Both the position numbers and the translations under genes were made by a program. Shown here piece by piece: positions 1-45,151 of a stretch of DNA of 45,151 bases. Origin of the DNA: a virus. The notes below the pieces were generated by a model. The model made no database searches. It was not told the DNA's origin and saw only the letters and a program-made list of their open reading frames with translations. Location of the stretch: positions 1 through 45,151 of IMG/VR virus record IMGVR_UViG_3300024520_000135. One strand, written 5' to 3'. Positions within the stretch are counted from its first letter, which is position 1. Every line of letters begins with the position of its first letter.

Positions 1-231
1 CCTGACTGGTACAGCTATGCCCAACACTCCTAAAGATCTTTGGCCAATTATGCGCACGATGAATAGGAAAGGGTTGGGTAAGTTGGACACTCAGTTCAAG
101 TTCTATATGAGGTACAATGTCTTTGCGAAGAACGACATTCGTAACCCAGTAATAGCAACAAGAAGACTACCAGAGCTGAAGCAAAGATTGTTCGGTGATG
201 GATTTGCACTAATGAGAACAAAGGAGGAAGT
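1..231. repeat. Terminal overlap, left copy
   Basis: Bases 1-231 match 44921-45151 with four differences, at 127, 133, 142 and 196. All four are third-codon positions and silent (Ala, Asn, Arg and Gly codons). The overlap lies inside the SNF2 helicase reading frame, so it is most simply the join of a circular or circularly permuted assembly. The variants then reflect two co-existing strains. A true packaged direct terminal repeat inside a coding gene is less likely. Confidence 0.95.
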
Positions 232-901
232 ATTATCAGAGTTACCGCCAAAGCAGTACAGAACTATCGCCATAGGTCAATGCGAGAAAGAGGGCTTACT
301 AAAGGAGAGAGTAGACGCTCACCAATTCGACGGTGCCCGTCTTGGAGACTTGATCGTCCCGATTATAAACGAGAAGGGCGAAGAGGAGGAGCAATCAATC
401 TCAGCATTGCGCAGGGAGACGGGAGTAGAGAAAGTCAGGAGCGTATGCGAATACATAGACCTAGCTTTAATGAGCAGTTCGAAGATCATTGTCTTCGCTT
501 GGCATCAAGATGTTATTCGGAGCATTTGCGAAGATCTTTATTTGAGTGGGCACGAGCCTGTCACTTACTACGGTGCAATGACAGCGACTGCGAAGCAAGA
601 CGCGAAGGATAGATTCATTAACGATCCCGAGTGTAAAGTTTTTATAGGCAACATAGGTTCAGCAGGTACAGGACTCAACGGATTACAGAAGGCGTCAGCG
701 CACGCTATATTCGCAGAGTTACCTTGGACATACACTGAGTTAGCCCAAGCATCCGACCGCTTACATAGGTTCGGCCAAAAGAACCCAGTATTAATTGACT
801 TAACAGTATTGACAGATAGTATGGAAGAGTATATTGTTAAGAAGATATTGGATAAAGAACACAGTTTTAAACAGGTATTTAAATCTACCGTAACAATTTA
901 G
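1..901 (+). CDS. SNF2-family DNA helicase, 3' part (gene split by contig ends)
   Basis: This is the C-terminal part of a superfamily 2 helicase/translocase whose N-terminal part lies at 44454-45151; joined across the terminal overlap the protein is about 455 aa. Reading is open from the first bases in the frame of LTGTAMPN, so the ATG at 17 is internal and not the start. Visible helicase C-terminal features are YYGAMTA, a GSAGTGLNG segment (motif V) and QASDRLHRFGQ (motif VI with its arginine finger), all diagnostic of SNF2/Rad54-like ATPases. SNF2 proteins translocate on double-stranded DNA, and small phage versions sit in replication modules with DUF2800 and DUF2815 genes, as here. It probably helps remodel or unwind forks. 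The next gene begins 8 bp downstream behind an AGGAT ribosome-binding site, indicating one operon. Confidence 0.93.
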   Translation, partial: LTGTAMPNTPKDLWPIMRTMNRKGLGKLDTQFKFYMRYNVFAKNDIRNPVIATRRLPELKQRLFGDGFALMRTKEEVLSELPPKQYRTIAIGQCEKEGLLKERVDAHQFDGARLGDLIVPIINEKGEEEEQSISALRRETGVEKVRSVCEYIDLALMSSSKIIVFAWHQDVIRSICEDLYLSGHEPVTYYGAMTATAKQDAKDRFINDPECKVFIGNIGSAGTGLNGLQKASAHAIFAELPWTYTELAQASDRLHRFGQKNPVLIDLTVLTDSMEEYIVKKILDKEHSFKQVFKSTVTI

Positions 902-909
902 GATAAAGC

Positions 910-1365
910 ATGACAATCGACCAAGCAGTAAGAGAAGTAGTACGTGAAGAGTTAGCCGCATTCAAGGCTGAACTAATCGCAGAACTAACAGGTAACGTAC
1001 AGCCAACAGCAGATGTACCCGCTGAAGTTGAATCTCCGCCTAAAAAGAAGAGACCTTCGAGAGCCAAGAAGAAAGTAGAACAGGAGGCACCCGTCGTGGA
1101 TGACCAACCTATCACCGATGGTACCGAAGTGGAGCCTGAACCCGTATCGGAAGTAGCTCCGCCTCCATTCGCAGACACAGATGAGTTCCTAGCAGGACTA
1201 ATGAAGCTGATCAACGGCCCCGCTAAAGACAAGGCTGACAAGTTAGCACGCAAGACCAAAGCACTTGGCCTACTGAAAGAAGAGTTTTCTTTCGATAGGT
1301 TCAGCGAAGTACCAAGCGAAGACTTCAGTGAAGTGTACGAGAAGGTAGAAATTGAACTCGGCTAA
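910..1365 (+). CDS. Hypothetical protein with charged linker
   Basis: A 151-aa protein I do not recognise. Residues 1-25 form a predicted amphipathic helix (AVREVVREELAAFKAEL). A low-complexity linker follows, first with a basic cluster (PPKKKRPSRAKKK, about residues 38-50) and then an acidic/proline-rich stretch. A compact C-terminal helical region (about 90-151) ends the protein. It starts 8 bp after the SNF2 stop behind an AGGAT ribosome-binding site and overlaps the next gene by 14 bp, so it is translated with the helicase and the DUF2800 nuclease. A flexible basic linker next to a helicase, a nuclease and an SSB suggests an accessory DNA-binding or bridging protein; this is inference from context only. 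Confidence 0.7.
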   Translation: MTIDQAVREVVREELAAFKAELIAELTGNVQPTADVPAEVESPPKKKRPSRAKKKVEQEAPVVDDQPITDGTEVEPEPVSEVAPPPFADTDEFLAGLMKLINGPAKDKADKLARKTKALGLLKEEFSFDRFSEVPSEDFSEVYEKVEIELG

Positions 1366-2509
1366 CCACGGTGAACGAGCACACTCCACGTTAGGTGCGT
1401 CAAGCGCCTCTCGTTGGATGGCCTGCCCTGCATCGGTGAAGAACTTGGAAGAGAATCCATTGCCTTCATCTGCGGCGGCTGACGATGGGACTTATACTCA
1501 TGAGGTCGCAGAGCAAGACTTGCGACTAGCCTTCGGTGAAGAGTTAGTTGAGCCACGCCTGAAGAGAGACTCAGCAAGACAGGAGAGAGTCGACATATAC
1601 GTTAACCAAGTGTTGGACGTAGCGGCAGAGTTAGCAGATAAGTACGGAGCTGACGATGTAGAGTATGGAATAGAAGAAGAGTTCGCTATACCTTACATCG
1701 ATGAAGATTGCTGGGGAACCAATGACGCCGCAGTATGGGTGGACATGGGTGAGCTACATGTCTTTGATCTGAAAGATGGTCGAGGTCCAGTGAGTGCAGT
1801 AGAGAATAAGCAGTTAATGTACTATGCTTTAGGGATTATTTACAAGCACCAATTGGATGTGAACAAAGTAGTCTTACACATAGTACAACCAAAGTTAGAC
1901 GAACCACATAGTGTATGGACGATCAACACAGACATATTAACTAACTTCGCCCACACACTAAAGAACGCAGTAGTAGAGGTCAGACTGAACCCTGACAAAG
2001 TAGTAGTTGGTGAGGACCAATGCCGATGGTGCAACACAGCAACTTGCCCAGAAAGAACAAAGTCTATGCAGAAAAAAGCTGGCTTGGCATTCCCTGAGGA
2101 GGGAGAAATGATTATACCAAAGGTCGGTGACATGCCGACAGAAGAATTAATTAAAATGATTAAGTACAAGAGTGCGTTTAAAAAGATCTTCGAAGATGGA
2201 GAAGCCACTCTTAAACAAAGAGCAAAAAGCGGTCAAGAGATAGAAGGATACAAGTTAGTTCAGAGCTTGGGTAACACTACTTGGCTTGACCCTGAAAGAG
2301 CGGAGGAAGTACTAACAGAAGGAGGAGACGATGACATATATGAACCTCGAAAGTTGAAGAGTCCTACGCAAATGAAGAAAGTTATCGACCCGAAGTTAGT
2401 TGATAAGCTTAGCCACCGCCCTGACAATGGCGTCAAACTAGTTAAGAATTCAACAAAGGGAATAGCCGTCACCGTTGGATTCGAGTCAGTAATCGAAGGC
2501 TTAGAGTAA
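1352..2509 (+). CDS. DUF2800-family Cas4/RecB-like Fe-S exonuclease
   Basis: A 385-aa PD-(D/E)XK nuclease of the DUF2800 type, a Cas4/RecB-like family common in phage replication modules. The N-terminus has the typical LGASSASRWMACPAS signature with C25. The nuclease core includes the acidic GTNDAAVW segment (near residue 125), FDLKDG (D139, K141) and the downstream Q-containing ENKQLMYYALG helix. C224, C227 and C232 (CRWCNTATC) together with C25 would bind a 4Fe-4S cluster as in Cas4 and AddB. The likely role is end resection for recombination-dependent replication with the SSB downstream. The start chosen is a TTG at 1352 behind AAGG at 1342; there is no in-frame ATG near the conserved N-terminus. 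It overlaps the upstream gene by 14 bp. Confidence 0.85.
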   Translation: MNSANHGERAHSTLGASSASRWMACPASVKNLEENPLPSSAAADDGTYTHEVAEQDLRLAFGEELVEPRLKRDSARQERVDIYVNQVLDVAAELADKYGADDVEYGIEEEFAIPYIDEDCWGTNDAAVWVDMGELHVFDLKDGRGPVSAVENKQLMYYALGIIYKHQLDVNKVVLHIVQPKLDEPHSVWTINTDILTNFAHTLKNAVVEVRLNPDKVVVGEDQCRWCNTATCPERTKSMQKKAGLAFPEEGEMIIPKVGDMPTEELIKMIKYKSAFKKIFEDGEATLKQRAKSGQEIEGYKLVQSLGNTTWLDPERAEEVLTEGGDDDIYEPRKLKSPTQMKKVIDPKLVDKLSHRPDNGVKLVKNSTKGIAVTVGFESVIEGLE

Positions 2510-2512
2510 ACA

Positions 2513-2538
2513 ATAACAATCATAACAATCATAACAAG
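2513..2538 (+). repeat. 9-bp tandem repeat leader upstream of SSB gene
   Basis: The unit ATAACAATC is repeated twice and followed by a partial third copy, between the DUF2800 stop and the SSB start. The segment is almost free of G and so should be unstructured in RNA. It precedes an AGAGAGTAAAG ribosome-binding region, and probably acts as an unpaired spacer raising translation of the abundant SSB. That function is inference. Confidence 0.6.
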
Positions 2539-2551
2539 AGAGTAAAGTAGT

Positions 2552-3253
2552 ATGAAATACGTAGACAATAGTGGACAGTACACAGAGATCACTACCCCAA
2601 TCGGTAGAATGTCATGGTTATACATCCATAATGAAGACCCCAAGCAGAAAGAAGGGGACGACAAGAAACATAAGCTAACAATTATGTTACCAAAGAACGC
2701 CAAAGCTCTAGAGAGTTTAGGTGTGAACAAGAAGCAGGCTCAGGCCATGCTGAAAGAAGTTGAAATTTTTAAGAAAGAGTTCGAAGCTGAGGCGATGGAA
2801 GTCGGCAAGGCAAGATTTAAGAACAAGGTTCTAGGTACTAGATGGAACCCTTTGCTAGATGGTGATGACCCTAAAGTCTTAGCCTCGTTCGAAGGCAATG
2901 CAAACTTCTATATCATTAGAGCCAAGACTAAATTCATGCCAACTGTAATAGATAAGAATAAAAACCCTATCGAAACAGATGACTGCCCAGAAGGTATCTA
3001 CTCTGGATGTTGGGGTAGAGTTAAGTTGAGCTTGTATGCCTATGGCGTTGACGGTAACAATGGTGTAGGTGCAGGCTTAGGATTCTTCATCAAGAAGATT
3101 GCTAATGACGCACAGTTCCCTACAGGTGGTGGCGGAGGCGGCAACGCTGACTCAGCATTCGACGACGACGACTTGGATGAAGTTGGCTCACTAGATGACA
3201 CTAGTGTAGACGATGACGCATTCGACGACGATGACGACGAAGGCTTAGACTAA
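2552..3253 (+). CDS. DUF2815-family single-stranded DNA-binding protein
   Basis: A 233-aa protein with the layout of DUF2815 phage ssDNA-binding proteins. It has an N-terminal OB-like region (TPIGRMSWLYIHNEDP, KHKLTIMLPKN), a central segment ending in a conserved CPEGIYSGCWGRVKLSLYAY-type block, then a Gly-rich hinge (TGGGGGGN). A strongly acidic Asp-rich tail of about 40 residues ends in DDDDDEGLD. Acidic tails are the standard protein-docking feature of SSBs such as T7 gp2.5. It coats ssDNA during replication and recombination and probably recruits the polymerase, nuclease or helicase. The ATG at 2552 follows AGAGAGTAAAG and a G-poor leader. A rho-independent terminator follows the stop at once, so expression may be set separately from the polymerase genes. 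Confidence 0.85.
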   Translation: MKYVDNSGQYTEITTPIGRMSWLYIHNEDPKQKEGDDKKHKLTIMLPKNAKALESLGVNKKQAQAMLKEVEIFKKEFEAEAMEVGKARFKNKVLGTRWNPLLDGDDPKVLASFEGNANFYIIRAKTKFMPTVIDKNKNPIETDDCPEGIYSGCWGRVKLSLYAYGVDGNNGVGAGLGFFIKKIANDAQFPTGGGGGGNADSAFDDDDLDEVGSLDDTSVDDDAFDDDDDEGLD

Positions 3254-3262
3254 CCAACTTGG

Positions 3263-3287
3263 AGCCCCTTAACGGGGGCTTCTTTTT
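3263..3287 (+). terminator. Rho-independent terminator after SSB gene
   Basis: Inverted arms AGCCCC and GGGGCT around a six-base TTAACG loop, followed directly by TTCTTTTT. It begins 9 bp after the SSB stop. No promoter is obvious before the next gene at 3299, so partial read-through into the polymerase genes is likely. Confidence 0.88.
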
Positions 3288-3298
3288 ACCGAGACTAT

Positions 3299-3559
3299 AT
3301 GAACACTAAGAAATTTATTAAAGAATTTGAAGTACGCACAGGAAAGCAAATGTCAGATAGAGACAAAGGCATACTGTCTGAGTTACTCGATCAGCACAAC
3401 ATCTTAGATGACTTTGAATTTGAGATGGAAGACTTTGAACCTGACACAATAGCTACCGTCCTCGTATCTCAGGACACAATTTTTATATGCCCTACGTGTA
3501 ACATGCGTAACCACCTCAAAGATGGATCGTGTATTAGATGCGATCGTCACATAATATAA
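3299..3559 (+). CDS. Small zinc-ribbon protein
   Basis: An 86-aa protein. The first 60 residues are helical and acidic (FEFEMEDFEPDT). The C-terminus holds a compact zinc-ribbon pattern CPTCNMRNHLKDGSCIRC, two CxxC knuckles separated by 11 residues. It lies just after the SSB terminator with only a weak ribosome-binding site, and 12 bp ahead of the next gene. No family can be named. A single zinc ribbon in a replication operon suggests nucleic-acid or protein contact. It is one of several unrelated small CxxC proteins in the early region of this phage. Confidence 0.75.
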   Translation: MNTKKFIKEFEVRTGKQMSDRDKGILSELLDQHNILDDFEFEMEDFEPDTIATVLVSQDTIFICPTCNMRNHLKDGSCIRCDRHII

Positions 3560-3571
3560 CAAGGATCAAAA

Positions 3572-3808
3572 ATGACCAAGGCACAATTAGAAGAACAGAA
3601 CCACGTATTGAAAACTAACTTCGATACGATTCACCAAGAAGTAACAGTACTCAAGCAGAGATTCACTTCCCAGAGAGCTGACCTCGACTACGTCCAGAAG
3701 AAGAGTCGCCACCTCGAAGAAGACAAAGCTTTGTTAGGCCGACTGATTATTAAAGTACTAGACCAGCAAGAGAACCTTGATACGCTCAGAGATAACGAGC
3801 CGTACTAG
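3572..3808 (+). CDS. Small coiled-coil protein
   Basis: A 78-aa protein, helical and coiled-coil-like almost throughout (EEQNHVLKTNFDTIHQEV, LEEDKALLGRLIIKVLDQQ). It has a good ribosome-binding site (AAGGATC) and its TAG stop shares a base with the GTG start of the DNA polymerase (TAGTG), indicating translational coupling. Phages often place small accessory proteins directly upstream of the polymerase. A polymerase accessory role is possible but is only contextual inference. Confidence 0.7.
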   Translation: MTKAQLEEQNHVLKTNFDTIHQEVTVLKQRFTSQRADLDYVQKKSRHLEEDKALLGRLIIKVLDQQENLDTLRDNEPY

Positions 3809-5772
3809 TGAGCATTGTCTCAATAGACTTTGAGACTAGGAGTCGCACTGACTTAAAGAAGTGCGGCGCCTACGTCTATAGTAGATGCCCAAGCACAGAA
3901 GTTTTGTGTACGGCATTTGCTGTAGATGACCAGAAGGTCGATTGCTTTGAAGGGTTCCCTAAAGAAGTAGTCGAACTATCTAAGTACCCAGAGTTCAAGT
4001 TCAGTGCTTTCAATGCTGGATTCGAGAAGGCTATCTGGGATAACGTGACAGGTGCAGTTGAGATACCTGCTCATAGATGGATAGACACAGCCGCTATCTC
4101 TGCATCGCACTCATTACCCAGACAGATGGGCGATGTGGCTGAGGCTCTATCCCTACCTATACTGAAGGACGAAGAAGGTAAGGCCATCATGATGAAGATG
4201 TGCAAGCCTGACTCCAATGGCAACTGGGTGTACGACGAAGAGAAGTTGGCAACGCTTATGGCTTACTGTCATGATGACGTTGAAGTAGAACGAGAGATAC
4301 TAAAGCGCCTAGGCCACCTGTCCCCAACGGAACAGAAGGTATGGGAGTTAGATTTAAAGATTAATACGAAGGGCATTCGAATCGACAAAGACTTAGCTAG
4401 AGCCATCATTGATATGAAGGAGCCAGTTAAGAAAGAGTTGACCACTAGATGCAGAAGTTCTTATGGCTTTGGTCCCGGCCAAGTGGCTAAGATAAAAGAG
4501 TTTCTTAGAGAGAACGATGTCGAAGTACCGACCAAGATGTCATGGAAGAAAGTCAAAGGGCAAGAGGCCAAGGTGCAAGTGAGAGTAGAGACTTTAGAGT
4601 CGAAGGCTATCAAAGCCCTATTGGTTCAGCCTATACCAGAGTCATGTAAGGACGTGTTGCGCATGAGAAAGATGTTCGCAACTACCTCACTAGCAAAGGC
4701 TGACTCAGTTCTTAACCAGACAGTAGGTGACGTAGCCCATTACCAGTTCATGTACCACGGAGCCAATACAGGCAGGTGGTCAGGTAAAGGCATTCAGTTA
4801 CACAACCTACCGAGAGGTGAGTTCGACGAAGACTTTGCAAGTGAAGAGATGTCATTGGCATGTAAGGAAATCAAAGCAGGTAAGTTAGAGAGCTTTGACA
4901 TGGAGCCAATGGACGTATTGCGCTCAGCCTTGAGAGGCATGGTGATACCAAGAGAAGGTAAGTCATTAACTGTTGTTGACTTTGCCCAGATTGAGGCTAG
5001 AGTTTTGCCTTGGTTAGCAGGACAGCAAGATGTACTGGACGCTTTCGAACAGGGCAAAGACCTGTACAAGTTCACAGCATCACAGATTTACAAGAAGCCT
5101 TACGAATCTATCATCAAGAGTGAGAGAAACATCGGCAAGATCGCATCGCTGGCATTAGGATTCGGTGGAGGGCAGAGGGCATTCAACGGCATGGCCGCTA
5201 ACTACGGATTGCACATGACGCCAACTGAAGCGGATGTAATCAAGAATGACTGGAGAGCTCGCAACCCTGAGATCGTACAGTTCTGGTACAACTTAGAAGG
5301 TGCGGCAAGAAGGACGCTTCACTCAGGTAATAACACGAAGGTAGGATTCATTAAGTTCAAGAAGGAAGGAGGCTTCCTAGTCTGTACGTTGCCGTCAGGC
5401 AGACAGATAAAATACTTCGACCCGTTTCTAAAGCAGTCGGATCGAGGTAAGCAAGTAGTCTACTTCAAAGGAACAGACCAAGCCAGAGGTATTAACTGGG
5501 GCGACGTCTCAACTTACGGCGGAAGGTTAGCTGAGAATGTGACACAAGCTGTAGCTAGAGACATATTGGCTGAAGCTATGGTAAGACTAGACAAGTTCTC
5601 TTGGATTGACATTGTCGGCCATGTGCATGACGAAGTTATTCTAGAGATCGAGACTAAGAAAGCACTTGCCAATTACAAATTGATTGAGAAGTGTATAGTA
5701 CATCAGCCGACATGGGCCACAGGTTTACCTATTGGCGCTGACGGATTCATCGGACCAAGATACAGGAAATAG
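3808..5772 (+). CDS. polA: Family A DNA polymerase with 3'-5' exonuclease domain
   Basis: A 654-aa replicative polymerase. Residues 1-170 form a DnaQ-like proofreading domain with D7-x-E9 (IDFETR). The polymerase motifs follow in order: A at 391-399 (DFAQIEARV), B with R440, K444 and L448 (ERNIGKIASL), and C with H607-D608-E609 (HVHDEV). The length suits a phage enzyme with no 5'-3' exonuclease domain. Leu448 aligns with E. coli Pol I residue 762, where Phe or Tyr is usual; Phe replaces the motif B tyrosine four residues on. The start is the GTG at 3808 overlapping the previous TAG; the exonuclease motif lies only seven codons in, so no later start is possible. It extends primers made by the VapE/primase protein and works with the SSB and nuclease upstream. 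Confidence 0.97.
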   Translation: MSIVSIDFETRSRTDLKKCGAYVYSRCPSTEVLCTAFAVDDQKVDCFEGFPKEVVELSKYPEFKFSAFNAGFEKAIWDNVTGAVEIPAHRWIDTAAISASHSLPRQMGDVAEALSLPILKDEEGKAIMMKMCKPDSNGNWVYDEEKLATLMAYCHDDVEVEREILKRLGHLSPTEQKVWELDLKINTKGIRIDKDLARAIIDMKEPVKKELTTRCRSSYGFGPGQVAKIKEFLRENDVEVPTKMSWKKVKGQEAKVQVRVETLESKAIKALLVQPIPESCKDVLRMRKMFATTSLAKADSVLNQTVGDVAHYQFMYHGANTGRWSGKGIQLHNLPRGEFDEDFASEEMSLACKEIKAGKLESFDMEPMDVLRSALRGMVIPREGKSLTVVDFAQIEARVLPWLAGQQDVLDAFEQGKDLYKFTASQIYKKPYESIIKSERNIGKIASLALGFGGGQRAFNGMAANYGLHMTPTEADVIKNDWRARNPEIVQFWYNLEGAARRTLHSGNNTKVGFIKFKKEGGFLVCTLPSGRQIKYFDPFLKQSDRGKQVVYFKGTDQARGINWGDVSTYGGRLAENVTQAVARDILAEAMVRLDKFSWIDIVGHVHDEVILEIETKKALANYKLIEKCIVHQPTWATGLPIGADGFIGPRYRK

Positions 5773-5773
5773 A

Positions 5774-6034
5774 ATGGACGTTAAACCATACACACAAAAG
5801 GAAATAGACGAGACTAATCGTGCTATAGATTATGCGATGACTAAGCTGACAGCTCAAGGTCATTTGCAGATCGTACCAATGAGATGTGATTTGTGCAAGA
5901 AGGAAGTAGTCATGCACCACATCGACAAGAACACACAACGTGGCCCAGATGGAATGCCATTCTTTAAGTTCGAGGTCATTAGGTCTTCGAGTTTAGATCA
6001 CTGCTCCCTATGCAAAGGCGGGAGGAAAGACTGA
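5774..6034 (+). CDS. Small double-CxxC zinc-binding protein
   Basis: An 86-aa protein starting at the ATG at 5774, just after the polymerase stop, behind AGGAA. An upstream in-frame ATG at 5732 would lie inside the polymerase gene and has no ribosome-binding site. The N-terminus is helical (KEIDETNRAIDYAMTKL). The second half holds a split zinc site: CDLC near residue 37 with nearby MHHIDKN, and HCSLC near residue 80. Its TGA overlaps the next ATG (ATGA). The function is unknown. The CxxC-HH-CxxC pattern suggests a zinc-stabilised fold rather than an enzyme. Confidence 0.75.
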   Translation: MDVKPYTQKEIDETNRAIDYAMTKLTAQGHLQIVPMRCDLCKKEVVMHHIDKNTQRGPDGMPFFKFEVIRSSSLDHCSLCKGGRKD

Positions 6035-6309
6035 TGACTGACATGAAGATAACAAATCTTGAATATAAAACCATAGAGCATCAATGCTCAAGGTGTAGTT
6101 TTATTACGTCTGAACCATACATTGAAGACATGGACGATAGGCTTGATAAAGAAGTTCTTAGGCAAGAAGTCAATCACTTGAGGAGGAAAGACAACAGCCA
6201 TGAAAACACGTTGAGACTCATCATGGATCGGTATAACAAACTCAAGGCGTATATGATTACTAGAGGGATATTCTTAAGCCCCGAAGACATAGAGGATATA
6301 GTCAAATGA
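6034..6309 (+). CDS. Hypothetical protein with CxxC and helical region
   Basis: A 91-aa protein. The start at 6034 is chosen over an in-frame ATG at 6010 because a strong GGAGGA ribosome-binding site ends 8-9 bp before it and because it overlaps the previous stop as ATGA. The N-terminus contains CSRC (HQCSRCSFIT). The rest is a charged helix or coiled coil (DKEVLRQEVNHLRRKD). Its TGA overlaps the start of the oxygenase-like gene. The function is not recognisable. A single CxxC would need a partner protein or dimerisation to bind zinc. Confidence 0.72.
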   Translation: MTDMKITNLEYKTIEHQCSRCSFITSEPYIEDMDDRLDKEVLRQEVNHLRRKDNSHENTLRLIMDRYNKLKAYMITRGIFLSPEDIEDIVK

Positions 6310-6863
6310 TAGTAGAAATATTTGATGACTTCTGCCCTGAGGCAGATTTAGAAAAGCGTATTGAGTACGCGAAGACAGCAGAGTTTAAGACTCATGAATT
6401 CAAAGGCGTTGAGTACGAACAGATCCACCCACTACCAAGTGATAGATTTGTCATGAAAGAAATGGAGTACATTTACGAAGGGCACTTCGAAGGTTTCCAT
6501 GTGTTGCGTAAGGGACATCACCCAACTGGGTGGATTCATGCTGACACTAACTGCGGTGGTATGGCTGGAGTCTTATACCTTACAGACCACGAAGAGTTAA
6601 CAGGTACAGCATTCTGGTCCCACGTCAAGTATGGACAGAGAGCTAACATCGAGAACGAAGAGCAAGCAGCTGAGATAAATGGAGACGCCAATGATCCATC
6701 TAAGTGGAGACTAGTTAAGATAGTCAAAGGTATGAAGAATAGAATGTTGGTCTACGACTCTCAACTATTTCATTCAGTCTGGCCGAGGGTTGGACCTGAG
6801 GATAGAGTTGTACAATGTTCTTTTTTAAACTTCAAGCCTTACGATGAAGACATTAACCCTTGA
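6306..6863 (+). CDS. 2OG-Fe(II) dioxygenase-like protein (DUF6445-like)
   Basis: A 185-aa protein with the iron and 2-oxoglutarate binding pattern of the double-stranded beta-helix dioxygenases. H78-x-D80 lies in GWIHADTN, followed by GGMAGVLYLT; the distal H156 is in LFHSVWP and R167 in EDRVVQCSF would bind the 2OG carboxylate. The overall pattern resembles the DUF6445/prolyl-hydroxylase-like proteins common in marine phages, whose substrates are mostly unknown. Its position between the polymerase and the resolvase suggests a substrate linked to DNA or to the replication machinery, but a host-protein target is equally possible. It overlaps the upstream gene by 4 bp, with GAGGAT before the ATG, and the resolvase gene by 20 bp. 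Confidence 0.82.
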   Translation: MIVEIFDDFCPEADLEKRIEYAKTAEFKTHEFKGVEYEQIHPLPSDRFVMKEMEYIYEGHFEGFHVLRKGHHPTGWIHADTNCGGMAGVLYLTDHEELTGTAFWSHVKYGQRANIENEEQAAEINGDANDPSKWRLVKIVKGMKNRMLVYDSQLFHSVWPRVGPEDRVVQCSFLNFKPYDEDINP

Positions 6864-7311
6864 CCTAGCAACTAAGACAGGATTTGCACATGGAGATATT
6901 AAAGCTCAGCGCCCTAGACATGGTACGATTAACTTCGAAAACAAAACATGGGACGGGGCAGGGGTTCGGTTCATCAAATACAGAGCATGGCTCATCAAAA
7001 CGATTAAAGAAAATGACATTGAGCTCCTCGTTTTCGAAGGAGTTAGAAACCATACTGGGACCACCGCGTCCCACATTTACGGTGGGTTCCTCTGCTCCAC
7101 CCAAGAGGTCAGCGAATCCTTGGGCGTACCTTACACAGCTTTCGGAGTTACGGAGATCAAGAAGTTTTGGACCGGAAAAGGAAACGCCAAGAAAGATGCA
7201 ATGTTGCAGGAGTGCTACGATAGAGGCTTGGATCCAGCAGACGATAATGCGGCCGACGCGATAGCCATTTGGTACATGGCCAAGAGTACCTACGGAGAAC
7301 TAGAGTCCTAA
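6844..7311 (+). CDS. RuvC-like Holliday junction resolvase
   Basis: A 155-aa RNase H-fold nuclease. The acidic catalytic residues occur in order: D7 in LTLDLATKTG (strand 1), E65 in LLVFEGV, and the C-terminal pair in DPADDNAADAIA. A lysine-rich GKGNAKKDAM loop precedes the last helix, as in phage and poxvirus RuvC-like enzymes. It would cleave branched replication and recombination intermediates so that concatemers can be packaged. It is the last gene of the rightward block. Its TAA at 7309-7311 lies inside the 3' end of the convergent ejection-protein gene, a 12-bp tail-to-tail overlap. No clear Shine-Dalgarno precedes the ATG, so it probably depends on coupling to the overlapping oxygenase gene. 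Confidence 0.9.
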   Translation: MKTLTLDLATKTGFAHGDIKAQRPRHGTINFENKTWDGAGVRFIKYRAWLIKTIKENDIELLVFEGVRNHTGTTASHIYGGFLCSTQEVSESLGVPYTAFGVTEIKKFWTGKGNAKKDAMLQECYDRGLDPADDNAADAIAIWYMAKSTYGELES

Positions 7312-10300
7312 AGTTCTAGGTATAGAGATCGGAGTTCCTGACAGAGTCAAGATTGCTTTCAGCATTCTGCTCAGGCTTCGATCACTAAACGCTTGATTGA
7401 ACTGCATGAACTCTTGAACGACAGGAATTGTCTGATCGTAAACAGGTACACCCATTATCCCAGATGAGATTGCCTTGGTGAAGTTACCAACACCTGCAAC
7501 CTGACCAGTCACACCGTTGATATTTTCTACTAGCAACCTAGCAAATGTGTTAGGGAATGCTTTTTCCATTCGAGTTCTTCTGTTCTCGTCACCGCCTAGC
7601 AACTCGCGAAGTCCCGAAGTTGCACCCCCGACTCCTACTGTTACAGCCGCGATGTAAGCGTTCTGAATTAAGAGTGGAGCTAGACCTTGAATCATCTTAG
7701 CTTTATCACCTGCTCCTCTGGGGGAATTGGCAAACTCTAGAGTATGCTTATACGCAAGGCCCCAGTTCTTAGCTGTCTGAGTTGAGAACTGAGTCAGAGC
7801 TTTAGCCGCTAGACCTTTTCTCATCTGATTGAATGTCCTCGACCCCATGTTGTAAGTAGGCTGAGATTCCATAGCGATGTCAGTGAAGGTAGAATTAACT
7901 AAGTCCCAATCTTCTTTAGTCTTTGGGCCGTCAGCTCCGAACTTCTCTTTCTTAACTGCGTTCCAGATAGAAGCCATTGCCGCCTCATCTAGCTTTCGGA
8001 TCCAACTCATCGAGTCGCCCAAGTGCTTGAGTCTAAACTGGTCAACTTCACCTGCCTTGTTGAGTAATGTTTCCCCTATCTTAGACTTGCGAAGAACGTC
8101 TTTAGGGATATCAGTCAGGTTCGTGTCACCTGTTAAGCTTTCAGCTAAGTCATTCAATTCAATATTGATATTACCTGAATCGTTTCTCTGCTTATAGAAC
8201 TCAGAGTGAGCTACCATCTCATCAACAGTTGCTAATCTCTTAGTCTTATTGCCCATCATCGTCATGGCTTCTTTAGTCAACTGAATGCCCGTCGTAGAAT
8301 TTATCTTACCCGTGGCAACGGCAGACCAGACTGAACCCAACTGCTTCAGTGCTACGCTAGGATTGTAACCTAAGATTGCCTGAGCTCGAAGAGATAATAG
8401 CTGACCCAATTGAACCATAGCCATAGACCCAAGTTCCTTTGTGTCACCCCTAAAGACAGCCTTGTTCTTACTCAGAGTATCTTCCCAAGATTCGCCGTAC
8501 ACTTCCTTTATCGTCTTGCCATGATTCTTCATTAGCTTTTCGAACTGGATGTTTAAGTCAGCGTGACCAAGAGTATTAGACATTGTGAATCTGTACGCTT
8601 TCAAACTACCCAATGAATCAGTTAGACTGTGGGTCAACCCACCTGTCTGAACTCTTTCGTTTAAGTTTCTAGCCACAGCCAAGGGATCTTTCTTCGTCAT
8701 CTTAGCCAACAGGATGTCGAACACCTCTACTTCTTCCGCACTTTGGATGAGATGCTTAGGACTGTAGTACCAGTTATCTTCTGCCGCTATCTTTGTGCCT
8801 GTAATTTTAACCCCAATCTCATTAGCCAAAGGAACGATAGATCTGTACCCACTCCAGATGGCGTCCGCTAACTCTAACTCAGCTTTACCTACTAGGATGC
8901 TAGGGTCTTTTTGAATTGCTTTGACTTGATCTTTCGTAAACACATACGTCTTTCCGTCGATCTCTACACCCCCATCTTCCTTGTATAAATCTTTGCTAGA
9001 CGAATGCTTGAACCCTTTGTCGTCATCTGCTCCATTCTTACGCAAGCCATCCATCATCTTCATGTACAGTTCCGTTCTCTGGTTTCCTGTCATGGTTATC
9101 TTAGTTTGATTGCCACTAATACCTGTCTGACCAGAGGCGTCTTTGCCACTACCCTTTGGTAAGAATGTGTCAGCCACTTCGAGTTCAACTTCAGTCTTAG
9201 CTCTCAACATTTTACGGTGAGTCTTAACTAACTCTTCAGCTCTAGCGACGTGAGGTTGCATTAGGTTATTAATCTTAGCTGTCAATTCTGCCGCGTCGAC
9301 CATCTTCTGTTTCATGTGCTTACCTGCGCCACCCATCATATCGAACAGGTTGAACACTGATATGTTGTCAGTTGTCAGCAACGAGTTGATACTACCACGC
9401 ATGAACTTTAAGAACTTACTGTTACCAATGGCTCCAAGGCCAGAAGCTAGTCCGCTCTCTTTGTCAGTAGCTAAACCATTGATGACTTCAGCCTCAGCTT
9501 CAGCTCTGTCGAATGCCGCTTGTTGAGCAGGAGTCTTCTTGTCTGCCGGTGGCTCAGGTTTCTTTGGTTTCTTTGCCTTCTTTGCCTTCTCTGGAGCTTT
9601 TCTTTTGTTCTTTCTGGCATTAGGATCTACGACACCTCTCTGAATTCCTTCAGTTGCGATAGCGTCTGTAGCTTTAATCGTCTCAGACAAAGCTGTCTTA
9701 TCTTTAATCCCAAACACTTTAGATAGAGCATCAACTATTTTATCCCATAGGGTAGTAGGTAGACTTGAGCCTTCGTCAAACTTAACATTTTCTAACATCC
9801 TCTGAAATCTCTCATTAGAGAAAGCTTCGGCTACGAACTCTTTAATGTTAAGAAATCCATACTGATCGTCTTCAAACCCTAACTCTTTCACAAACTTTTC
9901 GTTTTTGGTTTTTAGAAACACTTCGTTGAGAATGTACAATGGGTCAGACTTATCCATGCCGCTGTCATCAAAAACTTTCTTAGCTACAGCAGGATCGGAT
10001 ATTCCATAGTCAAAACTATCCGCTACGTGAGGAGGTAGAGTAGCTTTGAGATCCCCCACTCTAGCGTTTAGCTCTAACACTGTAGCCGCGTGAGTTAGTT
10101 CATGCGCTATTACGTGAGCCATCCTGTCTGGTCCTGCTCCCTCCCTGACTTTAAGTTTAGACCCTTTTTGTCCGTCAACTTTAAGCTGGCGAACTACTCT
10201 AGACCCTGACATTTCGTGCTCATGATGAAAGAACCCCCCTACGTTACGTTTCTTTCTCATCTCTGCTTTAGTCATGAACGTGACAGGTAAATCTAGAAGG

Positions 10301-11451
10301 TCATCAAATATAGTACGACCTTCGATCTTTCCTGAGACTTCTTTCAGCCTTTCGAATAACTGAGTAATAATTTTGGAAGATCCTTTTTTACCTACAGAGT
10401 TCCCTCCGTCAGAGAGTTCTTCTACTACGTCTTTAACAGTCCCTCTAAATGACGGGTCGACATTAACAGCTCCGTCTTTGTCTACGTTAAACAACCTCTT
10501 ACCATCCCCAGCTTTTACTGGAACTTCAGATTCTATATTGGATTCGTTTAAAATGCTACTCGTAGATAGAATGCCACCTTCGTCCATTTTCCTTATGGCG
10601 TCCTCCGCTTCAGCGATGACCTCGTCGCCTGACTTGCCCTCTTCTTTATCTAAGAGTCTCTCCACCAACTCGTCGTTCTCTATCTTCTGTCCGTCTGGTA
10701 AATCTTCGTTTATCTTACGTTTCAGAAACGACGCACTCTTACCTACAGTTCGAAGGGCTTCTCCAAATACCATTCCCGCCGCGCCTTCCATGAGCATACG
10801 CTCTAGAGTTTCGTCAGCCGTTATGAGTTTGTCACCTGCGCTTCTCTGCAACTCGTCGCTGATAGCGGCGGCTGTCATACCAGTAGCAAATTCTGTCATC
10901 TGTCTTGTGGCAAATCTAGAACCTACAGTCCCACCTACACCTGTGTAGGCATTCTCTATCTTCTGAAGTGCATCACGAGCTTTGACTACTGGCGCTATAT
11001 ACTTGGCGCCTTTACCTGCCTTAACTACGTGGTTAAGAGCTTTCAGAACTCCGACTCCGGTAAGACTCAGGGCTAAATCTATGGGCGCATCTGATATAAG
11101 ACCACCTGCTAAACTAGCGCCAAAGGCAAAGACTCCGTGACTGTCAGAGTAGTTCGCGGCTGATATAGTCATACGCTCCCTTTCCTCTGGACTCAAGTTG
11201 TCGTACCATCCGGCACCTGCGATACCTTCGCCGAATGCTTGGCCGAATACAGACCCCGCGTCTCCCTCTTGGAGTTGCGACACATCTCCTAAAGTAGAAG
11301 GCGTAAACGTTTCAAATCTTTGAGGAGATAAGTGCTGTTGGAACTCTGCGTCGAAGTGGTCAGCCTGAAAAGGAATAGCTGTGGCAACTCTACCGTCTGC
11401 ACCTATGACTGGGTTAAGACTTTGAGGTTCTCTAGGGTTTAGGATGTCCAA
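7300..11451 (-). CDS. Large internal virion/ejection protein with zincin-like HELTH motif
   Basis: A 1383-aa protein, the last and largest gene of the leftward virion operon, the position and size of T7 gp16-type ejection proteins. The N-terminal third has Ala/Gly-rich hydrophobic helices (LISDAPIDLALSLTG). H450-E451-L-T-H454 in an AHVIAHELTH context is a metallopeptidase zinc site, and about 88 residues on IKEFVAEAFSNERF supplies E538/E542 as the likely third ligand. This is the gluzincin-like arrangement seen in phage polyvalent proteins. A Lys/Pro/Ala-rich linker follows (near residues 615-640), then a long helical C-terminal half with a hydrophobic segment near the end (LLIQNAYIAAVTVGVGG). 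No lysozyme motif of the T7 gp16 type was found. It probably enters the cell with the DNA, where the peptidase domain could cut cell-envelope proteins. Confidence 0.8.
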   Translation of the reverse strand: MDILNPREPQSLNPVIGADGRVATAIPFQADHFDAEFQQHLSPQRFETFTPSTLGDVSQLQEGDAGSVFGQAFGEGIAGAGWYDNLSPEERERMTISAANYSDSHGVFAFGASLAGGLISDAPIDLALSLTGVGVLKALNHVVKAGKGAKYIAPVVKARDALQKIENAYTGVGGTVGSRFATRQMTEFATGMTAAAISDELQRSAGDKLITADETLERMLMEGAAGMVFGEALRTVGKSASFLKRKINEDLPDGQKIENDELVERLLDKEEGKSGDEVIAEAEDAIRKMDEGGILSTSSILNESNIESEVPVKAGDGKRLFNVDKDGAVNVDPSFRGTVKDVVEELSDGGNSVGKKGSSKIITQLFERLKEVSGKIEGRTIFDDLLDLPVTFMTKAEMRKKRNVGGFFHHEHEMSGSRVVRQLKVDGQKGSKLKVREGAGPDRMAHVIAHELTHAATVLELNARVGDLKATLPPHVADSFDYGISDPAVAKKVFDDSGMDKSDPLYILNEVFLKTKNEKFVKELGFEDDQYGFLNIKEFVAEAFSNERFQRMLENVKFDEGSSLPTTLWDKIVDALSKVFGIKDKTALSETIKATDAIATEGIQRGVVDPNARKNKRKAPEKAKKAKKPKKPEPPADKKTPAQQAAFDRAEAEAEVINGLATDKESGLASGLGAIGNSKFLKFMRGSINSLLTTDNISVFNLFDMMGGAGKHMKQKMVDAAELTAKINNLMQPHVARAEELVKTHRKMLRAKTEVELEVADTFLPKGSGKDASGQTGISGNQTKITMTGNQRTELYMKMMDGLRKNGADDDKGFKHSSSKDLYKEDGGVEIDGKTYVFTKDQVKAIQKDPSILVGKAELELADAIWSGYRSIVPLANEIGVKITGTKIAAEDNWYYSPKHLIQSAEEVEVFDILLAKMTKKDPLAVARNLNERVQTGGLTHSLTDSLGSLKAYRFTMSNTLGHADLNIQFEKLMKNHGKTIKEVYGESWEDTLSKNKAVFRGDTKELGSMAMVQLGQLLSLRAQAILGYNPSVALKQLGSVWSAVATGKINSTTGIQLTKEAMTMMGNKTKRLATVDEMVAHSEFYKQRNDSGNINIELNDLAESLTGDTNLTDIPKDVLRKSKIGETLLNKAGEVDQFRLKHLGDSMSWIRKLDEAAMASIWNAVKKEKFGADGPKTKEDWDLVNSTFTDIAMESQPTYNMGSRTFNQMRKGLAAKALTQFSTQTAKNWGLAYKHTLEFANSPRGAGDKAKMIQGLAPLLIQNAYIAAVTVGVGGATSGLRELLGGDENRRTRMEKAFPNTFARLLVENINGVTGQVAGVGNFTKAISSGIMGVPVYDQTIPVVQEFMQFNQAFSDRSLSRMLKAILTLSGTPISIPRTLGL

Positions 11452-13791
11452 TTATCTAGCTGACTCTCTTGCTATGGGAGCTTCAATCTCAGGCTTGTCA
11501 GGGAATACCATAGTCCTTGCGACTTTAGCCATAAGGTTTTGTAGCTTAGTCTTGTGTGCACCTAGCAGGCCTGTAATCTCTGGGATGAATTGGTTTTCCG
11601 GAATGCGACTTCCAAAGTCTGACGACCTTAAAGAGAACTCACCTGTCCCTGTTTCTGGTGCAGGACTTTCTTCTACCCCTGACCTGAGTCTGAGATCTTC
11701 TACTGCCGCTTTTATTTCTTTGTTAGCTATAAGTATTTCGCGATGCACCTCTCGCATGTTCTGTGCCATCTGAGGCTGAAGTGTCCCACTGGTCGTAGCG
11801 TGAGTCGCGTATTGAACTAAGTTCTTGAACCCTGAGTTTACGATCTCTAGTTCCTTAGCGTGAGTTGAACCTGAAGGCACTTTAGCATTGTGCTCGATTC
11901 TAGACCTCTCAGGTACTTTCACTAGGTTGTCATCTCCGTCGACTCCATAAGTGATGCCGTCTCTATCTACAAAGAACCCGTCACTTCCAACTAAGATTTC
12001 GTCTTCGTTGGCCCCTTCACGTATAGTTACATTTTGGACTCCTGTCTTATCTAAGATACTACCCTTACGAGAGTATGGGTCAGTGAAAGCCATAACGCCT
12101 CCGTTCTTAGCACTGAACACGTCATGTTTAAGGACTTGGTTAGAGCCTTTGAAGTCTGTCAATATCTCTGACAGGTGGAAGTTGGTTCTAGATCTCTCAG
12201 TTGAGTCAGCCTCAGATTGCGCCGCTTGAGCTCTCCTCGCGTTATCCACGAACACAGTCATGAGCTTTTTGTCTGCATCGCTCAGTTTACCATCCTCTGG
12301 TAAGTCGAGGGCTTTTCTAGCTATCCCAAATAGTTCCTTTGTCTGCTGGTCTTTGGTTTTGCTGTCGCTAAACACTCCTTGGTCTATAGCGTCTCTCACC
12401 CATAGAGCTACAGCTGAAGCACTAACACTGGCCGCGCTATCTGCCCCTGCCGACTTACTACTTCCGCCTGCTAACTTTATGTTGTTGGCGTACTCTTCAT
12501 ACAGACTGAGTTCCTGCCTGAGCTCGGATGGACTAAACCCACTAGCTTGTCTGATCCTCGACCTCTCCCTCTCTGTTCCCGCATTTGCCATAGCCCTAAC
12601 TGTGTCGTTGAGAGCCTTAGATTTCATCGCGGATATGACAGCCTTATGCCTCCCCATTTCTGATTGGCTGAACGCTTGCTGTTGAGTGCTTCCAAACACC
12701 GCTATCGCACTATTTATGACCGGACTAGCTTTCTTGAAGTTTCCATCTTCAATCAACTTACCGATAAACTTCGTCACATAGGGGGCCATCCCATCAGTTT
12801 CTAGCATAGCTTTATAACTCGACTGCACTTCCTTAGCCAAGTCAAAGTTAGCTTTCTTTTCTTTGAGAACTCTCTGCTGTTCCGCAGTCTTAGTTCTTGC
12901 TACGGCGTTGAACATCTGTTCAGCTCTCAATCCTCCTGCTGGAGTGCCTTCAGCTAACTGAGCGTTTATCCCTGCCATCTCCTCAGTTGTGAACCCTTCA
13001 GTTTCCATAGCTGTCTTCAGGGAACTCATAGACTCTACAAAGTTTTTGTTCGACGCTGTTTCGGCATCGAATATCGACTGGTCAGTCATAGCTTTATTAG
13101 AGTACATAGACTGTAGTGCCGCGACTTGATCGGGGCCTCCTTCAGCGGCCATAGACTCTAGGAATGCTTTAGCCTTAGGGTCTTTAATTCTTGATATCGT
13201 CGACTGTAGGTCTTTGAATTGTTCCTCTTCACTCAGGTTGGCCGCAGTTTCCTTCACAGCTTGAGCCCTAGCTAACCCTACCCCTAAAGGCCCTGCGTTT
13301 TCCATGAGGTTTTGAGTTTGTTCAGTGTTACCTCCGGTCGCGTCTAGTAACTGCTGAGTGTCGTCTTTGCCTTTACGCCTAGCCTCGATACCTTTCATGT
13401 ACGTCAGTACTTCAGCCTGAGCGGCGGCAGGGTTCTCTAAGTTGAGCCCGTTCAGGTAAGACGCATACTTAGGCCCTATTTCTCCTAACCCTTCGAGTTT
13501 CTGGATGTTGACGTTGTTGTTATCTATAGCCCTAAACTTGTTACGTCCAACTTTGTATTCGGGTAGGTTCTGAGGGTTGAACATCGGGTTCTGTTTCTTA
13601 AAAGCAGTGTATAGCTTCTTAAAATTCTCATCATTACCTGAAGCTCTACGCTCAAGTTCTGTATAGTCCTTATAGTACCCTTCGAACTCGCGGTCTTTCT
13701 TAGCTTCCGCCGCTTGGTTCTGAATCATCAAGTTGATTCGATTGGGGTCTAGTTGTCTCCCTAGTTCTCTAACGCCTGCACCTATACCCAT
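11452..13791 (-). CDS. Internal virion protein (helical, 779 aa)
   Basis: A 779-aa, strongly helical, Gln/Ala/Lys-rich protein with no signal peptide and no enzyme motif that I can see (for example DLAKEVQSSYKAML and FTTEEMAGINAQLAEG). Its place between a short gp14-like gene and the giant last gene of the operon matches T7 gp15, the middle ejection protein that builds the periplasmic conduit. The stop is directly followed by the start of the next gene with no gap, and its start abuts the upstream stop, so it is translated in series. Assignment is by size, composition and order only. Confidence 0.7.
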   Translation of the reverse strand: MGIGAGVRELGRQLDPNRINLMIQNQAAEAKKDREFEGYYKDYTELERRASGNDENFKKLYTAFKKQNPMFNPQNLPEYKVGRNKFRAIDNNNVNIQKLEGLGEIGPKYASYLNGLNLENPAAAQAEVLTYMKGIEARRKGKDDTQQLLDATGGNTEQTQNLMENAGPLGVGLARAQAVKETAANLSEEEQFKDLQSTISRIKDPKAKAFLESMAAEGGPDQVAALQSMYSNKAMTDQSIFDAETASNKNFVESMSSLKTAMETEGFTTEEMAGINAQLAEGTPAGGLRAEQMFNAVARTKTAEQQRVLKEKKANFDLAKEVQSSYKAMLETDGMAPYVTKFIGKLIEDGNFKKASPVINSAIAVFGSTQQQAFSQSEMGRHKAVISAMKSKALNDTVRAMANAGTERERSRIRQASGFSPSELRQELSLYEEYANNIKLAGGSSKSAGADSAASVSASAVALWVRDAIDQGVFSDSKTKDQQTKELFGIARKALDLPEDGKLSDADKKLMTVFVDNARRAQAAQSEADSTERSRTNFHLSEILTDFKGSNQVLKHDVFSAKNGGVMAFTDPYSRKGSILDKTGVQNVTIREGANEDEILVGSDGFFVDRDGITYGVDGDDNLVKVPERSRIEHNAKVPSGSTHAKELEIVNSGFKNLVQYATHATTSGTLQPQMAQNMREVHREILIANKEIKAAVEDLRLRSGVEESPAPETGTGEFSLRSSDFGSRIPENQFIPEITGLLGAHKTKLQNLMAKVARTMVFPDKPEIEAPIARESAR

Positions 13792-14333
13792 TACGTAGGA
13801 TTCCTAATAAAGATTTGTTTCTGATTACTTAACGTCTGAGATGATGCACCTCTAGACTGTTGGTCAATGTTTTCCAAGATAGCAAAGATGTCATTGATCT
13901 GATTCTGTTCTTGTATCATCTTGCTCCTTTGAGCGTCGAACTCCCTAGACCCAAACTCTAAGTCGAATCTGTCTTGCATGTCGTTAAGTTGGTCCTGCTC
14001 TCTTTGCTTAGTGTCATATATGGATCCTGCGGTTTCTAGAACTGTGCCTGCGATGCTGACTGCGGCCTGTTGTCCCGGAGTTAAACCTTTTCCATTTCGC
14101 TTCGGGGTGTCAGGACTTCCACCTTGAACTATAGGGTTATCTGGATTTCCTGAAGGAGCACTTTGCTCAGTCAGAGCTGAGATGCCCCCTTCAATGCTCT
14201 TCGAGTTCTGACCCAAGTTGGTAACTAAAGGAGATGACGACCTTCCTAGACTACGTGAGCTGAAGTCTGAAACTCCGTCTCCGACTTTCCTCTTAGAGGT
14301 CAGTGCCTCTGTTACACTTTCAAATCCACTCAT
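13791..14333 (-). CDS. Putative small virion protein
   Basis: A 180-aa protein with a Ser/Gly-rich N-terminal half (DFSSRSLGRSSSP), a small hydrophobic Ala/Gly/Val-rich helix (GQQAAVSIAGTVLETAGS, about 88-105) and a charged helical C-terminus (REQDQLNDMQDRFDLEF). It overlaps both neighbours by one base of start/stop. Its location among ejection-protein genes and the short amphipathic helix suggest an internal virion component. No family is recognised. Confidence 0.65.
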   Translation of the reverse strand: MSGFESVTEALTSKRKVGDGVSDFSSRSLGRSSSPLVTNLGQNSKSIEGGISALTEQSAPSGNPDNPIVQGGSPDTPKRNGKGLTPGQQAAVSIAGTVLETAGSIYDTKQREQDQLNDMQDRFDLEFGSREFDAQRSKMIQEQNQINDIFAILENIDQQSRGASSQTLSNQKQIFIRNPT

Positions 14334-14683
14334 TAGCTAAACTTCTTAGATGATTCTTGTAAAACGCTTTGGGTTACTCCTGAGAAACCTGAAGCTACTG
14401 GGGCTCTTTGGTCTATGCCTTTTTGCTTCAGTAGAGAGCCTTGGACATCTTGAGTCTTAGCTTTGGCAATCTTGGACGCTTGAGCATCACCCTCTTTCGC
14501 TTTAGCATCTGCGGCTGTAGTGATCCTTCGACGTTGGTTCTCTAGAGCAGTCCTCTGCTCTCTACCTTTACGCGCTATATTCCTAGCAGACTTCCTACCT
14601 TGTCTGGCAGATAAAGCCGCACCTCCGGCAGAAACAGCGGCAGTAACCCCAGCGATGATTAGTGTAGATGTGGCAACGCCCAT
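14333..14683 (-). CDS. gp14-like internal virion protein
   Basis: A 116-aa protein with an N-terminal Ala/Gly/Val membrane-like segment (MGVATSTLIIAGVTAAVSAG, residues 1-20). A basic, Ala-rich helical body follows (ARQGRKSARNIARKGREQR, then DAKAKEGDAQASKIAKAK). That is the shape of T7 gp14-type ejection proteins, which insert in the outer membrane, although this one is shorter than T7's. It is the first of four consecutive genes that look like the internal core. The assignment rests on shape and order, not on a residue signature. Confidence 0.65.
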   Translation of the reverse strand: MGVATSTLIIAGVTAAVSAGGAALSARQGRKSARNIARKGREQRTALENQRRRITTAADAKAKEGDAQASKIAKAKTQDVQGSLLKQKGIDQRAPVASGFSGVTQSVLQESSKKFS

Positions 14684-14684
14684 G

Positions 14685-15104
14685 TTAAACCCCTTGAGGA
14701 TTGTTTATGTAAACCAGATTCGTCATACCCTCGTCAGTCTTGGAGTAACCCTTTTTCTGAAAAGTACGAATGAGTCCTGTATGTTTGGTCGACGTAAAAA
14801 TAAATTCACACCCTTGTTCTAGGCTGTATTCTGTAGCGGAGTCTATGAGTCCACTGGTAGCTACCACTTTTTGTCTTGCGTCCAGAGACGGATCACAAAC
14901 TAGCCATTCAGACCAAGCGATACTTGAGTTAGAAGATAGGTAGACCCACACGGCTCCAACTGGTTCTCCGTACAGTTCAGCTACGAATCCGTTATCAGAC
15001 AAGAACCTTTCGGGAACACCCTGCTCCCAGCCGGGGTATTGTTTCCACCAGCGACAAACATCGGAGTAATCCAGATCTTCATAAGGTCTAAAAACGATAC
15101 TCAT
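14685..15104 (-). CDS. GNAT-fold acetyltransferase-like protein in virion operon
   Basis: A 139-aa protein with the order of elements of a GNAT N-acetyltransferase. It begins with a beta-strand/helix N-terminus (IVFRPYEDLDYSDVCRWW). The central strands are FVAELYGEPVGAVWVYL and AWSEWLVCDPS, and a helix DARQKVVATSGLIDSATEY follows. Near the end GLIRTFQKKGYSKTDEG matches the usual (H)xxxxFYxKxGF ending of GNATs. The Q/RxxGxG/A acetyl-CoA loop is not clear, so it may be a degenerate fold used structurally. It overlaps the nozzle gene by 4 bp and precedes the gp14-like gene, the place where other podoviruses also carry a GNAT-like or gp13-like gene. Confidence 0.65.
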   Translation of the reverse strand: MSIVFRPYEDLDYSDVCRWWKQYPGWEQGVPERFLSDNGFVAELYGEPVGAVWVYLSSNSSIAWSEWLVCDPSLDARQKVVATSGLIDSATEYSLEQGCEFIFTSTKHTGLIRTFQKKGYSKTDEGMTNLVYINNPQGV

Positions 15105-17290
15105 CTAACCATCCACATGTTGTACAGGTTAGCATTCTCGCCTGAAAGTGTAAATTGCCAGATCGAACCTTTGATATGAGGTAAGTAATTTAAAATTTCT
15201 ACTCTGTCTACTGAATCGAAGTCAATAGAAAACGTGTTGACGTCGTCTGAGTTCTTATACCAAACATCAAATGTCAGAGTTATAGTGCCGTCGAAGTCCA
15301 TCTTGAACTTACGCGCATTGCCTAACTTGAATCTCTCCATGATAGAAGGCGTGAATTTCTTAGACTTCCACTCCCATGTGCCTGCTGTCTCAGATGCGGC
15401 GTTAGTTACACACCACCCTTCAGCGTCTCTGTGGTAAACTAGCAAGTCGTCTAATGAGTTTTTCTTCATGACATACTTATCTCCGCCTAGCAATTCTGCA
15501 TACTCGACTGAGTTAGTACTGTTAAGAACTGAGTTCACTTGAATCTTAGCGGACACTTCTACTAAAGTCTGTAAGTCATACTCGTAAACCTTCTGCCCGT
15601 AGTCACCCCTGTTGTAAACCCCGTCACTAGACTTAGTAGTAAACATAAGGGTTCCATTGGCGTTCACTATAGAGTTAGCTTCCACCTGAATGTCGTCAAT
15701 CTGTTTTGTGACTGTGTACGGATCGCCTTCGAATCCTCCTCCTGTCATGTGGTAAATGCTATTCTCGGTGAAGACCACAGAAGTTAATGTTCCGCCTACA
15801 GTAGATGGATCTCGAACTGAAATCACTCTGGCTATGTCTGAGTCAAAAGCGAAAGAGTTTTCTCTCTGCCATCCCCACCATTCACCTGCTCTACTGTAGA
15901 CTAACAAGTCTTTTCGGTCGAAAGGGACTCTGAATAATCTGTTGTCTTTAGTGAATATCTGGTCGTATTTTTCTGATGTATTCTTCAGTGCCGCATTGAA
16001 CTCAGTTTCATTTTCATCATTCTGGTCCAGTAGTATAATACTGTCTAGCTCTACGATCCTAACTGTGTCTAGGTAAACTGCTCCACCTATGTTTGTGGCT
16101 TTACTCAAGTCTACTCTAATGAAATCATTCTCGCCTTCGTCTAGCCTAAAGACTTCAGATGTTAGATCTGATGTAACAGGAACATCAATCTCAGGAACTC
16201 TAGCTGAGATCCTTTCGCCTAAGTCATCAAAGTTCTTGATTATAATTTTGTCTGTGTCACTTGGCGCTAACCTAGGTAAGTCTCCTCCTGTGGATTCATA
16301 TATACCCCCTGCTTCAGCCAATTGAGATACTTTATACCCGTAGTCTCCATCAGGTAAATCATCTACGTTCAGAGCAACCGACCCGAATTCACCAAGGTCG
16401 TAGGCTACGTCGTCAAATGTTACAGATATGCCAGATGTAACGTAAGTTGGAATACCTTTTATTAGCTCCATGCTTACGTTGCCCACACTGTCAGACCTGA
16501 AGTTCACTTCAACTATGGCGTCGAATGTTATTGTTATCTGCCCTGTCTCTGCCGCTGTGTACGTACCATTTACGAAGAGGACTTCTACTCCGGACACAAT
16601 CTCAACCAATTCGTTCTTGTTTACGTTGATCTCTGTTGGGGTTAAGTTGTCTAGAGTTACGTACTCTATCTTAACTGTTGTGTCCAGTGCCCCTGAATCC
16701 TCAACTACTGTTATGTCGATCACATCCTGAGCTCGTAGAGTCCAAGGAGTAGACCCATCATACGCCGCCGCACTCATCTTGACACTCATGTCATCTGTAG
16801 TCGACATAGTGTTAGTAGTCCCTGTATTTGATACTGCCGTTGTCGTAAACGTCAGCTTGTCATCTGGGATGTTTAGTGTGTAGTCAACGTTCCCGTCAGA
16901 ACTGGCAGTCAGAAGCTTAGAGTCCATATCATCTCTGATTGTAGTAGATACTACGTCATCTTCGGACAGGCCAATAGACACTAAAGCCGCTGAGTCTGAG
17001 CCAAATACAGTTGGGAATGAAAGCCACCCACCTGCTGTTTCGTATTCTACGAATCCAGATCCACTGTTGATCCTGAAGTTCGTACTGCCCAATGACGCCA
17101 AAGTGGTGTCAGGTAAACCTGCCGTACCTTGAACTAAGTTGGTGTAATCCGACCCAGTCAAAGTCTGTAAAGCTATTTGGTCTAACTCTAGACCTTCGAC
17201 TACACTACCTTCAAACTCTTTAATGTTCGTAGCATCTTGGGCTGTGTTAAGCATCCCAAGGTTTAGTTTAGTGAATTGCTGGTTGGGCAT
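15101..17290 (-). CDS. Tail nozzle / stabilisation protein (tubular B-like)
   Basis: A 729-aa, beta-rich protein. The second half contains repeated Trp/Tyr-rich blades (KDLLVYSRAGEWWGWQRE, SVVFTENSIYHMTGGG, GTWEWKSKKFTP). It ends with strand pairs such as RKFKMDFDGTITLTFDVWYKN, typical of the beta-propeller nozzle proteins of short-tailed phages (T7 gp12, P22 gp10). The middle third holds an inserted beta-sandwich region rich in Thr/Asp/Val. It is encoded two genes after the adaptor and before the internal proteins, the usual podovirus order. It should form the distal tube closing the portal channel. The protein ends at 15101, overlapping the GNAT-like gene. Confidence 0.75.
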   Translation of the reverse strand: MPNQQFTKLNLGMLNTAQDATNIKEFEGSVVEGLELDQIALQTLTGSDYTNLVQGTAGLPDTTLASLGSTNFRINSGSGFVEYETAGGWLSFPTVFGSDSAALVSIGLSEDDVVSTTIRDDMDSKLLTASSDGNVDYTLNIPDDKLTFTTTAVSNTGTTNTMSTTDDMSVKMSAAAYDGSTPWTLRAQDVIDITVVEDSGALDTTVKIEYVTLDNLTPTEINVNKNELVEIVSGVEVLFVNGTYTAAETGQITITFDAIVEVNFRSDSVGNVSMELIKGIPTYVTSGISVTFDDVAYDLGEFGSVALNVDDLPDGDYGYKVSQLAEAGGIYESTGGDLPRLAPSDTDKIIIKNFDDLGERISARVPEIDVPVTSDLTSEVFRLDEGENDFIRVDLSKATNIGGAVYLDTVRIVELDSIILLDQNDENETEFNAALKNTSEKYDQIFTKDNRLFRVPFDRKDLLVYSRAGEWWGWQRENSFAFDSDIARVISVRDPSTVGGTLTSVVFTENSIYHMTGGGFEGDPYTVTKQIDDIQVEANSIVNANGTLMFTTKSSDGVYNRGDYGQKVYEYDLQTLVEVSAKIQVNSVLNSTNSVEYAELLGGDKYVMKKNSLDDLLVYHRDAEGWCVTNAASETAGTWEWKSKKFTPSIMERFKLGNARKFKMDFDGTITLTFDVWYKNSDDVNTFSIDFDSVDRVEILNYLPHIKGSIWQFTLSGENANLYNMWMVR

Positions 17291-19293
17291 TATATTACTG
17301 TGCTAGTCGCGTCACTAGAAGGGGTTCCGTCTAGGCCTCCGTACCCAACCGAGGCGTGCAAGAAACTCCCTATGATGACCTCAGTGGACCCATAGTCATA
17401 GTCAACATCTATGTTTGATCCGGTTAGGAATCCGTTATATCGTATGAGGATACGGTCCGTGGATAGGTTTCCTACACGAGAACCCGCGTCGAATCCTATG
17501 TGGTACAGTCCGGTATTAGATCCGTCAGTAGTGGTCGCGGTGTTGACTACATAAAAGTACCCTCCGTTAGTAGCCCAAACAACTTCCGCGTCCACTTGAT
17601 TACATCGCACATTCGAGTTGTACGAGTAAATGCTAGTCCCGCAATACAGATCAGTTACATAAACTTCGCAACCATAGAATGCGGCACTGGCGTCAAAAGT
17701 CACCTCTTGCACGTTATCATTAGTGTCCGTTTCACCTTCTGCCTCGAAGCCGTCAACAGCAGTTATCAGAGATCCGTTATACATATTGAAAGTGTCGGTT
17801 ACAGTCCAGTCATACTTCGTGCCCCCTGTACTCTTTATGCTAAACTTGGTGTTTACTGACTCTAGAGATCCGACAGTCACATCTCCTTCGATCAGTATGT
17901 TGAAGTTCTTCCCTTGCAGAGACCCAAAGTCTGCTGAGTTTTTCATGAAAGGGCCTTCTGTGTCTGTCGAATTGTACGTTCCAGCCGCCATGTATAAATT
18001 AAAGTTCTGCCCACCTCTTATGACTTCAGGCATATCTGCCGCACTAATGCGGTTCGAAGTGTCCCCACCTAACCCATCGCCACTGCCTGAAACTGAGCAG
18101 TATAGAGTCGTAAAACTTCCACCTGCCGCACCGGACTCTAACGCACTAGCTGGTATCGTACCTGCATCTATTTTAGATCCGTCAATATCTGAGATCTGTG
18201 AGTCTCCAACTGCGCCATCAGCTATCTGTGCAGTATCAACTGCATCATTTTCTATGTGTTCGTTGCCTATAGCGTTATCAGCGATCTTAGTTCCGTCGAC
18301 TGCATCAGCCGCTAGTTCTGCCGTATCGACTGCGCCTGAGGCTATATGTTCCGTGTCGACTGCATTGTCTGCGAGCTTAGTGCCATCGACTGCATCCGCC
18401 GCTAGTTCTGCCGTATCGACGGCACCGGAGGCTATATGCTCTGTGTCAACTGCGTTGTCAGCGATCTTAGTTCCGTCGACTGCATCAGCCGCTAAATGTT
18501 CTGTGTCAACTGCGAGGTCTTCAATCTTAGTTCCGTCAATTATGTCAGCTTCTAAAGCCGATCTTACAACTGTGCCTGCGTCTAGTGCCGCGCCATCTAT
18601 GTTGTTTGAAGCGTCGATTACCGCATTCGAAATGGTACCTGCTCCGTCTTGGTACATGGCTGAAACTACGATGTCGTCGTCTTCTAGATCTGTGGCGCCT
18701 TGAGAGAAAAGTGTCACAGGAAAACCTATGTATCCTGAAGCTCCGGTTCCACCTGTCTGAACACCTGCACCTGTTATGTTAAAGTTGTAGGACTTGTCGC
18801 CCTCTATGTTGTCTTGGATTATGATTGCGTCTCCAGCGCCCATGAGCAAAGTTACGTTACTGACGTTATTGCCTTCACGATTAAGGTTGTGTAAATTTAG
18901 AGTCGTAGCTAAAGCTGGATCTGCGTTATCCATCTTGATTTCACCTGAAGCAGGTGCGCCTGTGTCTGTCTGGAAAGTGTAAACCGTAGACGTAGGTGAG
19001 CTGTATGCGGCCAAGTCTTGAGTTGTGGCAAAAGCGTTAGATGCACTAGGAGTATTTGCGGCGTCAAGCGCGGCTTTCTGGTCTACAGTTGGGGCTGTTG
19101 CCGCCGCCGCTGTCTGTGAGTCGAACAGAGCTTTGACCTGTTGCATACACCAAGCGAATACGCCAATGGTAGATTCGTCATGGATTGGATCTGGTACTGT
19201 GCCGGTAGTCGGATCTTGGCGATAAGCCTCTGAGGCTATCAGTCCGGGGTTATCTGCTTGAAGCCCCTTTAAAGGGTAACCGTTATCACTCAA
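17290..19293 (-). CDS. Tail fibre with decapeptide repeats
   Basis: A 667-aa fibre. Residues 1-240 form an attachment and shaft region (GVFAWCMQQVKALFDSQ, then beta-rich). Residues about 245-371 are an array of 10-residue repeats of the type AVDTEHIASG / AVDGTKIADN, a well-known phage fibre shaft repeat thought to form a trimeric elongated stem. The remaining 290 residues, after a Gly-rich GAAGGSFTTLYCSVSGSG junction, look like a right-handed beta-helix with many short strands and Asn/Asp turns, a likely receptor-binding or polysaccharide-binding tip. It sits between the coiled-coil protein and the nozzle gene with 1-4 bp overlaps. No catalytic residues for depolymerase activity could be identified. 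Confidence 0.8.
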   Translation of the reverse strand: MSDNGYPLKGLQADNPGLIASEAYRQDPTTGTVPDPIHDESTIGVFAWCMQQVKALFDSQTAAAATAPTVDQKAALDAANTPSASNAFATTQDLAAYSSPTSTVYTFQTDTGAPASGEIKMDNADPALATTLNLHNLNREGNNVSNVTLLMGAGDAIIIQDNIEGDKSYNFNITGAGVQTGGTGASGYIGFPVTLFSQGATDLEDDDIVVSAMYQDGAGTISNAVIDASNNIDGAALDAGTVVRSALEADIIDGTKIEDLAVDTEHLAADAVDGTKIADNAVDTEHIASGAVDTAELAADAVDGTKLADNAVDTEHIASGAVDTAELAADAVDGTKIADNAIGNEHIENDAVDTAQIADGAVGDSQISDIDGSKIDAGTIPASALESGAAGGSFTTLYCSVSGSGDGLGGDTSNRISAADMPEVIRGGQNFNLYMAAGTYNSTDTEGPFMKNSADFGSLQGKNFNILIEGDVTVGSLESVNTKFSIKSTGGTKYDWTVTDTFNMYNGSLITAVDGFEAEGETDTNDNVQEVTFDASAAFYGCEVYVTDLYCGTSIYSYNSNVRCNQVDAEVVWATNGGYFYVVNTATTTDGSNTGLYHIGFDAGSRVGNLSTDRILIRYNGFLTGSNIDVDYDYGSTEVIIGSFLHASVGYGGLDGTPSSDATSTVI
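18181..18560 (-). repeat. 30-bp coding tandem repeats with 90-bp higher-order period
   Basis: Within the fibre gene, 30-bp units encoding 10-residue repeats run in tandem. A 90-bp block is nearly identical at 18291, 18381 and, partly, 18471, each beginning with TGCATC(A/C)GCC after a TCGAC. The near-identity at DNA level suggests recent duplication, so copy number may vary between strains. Confidence 0.85.
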
Positions 19294-19934
19294 CTTTTTC
19301 TCCGACTTACAAACTTTGAAGGGGTTGATTTTACGGTGACTTCATTGCTCAATCGAGCGTTCAGCGCCTCTGCCTTCTTGCACTGTGATTCTAGCCTCTC
19401 CAACGCTCTTTCAAGTTTTTCGTTGTTTCTTTCAGTCTCTACTACTTTTTTATCAAGCTCTTTATTGACCTCGTTCACTCTATCTTGGAAGAGTCGACCG
19501 ATGTTAATGTCTAGATTTTTCTCAGCTTCAGCTTTAGCTACCCCTACATCTAAGAGTTCTGATTGGCACTTATCTGTAAGATGTTCGAGTCGGTTGGCTA
19601 ACTCAACTGTGTTCCTCATCTGGTCTATGGCGGCCTCAGATAAAGTTTCAATTAGGTCTGGGTTGTTATCTAGCCTAGCGCCCAAGTAAACTGCTTGAGA
19701 GAACTTAGCCTCCAGTACCACTTCGCTCAACTGCATAACTGAACTGTTGACCATAGCCTTTTTGAGTTCTTCTACTGGTGTCTTGACGACTCCAGAAAAT
19801 GTAACGTATCCGTCTGGACTCGCTATGACTTCTGACATAGTGTTCACCCGATCAACAAGGTCAGGCAGAACTGTTTCTATGTTTTCAAGGCGTTGGTCGA
19901 TAGTCTCTAGGAGTTCGACTAGCCTACTTATCAA
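19290..19934 (-). CDS. Coiled-coil virion protein
   Basis: A 214-aa protein dominated by long coiled coils: ELLETIDQRLENIETVLPDL at the N-terminus and a long charged helix through NKELDKKVVETERNNEKLER. It ends in a short basic tail (SKFVSRRKS). A small non-helical segment (SPDGYVTFSGVVK) lies near residue 45. It overlaps the tail adaptor and the fibre genes by 4 bp each. A role linking the fibre to the tail or chaperoning fibre trimerisation would fit the context; no family is recognised. Confidence 0.7.
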   Translation of the reverse strand: MISRLVELLETIDQRLENIETVLPDLVDRVNTMSEVIASPDGYVTFSGVVKTPVEELKKAMVNSSVMQLSEVVLEAKFSQAVYLGARLDNNPDLIETLSEAAIDQMRNTVELANRLEHLTDKCQSELLDVGVAKAEAEKNLDINIGRLFQDRVNEVNKELDKKVVETERNNEKLERALERLESQCKKAEALNARLSNEVTVKSTPSKFVSRRKS

Positions 19935-20575
19935 GGAAAGAATCTCTCTGTATTTATCTTACTCATTGAACTCATCCACGTCATGTCTCGAAGGTCACCC
20001 TCCGCTAACTCACGCAAGTATTCACCCTTGCGAATTGATGTTTCGTCTTCAGACTCGCTAAGACAACCTGCCGATGTTAGCCTAGCGATGATCATATCGA
20101 AGGTCGGAGGGAATGGAATCTGTGACTCAGTTACAAAGTCTCCGTCGTAAGTTACAACGATAGAATCTGCTGTAGATCTAGCCGGGGGTGGGTACATTAT
20201 CAAAGCCATTTGGTCTGAATTGGTGCCCGATGCTATATCAATTGCGTAGATGTATGGGTCAGTCTCGTTTACGACATCCACTGGGATGTCATTGAAATCG
20301 ACTTGTTGGATTACCTTTCTACTAGAGTTGGGTGATCCGTCTTCTGGTATGATGTCAACAGATAAAACCCGTAGCACACCTGCTACAGGTAGTAGATATT
20401 CTTGCTGGCTTTCTACTAATGAGAGAGTCAAGCGTCTTTGGGTCAGCCCGACAGATCTTTCAACTCGGCGCAAAGCCTCAGTTGTGTACCTGTCAATGAT
20501 GGTATCTGTGAAACGGAACCCAGATGGATCCTCAAGTATTGACCTGACGATACTTCTGAGTTCCGTTCTTAGCAT
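19931..20575 (-). CDS. Tail adaptor / tubular protein A-like
   Basis: A 214-aa protein with the order of head-to-tail adaptors such as T7 gp11. A helical N-terminus (LRSIVRSILEDPSGFRFTD, then IDRYTTEALRRVERSVG) is followed by paired strands (RRLTLSLVESQQEYLLPV, RVLSVDIIPEDG). A beta-rich insert with a YPPPARS turn comes next, then a final helix (TFDMIIARLTSAGCLSESED). This helix-strand-helix arrangement and its position two genes after the capsid support the call. It would form the ring docking the nozzle to the portal. It is separated from the upstream gene by a single base. Confidence 0.75.
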   Translation of the reverse strand: MLRTELRSIVRSILEDPSGFRFTDTIIDRYTTEALRRVERSVGLTQRRLTLSLVESQQEYLLPVAGVLRVLSVDIIPEDGSPNSSRKVIQQVDFNDIPVDVVNETDPYIYAIDIASGTNSDQMALIMYPPPARSTADSIVVTYDGDFVTESQIPFPPTFDMIIARLTSAGCLSESEDETSIRKGEYLRELAEGDLRDMTWMSSMSKINTERFFP

Positions 20576-20576
20576 T

Positions 20577-21107
20577 TTACTTAACTTTTCCTACTGGGTC
20601 TGGGTTCTCTATTTCTTCGAAAACTTCTACCGAGTAATTCGGTATTCTAATCTTAGCGTGCTGAGTTCCCATTCGACTGTCGTTTGGGATGAACTCATCA
20701 AAGTTAGTTTCCGTTCTGTAACAACCCTTCAAGCAGTCAATCACATGTTTTGTTAAACCTTTCTCAATGATAACTCCGCATCTTCCACGTACCACTACTG
20801 GTCGCTTAGGATTTCTAGGGTCAGCAATCATCATTTCGAAGTGCTGAACTCCTGCGCGAGTAGAGTTTACCTTACATCTCCAGCGTCTTCCGCCGTTCTT
20901 TCGGTAATCTGCTTCTGCCTCATTTGATGTAGCTTTCTTTTCTAAGACTGAATCTACTGCATCCTCGACCTTACGATCAAGTTCTTTCTGCGTTTGGGCA
21001 TCAAGTTTGACTTCCTTCTTAGCTACAGGCTTTCGTCTGCTACCTGAAGTATTTTTTGGCTTTGCCTCTAGTTCGTCTAGAGCGTCTGAATTGGCCGAAT
21101 CTGGCAT
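20577..21107 (-). CDS. Hypothetical virion-region protein
   Basis: A 176-aa protein directly after the capsid gene. The first 70 residues are charged and likely disordered or helical (KPKNTSGSRRKPVAKKEVK, then TQKELDRKVEDAVDSVL). The remaining 100 form a compact mixed alpha/beta domain (RRWRCKVNSTRAGVQHFEM, RPVVVRGRCGVIIEKGL, KHVIDCLKGCYRTE). Four cysteines are present but not in a zinc pattern. Placement between the capsid terminator hairpin and the tail adaptor suggests a head-completion or minor head protein. No family is recognised. Confidence 0.65.
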   Translation of the reverse strand: MPDSANSDALDELEAKPKNTSGSRRKPVAKKEVKLDAQTQKELDRKVEDAVDSVLEKKATSNEAEADYRKNGGRRWRCKVNSTRAGVQHFEMMIADPRNPKRPVVVRGRCGVIIEKGLTKHVIDCLKGCYRTETNFDEFIPNDSRMGTQHAKIRIPNYSVEVFEEIENPDPVGKVK

Positions 21108-21128
21108 GGTTTTCCTCTGTTGGGATTA

Positions 21129-21169
21129 AAAATGTCTAGGTAGACAAGGGGCCACCGAAGTGACCCCCT
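21129..21169 (-). terminator. Post-capsid hairpin terminator
   Basis: On the minus strand a 10-bp stem (two G-U pairs) with arms at 21160-21169 and 21146-21155 closes a UUCG tetraloop, an exceptionally stable RNA hairpin. It is followed by a small GTCT/AGAC hairpin (21134-21145) and then five T residues (21129-21133). It lies directly after the capsid stop. The position matches the leaky terminator after gene 10 of T7-like phages, which keeps capsid mRNA more abundant than tail mRNA. Because the T-tract is offset from the main stem, it may act partly as an mRNA-stabilising 3' end. Confidence 0.75.
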
Positions 21170-21192
21170 CTGTCGACCAAGACAGTTAAGTC

Positions 21193-22206
21193 TTACGTGT
21201 CACCGATAGAAAATTCATAACGGAACATGTATGTGTCTTGCACAATCACAGCACCTTTCTTGGCTTTCCAACCAATACTTGATAACTGGTTTAGTGGGTC
21301 AGCTGTACCAGCAGAGCCACGAGGCTTGATGATTAACTCAACATCGCTAGATCCGATAGTGGTGTAGTGATACGCACCTTGACCGAATACTAAAGCTTGA
21401 TTGATATCTTGAGGAGTTGCCGCCGCATTAGATACGATGTAAGACTCTGTGTCCAAGATGAAAGTAAAGTTCTTAAACTTACCGTGCTCGTTAGGCCAGA
21501 TAGCCTGTTGACCAGCGTAAGATTCAACACTTTGGAAAGTCTTGCCAAGTCCATCATCTAAAGCTTCAATGTAAGGAATAGCCTCAACTGCACAAACAAC
21601 AATGTAAGATTCACGGGTTGGATTCGTTCCGATGTTAGCCGAACCGTTAGTTAACATGCGAACAGGCTTAACTTTTTCAAGTTTGAAAGCTTGATACATG
21701 AAATCAAAGTCAGTTGCAGACATGCCGTCAGTTGTGATAGCGTCGATAGTAGCCGCGTTCAAATAACGTCTTACGTTAGAGCCACCTAAGAGGTCGTCAC
21801 GTACGACTTTATTCATAGACTCGCCACCTTGCTCGCCCATTCGCTGAGTAAACTCAGTTGTGATGTTGTTAATAGATTCTTCATGCAATCTGTCTGTTAA
21901 GCGAGCGTAGCCACCGAACTGATTGATTGTCTGGTTGATACGTACCATTTGGAACGTCTGTTCTGTAGGGATTGTACCCTCAGTTAATGGTGAACCTTCC
22001 AATGTGGCAAGCTTGAGAACCTTATTGAAAACGATCTCATTCGAGCTGTTAGGTGGGATAGGTTTTGGTGTACCAAAGTTATCATAAAGCAAAATAGGAT
22101 TTGCGATGTCGATGAACTCTGAAACGTAGAATGCGTGGTTATTTGGGAACTCGCCAGCCGATGGGGCCGCGTCGCCAAGTGTTCCTTGTGATGTATTTAA
22201 AGCCAT
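21193..22206 (-). CDS. Major capsid protein (N4gp56-like)
   Basis: A 337-aa HK97-fold capsid protein of the N4 gp56-like type. It carries the usual N-terminal pattern of a short arm (AFYVSEFIDIANPILLYDNF), then NEIVFNKVLKLATLEGSPLTEGTIPTE-type strand text, then INQFGGYARLTDRL. It ends in a conserved region with a GWKAKKGAVIV strand. It follows the scaffold gene by 21 bp. The ATG has no Shine-Dalgarno; its leader is A/U/C-rich and G-free. The only strong hairpin terminator inside the virion operon follows its stop. Both fit a gene expressed at very high level. It forms the icosahedral head around the scaffold and portal. Confidence 0.9.
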   Translation of the reverse strand: MALNTSQGTLGDAAPSAGEFPNNHAFYVSEFIDIANPILLYDNFGTPKPIPPNSSNEIVFNKVLKLATLEGSPLTEGTIPTEQTFQMVRINQTINQFGGYARLTDRLHEESINNITTEFTQRMGEQGGESMNKVVRDDLLGGSNVRRYLNAATIDAITTDGMSATDFDFMYQAFKLEKVKPVRMLTNGSANIGTNPTRESYIVVCAVEAIPYIEALDDGLGKTFQSVESYAGQQAIWPNEHGKFKNFTFILDTESYIVSNAAATPQDINQALVFGQGAYHYTTIGSSDVELIIKPRGSAGTADPLNQLSSIGWKAKKGAVIVQDTYMFRYEFSIGDT

Positions 22207-22227
22207 GATATTATTTTATTGTTGGTT

Positions 22228-23340
22228 TTAGTAGATGGTTTGAATGCCATTCTCTCTTTTCCACACTTGACGCTCTTGCGTTGTCATTGTAGCAAAGTTA
22301 GGTTTGGCTGAGACTTCAGGGCCTTTTGTTGTTCGAGTTCCATTCGAAACTACATTCAGTCCGTCTTCCTCTGGTGGATTTTCCGTACCTTGTGCGTATA
22401 GTTTAGCGTTCTGTTTCTTAATTACGGAAACGAAGGCCCTACCGTACAATTCTGAATCTCCTTCCAACTCCATCCGTTTTTCGAGAGGCAGTGTGTCGAG
22501 TTCTTCTTGGAACGCAGAAGTTAACTCTTCAAGTCTGCCTGACGCGGCTAAGTCGTACATGGCTCGTCGGTCTTTAGCTTCATTCCAATACCGATCAAAT
22601 ATTGACTGTGGCATAAAACTTTTGAGCTCGTTGTTTATTGTATCCAAATGAGTTTCATAGTCAACATCTTCTTTGACCTCACCAAAGAACTCTTCAAATT
22701 CTTCAGCTTTGCGTTCTTCTTCTAAGGTATCCTTTTCTTCGTATTCACCTTCGACGTCCTCCAGCTTGTCGTTCATGTCGTCTGCGTCTTCTGCGCCTGA
22801 AGATTTAACTACGAAGTCTCTAAGTTTCTTTTGGGCTTTGACGTCTCCGTCTTGGGCGGCTTTCGCTAAGAGTCCCAGTTTATATTCTTCAGAGGATCTT
22901 AGCTTGTCATAACGCTGTTGAGATGACTCTTCTCTAGATAGAGTAGATTTAATTTGGTGATAGTCAAACTCTTTTTCTTTGCCTCCAACCTTAACCTTAA
23001 ACTTTCTATCTTTGAATAATTTCTCGGCAAAGGCATCGCTTTCAAAACCTTGTTCCTTGGCGAATGCCTCAAACTTATCTTGGTCAATATCAAAGTTTTC
23101 AGGTGGGGCTTCTTCGTTAGGAGTATCTTCTGTTGTCTCAGGTGGTGTCTCAACTGCTTCTGGTTCAGGCGCATCTAGGTTCACCTCGACGTCAGGAACT
23201 TCTTTGATGCTCTCTGTGTTTTCTACAAACTCAATGTTGCTATCTGAGGTCTTAATTTCCTCGCTCATAGCGTTGACTTTGTCGATGACACTCTGTGGCA
23301 TCCCCTCTTCTACTACAAACTTATCTTCATTGGTCGACAT
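22228..23340 (-). CDS. Scaffold protein
   Basis: A 370-aa, very acidic, Glu/Asp-rich helical protein immediately upstream of the capsid gene, the classic place and composition of a podovirus scaffold. The N-terminal 115 residues are low-complexity and Glu/Pro-rich (VETPPETTEDTPNEEAPP). The middle is helical (KEKEFDYHQIKSTLSREESS, EEKDTLEEERKAEEFEEFF) and the C-terminus is more basic and probably binds capsid (TMTTQERQVWKRENG). It directs capsid assembly and leaves or is degraded before packaging. The start overlaps the upstream small gene by 14 bp. Confidence 0.85.
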   Translation of the reverse strand: MSTNEDKFVVEEGMPQSVIDKVNAMSEEIKTSDSNIEFVENTESIKEVPDVEVNLDAPEPEAVETPPETTEDTPNEEAPPENFDIDQDKFEAFAKEQGFESDAFAEKLFKDRKFKVKVGGKEKEFDYHQIKSTLSREESSQQRYDKLRSSEEYKLGLLAKAAQDGDVKAQKKLRDFVVKSSGAEDADDMNDKLEDVEGEYEEKDTLEEERKAEEFEEFFGEVKEDVDYETHLDTINNELKSFMPQSIFDRYWNEAKDRRAMYDLAASGRLEELTSAFQEELDTLPLEKRMELEGDSELYGRAFVSVIKKQNAKLYAQGTENPPEEDGLNVVSNGTRTTKGPEVSAKPNFATMTTQERQVWKRENGIQTIY

Positions 23341-23695
23341 TTAATGACTCCTCGTGCGTATTAATGTAAACGGTAGCCGATTTGGCCGCCTCTATTTTTT
23401 CGTTGATCCACAATTTGAACTCTTTTCGGAACAAGAGTTTAGACCTGTTGCGTACTTCAGCATCTTTATCGCCGTCTTCAGCAGACTTGACGAAATCCTC
23501 TTTAGCACTTTCCAGTTCAGTTCCGAGCAATGATCCATCGAAGACCTCTTTATATTCCGGGGATTCCATTAGCTTGAGCAGAGATTTGCCCAAGTTCTGC
23601 ATTTGCTCCAGTTGACGGAGGAGGTCCGCCTGTTGTTGGCGCTCCAGATCCTTCATATAATTCTCTTGGGACGTTGACCCCTCTTGTTCCAACAT
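23327..23695 (-). CDS. Small helical protein overlapping portal 3' end
   Basis: A 122-aa, Gln/Glu/Lys-rich helical protein (DLERQQQADLLRQLEQMQ, FRKEFKLWINEKIEAAK) between the portal and scaffold genes. The start at 23695 has the best ribosome-binding site (GAAGGA, 6 bp spacing) and places 146 bp of the gene inside the portal coding sequence in another frame. Later in-frame ATGs at 23656 (AAGAGA) and 23569 are possible. It may be an assembly helper or a head protein. A scaffold partner is the natural guess from position, without direct evidence. Confidence 0.68.
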   Translation of the reverse strand: MLEQEGSTSQENYMKDLERQQQADLLRQLEQMQNLGKSLLKLMESPEYKEVFDGSLLGTELESAKEDFVKSAEDGDKDAEVRNRSKLLFRKEFKLWINEKIEAAKSATVYINTHEESLNVDQ

Positions 23696-25430
23696 AGCTA
23701 TCCTTCATTAAACCTTTGATTTCTTGCAGTCCCATTAGATCTGCGAGCTCAACTGCTACGTATGTTATGACTCCCTCTGGGACTGCTTGGCCGACATATG
23801 GGGCTACGTATTGCATGTAGTTGAGTAAATTGTTAATCTTATCTTGACGATCAGAACCAACCATAACGTCAATATCTACGGTATAAAATCCACCTATGTC
23901 TTTCTTATTTAGGTGGACCCATTCGTGAGCTTTGAAGTCGGATCTAGCGCCTTCTTCTTTGGCTATCTGTTTCAGGTTCTCGTCGTGGATGTCAACGTTG
24001 AACATGAGCTTCAGGTCCATAGGTTCTAGTTTCTGTTGGTTAAGAGCCATAGTCATTCGAATCATTTTCTTGAAACACGTCTCGACGTATCTCTTGGAGA
24101 TTTCCCATAGTCTCATTTCTGATCTCTGGGTTATTGTAACGATTCCTGTAGCTGTTTGGTTAAGAGAGCTAGAGTCTAAGCCTTGGCTGTATCTAGTGTT
24201 TCCGCTACGGTTCTCACCTTCAACTGCAAGCATTTCCCATGCTGTGAATGCGTGTTGTGCAATTGGAGCTGGAGTTATTGGGTTAATAGAGCCCGGCCTT
24301 CTAACTGGAATTGGCACTCTCGAACCTTGAGGGGCGTGACGGATTAACTGCATTCCGATTTCGTCTACTTGAGTTCTATCTACTTCGTAAATACCATTTT
24401 GCTGGGCGTTCAGGTTGTCACTTAGCATTCTAAGTAAGCCCGTTCTGAACTTCTGGATGTCAGATAAACTAGATGACCACCCTTCTGCTGGATTGCCTAA
24501 TGGATCGCGGATACACTCTGACATAGCGTAAGGCGGAGTTTGGAAATCGTATGGATTTTTTATGACTTGAACCATGACATCATCTAAAAAGACTGCCAAT
24601 ACTGGTGACGCTTTACCCGACCCGTCTACGTCATATAAAGTCCAGTGCTCTCTGCGTAGGAATAAGTCTAGAGCTTTCGGTCTGGCGCTAGTCATCTCTC
24701 CGACGTAATTCTTGTCGTCCGTTTTCTCATCTCGAAGTCTGTCCTTCTGGATGCTTCTCCCTCTGGACATTAGAACTTTGTCTAGCGCTTTTGGGATTAT
24801 GCCTTTCTGACCCCGCATCTTCTTCTCAATATCTGTCCTGCTCCAATCTTCCTCTTCGCAAACTACGTGAGATTCTTCGAAGGTTTTGGCTGTCCAGTTG
24901 TATCTCATTTGCTCTGGGTTAATGTGAGTCCACTTGGGTCTGCCTGCGGCTTCTCCCATAGTTTTATCTTTCTCACACCATGTCAGCTTTAGAAATGATG
25001 AGCCCCCTACTAAGAAAGTCTTGATGTCATCATACAGGATTTGGTATAGGTTCTGCTTTTTCTTTAGTTGGAACGTAAGGAGTTGCTCGAAGACTCCAGA
25101 ATACAAGAGGGTTTTGACGTCTGCCCCTTCAGGTATCAACTCAGCAATCTTGTCTGTCTGGACTAGAGGCTGAATGAGAGTTGGGATCATCCACTCAATT
25201 GTGTTAAATATGGTTGAGTCGACGATAGACGATGCTCCGTTCTTCTCATTTCCGTATGGCTGAAATCCGTACTCAGCCCACTGCCTGACTCTTTTAGCTT
25301 TGGCCGCGTTGTATCCAGCTTCCAAATCTGTGAACTCTACGTTGAGTTCGCTCTGCATTTTGGTGTAACTGATGTTCGGGAAGTTGTCTAGGCTATCCTC
25401 TGCTGGAATGATTTCGTTGTGTTCTTGCAT
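23550..25430 (-). CDS. Portal protein (P22-like)
   Basis: A 626-aa portal protein. Recognisable blocks include the N-terminal wing region (SSIVDSTIFNTIEWMIPTLIQP), the stem region, and the GNTRYSQGLDSSSLNQTATGI-type segment (near residues 418-438) shared by P22-like portals. A C-terminal helical region ends in a Gly/Pro-rich tail (APTTGGPPPSTGAN) that is co-encoded with the overlapping downstream gene. Twelve copies form the ring at one vertex through which terminase pumps DNA. It follows the large terminase gene with a one-base ATG/stop overlap, the standard terminase-portal-scaffold-capsid order. Confidence 0.9.
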   Translation of the reverse strand: MQEHNEIIPAEDSLDNFPNISYTKMQSELNVEFTDLEAGYNAAKAKRVRQWAEYGFQPYGNEKNGASSIVDSTIFNTIEWMIPTLIQPLVQTDKIAELIPEGADVKTLLYSGVFEQLLTFQLKKKQNLYQILYDDIKTFLVGGSSFLKLTWCEKDKTMGEAAGRPKWTHINPEQMRYNWTAKTFEESHVVCEEEDWSRTDIEKKMRGQKGIIPKALDKVLMSRGRSIQKDRLRDEKTDDKNYVGEMTSARPKALDLFLRREHWTLYDVDGSGKASPVLAVFLDDVMVQVIKNPYDFQTPPYAMSECIRDPLGNPAEGWSSSLSDIQKFRTGLLRMLSDNLNAQQNGIYEVDRTQVDEIGMQLIRHAPQGSRVPIPVRRPGSINPITPAPIAQHAFTAWEMLAVEGENRSGNTRYSQGLDSSSLNQTATGIVTITQRSEMRLWEISKRYVETCFKKMIRMTMALNQQKLEPMDLKLMFNVDIHDENLKQIAKEEGARSDFKAHEWVHLNKKDIGGFYTVDIDVMVGSDRQDKINNLLNYMQYVAPYVGQAVPEGVITYVAVELADLMGLQEIKGLMKDSYVGTRGVNVPRELYEGSGAPTTGGPPPSTGANAELGQISAQANGIPGI

Positions 25431-26923
25431 TAGAATACCGTTGAGCTAGGCTGATTTAGAATTGACTGAATGTCTAAGAGCTCTGCGGCGGGGCGCAGGT
25501 GATTCAGTTTTGCATAAGATAGGGCGTCAAGCATGTCGTCGTGTTTACCTCTAGGGTATGATACAAGCTCGTCACAGAACTCAACAAACCACTCAGGTGC
25601 CGCTGGTATTATCAGCTTTCTCTGGTGGAACCATGACTCTAATTGTAGTATCCTTGGGTCTTTGCCTAGTCGTATCTGCTTTGGGTCAATAGGTTCAGCC
25701 GAAATAACTTCACCTCCGGGCCACGATCCGTTCTCTAGATCCTGTAATAGGTACATCTGGCCTTGAACTCCCTCAACTAAAAGCCTGTTAGGGAAGTGTC
25801 TCCTGTACGTATCTCGGATCTCATCTAGGATCTCATGATGGATCATGTGCTTTCTTACTACGTCTAAGACCCAAACATCTCCCTTCGAATCCATTCCTGT
25901 GACCGTAATCACTGTAGGATCTCGGTCTGTGTTCTTGCTAATGCCGGGGTCTACAATCATAAGGATGTCCATTCCGCCATTCATTGCCGCTTCCAGTTGG
26001 GCAGGGTGGTAGAACCTTAACCTTGTCGGGTCGAATGTTCTGTCGTCTCTACCGACTGCGATGTTCATAAACTCAGTGTTGAATCTGTACAGCATGTTAT
26101 TAGCGATGTACTTCTTACGCTCTGTATTTATCCAGTGTTCATCGTACTTTTCCGGCCAAGTAGGATCACCTGTCGTGTCATCTAGAACTCCGTACCTGAA
26201 TGTCGCCCACTCTTCTTCGACCTTTTCGACCGAGCCGTTCGCTTGAACTCTACTTCGTACTTGTTTCAGGGGGTCTTGTATGAGGTTGGCCAGCAGACAA
26301 TCTTCATGGAGCATCGTCCCTATATAGAAATATCTGGCCGCAACATCCAACGGTAAGACGTCAGCGTAGAACCACTCTCTCATCTTATCTCTTTGATCTG
26401 GAGACTTTACATTCTCTGTACTTTCGAGGTCATCCATGATTATGAGGTCAGGTCTTTCCGTTTCAAATCTCTTCCCTCTCAAGTTTTGTCCTGCACCGTA
26501 GCAAGCCATTATGTACTTCTTGCCGTCTACGGTGTAAACAAATTTGCTTGCTGTACTGTGAGGTTTCGTTTCTGCGCTTACGACTGCATTTAGAAGTGGG
26601 TGCCCTGAGATCGCCGCCCTAACATTGGCAAACATGTCCTCTGCCATTTGGGTAGTAGAAGCGATGAACATGATGTATCTGTATCGCCTGTGCAGAACAT
26701 TCCACTGGGACATAAGCTCCCAGCCATACACAGTTTTCCCGAATCCACGGGGGAATGCGAAGGCTGTGGACTTGTCGCTGTTAACTAATGTGTCACTGAG
26801 CTTTACGTGCAGAGGGCTCGACTTCACCTTCAGCATGTCTGGGCACAGAGCTAGGCCTGTGTTCAGTAAGCTCTTGCGTGTTAGATGCAGTAGTTCTGCT
26901 ATTTCGTCTTGGTCTACGTTCAT
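25430..26923 (-). CDS. terL: Terminase large subunit
   Basis: A 497-aa packaging motor. The ATPase half has a Walker A of the T7-like type, P58-R-G-F-G-K63-T64, and a Walker B L160-I-I-M-D164-D165 followed by the catalytic glutamate region (LESTE). The RNase H-like nuclease half begins at MDILMIVDPG (near residue 316), whose aspartate is the first metal ligand, and later acidic residues occur in HDDMLDALSY (near 464-473). It cuts concatemeric DNA and pumps it into the prohead through the portal encoded next. The length is standard for podoviruses. Confidence 0.93.
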   Translation of the reverse strand: MNVDQDEIAELLHLTRKSLLNTGLALCPDMLKVKSSPLHVKLSDTLVNSDKSTAFAFPRGFGKTVYGWELMSQWNVLHRRYRYIMFIASTTQMAEDMFANVRAAISGHPLLNAVVSAETKPHSTASKFVYTVDGKKYIMACYGAGQNLRGKRFETERPDLIIMDDLESTENVKSPDQRDKMREWFYADVLPLDVAARYFYIGTMLHEDCLLANLIQDPLKQVRSRVQANGSVEKVEEEWATFRYGVLDDTTGDPTWPEKYDEHWINTERKKYIANNMLYRFNTEFMNIAVGRDDRTFDPTRLRFYHPAQLEAAMNGGMDILMIVDPGISKNTDRDPTVITVTGMDSKGDVWVLDVVRKHMIHHEILDEIRDTYRRHFPNRLLVEGVQGQMYLLQDLENGSWPGGEVISAEPIDPKQIRLGKDPRILQLESWFHQRKLIIPAAPEWFVEFCDELVSYPRGKHDDMLDALSYAKLNHLRPAAELLDIQSILNQPSSTVF

Positions 26924-26936
26924 TGTCTTTGGTCGA

Positions 26937-27389
26937 CTATCTTCTTGTGTTGGCGTTAATCCCTGTGATTACTGTGCCGATTTGGAATGCTATTGGGTGA
27001 AGTAGCGAGAAGCCCACTCCAGCAGAGGAGATGGAGTAGACATAATTGATCTGCCTCTCCCATGAGAATAGCCCCCAGAGGATGGATATTCGTTTGGGCT
27101 CTTCGTCGGGATTGAATGTGTGGATTGTGACTTCTGGGAATGCAAAGCAGAGGATCGTGCATATGCAATAGGTGAAGACGAGCATCCCAAAAGCCCAAGT
27201 AAAAGCAGGCTTATCAGATACCTCATCGATGTGCTTGAGGACTTGTCCTGACTCATTTGCTCGTCTCTGTATTTCTAATTTAGTTTCTAATCGTTTGTTC
27301 TCAGCTCTAGATTGCATAGCATCACTGATCATTCCGAATATGGAACCTGCGATACCTGACCCTGCTAGACCTAAAAGTTCTGTGATCAC
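26937..27389 (-). CDS. Holin-like membrane protein
   Basis: A 150-aa membrane protein directly upstream of the terminase gene. Residues 1-22 are Gly/Ile/Ala-rich (LLGLAGSGIAGSIFGMISDA). A charged coiled coil follows (RAENKRLETKLEIQRRANE), and then two clear membrane segments, AFTWAFGMLVFTYCICTILC (about 63-82) and a second near 116-140 (SSAGVGFSLLHPIAFQIG). Helix, coiled coil and two or three membrane segments resemble the 3-TM holins of gene transfer agents and related podoviruses, so it probably forms or regulates the lysis hole. A second reading frame with a lipoprotein-like signal lies inside it. Terminase-adjacent holins are common in short-tailed phages. Confidence 0.65.
   Translation of the reverse strand: MITELLGLAGSGIAGSIFGMISDAMQSRAENKRLETKLEIQRRANESGQVLKHIDEVSDKPAFTWAFGMLVFTYCICTILCFAFPEVTIHTFNPDEEPKRISILWGLFSWERQINYVYSISSAGVGFSLLHPIAFQIGTVITGINANTRR
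26990..27226 (-). CDS. Possible nested Rz1-like lipoprotein
   Basis: An open frame at +1 to the holin-like gene. From the ATG at 27226 it reads MRYLISLLLLGLLGCSSS, an almost ideal lipoprotein signal: short basic n-region, leucine core and LLGC lipobox with Ser at +2. The mature part is about 63 residues and Ser/Pro-rich. A longer start at 27256 is also open. Outer-membrane spanin subunits (Rz1) are typically small lipoproteins nested in another lysis gene. Against it, no Shine-Dalgarno precedes 27226, the third minus-strand frame is also open here, and the host gene is not an ordinary Rz. Confidence 0.3.
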   Translation of the reverse strand: MRYLISLLLLGLLGCSSSPIAYARSSALHSQKSQSTHSIPTKSPNEYPSSGGYSHGRGRSIMSTPSPLLEWASRYFTQ

Positions 27390-27730
27390 TACGTTATGTT
27401 CTGGTCCACAACTTCAACAGTTCTAGCTTCGTTCCACTCAATCTTATTGGTGCCGCCGTAGAGCACTTGTACCGAAACCTTGTACGTTCCAACAGGGAAA
27501 GCATCAGTGTTGACACTAGTTAGTTGCCATGAAACTGTGCCTACATCTGGGTCGTCAATCGTTACAGTAGAATCTGAATTTGTAGCCTGAAGAGATTCAG
27601 CTCCATCGACACTCTCTATCCTTACTGTGACTGAGTCAGCCGCCGCCAAGTCTGAGTAAGTTGTTCCGTTCTCTTTGAGAGCAATCTCAAGTTTGAACAT
27701 GTTGCCTTGAATTAGTTTAGGTATGCTCAT
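27389..27730 (-). CDS. BppU-like immunoglobulin-fold virion protein
   Basis: A 113-aa all-beta protein. It opens with IPKLIQGNMFKLEIALKENG, close to the N-terminal domain of baseplate upper proteins and similar small phage domains that begin with a polar FxLxxxLxxNG pattern. It continues with SVTVRIESVDG, a DPDVGTVSWQLTS strand and YKVSVQVLYGGTNKIEW. It overlaps neighbours by 1-4 bp, between the fibre genes and the holin-like gene. It is probably a small structural or fibre-associated module. Confidence 0.6.
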   Translation of the reverse strand: MSIPKLIQGNMFKLEIALKENGTTYSDLAAADSVTVRIESVDGAESLQATNSDSTVTIDDPDVGTVSWQLTSVNTDAFPVGTYKVSVQVLYGGTNKIEWNEARTVEVVDQNIT

Positions 27731-28032
27731 CTGATCTCCAGTGTTACTTCGGCTACGGTTTTCACATTTGCATCATATGACAAGGTGCTTTCCGTGTTCA
27801 TGCTGATGGCCTTGGTCGTTGCGACTTTCATTTCTTTTGCTTCTGTAGTGTTTACTGCTAGTGTTTTACTTAACAAGCTCCTTACCTCCATGATGTTCTG
27901 AGCTAAGGTGGTGGTTCTGAGGCAAATCTTCTCTATCTGCCCTGTCTTTACTACGATAAAACTTCGCTTGCCTAGACCTCTAGTATTTATTCGGCCCTCG
28001 CTGTGGCCCATTCCTACAGTTATGAGACTCAC
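27727..28032 (-). CDS. Hypothetical protein downstream of tail fibre
   Basis: A 101-aa protein with a short strand-rich N-terminus (LITVGMGHSEGRINTRGLG, then RSFIVVKTGQIEKICLR) and a Thr/Ala-rich remainder (VATTKAISMNTESTLSYD, then VKTVAEVTLEIR). It overlaps the large fibre gene and the BppU-like gene by 4 bp each, so it belongs to the same translational chain. No family is recognised. A fibre-associated structural role is inferred from position. Confidence 0.6.
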   Translation of the reverse strand: MSLITVGMGHSEGRINTRGLGKRSFIVVKTGQIEKICLRTTTLAQNIMEVRSLLSKTLAVNTTEAKEMKVATTKAISMNTESTLSYDANVKTVAEVTLEIR

Positions 28033-31000
28033 TGTGGGTCTTTCTCGTAGATGTTAGTGCTTCCGGGGTTCCCGTCAACATCTTTTAGGTCAAATGTCAG
28101 AAGAACTGTGGTCCCGTCATCCTCATATCTTATGAGGGTGTTGGTCGTTTCATCTATTTTATCCCTGTTGGTCATGTGTTTTCTGGTCAACGTAGCTTGG
28201 TCTTTGGCCTCTGCGATGTTCGCGTTATCTGGCACAACTGTGTTAGCTCCGTCAGTTCCTCTCATGTCCGTATTGGTTGTGACCGTGTCAACTAATGTTA
28301 CGTTTGCTACTGTGTCGGTTGCTGGATCGAAGTTGTTAAGCGCGGCTATGCCTGCTTGAGTTTGATCTAACTCAGCAATTATGTTAGCTTCGGAAGCGGT
28401 AGATCTGGTCGATACCGCAACATCTAAATTTGCGTCAACAGTAGCCTTTATTGCCGTTACTTCTGAAGATTGAGCTAATGCAACGTCTCTTCTCCACTCA
28501 ACGTCAATACACCCGCCTCCAGTAGTAGGGACTTTGATAGGGTAAGCGTTATCATCACGATAAAATCTCACATCGTCATTTTGGATAATCCAGTTTGTGG
28601 TTGAGTTATCCAAATAGATACTTACAACTGCCGTATTGACTCGAATGATACCACCAGTTTCAGCAGTAACACCACCAGCGAAATCACTAATACCCTGAGA
28701 GGTAGATTTATTATAGACCCACCAAGCATAGAGTTCTTTTACCGAGAAGTCAGTCGGTACAGATATATCAACCTCATCGTCAACATAATCCGCTGTATAA
28801 TCAGTTATAGTTGAGCCATCAATTCCGTAAGTGTTATAAACATCATCATCAACTTGGGTATTTAGGAAAGACAAACCACTAGCAGTAATCACCCCAGTAG
28901 TTTCAAGTGACTCTTTAGCAGTTGTCGTTACTTGATATTCAACACGAAGTCTAAGAGTGTCACTATCATCAACTGAAGCATCAGCTAGGTTAGCCGTGAA
29001 CGAATAGCCAGACCCACCAGAAACAACGCTGTTATCAAGTTCTGCGCCCTTCGTTACGTTATAGAGCTGAACTCTAGAATCGTCAATTATGTTTGCGGCT
29101 GATACTGTTACGTTTTGGGTAATGTTAATCGTGCCGCCTCCAGTTGTTGAAGTCGTTGGAGTGCTTGATCCGTTAGTTAAGTCAATATTGAGCGTTCCAG
29201 TTGTCGAGAAATCAACATCTGTGGTATTTCCTGAGAATTGAATATTATCAAAAGTGATAGAACCCGCGGTATCAACCTCCATTCCCGTTGTGCAATTCTT
29301 GATAATCATATCAGAGTTGGAGCCAGTACCGCGAATCATTCCGATAGAGTCAATTGAGTTATCTATAACCACTCCGTCTAGAGTTGCGCCTTGTTGGTCT
29401 ACCGTTGCGCAATCTGTGAAGGTCGAGTCTGAATAATCACCTGTGTCTATTGTGAGCGGCTTAATCTTAGTGAATATGTTGCTTGTGTATGTCTGCGTAC
29501 CTAACGCACTGGCTTGATCCCATTTCCACTCAGTCGGGCTTGATACTGTCGTGTTTATGAATGAAATGTCAGACCCTGCTGTAGCATTAAATTTAAAACC
29601 TTGAAATCCTTCAGCAATTAAAAGCCCACCAGATGAGTTAGTTTCTGGAATACCAATGTTCTCGCCATCAATAGAGAGAAAAGTATCAACCGAACCATCC
29701 CCGATATGCCAAGCGCCAACTAATTCAGAAGCTCCACCCAGAACTTTTCTAAACCTATGCATGTTTCCATAACCAAATGAATCCAATCTATCATAAGTGA
29801 TTACTTGCGTAGCTGTCCCGCCCACTACCTCGATAGGCTCATAGATGAATAAGTTTGAAATCTGGGTAGTGATATTATTAGCGCTTAGACCATTTACTAC
29901 AAAACCCATATATTGAATGTTAGTTATGTCTAGCGTTCCATTAGAGTCTATCACATCCGAGCTTGCAGGGTCGATTAAGAAAGGACCATCAAGAGCAGAA
30001 ATGAAAAGTCTGACCGAGTCAGAGCCATTAATACAGAAACATTTCCAATTACCCGCATTATCTTCTAAGAAAACACCATAGCCTAGAATAGCTCGCCTAC
30101 CTATCTGAACCGAGAACTTGGCGACATCCATCATCATCTGTCCTGCTATATGTTTGCCTGTTAGATCGTAGGTTGCTAATCCTCCAGTTCTATCACACTC
30201 GAATCTTAGACCTTTATAGTTATTCCTGTTGCCTCTGGTTGATGCCGCAGACAAGAAGAATGACACGCCTTTATCCCCTGAATCTTGATATCTATCGGCA
30301 ATAGAGCCGTTTACAGTTGTTAAGTTCCCATAAGTTCCAAAAGCATCAGTTACCAGACCAGAAGGAAAGCCGGAAGGCATCCAGCTCGCATTCTCCGCAC
30401 CTTGAAACCCATTCAAAAGCGTAGCCATACCGCCAGAAGTTTGATATGGTTCAACGTCTACACCGCTCGAACCATCAGCTATTGAAACGCCTATATAAGT
30501 GGTTGCGACATTGGCATTTTGTAATTGATTACCCGCCGCAGAAGCTCCCGCAGTAGCGATAGTTTCTTTGAAAACATATACCGATTCTCCAGCATAACCA
30601 ACCTCTTCACTAATCACCTGCAAGCCTTGGTCTGTTGCACATCCATTTAATCCAGAGTTAAGGAAGGCATGAAGGACTAAAGCGTTATTTGTTAGAGTCG
30701 TTGGGCCTGTGAAACTTCTCTCACATCCGTTAGTTTGAACAGTATCAATACGAACATTAGCCTCGATAGTGCTTGAAGTAGCAACGCCACCAACTGAAAC
30801 AATTACACCTGACCATGTATCCGAATCCGCGTTAGTCGTTACTGGGTCTGTTTCGCTGCCTCCTGTAACATTCTCTTTGTAAAATACTGCACCTCTTATT
30901 GCGTTGTCGCTCCATGTATCTAGAGCTGTCCATCCCGCAGGGGTTGCATTAGTACCACCACCTGTCGTATCTTTAGCAACGAACCAGATAAGCAAATCAC

Positions 31001-31088
31001 CAGTTTCATAAGAGTCTGGTAGTTCACCTGTGAAGCTTGTCGTGTTAGTAGCTATTGACGTGAATTTATAATCTCTCTCGAACGCCAT
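28029..31088 (-). CDS. Large tail fibre/spike protein
   Basis: A 1019-aa beta-rich adhesin. The N-terminal 200 residues form a domain of the type seen at the start of phage tail proteins (DLLIWFVAKDTTGGGTNATP, GWTALDTWSD). The middle, about 420-680, has short repeated strands and Asn/Asp/Thr turns expected of a right-handed beta-helix (SDSTFTDCATVDQQGATLDG). After an immunoglobulin-like section, a helical segment near residues 880-920 (TRSTASEANIIAELDQTQAG) ends in a small beta domain (GTTVLLTFDLKDVDGNPGST). It is the longest surface protein candidate. Its ATG directly follows the stop of a 16-codon frame that contains its AAGGA ribosome-binding site. Confidence 0.75.
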   Translation of the reverse strand: MAFERDYKFTSIATNTTSFTGELPDSYETGDLLIWFVAKDTTGGGTNATPAGWTALDTWSDNAIRGAVFYKENVTGGSETDPVTTNADSDTWSGVIVSVGGVATSSTIEANVRIDTVQTNGCERSFTGPTTLTNNALVLHAFLNSGLNGCATDQGLQVISEEVGYAGESVYVFKETIATAGASAAGNQLQNANVATTYIGVSIADGSSGVDVEPYQTSGGMATLLNGFQGAENASWMPSGFPSGLVTDAFGTYGNLTTVNGSIADRYQDSGDKGVSFFLSAASTRGNRNNYKGLRFECDRTGGLATYDLTGKHIAGQMMMDVAKFSVQIGRRAILGYGVFLEDNAGNWKCFCINGSDSVRLFISALDGPFLIDPASSDVIDSNGTLDITNIQYMGFVVNGLSANNITTQISNLFIYEPIEVVGGTATQVITYDRLDSFGYGNMHRFRKVLGGASELVGAWHIGDGSVDTFLSIDGENIGIPETNSSGGLLIAEGFQGFKFNATAGSDISFINTTVSSPTEWKWDQASALGTQTYTSNIFTKIKPLTIDTGDYSDSTFTDCATVDQQGATLDGVVIDNSIDSIGMIRGTGSNSDMIIKNCTTGMEVDTAGSITFDNIQFSGNTTDVDFSTTGTLNIDLTNGSSTPTTSTTGGGTINITQNVTVSAANIIDDSRVQLYNVTKGAELDNSVVSGGSGYSFTANLADASVDDSDTLRLRVEYQVTTTAKESLETTGVITASGLSFLNTQVDDDVYNTYGIDGSTITDYTADYVDDEVDISVPTDFSVKELYAWWVYNKSTSQGISDFAGGVTAETGGIIRVNTAVVSIYLDNSTTNWIIQNDDVRFYRDDNAYPIKVPTTGGGCIDVEWRRDVALAQSSEVTAIKATVDANLDVAVSTRSTASEANIIAELDQTQAGIAALNNFDPATDTVANVTLVDTVTTNTDMRGTDGANTVVPDNANIAEAKDQATLTRKHMTNRDKIDETTNTLIRYEDDGTTVLLTFDLKDVDGNPGSTNIYEKDPQ

Positions 31089-31139
31089 TTATTCACCATC
31101 CTTAATGAAGATGACTTCTTCGTTTGGTTCGGCGATCAT
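31089..31139 (-). CDS. 16-codon linking mini-cistron
   Basis: A 16-aa frame (MIAEPNEEVIFIKDGE) starts by ATGA overlap with the stop of the XhlA-like gene and ends in TAA immediately before the ATG of the large fibre gene. It carries the AAGGA that serves the fibre start. Its likely purpose is to keep ribosomes on the mRNA between two genes rather than to make a functional peptide. It may also be chance. Confidence 0.35.
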   Translation of the reverse strand: MIAEPNEEVIFIKDGE

Positions 31140-31477
31140 CCTAGTTTAAGCGATACCGTAACGGCCCATGCAACCAAAGAACAAATAGCAGAAGCTACAA
31201 TAGCCACAACACAGACCATAAACCAAGCAGTTCGCTTCTCGACCTTCAATGTGTTGATGTGATTGCCAAGTGAATGAAGTCTGTCTTTGACATCTGCTTT
31301 GAGCTCTGAGTGATTCCTTCGTATATTCTCGATGTCCGACTCAGCTTTGTTGATTCGCTTGTCGTACTCCTTGATGACAGGCTCTAGGCTCGCGTGAGTT
31401 AGTTCTAGTGCACCTATCTTCTGCTCGATAGACTCAAGCTTGTCGAGCATTTTAAGGAGTAATTCGTTGTCGGTCAT
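31136..31477 (-). CDS. XhlA-like coiled-coil membrane protein
   Basis: A 113-aa protein of about 80 residues of coiled coil (LLKMLDKLESIEQKIGALE, YDKRINKAESDIENIRRNH) followed by one C-terminal membrane helix (WFMVCVVAIVASAICSLVAW, about 89-108). This is the build of XhlA-type lysis proteins of phages and PBSX-like elements, tail-anchored proteins that act with a holin. It lies far from the terminase-adjacent holin-like gene but in the same operon. An alternative is an anti-superinfection or tail-fibre chaperone protein, so the lysis role is moderately supported. Confidence 0.6.
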   Translation of the reverse strand: MTDNELLLKMLDKLESIEQKIGALELTHASLEPVIKEYDKRINKAESDIENIRRNHSELKADVKDRLHSLGNHINTLKVEKRTAWFMVCVVAIVASAICSLVAWAVTVSLKLG

Positions 31478-31695
31478 TAATCTAGTAATCCATTTGGGTC
31501 ATTTAATTCTAGTTCTGCGACCCGATTTAGTGCTTCTTGTTCTGTGTCGTAGTAATCAATAATACCTTTTGTCGTAGTCTCTCCAGCATGTCGCCCAAAG
31601 AAACACAGCTTAGCATCTTGATAAACTACAAGCCAGTGGTCACCATTGCAAATGCAATCAGAGACTCCATGTTCATCTACTTGGATCTCAGCCAT
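31477..31695 (-). CDS. Small hypothetical protein
   Basis: A 72-aa protein with an alternating strand pattern (DCICNGDHWLVVYQDAKLCF), a GRHAGETTTKGIID turn and a helix (TEQEALNRVAEL). It overlaps both neighbours by a single base (stop/start), between the BspA-repeat adhesin and the XhlA-like gene. The fold looks like a small alpha/beta domain. Its function is unknown; it could be a chaperone or capping protein of the adhesin encoded just upstream. Confidence 0.6.
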   Translation of the reverse strand: MAEIQVDEHGVSDCICNGDHWLVVYQDAKLCFFGRHAGETTTKGIIDYYDTEQEALNRVAELELNDPNGLLD

Positions 31696-33929
31696 TACTC
31701 TGGCCCTCCGTCAGTGAATGTAACAGAGTGGTCAGCTACCAAAGCGGCTCTAGCCACGCCACCAGCGACGTTGTATTCTGCATTACCACCATGAAAAGAA
31801 TAGCTATTGTTCGAGTTATTAGCTTCTAGAGCTATAAGTATATCTGAGTAAGAAGTGGTTGTCATAGCGAATCCAGAGAATATATTTGTGCCACTAGTCA
31901 GAGAGCCCAAATCGAATGTAGGCATTGCAAATCCTTCGAGTCCTGTGTTTCCTATTAGGAAGTTACTAAGGTTAGTTCCAGAAGAAGTGTCTACTAGATT
32001 TATGCTGGTTAAGTTTCCAGATTGAAAACAATCACCCCAGTTAGTAACTCCAGACGTTCCACTTAGAGTCATAGATATGCCAGTGCTGTTAGCACCAAAA
32101 TACCTAAAGGCTCTATTTAATGAGGTTACGTTAGCACTCAATGTTATATTTACCGTGCCTCGGACATTTCTAGCATTAGAAAACATCGACCCATGACTAG
32201 CAGTAGTAAGCCCTGTCAAAGTCATAGTTCCAATTGTTTCTAGATTATAGTTGTCTGTTCCGAAGTTCTTAGCTGAAGTACATAACGGCGCGTTTATGGC
32301 TGGGGTGCTTCTGGCTCCATTAGGATTAACCGCACGACAGAAATCAGCTAATGAAGTGACCGCACTAAAGTCGAAGGCTGGGATGTCAAGAGTCGTACTT
32401 GTAATAGACTGGAACATACCCGTCATGCTTCCACCCCCGCTAGTATCATAAGTTGGACAACTAGTTATAGACGAACTTAAAAACATGTAAGACCAACTAG
32501 TTACGTTAGACGTAACTGATATGTTAGGCCCAGCAGTCAAAGACGCGCATGTGTTACACAAACTGCTTACGTTAGTTAGAGATGTCGTTGTAGTTATATC
32601 TCCTATCGTAGTAAGAGAAGAACATTGCGAATACATAGATCCTATCGTTGTTGCTGATGATACATCTATTGCTGATGTAGTTACCAAGGAATCACAGTTT
32701 GAAAAACATGCAGTCATATTTGTCACACCGGAATAATCCCAAGCTGGAATGTCCGTTATAGCGCAATCTACGAATGTGTAATCCATAGATAGTACGCCAG
32801 ATGTGTCGTAGACTGGAACTGTAGTCAGTAGATCACAACCATTAAACATATAGCCGAAGTCTGTGGCAGATGTTGTCGTCAAAGCTGGGGCGGTTACTAG
32901 TGATGAACAGTTTCTAAAGAAATTCGAGAAGTTAGCTATACCAGAAACGTCCATAGTCGGAAAGGTAGTCATTGATGACATCCCGTAAAAATCTAACCCA
33001 GAGGTAACCCCAGATAGATCACCCAAATCGCCAATCGATGTTGCACTTGAGCAGTTCAGAAAGATATTGCTTCCAGCAGATCCAGAAATTCCATCTAACT
33101 TTAGCCCTCCAATCGTCACCAAGTTAGTACATCCACTAAAGAACCCTGTCATCGACGAGCCGATGGTCACAGAACTGGTATCATAAAGAGGTGTCTCTGT
33201 TATGCCTGTGCAACCACTAAAGAATAAATTGACTGAAGTAAATTGAGATAAATCATAGCTAGGGGCTGTTCCAGTTAAAGATGTACAACCACTGAAGACG
33301 TTTGCCCCAGCTATACTCAAACTATCGGAGAAGTCCAATGTAGGCCAAGTACTCATGGAGTTACATCCAGAAAATACCGACTGGAAATTATTTGAAGCTG
33401 ACACCGTTGAGAATGTTGGAGGCGACACCATGCTAGAGCAACCACTGAAGGCATATCTCATAGATGTCACCGCGTCAGTATTACACGTATCTGTAGCAGA
33501 CATTACCATGTTATTGCACCCTTCGAAACTATCTTGGAACCATTCGAATGCTATATCACCCCACTGAATCAGCTCTGTTATCTTAGTGTCGTCATTCGTG
33601 TGATTGTAGTAGAAACCTGCGAATCCTGTGTAGTCGTCTTGGGGGTAAATATAAACTTTATAAACCCCTGCTCCACTTGGGAAAGTTAAGTCTAAGTTTG
33701 AGTCTGTGTTGTGAGTTCCGCTAGTGCCATCATTAGTTGACCATGAGAAATCATAAGACTCACCAGATTTAAGAGCTAGTCTAAATACGTCACTTGCGGT
33801 AGTTCCAGCGTTAGCGGTATTAACCTCTAGAATCAGAGGCCTTGGGCCTGTTGGTCCTACGTTGAATGGGTCGCCCACTGCGAAAGCGGCGCCACCCATG
33901 ACGGGAATTGCGGCTGGAGCGTTAGACAT
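31695..33929 (-). CDS. BspA/DUF285 leucine-rich-repeat-like phage adhesin
   Basis: A 744-aa protein made mostly of 23-26-residue repeats with the signature FSGCSSL-T-x-P-x-x-DTSS, the DUF285/BspA-type repeat of bacterial surface proteins. The N-terminal entry domain ends in TKITELIQWGDIAFEW, the standard cap before DUF285 repeats. The C-terminus holds the matching closing motif AEYNVAGGVARAALVAD then FTDGG. About 20 repeat units span residues 130-650. In bacteria these proteins bind host or matrix components. In a phage virion operon it is most likely a receptor-binding or capsid-displayed adhesin. The cysteine in each repeat (SGCS, NCSS) is retained in most units. Its N-terminal 30 residues are Pro/Ala-rich and may be the virion attachment point. 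Confidence 0.85.
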   Translation of the reverse strand: MSNAPAAIPVMGGAAFAVGDPFNVGPTGPRPLILEVNTANAGTTASDVFRLALKSGESYDFSWSTNDGTSGTHNTDSNLDLTFPSGAGVYKVYIYPQDDYTGFAGFYYNHTNDDTKITELIQWGDIAFEWFQDSFEGCNNMVMSATDTCNTDAVTSMRYAFSGCSSMVSPPTFSTVSASNNFQSVFSGCNSMSTWPTLDFSDSLSIAGANVFSGCTSLTGTAPSYDLSQFTSVNLFFSGCTGITETPLYDTSSVTIGSSMTGFFSGCTNLVTIGGLKLDGISGSAGSNIFLNCSSATSIGDLGDLSGVTSGLDFYGMSSMTTFPTMDVSGIANFSNFFRNCSSLVTAPALTTTSATDFGYMFNGCDLLTTVPVYDTSGVLSMDYTFVDCAITDIPAWDYSGVTNMTACFSNCDSLVTTSAIDVSSATTIGSMYSQCSSLTTIGDITTTTSLTNVSSLCNTCASLTAGPNISVTSNVTSWSYMFLSSSITSCPTYDTSGGGSMTGMFQSITSTTLDIPAFDFSAVTSLADFCRAVNPNGARSTPAINAPLCTSAKNFGTDNYNLETIGTMTLTGLTTASHGSMFSNARNVRGTVNITLSANVTSLNRAFRYFGANSTGISMTLSGTSGVTNWGDCFQSGNLTSINLVDTSSGTNLSNFLIGNTGLEGFAMPTFDLGSLTSGTNIFSGFAMTTTSYSDILIALEANNSNNSYSFHGGNAEYNVAGGVARAALVADHSVTFTDGGPE

Positions 33930-34237
33930 TACGTATTACATTCTAAAATTTCACACTCGACATCACCTGTGCTTGCGGTGGTGATGTTTATTCCTAATTC
34001 TACGAATCCAGCTAAGGATGTTTTGAAATATGGGCCTGTAATGCCTGTATCAATCACGTGCATTAGGCGGGTAGCCTTCTTATCGGCTGTGTATAAGTAC
34101 GCTACGACGTCATAAACCGCGTCACTTGTTGTATCTTGCACTCCAATCTGCATTTTACGGCCCGGCACTACCTTTTTTGTAGTCAATATCCCTGTTGTTT
34201 GGGTATCGTTCTTCAACGTGTGATTTGTATATGCCAT
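33929..34237 (-). CDS. Small beta-rich protein, first gene of virion operon
   Basis: A 102-aa all-beta protein (HTLKNDTQTTGILTTKKVV, DVVAYLYTADKKATRL, GPYFKTSLAGFVELGINI). It is the first gene after the promoter-like site at 34283-34310 and its stop shares a base with the adhesin start. Small beta proteins preceding adhesins are often attachment or decoration proteins, such as head decoration or fibre adaptors. No family is recognised. Confidence 0.65.
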   Translation of the reverse strand: MAYTNHTLKNDTQTTGILTTKKVVPGRKMQIGVQDTTSDAVYDVVAYLYTADKKATRLMHVIDTGITGPYFKTSLAGFVELGINITTASTGDVECEILECNT

Positions 34238-34282
34238 TTTGCTGTGCCGTTTTAATAATACTAAGCTGTGTTGCTACTGGCC

Positions 34283-34310
34283 AGTTTAGTTGGCTAAGTT
34301 CTTATGTCAA
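34283..34310 (-). promoter_or_regulatory. Putative promoter of virion operon
   Basis: On the minus strand, TTGACA (34305-34310) is followed after 16 bp by TAAACT (34283-34288; four of six consensus positions). It lies between a hairpin terminator on its upstream side and the first gene of the virion operon (start 34237), the right place to restart transcription. The -35 box is part of a CATTGACA element repeated around 35395-36062. Confidence 0.55.
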
Positions 34311-34323
34311 TGTCATTATGTTA

Positions 34324-34355
34324 AAAAAGACTCTAACTTAAGCCAGAGTCTTTTT
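34324..34355 (-). terminator. Bidirectional hairpin terminator
   Basis: Arms AAAAAGACTCT (34324-34334) and AGAGTCTTTTT (34345-34355) pair perfectly around a 10-base loop, giving a U-tract on either strand. It lies 50 bp past the stop of the 193-aa gene and closes the short leftward two-gene unit before the virion-operon promoter. Confidence 0.88.
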
Positions 34356-34405
34356 AATAGTTTTTGGATAAAACGTAGGTAAATTATATGTGCTCTGGGT
34401 CACGG

Positions 34406-34987
34406 TCAATCACTTTGTAGAACTTCCACTGCTTCTGCTTCCTTTATGTTTTTCAGAGCTCCGCTGATTATTGTACCTAAGCCCAAATTAAGGTTAACTC
34501 CCATCGTGGGATTGCCCGGCCCTGCTTCAGCTTTCTTCTGATCATTTAGGTGCTTCTTGATTTCCAATAACTGTGTAGTGTTTCGGTTCAGCCTGTCTCT
34601 TGCCGCCATCGGATCCAGTATTTCTCCTGTCGTATGGAGCTTCAACTTCTTCCCTTCCGGTTGTTGCGCCATGTCAGCCAAAGTCTTAGACTCCGCCACC
34701 AATAAATCTATCGTATGGTTCAAACTCCCATCTATCTTGGCCGACAGAGGGGTCACACTTGTTGGCGCCGCCGCTGTTAAGTCTTGCATCAGTTCGTTGT
34801 GAGCGTAAGCGATTAACTCTCTTGTCTCCCTCCGATTCAATACAATCCCGAACTCCAGTTCTAAATCTTCTTGAAGTAAGTCGACCTCTTCTGTCTCTTG
34901 GGCAAACTTGATGACCTTGTAACTCTGATCTTCTGGATTGAACTTTACTGCTTTAGGTGGTAGGTTGGCTTTCGCTAGACTGTCCAT
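34406..34987 (-). CDS. Possible terminase small subunit / regulatory protein
   Basis: A 193-aa helical protein. Residues 1-60 are acidic and helical (EVDLLQEDLELEFGIVLNRRE). The centre has a GSLNHTIDLLVAESKTLADMA helix and a HTTGEILDPMAARDRLNRNT segment that may be a DNA-contact or oligomerisation helix. The C-terminus has GNPTMGVNLNLGLGTIIS. The size and position ahead of the virion operon fit a small terminase subunit, which no other gene clearly supplies, but no helix-turn-helix is certain. It overlaps the upstream 103-aa gene by 13 bp and is followed by a strong terminator, so this two-gene unit is transcribed apart from the virion operon. Confidence 0.6.
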   Translation of the reverse strand: MDSLAKANLPPKAVKFNPEDQSYKVIKFAQETEEVDLLQEDLELEFGIVLNRRETRELIAYAHNELMQDLTAAAPTSVTPLSAKIDGSLNHTIDLLVAESKTLADMAQQPEGKKLKLHTTGEILDPMAARDRLNRNTTQLLEIKKHLNDQKKAEAGPGNPTMGVNLNLGLGTIISGALKNIKEAEAVEVLQSD

Positions 34988-35286
34988 TGGGCGCTACGCT
35001 TTTTAGCCAACGGGTTTGCGTCTGAGTATTTTTCCTGCATTACTTCACTTCTCACTTTCTCCCTTTCGCCCACGACTCCCTCAACCTTGAAACTTTTCAT
35101 CTTGTCAAAAGTCTTTACCGTAGAGAAGCCAAGTGCTGGATCTTGATATCGAATGCCTAAATCTGTAATGCCAAAGTTTTCGAATGGCGTTACGAGTTTT
35201 AGAGTAGAGCCGTCCTGTCTTACGATCTCTATCTTCAGCATCTCATTTTTATTCACTGAACTCTTTTGGTTTTTACTTTCTGTCAT
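34975..35286 (-). CDS. Hypothetical protein, first leftward gene
   Basis: A 103-aa protein with a polar N-terminus (ESKNQKSSVNKNE), a strand-rich centre (LKIEIVRQDGSTLKLVTPF, FGITDLGIRYQDP) and a basic C-terminal helix (ANPLAKKRSAQWTV). It is the first clear leftward gene after the intergenic control region, coupled by overlap to the 193-aa gene. Its function is unknown. Pairing with a possible terminase small subunit suggests packaging or late gene control, as inference. Confidence 0.65.
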   Translation of the reverse strand: MTESKNQKSSVNKNEMLKIEIVRQDGSTLKLVTPFENFGITDLGIRYQDPALGFSTVKTFDKMKSFKVEGVVGEREKVRSEVMQEKYSDANPLAKKRSAQWTV

Positions 35287-35371
35287 TCCGGTCGACTCTC
35301 AAAATATATGCAAATTTTATATTGACTTTCGATATGTAAAGCTTTTTTGTGTAGTTTGGGTACCCCCTTCC

Positions 35372-35400
35372 TTTATTAGTTTTGTACATGTTATTGTCAA
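35372..35400 (-). promoter_or_regulatory. Putative leftward promoter for 103-aa/193-aa unit
   Basis: Minus-strand TTGACA (35395-35400), 17-bp spacer, AATAAA (35372-35377; four of six consensus positions). It lies about 85 bp before the start of the 103-aa gene. The -35 is again within a CATTGACA repeat element. Confidence 0.42.
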
Positions 35401-35492
35401 TGTCTTTGATAATACTCTGAACGGAGGGGTCAAAATGTGATGGGGCGCAATGGAGCGGACTTTTCAGGTTGGGGTGTACCCCCCTCCGCCGT

Positions 35493-35514
35493 AGTATGTC
35501 GCAACATACTTTTT
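35493..35514 (+). terminator. Weak hairpin with T-tract
   Basis: Arms AGTATGT (35493-35499) and ACATACT (35504-35510) pair perfectly around CGCA and are followed by TTTT. On the plus strand this has the form of a weak intrinsic terminator, yet no plus-strand gene lies upstream. It may instead be an origin or regulatory hairpin. Confidence 0.4.
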
Positions 35515-35587
35515 GATCCACTTGCCGGCCAGATTAAACACATTGACTCACTCGTTTACATGTCAATGGATCACGTAAATGTCTGGC

Positions 35588-35800
35588 TTATTTTGCCGTC
35601 AATGTGCCCAATTTGAAAAAGTTTACAACTATTATATACAAATATGTGTAACTTGTTAGTGTGTCAGCCTTTCGAGTAGTGTTCCGACCCTTGAGGTCAG
35701 TTATACTGTCATCTGATACCCTATAAACACTATATACACTACTATCTATAGCTACTAAAGACCCCCCTACATATACCCTCTTAGCAAAAGTAGTGCTCAT
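35588..35800 (-). CDS. Possible small leftward protein
   Basis: A 70-aa frame beginning MSTTFAKRVYVGGSLVAIDS. A GGGGGTGAG ribosome-binding-like sequence ends about 6-7 bp before the ATG, and two TTGACA promoter-like sites lie upstream (35937 and 35972). The frame overlaps several repeat elements, has no recognisable domain and ends in a low-complexity hydrophobic tail (YTYLYIIVVNFF). It could be a chance frame in the control region. Confidence 0.3.
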   Translation of the reverse strand: MSTTFAKRVYVGGSLVAIDSSVYSVYRVSDDSITDLKGRNTTRKADTLTSYTYLYIIVVNFFKLGTLTAK

Positions 35801-35832
35801 GGGTGCTCACCCCCTTGAGCCATTTCCCACAA

Positions 35833-35852
35833 AGCCTTATTTCACTAAGGCT
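35833..35852. other. Perfect hairpin in control region
   Basis: Arms AGCCTTA (35833-35839) and TAAGGCT (35846-35852) pair perfectly around a six-base loop, directly beside the tandem GCACACTACTC repeats. No T-tract follows on either strand, so it is not a standard terminator. A replication or regulatory structure is possible. Confidence 0.5.
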
Positions 35853-35909
35853 CGTTGCCTGCACACTACTCGTGCACACTACTCAGCACTTTATTGACTA
35901 CATCATTTA

Positions 35910-35972
35910 CATATAGTCATAACTCGTCAAATGTCAAAACAGACATATATGTCAATGCAATCATTATGTCAA
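35910..35972 (-). promoter_or_regulatory. Two overlapping-type leftward promoter-like sites
   Basis: On the minus strand TTGACA (35967-35972) with a 17-bp spacer leads to TATATG (35944-35949), and a second TTGACA (35932-35937) with a 16-bp spacer leads to TATATG (35910-35915). Both -10 boxes match four of six consensus positions. They would drive leftward transcription through the control region toward the 70-aa frame and the 103-aa gene. Confidence 0.4.
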
Positions 35973-36044
35973 TTTATCCGAACCTGTTATAAAACCCGTA
36001 CACACTACTCTCAACCCCTCAAAAAATTATTTTGATTATTTACA

Positions 36045-36072
36045 TTGACAGCAACATTGACAAATATATAAT
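36045..36072 (+). promoter_or_regulatory. Strong sigma70-type early promoter
   Basis: TTGACA (36045-36050), 16-bp spacer, TATAAT (36067-36072): both boxes match the consensus exactly. A second TTGACA (36057-36062) lies in the spacer as part of a direct CATTGACA repeat. Transcription should start near 36079, giving a leader of about 24 bases before the ATG at 36103. This is the main promoter for the rightward early block. Confidence 0.8.
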
Positions 36073-36102
36073 AACCACTCTTTTAATTTATACGGCAACA
36101 AA

Positions 36103-37926
36103 ATGGACACGACAAACTTTACCAACCGGCAACACATTTTACGACACTCCTTATGGAAGATATTAGACGAACTCAATATTTCGAGTCGTCACGGAGATGA
36201 CGTACAACCTAAGGTTGACGCTGATACCGATATAATTTACCCTTATATATCAGAGACAGACCCTTGCAGACTAGCCTACCTATCAGATAAAAAGGTTCCG
36301 TCTGAAATACTAGTCTATGATAACAATCAAGCCCCTGTGATGAGCACCGCCCTAGGGAGAATACAAAGATTACAGGATATGAAGAGTCAAGGCACATTTG
36401 GCAAGGTTGGCAAGACTTTAAACCGATGCTTTGAGAATATACCACAAGGCCTAATAGAAGAAATCGCTAACAGATTAGGGGCTAGAAGCAATAACAGTGA
36501 GTTCGTACCAGTCGATGAAAGACTACCAAGTGAGATATATTCTATAAGAACAGACTCAAACGCTGGCACTTTATGCAGTTCTTGCATGCGTCCTGAAAGC
36601 GACGGAGAAAAAGAAAGGTTCGAAGTTTATGACAATGATGCTTACGGACTACATTGTGAGTTTACGGAGATTAACGGAGAGGAGAGGCTAAAAGGCAGAG
36701 CGTTAATCTGGCAAGTAGACTTTCATGGCGACGAGCGTTTTTTCGTAGACCGTATTTATGGAACAGAATATTTTAAAAAGTCAGTAATTCAGTATTGGGA
36801 AGCAAAAAACGCTCTAATTCGTATAGGTGATGGCTACGAGTGGCAGGGTTTTATCGACCCAATTACAGGCGGTACAAGTTACTGCATATCGGTCAAAAGT
36901 TCTTGTGATTATGAGCACGCGCCATATATGGACAGCTTTAAAGACTACAATGGATCTGAATTAATAACTGCTGAAAGTGGCCCATTAACTCAATGTGATG
37001 GCACAGGCTTTGGCAGAAGTCATTGTGAACATTGCGGAGATGATGTTGAGCAAGACGACATGGTCTACGTCGAATCAGTTGGCAACTGTTGTGATGACTG
37101 CGCCGTATGGACAGAAGATGAGGCACAATTAAGAGAAAACTGTGTAAGAATCGAAGGGAATTGGTATTGCGAAGCCAGCGAGTCAATAGTGTATAGTGGT
37201 CATGATGAAGAACACATTTTAGTAGATAATGCTATTTATATTGACTCTATTAACTCGTATGTAAGACTTGAAAATTCTACATTTTGCGAGCATTCACAAA
37301 CTGATGAATTATCATCCAACTGTGTACAACTTGAAAATGGCGACTGGCTTGAAGAAGACCATGAAGACTTAGTTAAAATAGGTGAAAGCTATTACATAGA
37401 AGGCATTGAAGATGAAGAGATTGAAGAAGCAAGAATTGAAGACAGGGCAAGACAATGCCGGTTGAGATCAAAACATATACTAAGAAATGTTGAAGCTAGA
37501 CAGAAAGATGCTTACTTAAAAAGACACAAAAGTGATCTAGAGTTCTACACACCAAGCAAGAATCCGACTTACGCATATTTTAAAAGCCTCACTTTTGATG
37601 AGAGACTTTCTATTAATAGAGACTACCATAACGCTGGACCACTTTTTCAAAAAGCGATTAAAGCTAAACTACTAACTAGGGCAATGTTATTTGATAAATC
37701 TAGATTCGCGGTTTACACTCCACCTGTACTAAGCAAAGAAGCTATATCTAGTTTGAGCTCCTTCGTAAATTCACTCATGGAAGGCCAAAGGCATAACGCC
37801 AGAATAACTAACTCAGACGTACTAGCCCAATGGCGTAGCCCTCAACTAACTAGCTCAGACGTACTAGGCCAAAGACACGACGATGTTTTAGACTCCACCG
37901 CATACGCAATAAGCCAACAGTTTTAA
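36103..37926 (+). CDS. Zinc-ribbon early protein of unknown function (607 aa)
   Basis: The first gene behind the strongest promoter. Near residue 160 a CSSCMRPES motif starts a domain with GLHCEFTEINGEERLKGRALIW and FVDRIYGTEYF. The RALIW...DRIY arrangement recurs in phage proteins of unknown function. A four-cysteine ribbon follows (C308, C311, C330, C333). After it, residues 340-440 hold imperfect short modules of the NCVRIEGNWYCE / NCVQLENGDWLEE type, and a Glu-rich helical stretch leads to a C-terminal tail with a twice-repeated SDVL(A/G)Q motif. There is no Shine-Dalgarno and the leader is short. It is most likely an immediate-early protein acting on host machinery, but no enzymatic motif is visible. 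Confidence 0.75.
   Translation: MDTTNFTNRQHILRHSLWKILDELNISSRHGDDVQPKVDADTDIIYPYISETDPCRLAYLSDKKVPSEILVYDNNQAPVMSTALGRIQRLQDMKSQGTFGKVGKTLNRCFENIPQGLIEEIANRLGARSNNSEFVPVDERLPSEIYSIRTDSNAGTLCSSCMRPESDGEKERFEVYDNDAYGLHCEFTEINGEERLKGRALIWQVDFHGDERFFVDRIYGTEYFKKSVIQYWEAKNALIRIGDGYEWQGFIDPITGGTSYCISVKSSCDYEHAPYMDSFKDYNGSELITAESGPLTQCDGTGFGRSHCEHCGDDVEQDDMVYVESVGNCCDDCAVWTEDEAQLRENCVRIEGNWYCEASESIVYSGHDEEHILVDNAIYIDSINSYVRLENSTFCEHSQTDELSSNCVQLENGDWLEEDHEDLVKIGESYYIEGIEDEEIEEARIEDRARQCRLRSKHILRNVEARQKDAYLKRHKSDLEFYTPSKNPTYAYFKSLTFDERLSINRDYHNAGPLFQKAIKAKLLTRAMLFDKSRFAVYTPPVLSKEAISSLSSFVNSLMEGQRHNARITNSDVLAQWRSPQLTSSDVLGQRHDDVLDSTAYAISQQF
37807..37872 (+). repeat. 24-bp imperfect direct repeat in coding region
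   Basis: ACTAACTCAGACGTACTAGC and following bases (37807-37830) recur at 37849-37872 with two changes, encoding the repeated SDVLAQ / SDVLGQ peptide in the tail of the 607-aa protein. Confidence 0.7.
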
Positions 37927-37930
37927 ATCA

Positions 37931-37961
37931 TTGAGCCAATGGTGAAATTCCGTTGGCTCAA
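37931..37961 (+). promoter_or_regulatory. 12-bp RNA hairpin between first two early genes
   Basis: Arms TTGAGCCAATGG (37931-37942) and CCGTTGGCTCAA (37950-37961) pair along their full length (one G-T wobble) around a 7-base loop, starting 4 bp after the first gene's stop. The nearest T-run lies about 15 bp downstream (37977-37981), too far for a standard terminator. An mRNA-processing or stabilising element, or an attenuator setting the first gene's level apart from the rest, would fit. Confidence 0.65.
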
Positions 37962-38001
37962 ACTATCGCAGTACAATTTTTCCCAATTACAAGGCAGTAA
38001 A

Positions 38002-38904
38002 ATGAGATATTTACATAAAAAGATATGGTATGAAGACCAAGAAGGCGTACGAGCTTTCTTTATTAAAAAACTGGTAGAGTCAGGTCGAGATTTTGACGTC
38101 ATCGATGGTAATATATTGTGCCTTGACTTGGTTGGCGTTCCGGCATTGGTGGCTCACATGGACACAGTCAATGACCGAGCGATGAAAAATAAAATGGTCT
38201 ACGACAAGAAGACAGACAGACTAACAAGAAAAAACGCTATATTAGGAGCTGACGACAAAGCCGGAGTCCAAATTATTCATGACTTATTCGACCAATGTAA
38301 TTTCATCTTGACAAGAGATGAAGAGGTAGGTTTATTAGGAGCTCGTAGCCTTGCAAGTATGACATACGTAGCAGATAAACTAGAAGAAATAGAGGTGCCT
38401 TGTTTACTAGAGTTTGATCGTATGGGCAATTCTGATATAGTTGGCCCTTGGAACGAATATTGTTGTGAAGAATTGGCCGATGACATAAGCGCAATTTCAG
38501 GCGGTGCATATAACCCTGAAATGGGAGTGTGCACAGATCTAGACGAACTCAAGGACTTAGGAGTCGAAGGCGTTAATTTATCGGTTGGCTATTACCAACA
38601 GCACACCAAAAACGAATACATGGTCATGGCTGAGTTTGAAAATGCTTGTAAGTTAGCTGAGTTGCTTTTAGTTGAATTGGCCGATAGAGATTACTCGTTT
38701 CAAACGGCACCACCTAAGAAAGACGATTATAGCTGGGGTCATTCAGGTTCATTCTATAGCGACAAGGAAATAGAGAATTGCTATTATTGCGGTGTAGAAC
38801 TCGAAGGCGAAGAGAAAGACACAGGAACATGCTGGGGATGTGAAACATGGCACAAAGACACAATCAAAGAAGCAAAAACAATTAACGTAAAGGCGGTAAA
38901 ATAA
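38002..38904 (+). CDS. M20/M28/M42-like metallopeptidase with C-terminal zinc ribbon
   Basis: A 300-aa protein from the ATG at 38002, which has AAGG at 37991. An in-frame ATG at 37939 would sit inside the hairpin, without conserved sequence. All co-catalytic zinc peptidase positions can be read: H52-x-D54 in VAHMDTV, the bridging D84/D85 in LGADDKAG, E107/E108 in TRDEEVG, D139 in LEFDRMGNSD and H201 in YYQQHTKNEY. The order and GADDKAG spelling resemble peptidase T and M42 aminopeptidases. The length is short for an M20 enzyme with dimerisation domain, so it is more like an M28 core. A zinc ribbon follows (C260, C263, C277, C280). It is probably a soluble cytoplasmic aminopeptidase made early, acting on host or phage peptides; the substrate is unknown. 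Confidence 0.87.
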   Translation: MRYLHKKIWYEDQEGVRAFFIKKLVESGRDFDVIDGNILCLDLVGVPALVAHMDTVNDRAMKNKMVYDKKTDRLTRKNAILGADDKAGVQIIHDLFDQCNFILTRDEEVGLLGARSLASMTYVADKLEEIEVPCLLEFDRMGNSDIVGPWNEYCCEELADDISAISGGAYNPEMGVCTDLDELKDLGVEGVNLSVGYYQQHTKNEYMVMAEFENACKLAELLLVELADRDYSFQTAPPKKDDYSWGHSGSFYSDKEIENCYYCGVELEGEEKDTGTCWGCETWHKDTIKEAKTINVKAVK

Positions 38905-39014
38905 TGGAAGGTGACGACGACTTAAAAGACTTCATCACAATGTTTTGGGGTGCACTCGTTACAGGGTGCGCTCTACTTACTTTTGCTCTATGGCTAGTGG
39001 GAGAAATGCTATGA
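38904..39014 (+). CDS. 36-aa single-pass membrane protein
   Basis: A 36-aa frame with acidic N-terminus (MEGDDDLKDF) and one hydrophobic helix (FWGALVTGCALLTFALWLVG). Its ATG shares a base with the peptidase TAA and its TGA overlaps the next ATG (ATGA), so it is embedded in a coupled chain, which strongly supports translation despite the small size. Tiny early membrane proteins often inhibit host envelope functions or superinfection. The function here is unknown. Confidence 0.7.
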   Translation: MEGDDDLKDFITMFWGALVTGCALLTFALWLVGEML

Positions 39015-39502
39015 CAAAATGGCAAAAACAACAACTTAAAAGACTAGCGACTAAGCTAAAAGACCTAGATGAAAGCAAGAAAACGTTTGATTATAGCATA
39101 ACGATAGAAGGACTAGAAGGTTTATGCCCCAGAGGAAAAAGGGCAGATGTGATATTCTTTCTGCCTGAGTTCTTCCCTATGACTTTTAGGCATGCAAACT
39201 GGACCGAGAGGTATCAGAAAGTTATATACAAATACAACTCAGATAAGGTCGCGGATATACAGTGGTATTTCGGACTAAACGATGCCCAATTCGGATATTT
39301 GTTTGACTGCAATCACGAAATTAACCCATTGACAGGGAACGAAACAGCGCAACAGGTGGCTCGGCACATATCTAAGTTTTTGAGCGATGGATGCCCACCT
39401 CTAGACGTGACAACACCTAAAGATAACAGGCCGGATATAGCATTTACAGACTCGTATGATGATACCGCAGGACGATGCCCATTTACAGAATACGCAGATT
39501 AG
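39011..39502 (+). CDS. Hypothetical early protein
   Basis: A 163-aa protein. The start at 39011 overlaps the stop of the tiny membrane protein as ATGA. A longer frame from 38945 would cover that gene out of frame and is unlikely. The N-terminus is basic and helical (TKWQKQQLKRLATKLKDL). The centre contains RADVIFFLPEFFPMTFRHA and VADIQWYFGLNDAQFGYLF, mixed alpha/beta. The region DCNHEINPLTGNETAQQVARHI ends in a helix, and an acidic tail follows (DSYDDTAGRCPFTEYAD). No family is recognised. A promoter-like site follows, so this gene ends the first early unit. Confidence 0.68.
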   Translation: MTKWQKQQLKRLATKLKDLDESKKTFDYSITIEGLEGLCPRGKRADVIFFLPEFFPMTFRHANWTERYQKVIYKYNSDKVADIQWYFGLNDAQFGYLFDCNHEINPLTGNETAQQVARHISKFLSDGCPPLDVTTPKDNRPDIAFTDSYDDTAGRCPFTEYAD

Positions 39503-39522
39503 TAAACGTTTAAGAGCCCCAC

Positions 39523-39550
39523 TTGACAGACAAATAAACAACAGTACACT
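39523..39550 (+). promoter_or_regulatory. Internal early promoter
   Basis: TTGACA (39523-39528), 16-bp spacer, TACACT (39545-39550; four of six consensus positions), in the only sizeable gap of the right part of the early block. Transcription would start near 39557, about 20 bp before the 66-aa gene at 39576. The spacing equals that of the 36045 promoter. Confidence 0.65.
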
Positions 39551-39575
39551 AACAAACGGATAAAAGGTAACAACA

Positions 39576-39776
39576 ATGTTAATAGAATTATACGCTAGAG
39601 TCTCCGGCTCAATTGGGTCATACCATAAAACAGTAGTACAGGTAGACTTAACTAGATATCAAGCTATAGTTCAAGGTGATGAGTTCTTCGGAGCTCTAGC
39701 AAAAGAAGGCATTGAGCCCTCAGCCAACCTAAGATTAAAAATACTAGACGACAACCGCTACGGAAATTTAGACTAA
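39576..39776 (+). CDS. Small hypothetical protein
   Basis: A 66-aa protein, the first gene after the internal promoter, with AAAGGT before its ATG. It is strand-rich (LIELYARVSGSIGSYHKTVV, then VDLTRYQAIVQGDEF) with a short helix and a final strand (ANLRLKILDDN). It overlaps the next gene (TAATG). No family is recognised. Confidence 0.65.
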   Translation: MLIELYARVSGSIGSYHKTVVQVDLTRYQAIVQGDEFFGALAKEGIEPSANLRLKILDDNRYGNLD

Positions 39777-40081
39777 TGAATGAAAATGTATTAAGATTAA
39801 AGAAGCACGTCGAGGTCTTTATGACTCTCAAGAAACTGACGTTTGAGGAGTCGGCTGAAATGTTTAGCTTCTCTTCACGCCAAGCATTCTGGCAATGGCT
39901 AAGAAATGAAAGTGAGCGATGGACTGCCACTTGCGACACAGTGCAGAAGATATTACAAGAGAAAGAAAACGAAGTCACTAACCCTTATGTTAAAGTTAAA
40001 GAACACTTAATGAAAGCAGTTAATGAGATCGAGATATTAGAAAGCAACTTAACAGAAAACGACGACGAGGAATTAGACTAA
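39776..40081 (+). CDS. Possible helix-turn-helix protein
   Basis: A 101-aa helical protein. Residues 18-45 (KKLTFEESAEMFSFSSRQAFWQW) have the spacing of a helix-turn-helix: a short helix, a turn at MFSFSS and a second helix with QAFWQWL. The C-terminal half is a charged coiled coil (EKENEVTNPYVKVKEHLMK) with an acidic tail. It could be an early transcription regulator. It is coupled on both sides by TAATG overlaps. The DNA-binding call is weak. Confidence 0.6.
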   Translation: MNENVLRLKKHVEVFMTLKKLTFEESAEMFSFSSRQAFWQWLRNESERWTATCDTVQKILQEKENEVTNPYVKVKEHLMKAVNEIEILESNLTENDDEELD

Positions 40082-40404
40082 TGGATATACCAGAATTTGA
40101 TAAGTTTATTAAAAAGGTAGTCAACGAGACTAACCGAGACGCTTGTGATTCTATGAGAAAGGGAGTAGCTAATCTCATCGACGAAGTTAAGAAGCGACAC
40201 ATGGATAAAATGGCTAAGTGTGATCCAGACAGCCAGCACGGCATGGCCAGCGCAGTAATGAATAGTATTGTTATGTCGTGCCTAGATATGGTCAAAGAAA
40301 ACCTAGTTAATGTTAATGTATTCGTAGCCACAGATGAGGCAGAGAAAGAATTTTACCAAACTATGACAGAGGGCATGCACAATGACAGCAGTTCGCCACA
40401 ATAG
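40081..40404 (+). CDS. Hypothetical helical protein
   Basis: A 107-aa, mostly helical protein (DKFIKKVVNETNRDACDSMR, ANLIDEVKKRHMDKMAKC, NSIVMSCLDMVKENLVN). It is translated by TAATG coupling with a GAGGA ribosome-binding site in the preceding gene and overlaps the nucleotide hydrolase-like gene by 23 bp. No family or catalytic motif is recognised. The overlap suggests co-expression with the DUF5664 protein. Confidence 0.62.
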   Translation: MDIPEFDKFIKKVVNETNRDACDSMRKGVANLIDEVKKRHMDKMAKCDPDSQHGMASAVMNSIVMSCLDMVKENLVNVNVFVATDEAEKEFYQTMTEGMHNDSSSPQ

Positions 40405-40720
40405 CAACAAGCCCGACCTTCTGTTATGGCTTGACCAGATGCCCAACGCATTGGCCGAAGTCAACCGAGCTAAAGAGTTTGGGTCTAAGAAGTATGACGA
40501 CCCAGAGAAAGGCATTGACGGCAACACCAATTGGGCTGACTCAATCGGTACTATTGGACATCTAGATTTTCAAGATGGGTGTCGTTCAGCGGTATTCAGG
40601 CACCTAATGAAGATAGCTTGGCAAGGCCATAGAGACACAACTCAAAACAGTATCCAACACATGGCCTTTGTGGCATTGAACGCTCTAATGTGGCTTGAAT
40701 ACGAATTAGCAGAGGAATAG
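40382..40720 (+). CDS. DUF5664 / MazG-like nucleotide diphosphohydrolase
   Basis: A 112-aa protein of the DUF5664 type, small all-alpha phage enzymes described as dATP/dGTP diphosphohydrolases. The signature is present: an N-terminal NKPDLLLWLDQMPNALAEV helix, FGSKKYDDPEKG, an NW pair (NTNWADS), FRHLMKIAWQG, and HMAFVALNALMWLEYEL near the end. The acidic and histidine residues of the MazG-like EExxE-type metal site are partly visible. It would adjust cellular dNTP or modified-nucleotide pools during phage replication. The ATG follows GAGGG and lies inside the preceding gene. Confidence 0.8.
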   Translation: MTAVRHNSNKPDLLLWLDQMPNALAEVNRAKEFGSKKYDDPEKGIDGNTNWADSIGTIGHLDFQDGCRSAVFRHLMKIAWQGHRDTTQNSIQHMAFVALNALMWLEYELAEE

Positions 40721-40722
40721 AG

Positions 40723-41115
40723 ATGAAAGAAGGCGATTTAATAAGAGTGTCAGGATATAAAGACTCTAGTTGGGAGCATAGCGCAGAGAGAATTTATTTA
40801 TTCACGGATAAAGATGGAAAGTTTGTTTGTGTTTATGGAGGTGATGAGGAGCTTTACCAATTAACGGCAGGGATGCCTAGGGTTGTGTCTTGGGATTTCA
40901 TCATCGAAAAGCCAGAGCCTAAAACTGAGCCGTACGACCAGTTGAGTTTTCCAGAGGGTAGGAGTGTCAAGCATGACGAGTGGAATAATTACTACCCTGT
41001 CGCTATATTTGGCGTTGCAGGGGTCACTGTTAATGGTACTGTTTACACTTACAAATATCTAGCCGAGAAATTCACTTTCAGAGATGGCGAGAGATGTTGT
41101 CGGGTGGTTGAATAG
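40723..41115 (+). CDS. Hypothetical beta-rich protein
   Basis: A 130-aa protein with an SH3-like beta-barrel start (EGDLIRVSGYKDSSWEHSAE, RIYLFTDKDGKFVCVYGG). A proline hinge (EKPEPKTEP) leads to a second small domain (PVAIFGVAGVTVNGTVYTYK, KFTFRDGERCCRVVE). It has an AGAGGA ribosome-binding site 6 bp before the ATG. Its function is unknown; the two-domain build suggests a binding protein rather than an enzyme. Confidence 0.65.
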   Translation: MKEGDLIRVSGYKDSSWEHSAERIYLFTDKDGKFVCVYGGDEELYQLTAGMPRVVSWDFIIEKPEPKTEPYDQLSFPEGRSVKHDEWNNYYPVAIFGVAGVTVNGTVYTYKYLAEKFTFRDGERCCRVVE

Positions 41116-41469
41116 ATGAGTAAATGTGAACACCGCAAGGCAATGGATGAGCTTGAGAATAGCATTCAGCATAAAGCTTATCAACTAGAGCTGTATGAAA
41201 AAGGCTTGAAGGATGGTATACAATATCCTATCAATGATGATGGGTTGAAGGACTCGATTATGGATTCTAGGTTAGCTCAAACTCAGCACTTGGTGATGTT
41301 GACTATTGAGAAAAACAAAGAACTTGAGAAAGAACGCGACGAGTTGAAGACTAAAGCATTGCACATAGGGCAAAAGCTAAACTTAGTTCTTGGGTTGAAC
41401 GAAGAAGAGATTGAATTTATGAAAGAGTGTGGCGGGAAGTTTGAGGAGCCATCGAACATCTATGAGTAG
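41116..41469 (+). CDS. Hypothetical coiled-coil protein
   Basis: A 117-aa protein with an N-terminal helix containing C4 and H6 (SKCEHRKAMDELENSIQHKA) and a coiled coil (MLTIEKNKELEKERDELKTK). A helical end contains GLNEEEIEFMKECGG. Its start directly follows the previous stop without a clear Shine-Dalgarno, and its stop overlaps the next gene by 8 bp. The function is not recognised. Confidence 0.6.
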   Translation: MSKCEHRKAMDELENSIQHKAYQLELYEKGLKDGIQYPINDDGLKDSIMDSRLAQTQHLVMLTIEKNKELEKERDELKTKALHIGQKLNLVLGLNEEEIEFMKECGGKFEEPSNIYE

Positions 41470-41626
41470 AAAATACATATACGCCACAACAAGGCCGGCA
41501 GGTCGAAATTACACTTGCGTTGAGTGCAAAAAGCCACTCCACAAAGGTGAAGACATAACTAAAGTTTATAAATCAAACGCAAAGCCATTAGAGTTTTGCA
41601 TACAATGCGAGGTAGTAAATGAGTAA
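41462..41626 (+). CDS. 54-aa zinc-ribbon protein
   Basis: From the ATG at 41462 the protein begins MSRKYIYATTRPAGRNY and contains CVECKKPLHKGEDI and CIQC, a four-cysteine zinc ribbon filling most of its length. An in-frame ATG at 41429 lies well inside the previous gene and encodes unlikely sequence. Such tiny treble-clef or ribbon proteins in phages often bind host transcription or replication proteins. The function here is unknown. Confidence 0.72.
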   Translation: MSRKYIYATTRPAGRNYTCVECKKPLHKGEDITKVYKSNAKPLEFCIQCEVVNE

Positions 41627-41801
41627 CGTAGCAAAAGTAAGAACCTTATGTGAAGACATAATTAGATACGTAGACCCAATGAAGGAAGGGGACGACCTAG
41701 ATGTCAGAGAGAAATCAGAAATACGATACGCTCTAATCAAAGCTAAGAAAGACTTAACCGCAGAACTTAACACAACTATAATTGGATTGAACGTAAGATG
41801 A
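41619..41801 (+). CDS. Small helical protein
   Basis: A 60-aa helical, charged protein (NVAKVRTLCEDIIRYVDPMK, then REKSEIRYALIKAKKDLTAEL) with GAGGT before its ATG, which lies inside the end of the zinc-ribbon gene. Its TGA overlaps the next ATG (ATGA). No family is recognised. Confidence 0.62.
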   Translation: MSNVAKVRTLCEDIIRYVDPMKEGDDLDVREKSEIRYALIKAKKDLTAELNTTIIGLNVR

Positions 41802-41959
41802 TCAGATCAAATTCAGAGGAAATGATAGGGGCGCTTTGGGTAATAGCAGGGCTACTGGCGTTTCAGTACTCAGATGTGTGGGGATACGTCCTTATAGCCA
41901 AAGGCACCATCGATAACGTGTGTGCGATTTGCTTTGCAGTTAGTGAGAGACTAAAGTGA
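41798..41959 (+). CDS. 53-aa membrane protein
   Basis: A 53-aa protein with a hydrophobic helix (MIGALWVIAGLLAFQY, residues 9-24) and a second weaker one (VWGYVLIAK to VCAICFAVS). It starts by ATGA overlap with the previous stop and ends with its TGA overlapping the GTG start of the primase/helicase gene (GTGA). Coupling on both sides strongly supports translation. Its function is unknown. Placement directly before the replication primase is shared with the other tiny membrane protein only in style, not in sequence. Confidence 0.68.
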   Translation: MIRSNSEEMIGALWVIAGLLAFQYSDVWGYVLIAKGTIDNVCAICFAVSERLK

Positions 41960-44190
41960 GTATCCTACGCGACGTTTTAAAACTAGCTAAGACAGGAAAG
42001 AAAATCTTTCCGGTCAGGGCTGACGCAAAGATCCCTCACATACGCGACTGGCATAACAATGCCACAGCAGACCCCGCTCAGATAAGGAGTTGGTGGAAGA
42101 AGTGGCCAGAAGCTAGAGTTGGTATGCCCACGGGTGTGGTGAATGGTTTATGGGTGGTAGACATAGACGTAAAGAATGGCAAAGATGGCGAAGCTACACT
42201 TAATGACTTGCCAGAATTGCTATGTAATCTAGAGCAGACAACCATGAGCGGGGGTAGACATCTATTCTTTGCCCACAAAGACCACTACAGTATCAAGAGT
42301 AGAGTCAATGTATTAGGCGAAGGTGTAGATGTTCGTTGTGATGGAGGTTATGTCTTAGTGGCGCCAACTGATGGCTATACCCTGACACAGGGAGACTTCG
42401 AAACTGAATTGAGAGAAGCACCCCAATGGTGCATAGACATGGTGTCGAAGAAGATCAACAAGGCCGGACCAAATGGTAAGAGTATAAGGCTGACAGAAAA
42501 AGAGATCATAAAGAACCTGTCCAACTGTCCTATAGAGTGCTATAGGGATAGAGACTCATGGCGAAACATGATTATGTCAGTCAAGTCAGCGTCAGGAGGT
42601 GAAGACTACGGCCTTAAAGCCTTGATGACATGGTCTAGTCAGGACAGTGACTTCCATGAGGATGACACAGACCTTGAGTGCACCAAAGTTTGGAACTCCA
42701 CTGAGGTAGACAAGGACGATGGAGTCACAGGCAAGTCATTGGTTAAGCAAGCCAACGCTCACTCAGCCATAGAGAAATCTAAGACAGCCTTCGAGGGCTT
42801 CACTGACGTGACAGCTACCGAGAGTGGTAGTGCTGACGCTTGGCAATTCAACAAGGGTGACGTGAAGGAGCTGAACTCTAGTGACAGAAACATCTATTGT
42901 CTAGTGCTCCAACCTGAGTTTAGGATGACAGCCTCATCGCCTTCACAGCCTAACCCGCTGTTTGGCATGGTAGGCTATGACGAACTCAAGGGCCAAACTG
43001 TTTTCATGAAGCCTCCAATGTGGATCAAAGATAAGAAGAAAGCTGAATCTTTAGTAGGCGAGACGATCACGGATAACATGATGCACAACTTCATGATCGC
43101 CGCGCAGTACATGACTAACGTAAACTTCCCCTTTGCTAGATTTTATTCAGGTATTGTGGGAGCGTCAATGGAGAACAGATTCCACCCAGTTAAAGAGTAT
43201 CTGAAAAGCCTAGAGTGGGATGGCGTACCAAGAGTAGACACATGGATTCAAGATTATCTAGGAGTCAAACCTGAGCTTGAGAATACATCCTACTTGAGAG
43301 CAATCAGCAGAGTGACGCTATTGGGCGGAGTGCATAGAGCATTCGAACCCGGCTGTGTTATGCAGACAATGTTGATACTAGAGAGTGAGAGACAAGGCGT
43401 AGGTAAATCTGAAGCGGTCAAGATACTGGGCAAGCAGTGGTTTTTTGAGCCACACTTTGACATAGGTAGTAAGGACGCAGAGCAGAACCTTCAGGGTACT
43501 TGGGTCAATGAGTGGGGTGAGTTGTCGAATCTCTCTAAGAAGGGTACAGATGAACTCAAAGACTTCTTGACTAAGACTAGAGCACACCTGAGAAAGAGTC
43601 ACGACAGAGCACCGTCAACGCTCTTACGAGGATGTATCATAATTGGTACTACCAACAAGGAGTCAGGTGCAGGTTATCTCAAAGACCCAACTGGAGCACG
43701 TAGGTTTTTACCAGTCGAGATCATTGGCAAAGTAAAGGTGACTCACAATGGAGTGACAAGCATACTAATAGACAGGGATGCTTTCCTCAGAGACGTAGAC
43801 CAGATCTGGGCTGAAGCCACTCATAGATTTTTGAAGGGTGAAAATACTAAGCTAATGGTAGACGAGATAGCCGAAGCAAAGATACATCAATCAGACCGAA
43901 GTGTGAGAGATGGACGAGAGGATCCATTGGCTGACTGGTTGTTCACAGGCGAAGCGATGCACGAGGACGTAGTAACTTCAGTGCAGGTGGCGACTAGATG
44001 TTTTCAGGTCAGACCTGACGAAGCTAAAGGTTATAAGCTGAGAGAGTACCATCACATGATGTTGACTCTAGGCTGGAAGCATGGCCAACATAAGAATGAG
44101 TCGGGCCATAGAGTAAGAGCGTTCAAGAGGCCCAAAAACTGGGATCCTTACGCAGAAGATGAAGACAACGACGACGTAACTTTAGAATAG
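41956..44190 (+). CDS. Primase-polymerase / VapE-family helicase fusion
   Basis: A 744-aa replication initiator. The N-terminal Prim-Pol domain (residues 1-160) has D69-x-D71 in VVDIDVKNG, H102 in SGGRHLFF and the VDVRCDGGYVLVAPT block. A PriCT-2-like region follows (LSNCPIECYRDRDSWRNM, about 185-270). The C-terminal VapE-family P-loop ATPase has Walker A G481-V-G-K484-S485 (ESERQGVGKS), TWVNEWGELSNL with its acidic Walker B, and GTTNKESGAGYLKDPTGARR-type sensor and arginine-finger residues. It makes primers and unwinds DNA ahead of the family A polymerase. The start is GTG at 41956, coupled to the preceding gene by GTGA; the Prim-Pol domain begins within 15 residues. Confidence 0.92.
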   Translation: MSILRDVLKLAKTGKKIFPVRADAKIPHIRDWHNNATADPAQIRSWWKKWPEARVGMPTGVVNGLWVVDIDVKNGKDGEATLNDLPELLCNLEQTTMSGGRHLFFAHKDHYSIKSRVNVLGEGVDVRCDGGYVLVAPTDGYTLTQGDFETELREAPQWCIDMVSKKINKAGPNGKSIRLTEKEIIKNLSNCPIECYRDRDSWRNMIMSVKSASGGEDYGLKALMTWSSQDSDFHEDDTDLECTKVWNSTEVDKDDGVTGKSLVKQANAHSAIEKSKTAFEGFTDVTATESGSADAWQFNKGDVKELNSSDRNIYCLVLQPEFRMTASSPSQPNPLFGMVGYDELKGQTVFMKPPMWIKDKKKAESLVGETITDNMMHNFMIAAQYMTNVNFPFARFYSGIVGASMENRFHPVKEYLKSLEWDGVPRVDTWIQDYLGVKPELENTSYLRAISRVTLLGGVHRAFEPGCVMQTMLILESERQGVGKSEAVKILGKQWFFEPHFDIGSKDAEQNLQGTWVNEWGELSNLSKKGTDELKDFLTKTRAHLRKSHDRAPSTLLRGCIIIGTTNKESGAGYLKDPTGARRFLPVEIIGKVKVTHNGVTSILIDRDAFLRDVDQIWAEATHRFLKGENTKLMVDEIAEAKIHQSDRSVRDGREDPLADWLFTGEAMHEDVVTSVQVATRCFQVRPDEAKGYKLREYHHMMLTLGWKHGQHKNESGHRVRAFKRPKNWDPYAEDEDNDDVTLE

Positions 44191-44199
44191 GAAAATAAA

Positions 44200-44454
44200 A
44201 TGTTAGGAACAATGCCAATAATTACACCAATCATAATACCTTCAAGCGGTGGAGGTGAGGACTTAAACGCTACGGAGCTAGTGGTGGGCACACTTTTCTG
44301 CCTGTACATATTTCAAGCTACCCTAGCGTGCTTATGTACGTTCGACCCTATAGTTCACAGCCATAAGCAGACTAAGAAGATGTTCTTCTTCAGGATGTTC
44401 CCTTTCGTATGGCCAGTGAGCATACTAGTACGAAAGTTTAGAGAGTTAGACTAG
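44200..44454 (+). CDS. Small membrane protein between replication genes
   Basis: An 84-aa protein with hydrophobic N-terminus (LGTMPIITPIIIPSSGG), one strong membrane helix (LVVGTLFCLYIFQATLACLC, about 28-47) and a second weaker one (FFFRMFPFVWPVSILV) followed by a basic end. It lies between the VapE/primase and SNF2 genes; its TAG shares a base with the SNF2 GTG start (TAGTG). It may tether replication to the membrane or alter the host envelope, with no direct evidence. An AGGA ribosome-binding site precedes it. Confidence 0.7.
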   Translation: MLGTMPIITPIIIPSSGGGEDLNATELVVGTLFCLYIFQATLACLCTFDPIVHSHKQTKKMFFFRMFPFVWPVSILVRKFRELD

Positions 44455-45151
44455 TGATTAAAACACCTGAAGGATTAGACCTGAGAGAATATCAAGAGGT
44501 AGGGGTGCGTCATTTACTTAGTGGTAAGTGTCGCCTTCTGCTAGATGATATGGGATTAGGTAAGACCGTTCAGACAATAGTAGCATTCAATTCACTAAGA
44601 GCAAAAAAGATTGTAGTCGTATGTCTTAAACCGTTAGTCACCCAATGGGCAGAAGAGATCAAGATGTGGTCCACTCGTCCTTACGTGGTACAGACAGTTG
44701 AGAAAAGATTACAAAAGATTGTAGACCACGATCGTCAAGTATTGATCGTACCATACAGTCTGATTGCGCACCCTAACATAGTAAGACAAATCAAAAACAT
44801 GAAGGCCCTTGGCGTACTAGTTCTAGATGAAATCCACCTGTGTAAGAGTTCAAGCGCATTGAGAACTAAAGCCTGCTTGACTAAGTCAGGTATAGCTGGA
44901 AGTTTTCAAAGAATATGGGGCCTGACTGGTACAGCTATGCCCAACACTCCTAAAGATCTTTGGCCAATTATGCGCACGATGAATAGGAAAGGGTTGGGTA
45001 AGTTGGACACTCAGTTCAAGTTCTATATGAGGTACAATGTCTTTGCAAAGAATGACATTCGCAACCCAGTAATAGCAACAAGAAGACTACCAGAGCTGAA
45101 GCAAAGATTGTTCGGCGATGGATTTGCACTAATGAGAACAAAGGAGGAAGT
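44454..45151 (+). CDS. SNF2-family DNA helicase, 5' part (gene split by contig ends)
   Basis: The N-terminal part of the helicase continued at 1-901 (total about 455 aa). The GTG start at 44454 overlaps the preceding TAG (TAGTG), the same coupling used for the DNA polymerase. The protein shows the Q14 motif (LREYQEVGV), Walker A G34-L-G-K37-T38 in DDMGLGKTVQ, motif Ia (VVVCLKPLVTQWAEE), the DEIH box at residues 125-128 and motif III (WGLTGTAMPN). These are the standard SNF2 N-terminal lobe motifs. It runs to the end of the window without a stop, and the last 231 bases repeat the start of the contig. Confidence 0.93.
   Translation, partial: MIKTPEGLDLREYQEVGVRHLLSGKCRLLLDDMGLGKTVQTIVAFNSLRAKKIVVVCLKPLVTQWAEEIKMWSTRPYVVQTVEKRLQKIVDHDRQVLIVPYSLIAHPNIVRQIKNMKALGVLVLDEIHLCKSSSALRTKACLTKSGIAGSFQRIWGLTGTAMPNTPKDLWPIMRTMNRKGLGKLDTQFKFYMRYNVFAKNDIRNPVIATRRLPELKQRLFGDGFALMRTKEE
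44921..45151. repeat. Terminal overlap, right copy
   Basis: The right-hand copy of the 231-bp overlap described at 1-231, with A, T, C and C at the four variable third-codon positions (45047, 45053, 45062, 45116). It closes the genome to a unit length of 44920 bp. Confidence 0.95.

Follow-up and report, generated by a model that had tools for sequence, protein, structure and literature searches.

A predicted lidless metallopeptidase is encoded second in a conserved gene pair of phages and plasmids

Introduction

The label "putative peptidase" recurs in phages of Klebsiella, Vibrio and Pectobacterium, where hundreds of genomes carry it with no function attached, and the family behind it is known by annotation only, as in the case of KP34 gp11 (PMC4411677). 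What such an enzyme does for a phage is the question raised by a plus-strand gene (38002-38904) in an IMG/VR virus record without a host, here analysed over its 45,151 nucleotides and referred to below as the window. Neither megablast nor single-protein scans found any close relatives of the window phage. A sequence-only reading had described the gene product as a complete co-catalytic zinc peptidase that is made early and fused to a zinc ribbon. Following up this description leads to a partner gene, which turns a lone annotation into a testable system, since the peptidase belongs to a two-gene module whose other member is conserved and enzyme-like.

The peptidase gene and its predicted active site

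The open reading frame at 38002-38904 runs for 300 codons without an internal stop. An alternative in-frame start at 37939 would give a longer product, but the alignment of relatives and a ribosome-binding-like sequence, AAGGCAG, favour initiation at 38002. By sequence and structural model the 300-residue product is a lidless clan-MH metallopeptidase of the PepT/M28/M42-like kind. The HxD, D, EE, D and H residues typical of M20, M28 and M42 enzymes, on which the sequence-only reading was built, are indeed all in place (H52, D54, D84, D85, E107, E108, D139 and H201), and all except D85 are kept in 48 of 48 aligned relatives (37/37 rows of alignment A4 and 11/11 of A1). Thus no homologue without the metal ligands was encountered among these 48 rows. 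The 37-sequence alignment A4 contains six further invariant residues (R140, D179, N192, S194, Y197 and E205). Since D85 is replaced by cysteine in several relatives while D84 is invariant, D84 is likely to be the bridging ligand.

The stretch from H52 to H201 (38155-38604, plus strand) is too short to accommodate the lid domain of M20 enzymes. The same holds for the relatives, in which D139 and H201 lie 58-72 residues apart in 37 out of 37 cases, so that the lid is absent throughout.

Fold and family placement

The PHROG 4191 "peptidase" profile matches residues 35-248 of the window protein, which correspond to the catalytic domain, with an E-value of 1.5e-32, and a profile based on the alignment retrieves the PepT protein of B. 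cereus at 5e-28. Together with the ligand set present in all rows of both alignments, these values place the peptidase match beyond chance. Curated family models respond more weakly: the best Pfam match, M28 (PF04389), reaches 17.4 bits and falls under its gathering cut-off of 21.3, the NCBIfam PepT-like model (TIGR01883) gives 47.5 bits against a curated minimum of 274, and the match to Pfam M42 is also below the curated cut-off.

An AlphaFold2 model has pLDDT values that mostly exceed 90 as far as residue 230, approximately, and drop to less than 50 in the tail. Used as a Foldseek query, it finds B. cereus PepT (3gb0) with an E-value of 1e-10, and VIA-align gives Z scores of 25.2 for 2qyv (PepD), 24.3 for 3rza and 24.1 for 3gb0. 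Comparison with M28, M42 and peptidase T folds, which had been proposed as a check, thus yields a catalytic domain that matches PepT and PepD at Z 24-25; the alignment to PepT extends over the catalytic domain only. The clan-MH catalytic fold was recovered, and the di-zinc pocket proposed earlier survives this comparison. We predict that the window protein is a co-catalytic clan-MH metallohydrolase without a lid domain, which by its sequence is nearest to PepT and yet is lidless as in M28.

The C-terminal ribbon

Behind the catalytic domain, two CxxC pairs at ribbon spacing (C260/C263 and C277/C280) form a putative zinc ribbon of the type CxxC-x13-CxxC (residues 260-280; 38779-38841, plus strand). 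It lies in the tail of low pLDDT, so that its folding is not predicted with confidence. Similar CxxC...CxxC tails occur in 10 out of 32 representatives of peptidase clusters. The fusion noticed in the earlier reading is therefore real as far as the two motifs are concerned, but it does not define the family; judged from these sequences, the ribbon tail appears to be a recurrent but optional addition to the peptidase. We also considered whether ribbons shuffle between the peptidase and its partner as the sign of a complex. This idea was abandoned, as a ribbon on one protein does not exclude a ribbon on the other (Fisher p=0.66 and 0.58).

Genome setting

Minus-strand genes, among them those for terminase, portal and tail proteins, occupy the window from 7.3 to 35.8 kb. 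Plus-strand genes lie to the right of 36.1 kb, up to the end of the window, and between 0 and 7.3 kb; this arm encodes a primase-polymerase/VapE helicase, another helicase, SSB, an exonuclease and DNA polymerase A. It is opened by a putative sigma-70 promoter, TTGACA-16-TATAAT (36045-36072, plus strand), located about 30 nt upstream of the first gene and identified by its match to the consensus. A 12/12 match is found nowhere else in the window, every other candidate reaching at most 10/12. The first gene behind it (36103-37926, plus strand) encodes an unannotated 607-residue protein that we name SCM after a conserved S-C-M motif, and the peptidase gene follows directly as the second, just as the initial reading had it.

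From this position, early expression of the peptidase is likely. The claim of an early location can be carried over to PPWS1, AltoGao/KP34, VP93, Pasto and Indie; its scope is that of the podoviruses examined and not of all relatives. No description of the expression timing of the SCM-peptidase pair was found in the literature searched.

The gap between the two genes contains a predicted intercistronic RNA hairpin with a 12-bp stem (37931-37961, plus strand); the 86-nt stretch analysed folds as a whole at -20 kcal/mol (z -2.8 compared with shuffled sequences). The hairpin is not directly followed by a run of T residues. It could serve to tune the ratio of SCM to peptidase product.

Several other features of the window deserve mention. 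Many copies of ATTGACA/TGTCAAT in direct and inverted orientation lie at 35394-36062, among them two ACATTGACA in tandem where the consensus promoter is located, together with three CACACTACTC repeats in the intergenic region between the divergent early and late genes; these are possible regulator sites or an origin. A small protein encoded at 40382-40720 has a dATP/dGTP diphosphohydrolase N-terminal domain (PF18909), and its PHROG relatives bear endolysin or RNA polymerase-inhibitor labels. The replication arm has at its far end (6306-6863) a gene for a DUF6445/2OG-Fe(II) oxygenase-like protein.

The SCM partner protein

The window SCM protein consists of an N-terminal region, a weakly GNAT-like core, a zinc ribbon, acidic repeats and a lineage-specific C-terminus. 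The window protein and those of the named phages have in common the motif order S-C-M ... GRA ... RxY ... PYxD ... CxxC/CxxC, represented in the window by S160-C161-M162, R199, R217, Y219, P274-Y275-x-D277 and the ribbon cysteines C308/C311/C330/C333. Out of 48 family members, 41-48 keep S160, C161, M162, R199, R217, Y219, D277 and the four ribbon cysteines. A family profile made without the window sequence retrieves the 36103-37926 product with an E-value of 1e-18 and an HHalign probability of 98.8%, which identifies it, at the level of sequence, as a true SCM homologue. The family is strongly acidic, with a median of about -9 charges per 100 residues; the window protein has a net charge of -42, and one depositor labelled an SCM protein "putative DNA mimic protein".

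The fold assignment rests on a family member (L048) that is 25% identical to the window SCM protein and for which a deep-alignment model reached a mean pLDDT of 93.4. For its residues 112-216, approximately, the best 50 solved-structure rows of a VIA comparison are all of the GNAT/Fem type. The top VIA score, Z 7.8 over 96 residues, lies below the reliable level (Z<8), as does the best Foldseek match, FemX, whose E-value of 0.059 exceeds 0.05 (probability 0.94). The pyrophosphate loop [RQ]xxGx[GA] that binds acetyl-CoA is seen in 0 of 48 rows, which might fit a donor that is altered, whether in the Fem-like manner or another. Cysteine, arginine, tyrosine and aspartate residues are conserved and look like an active site. 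Searches of SCM against Pfam and, by sequence, against solved structures returned no significant match, and neither SCM nor the peptidase matched any of the PADLOC defence models.

Coupling of the two genes

At 80 viral loci found by means of the peptidase alignment, an SCM gene adjoins the peptidase in most cases. Conversely, when 80 viral loci were collected by SCM alone, the peptidase lay directly downstream in 79 of the 79 that could be tested, i.e., where the contig continues; this sample is weighted towards one broad clade and includes contigs that the peptidase search had also found. The commonest arrangement at the SCM-found loci is a 4-nt overlap of the two genes. Across 29 peptidase clusters (<50% identity), an SCM-profile protein lies no more than 3 kb away in 16, and within 200 bp in 14 of these; a strict count, from which weak and hand-added assignments are removed, leaves 11-12 of the 29. 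SCM is mostly upstream in this set, while it is downstream in three clusters and on the opposite strand in two. Conservation is confined to the immediate neighbours of the peptidase gene, the fraction of homologous pairs being 0.020 at position -1 and 0.015 at +1 as against 0.000-0.003 at positions ±2 to ±4. Moreover, the pairwise identities of SCM proteins track those of the peptidases with r=0.94 over 134 one-to-one loci, as expected for co-inherited genes, and in a phage collection matches to peptidase and SCM come in equal numbers (42/42 in Vibrio, 10/10 in Escherichia and 4/4 in Shigella phages). None of the ORFs at the loci searched encodes a fused SCM-peptidase protein.

About half of the 29 peptidase clusters have no SCM-profile neighbour, and none was detected near the peptidases of P087, Thermus phage P74-26 and Bacillus phage FADO. 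At nine loci (L062, L065, L072, L079, L082, L019, L022, L023 and L010), divergent peptidases are adjoined by other large proteins that bear an SCH, SCQ or SCM motif as well as several ribbons and are candidate homologues. The SCH/SCQ proteins are kept as possible SCM relatives and not counted as proven ones, given HHalign probabilities of only 6-52%.

By these comparisons the peptidase gene comes second in a conserved module of two genes that is headed by SCM; the module is well supported, whereas its mechanism is inferred. Since the upstream gene is a conserved partner, the peptidase should not be read alone, and work on it without SCM may fail.

Distribution in phages and plasmids

The pair is present in phages of Klebsiella, Vibrio, Pectobacterium, Acinetobacter, Cellulophaga and rhizobia. 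The gene that precedes the peptidase is large and unannotated in PPWS1 (579 aa), AltoGao (563 aa), Pasto (516 aa) and BDU-MI-1 (483 aa), and the pair is likewise present in KP34, VP93, C171 and Indie, the last an Acinetobacter phage that looked like a stray and in fact has the SCM-peptidase pair. In phi38:1 the two genes are found in reverse order. The peptidase of Pseudomonas phage C171 (L178, 3863-4851) is split into two overlapping ORFs, by a frameshift in the deposited sequence or because the gene is broken.

Three SCM and two peptidase genes are clustered in a 735-kb phage (LR756501; L013, 1-5990), and the same numbers occur in a row on the Methylobacterium indicum plasmid pVL1_2 (L181, 4667-13912), which suggests local amplification and diversification of the module. 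On the Limnohabitans plasmid pTEGF4, the pair is near genes for a methylase, a toxin-antitoxin system and a relaxase, and on the conjugative Sphingopyxis plasmid pMC4 it is near ParB, toprim, Abi, HEPN and SOS-response-associated genes. We do not claim the pMC4 locus as a leading region, as mobF is about 27 kb away. At the sensitivity of the scan, 84,980 cellular genomes are almost free of SCM; the one metagenome-assembled contig on which it was seen also has a peptidase gene.

The module is therefore mobile, being present in unrelated phage lineages and on plasmids, with either gene order. Sharing between phages and plasmids would make a role in virion assembly, lysis or host killing unlikely, and establishment or the countering of host functions likelier.

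Possible functions

SCM and the peptidase probably do one early job jointly in the host cell. They may constitute an enzyme pair for early establishment or counter-defence, in which SCM recognises or (amino)acylates a target and the peptidase hydrolyses an amide, a proposal that we consider reasonable although we hold it with somewhat less than even confidence. Both proteins would act on a single substrate early after DNA entry. SCM, with its GNAT/Fem-like core, its cysteine and Arg/Tyr/Asp residues, its zinc ribbon and its acidic repeats, would recognise the target and most likely acylate or aminoacylate an amine on it, or otherwise present it. The peptidase, free of the lid by which M20 enzymes shape their substrate pocket, would then cleave the corresponding amide or an N-terminal peptide bond, the two proteins acting as writer and eraser or in sequential steps. 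Pairs of acyltransferases and amidohydrolases are known in metabolism, e.g., ArgA and ArgE, and the peptidase clan holds deacylases besides peptidases; for these reasons our best guess is a pair that acts on one amide-linked group, or an SCM protein that presents substrates to a lidless peptidase. Early establishment or counter-defence is the most probable purpose because plasmids carry the pair too. The module would thus point to early takeover or counter-defence, for which plasmids offer an independent experimental model. Spelled out in full, podoviruses, huge phages and conjugative plasmids would share a Cys-dependent GNAT-like acyl or aminoacyl transferase and a lidless metallopeptidase which, soon after the DNA has entered, jointly set and remove an amide modification, or handle it in successive steps, on a target of host or phage origin, in order to counter defence or take over the host; in this detail the proposal is speculative and on the doubtful side.

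The roles of the two proteins could also be distributed differently. SCM might itself be an effector or inhibitor, such as an acidic protein that is DNA-mimic-like or binds to the host, and the peptidase would trim it to mature, activate or remove it. One-to-one linkage and tandem SCM paralogues beside peptidases would suit an enzyme with its substrates, and the strong acidity of the family and the DNA mimic label agree with such a role of SCM, but a mere substrate has no need for the enzyme-like S, C, M, R, R, Y and D of the SCM core, and precise maturation cuts would be unusual for clan-MH members, which are typically exopeptidases or deacylases; we judge this unlikely. Alternatively, the effector might be the peptidase, directed against a peptide-based host defence or a host regulator, while SCM only targets or presents the substrate. 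The active site that is complete by sequence, the early place behind the best promoter and the plasmid loci, including that on the conjugative plasmid with its Abi, HEPN and SOS-response-associated neighbours, are all compatible with such an arrangement. Nevertheless, SCM appears to be more than a tether and neither protein is homologous to the PADLOC models, so that we also give this version a low probability.

Explanations that dispense with the partner fare less well. A free-standing PepT-like enzyme for the recycling of peptides into amino acids in the infected cell, its neighbour being irrelevant, would agree with the tripeptidases and dipeptidases that are its nearest solved relatives and with those phage relatives beside which no SCM was detected. 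It is quite unlikely in view of the 79/79 coupling from the SCM side, the pairing kept on plasmids and the missing lid domain. Many phage proteases serve virion maturation or lysis. Such a role is highly improbable here, as the gene belongs to the early/replication arm and stands outside the late minus-strand structural genes; carriage by plasmids speaks against virion processing as well and somewhat favours counter-defence or establishment.

Comparison with known systems

In the literature searched, we found neither the coupling nor the SCM family described, nor any mention of the GNAT-like core or of the pair on plasmids. A precedent for a phage GNAT protein that modifies host machinery, leading to proteolysis, is the Rac acetyltransferase of phiKMV (PMC7552054). 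Unlike SCM, Rac is Gp28, adjoins structural genes and acts via host proteases (PMC7552054), and a link between the two was dropped because gene and position differ. The Fem/GNAT transferases FemX, MprF and RimI are possible relatives of the SCM core (residues 112-216, approximately, of the L048 model), with which they would share the order of strands and helices, whereas the weak scores, the absence of the CoA-binding loop and the extra ribbon and acidic repeats set SCM apart.

On the side of the peptidase, M28 aminopeptidases share the single lidless catalytic domain and provide the best Pfam match (PF04389), but the score stays under the cut-off and the nearest solved folds are those of M20 and M42. 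Peptidase T and PepT-like enzymes (M20B; 3gb0 of B. cereus, 3rza of S. aureus and 1fno of Salmonella) are close in predicted fold (Z 23-24, 2.2-2.5 A over 217-221 residues) and in the common signature HMDTV, LGADDKAG, EE and VGY..HT.NE. The window peptidase differs from them by its lack of a lid/dimerisation domain, an invariant arginine after the metal-ligand aspartate and a conserved partner gene. The closest counterparts are the PHROG 4191 proteins (KP34 gp11, PPWS1, VP93 gp7), which agree with the window protein in profile and active-site residues, even though identity to the named phage matches listed is below 35% and the window protein adds a C-terminal ribbon. KP34 gp10 and gp11 are given as a conserved "hypothetical protein" and a "putative peptidase" (PMC4411677), and PPWS1, KP34-type phages and VP93 have the same partner gene ahead of the peptidase as the window.
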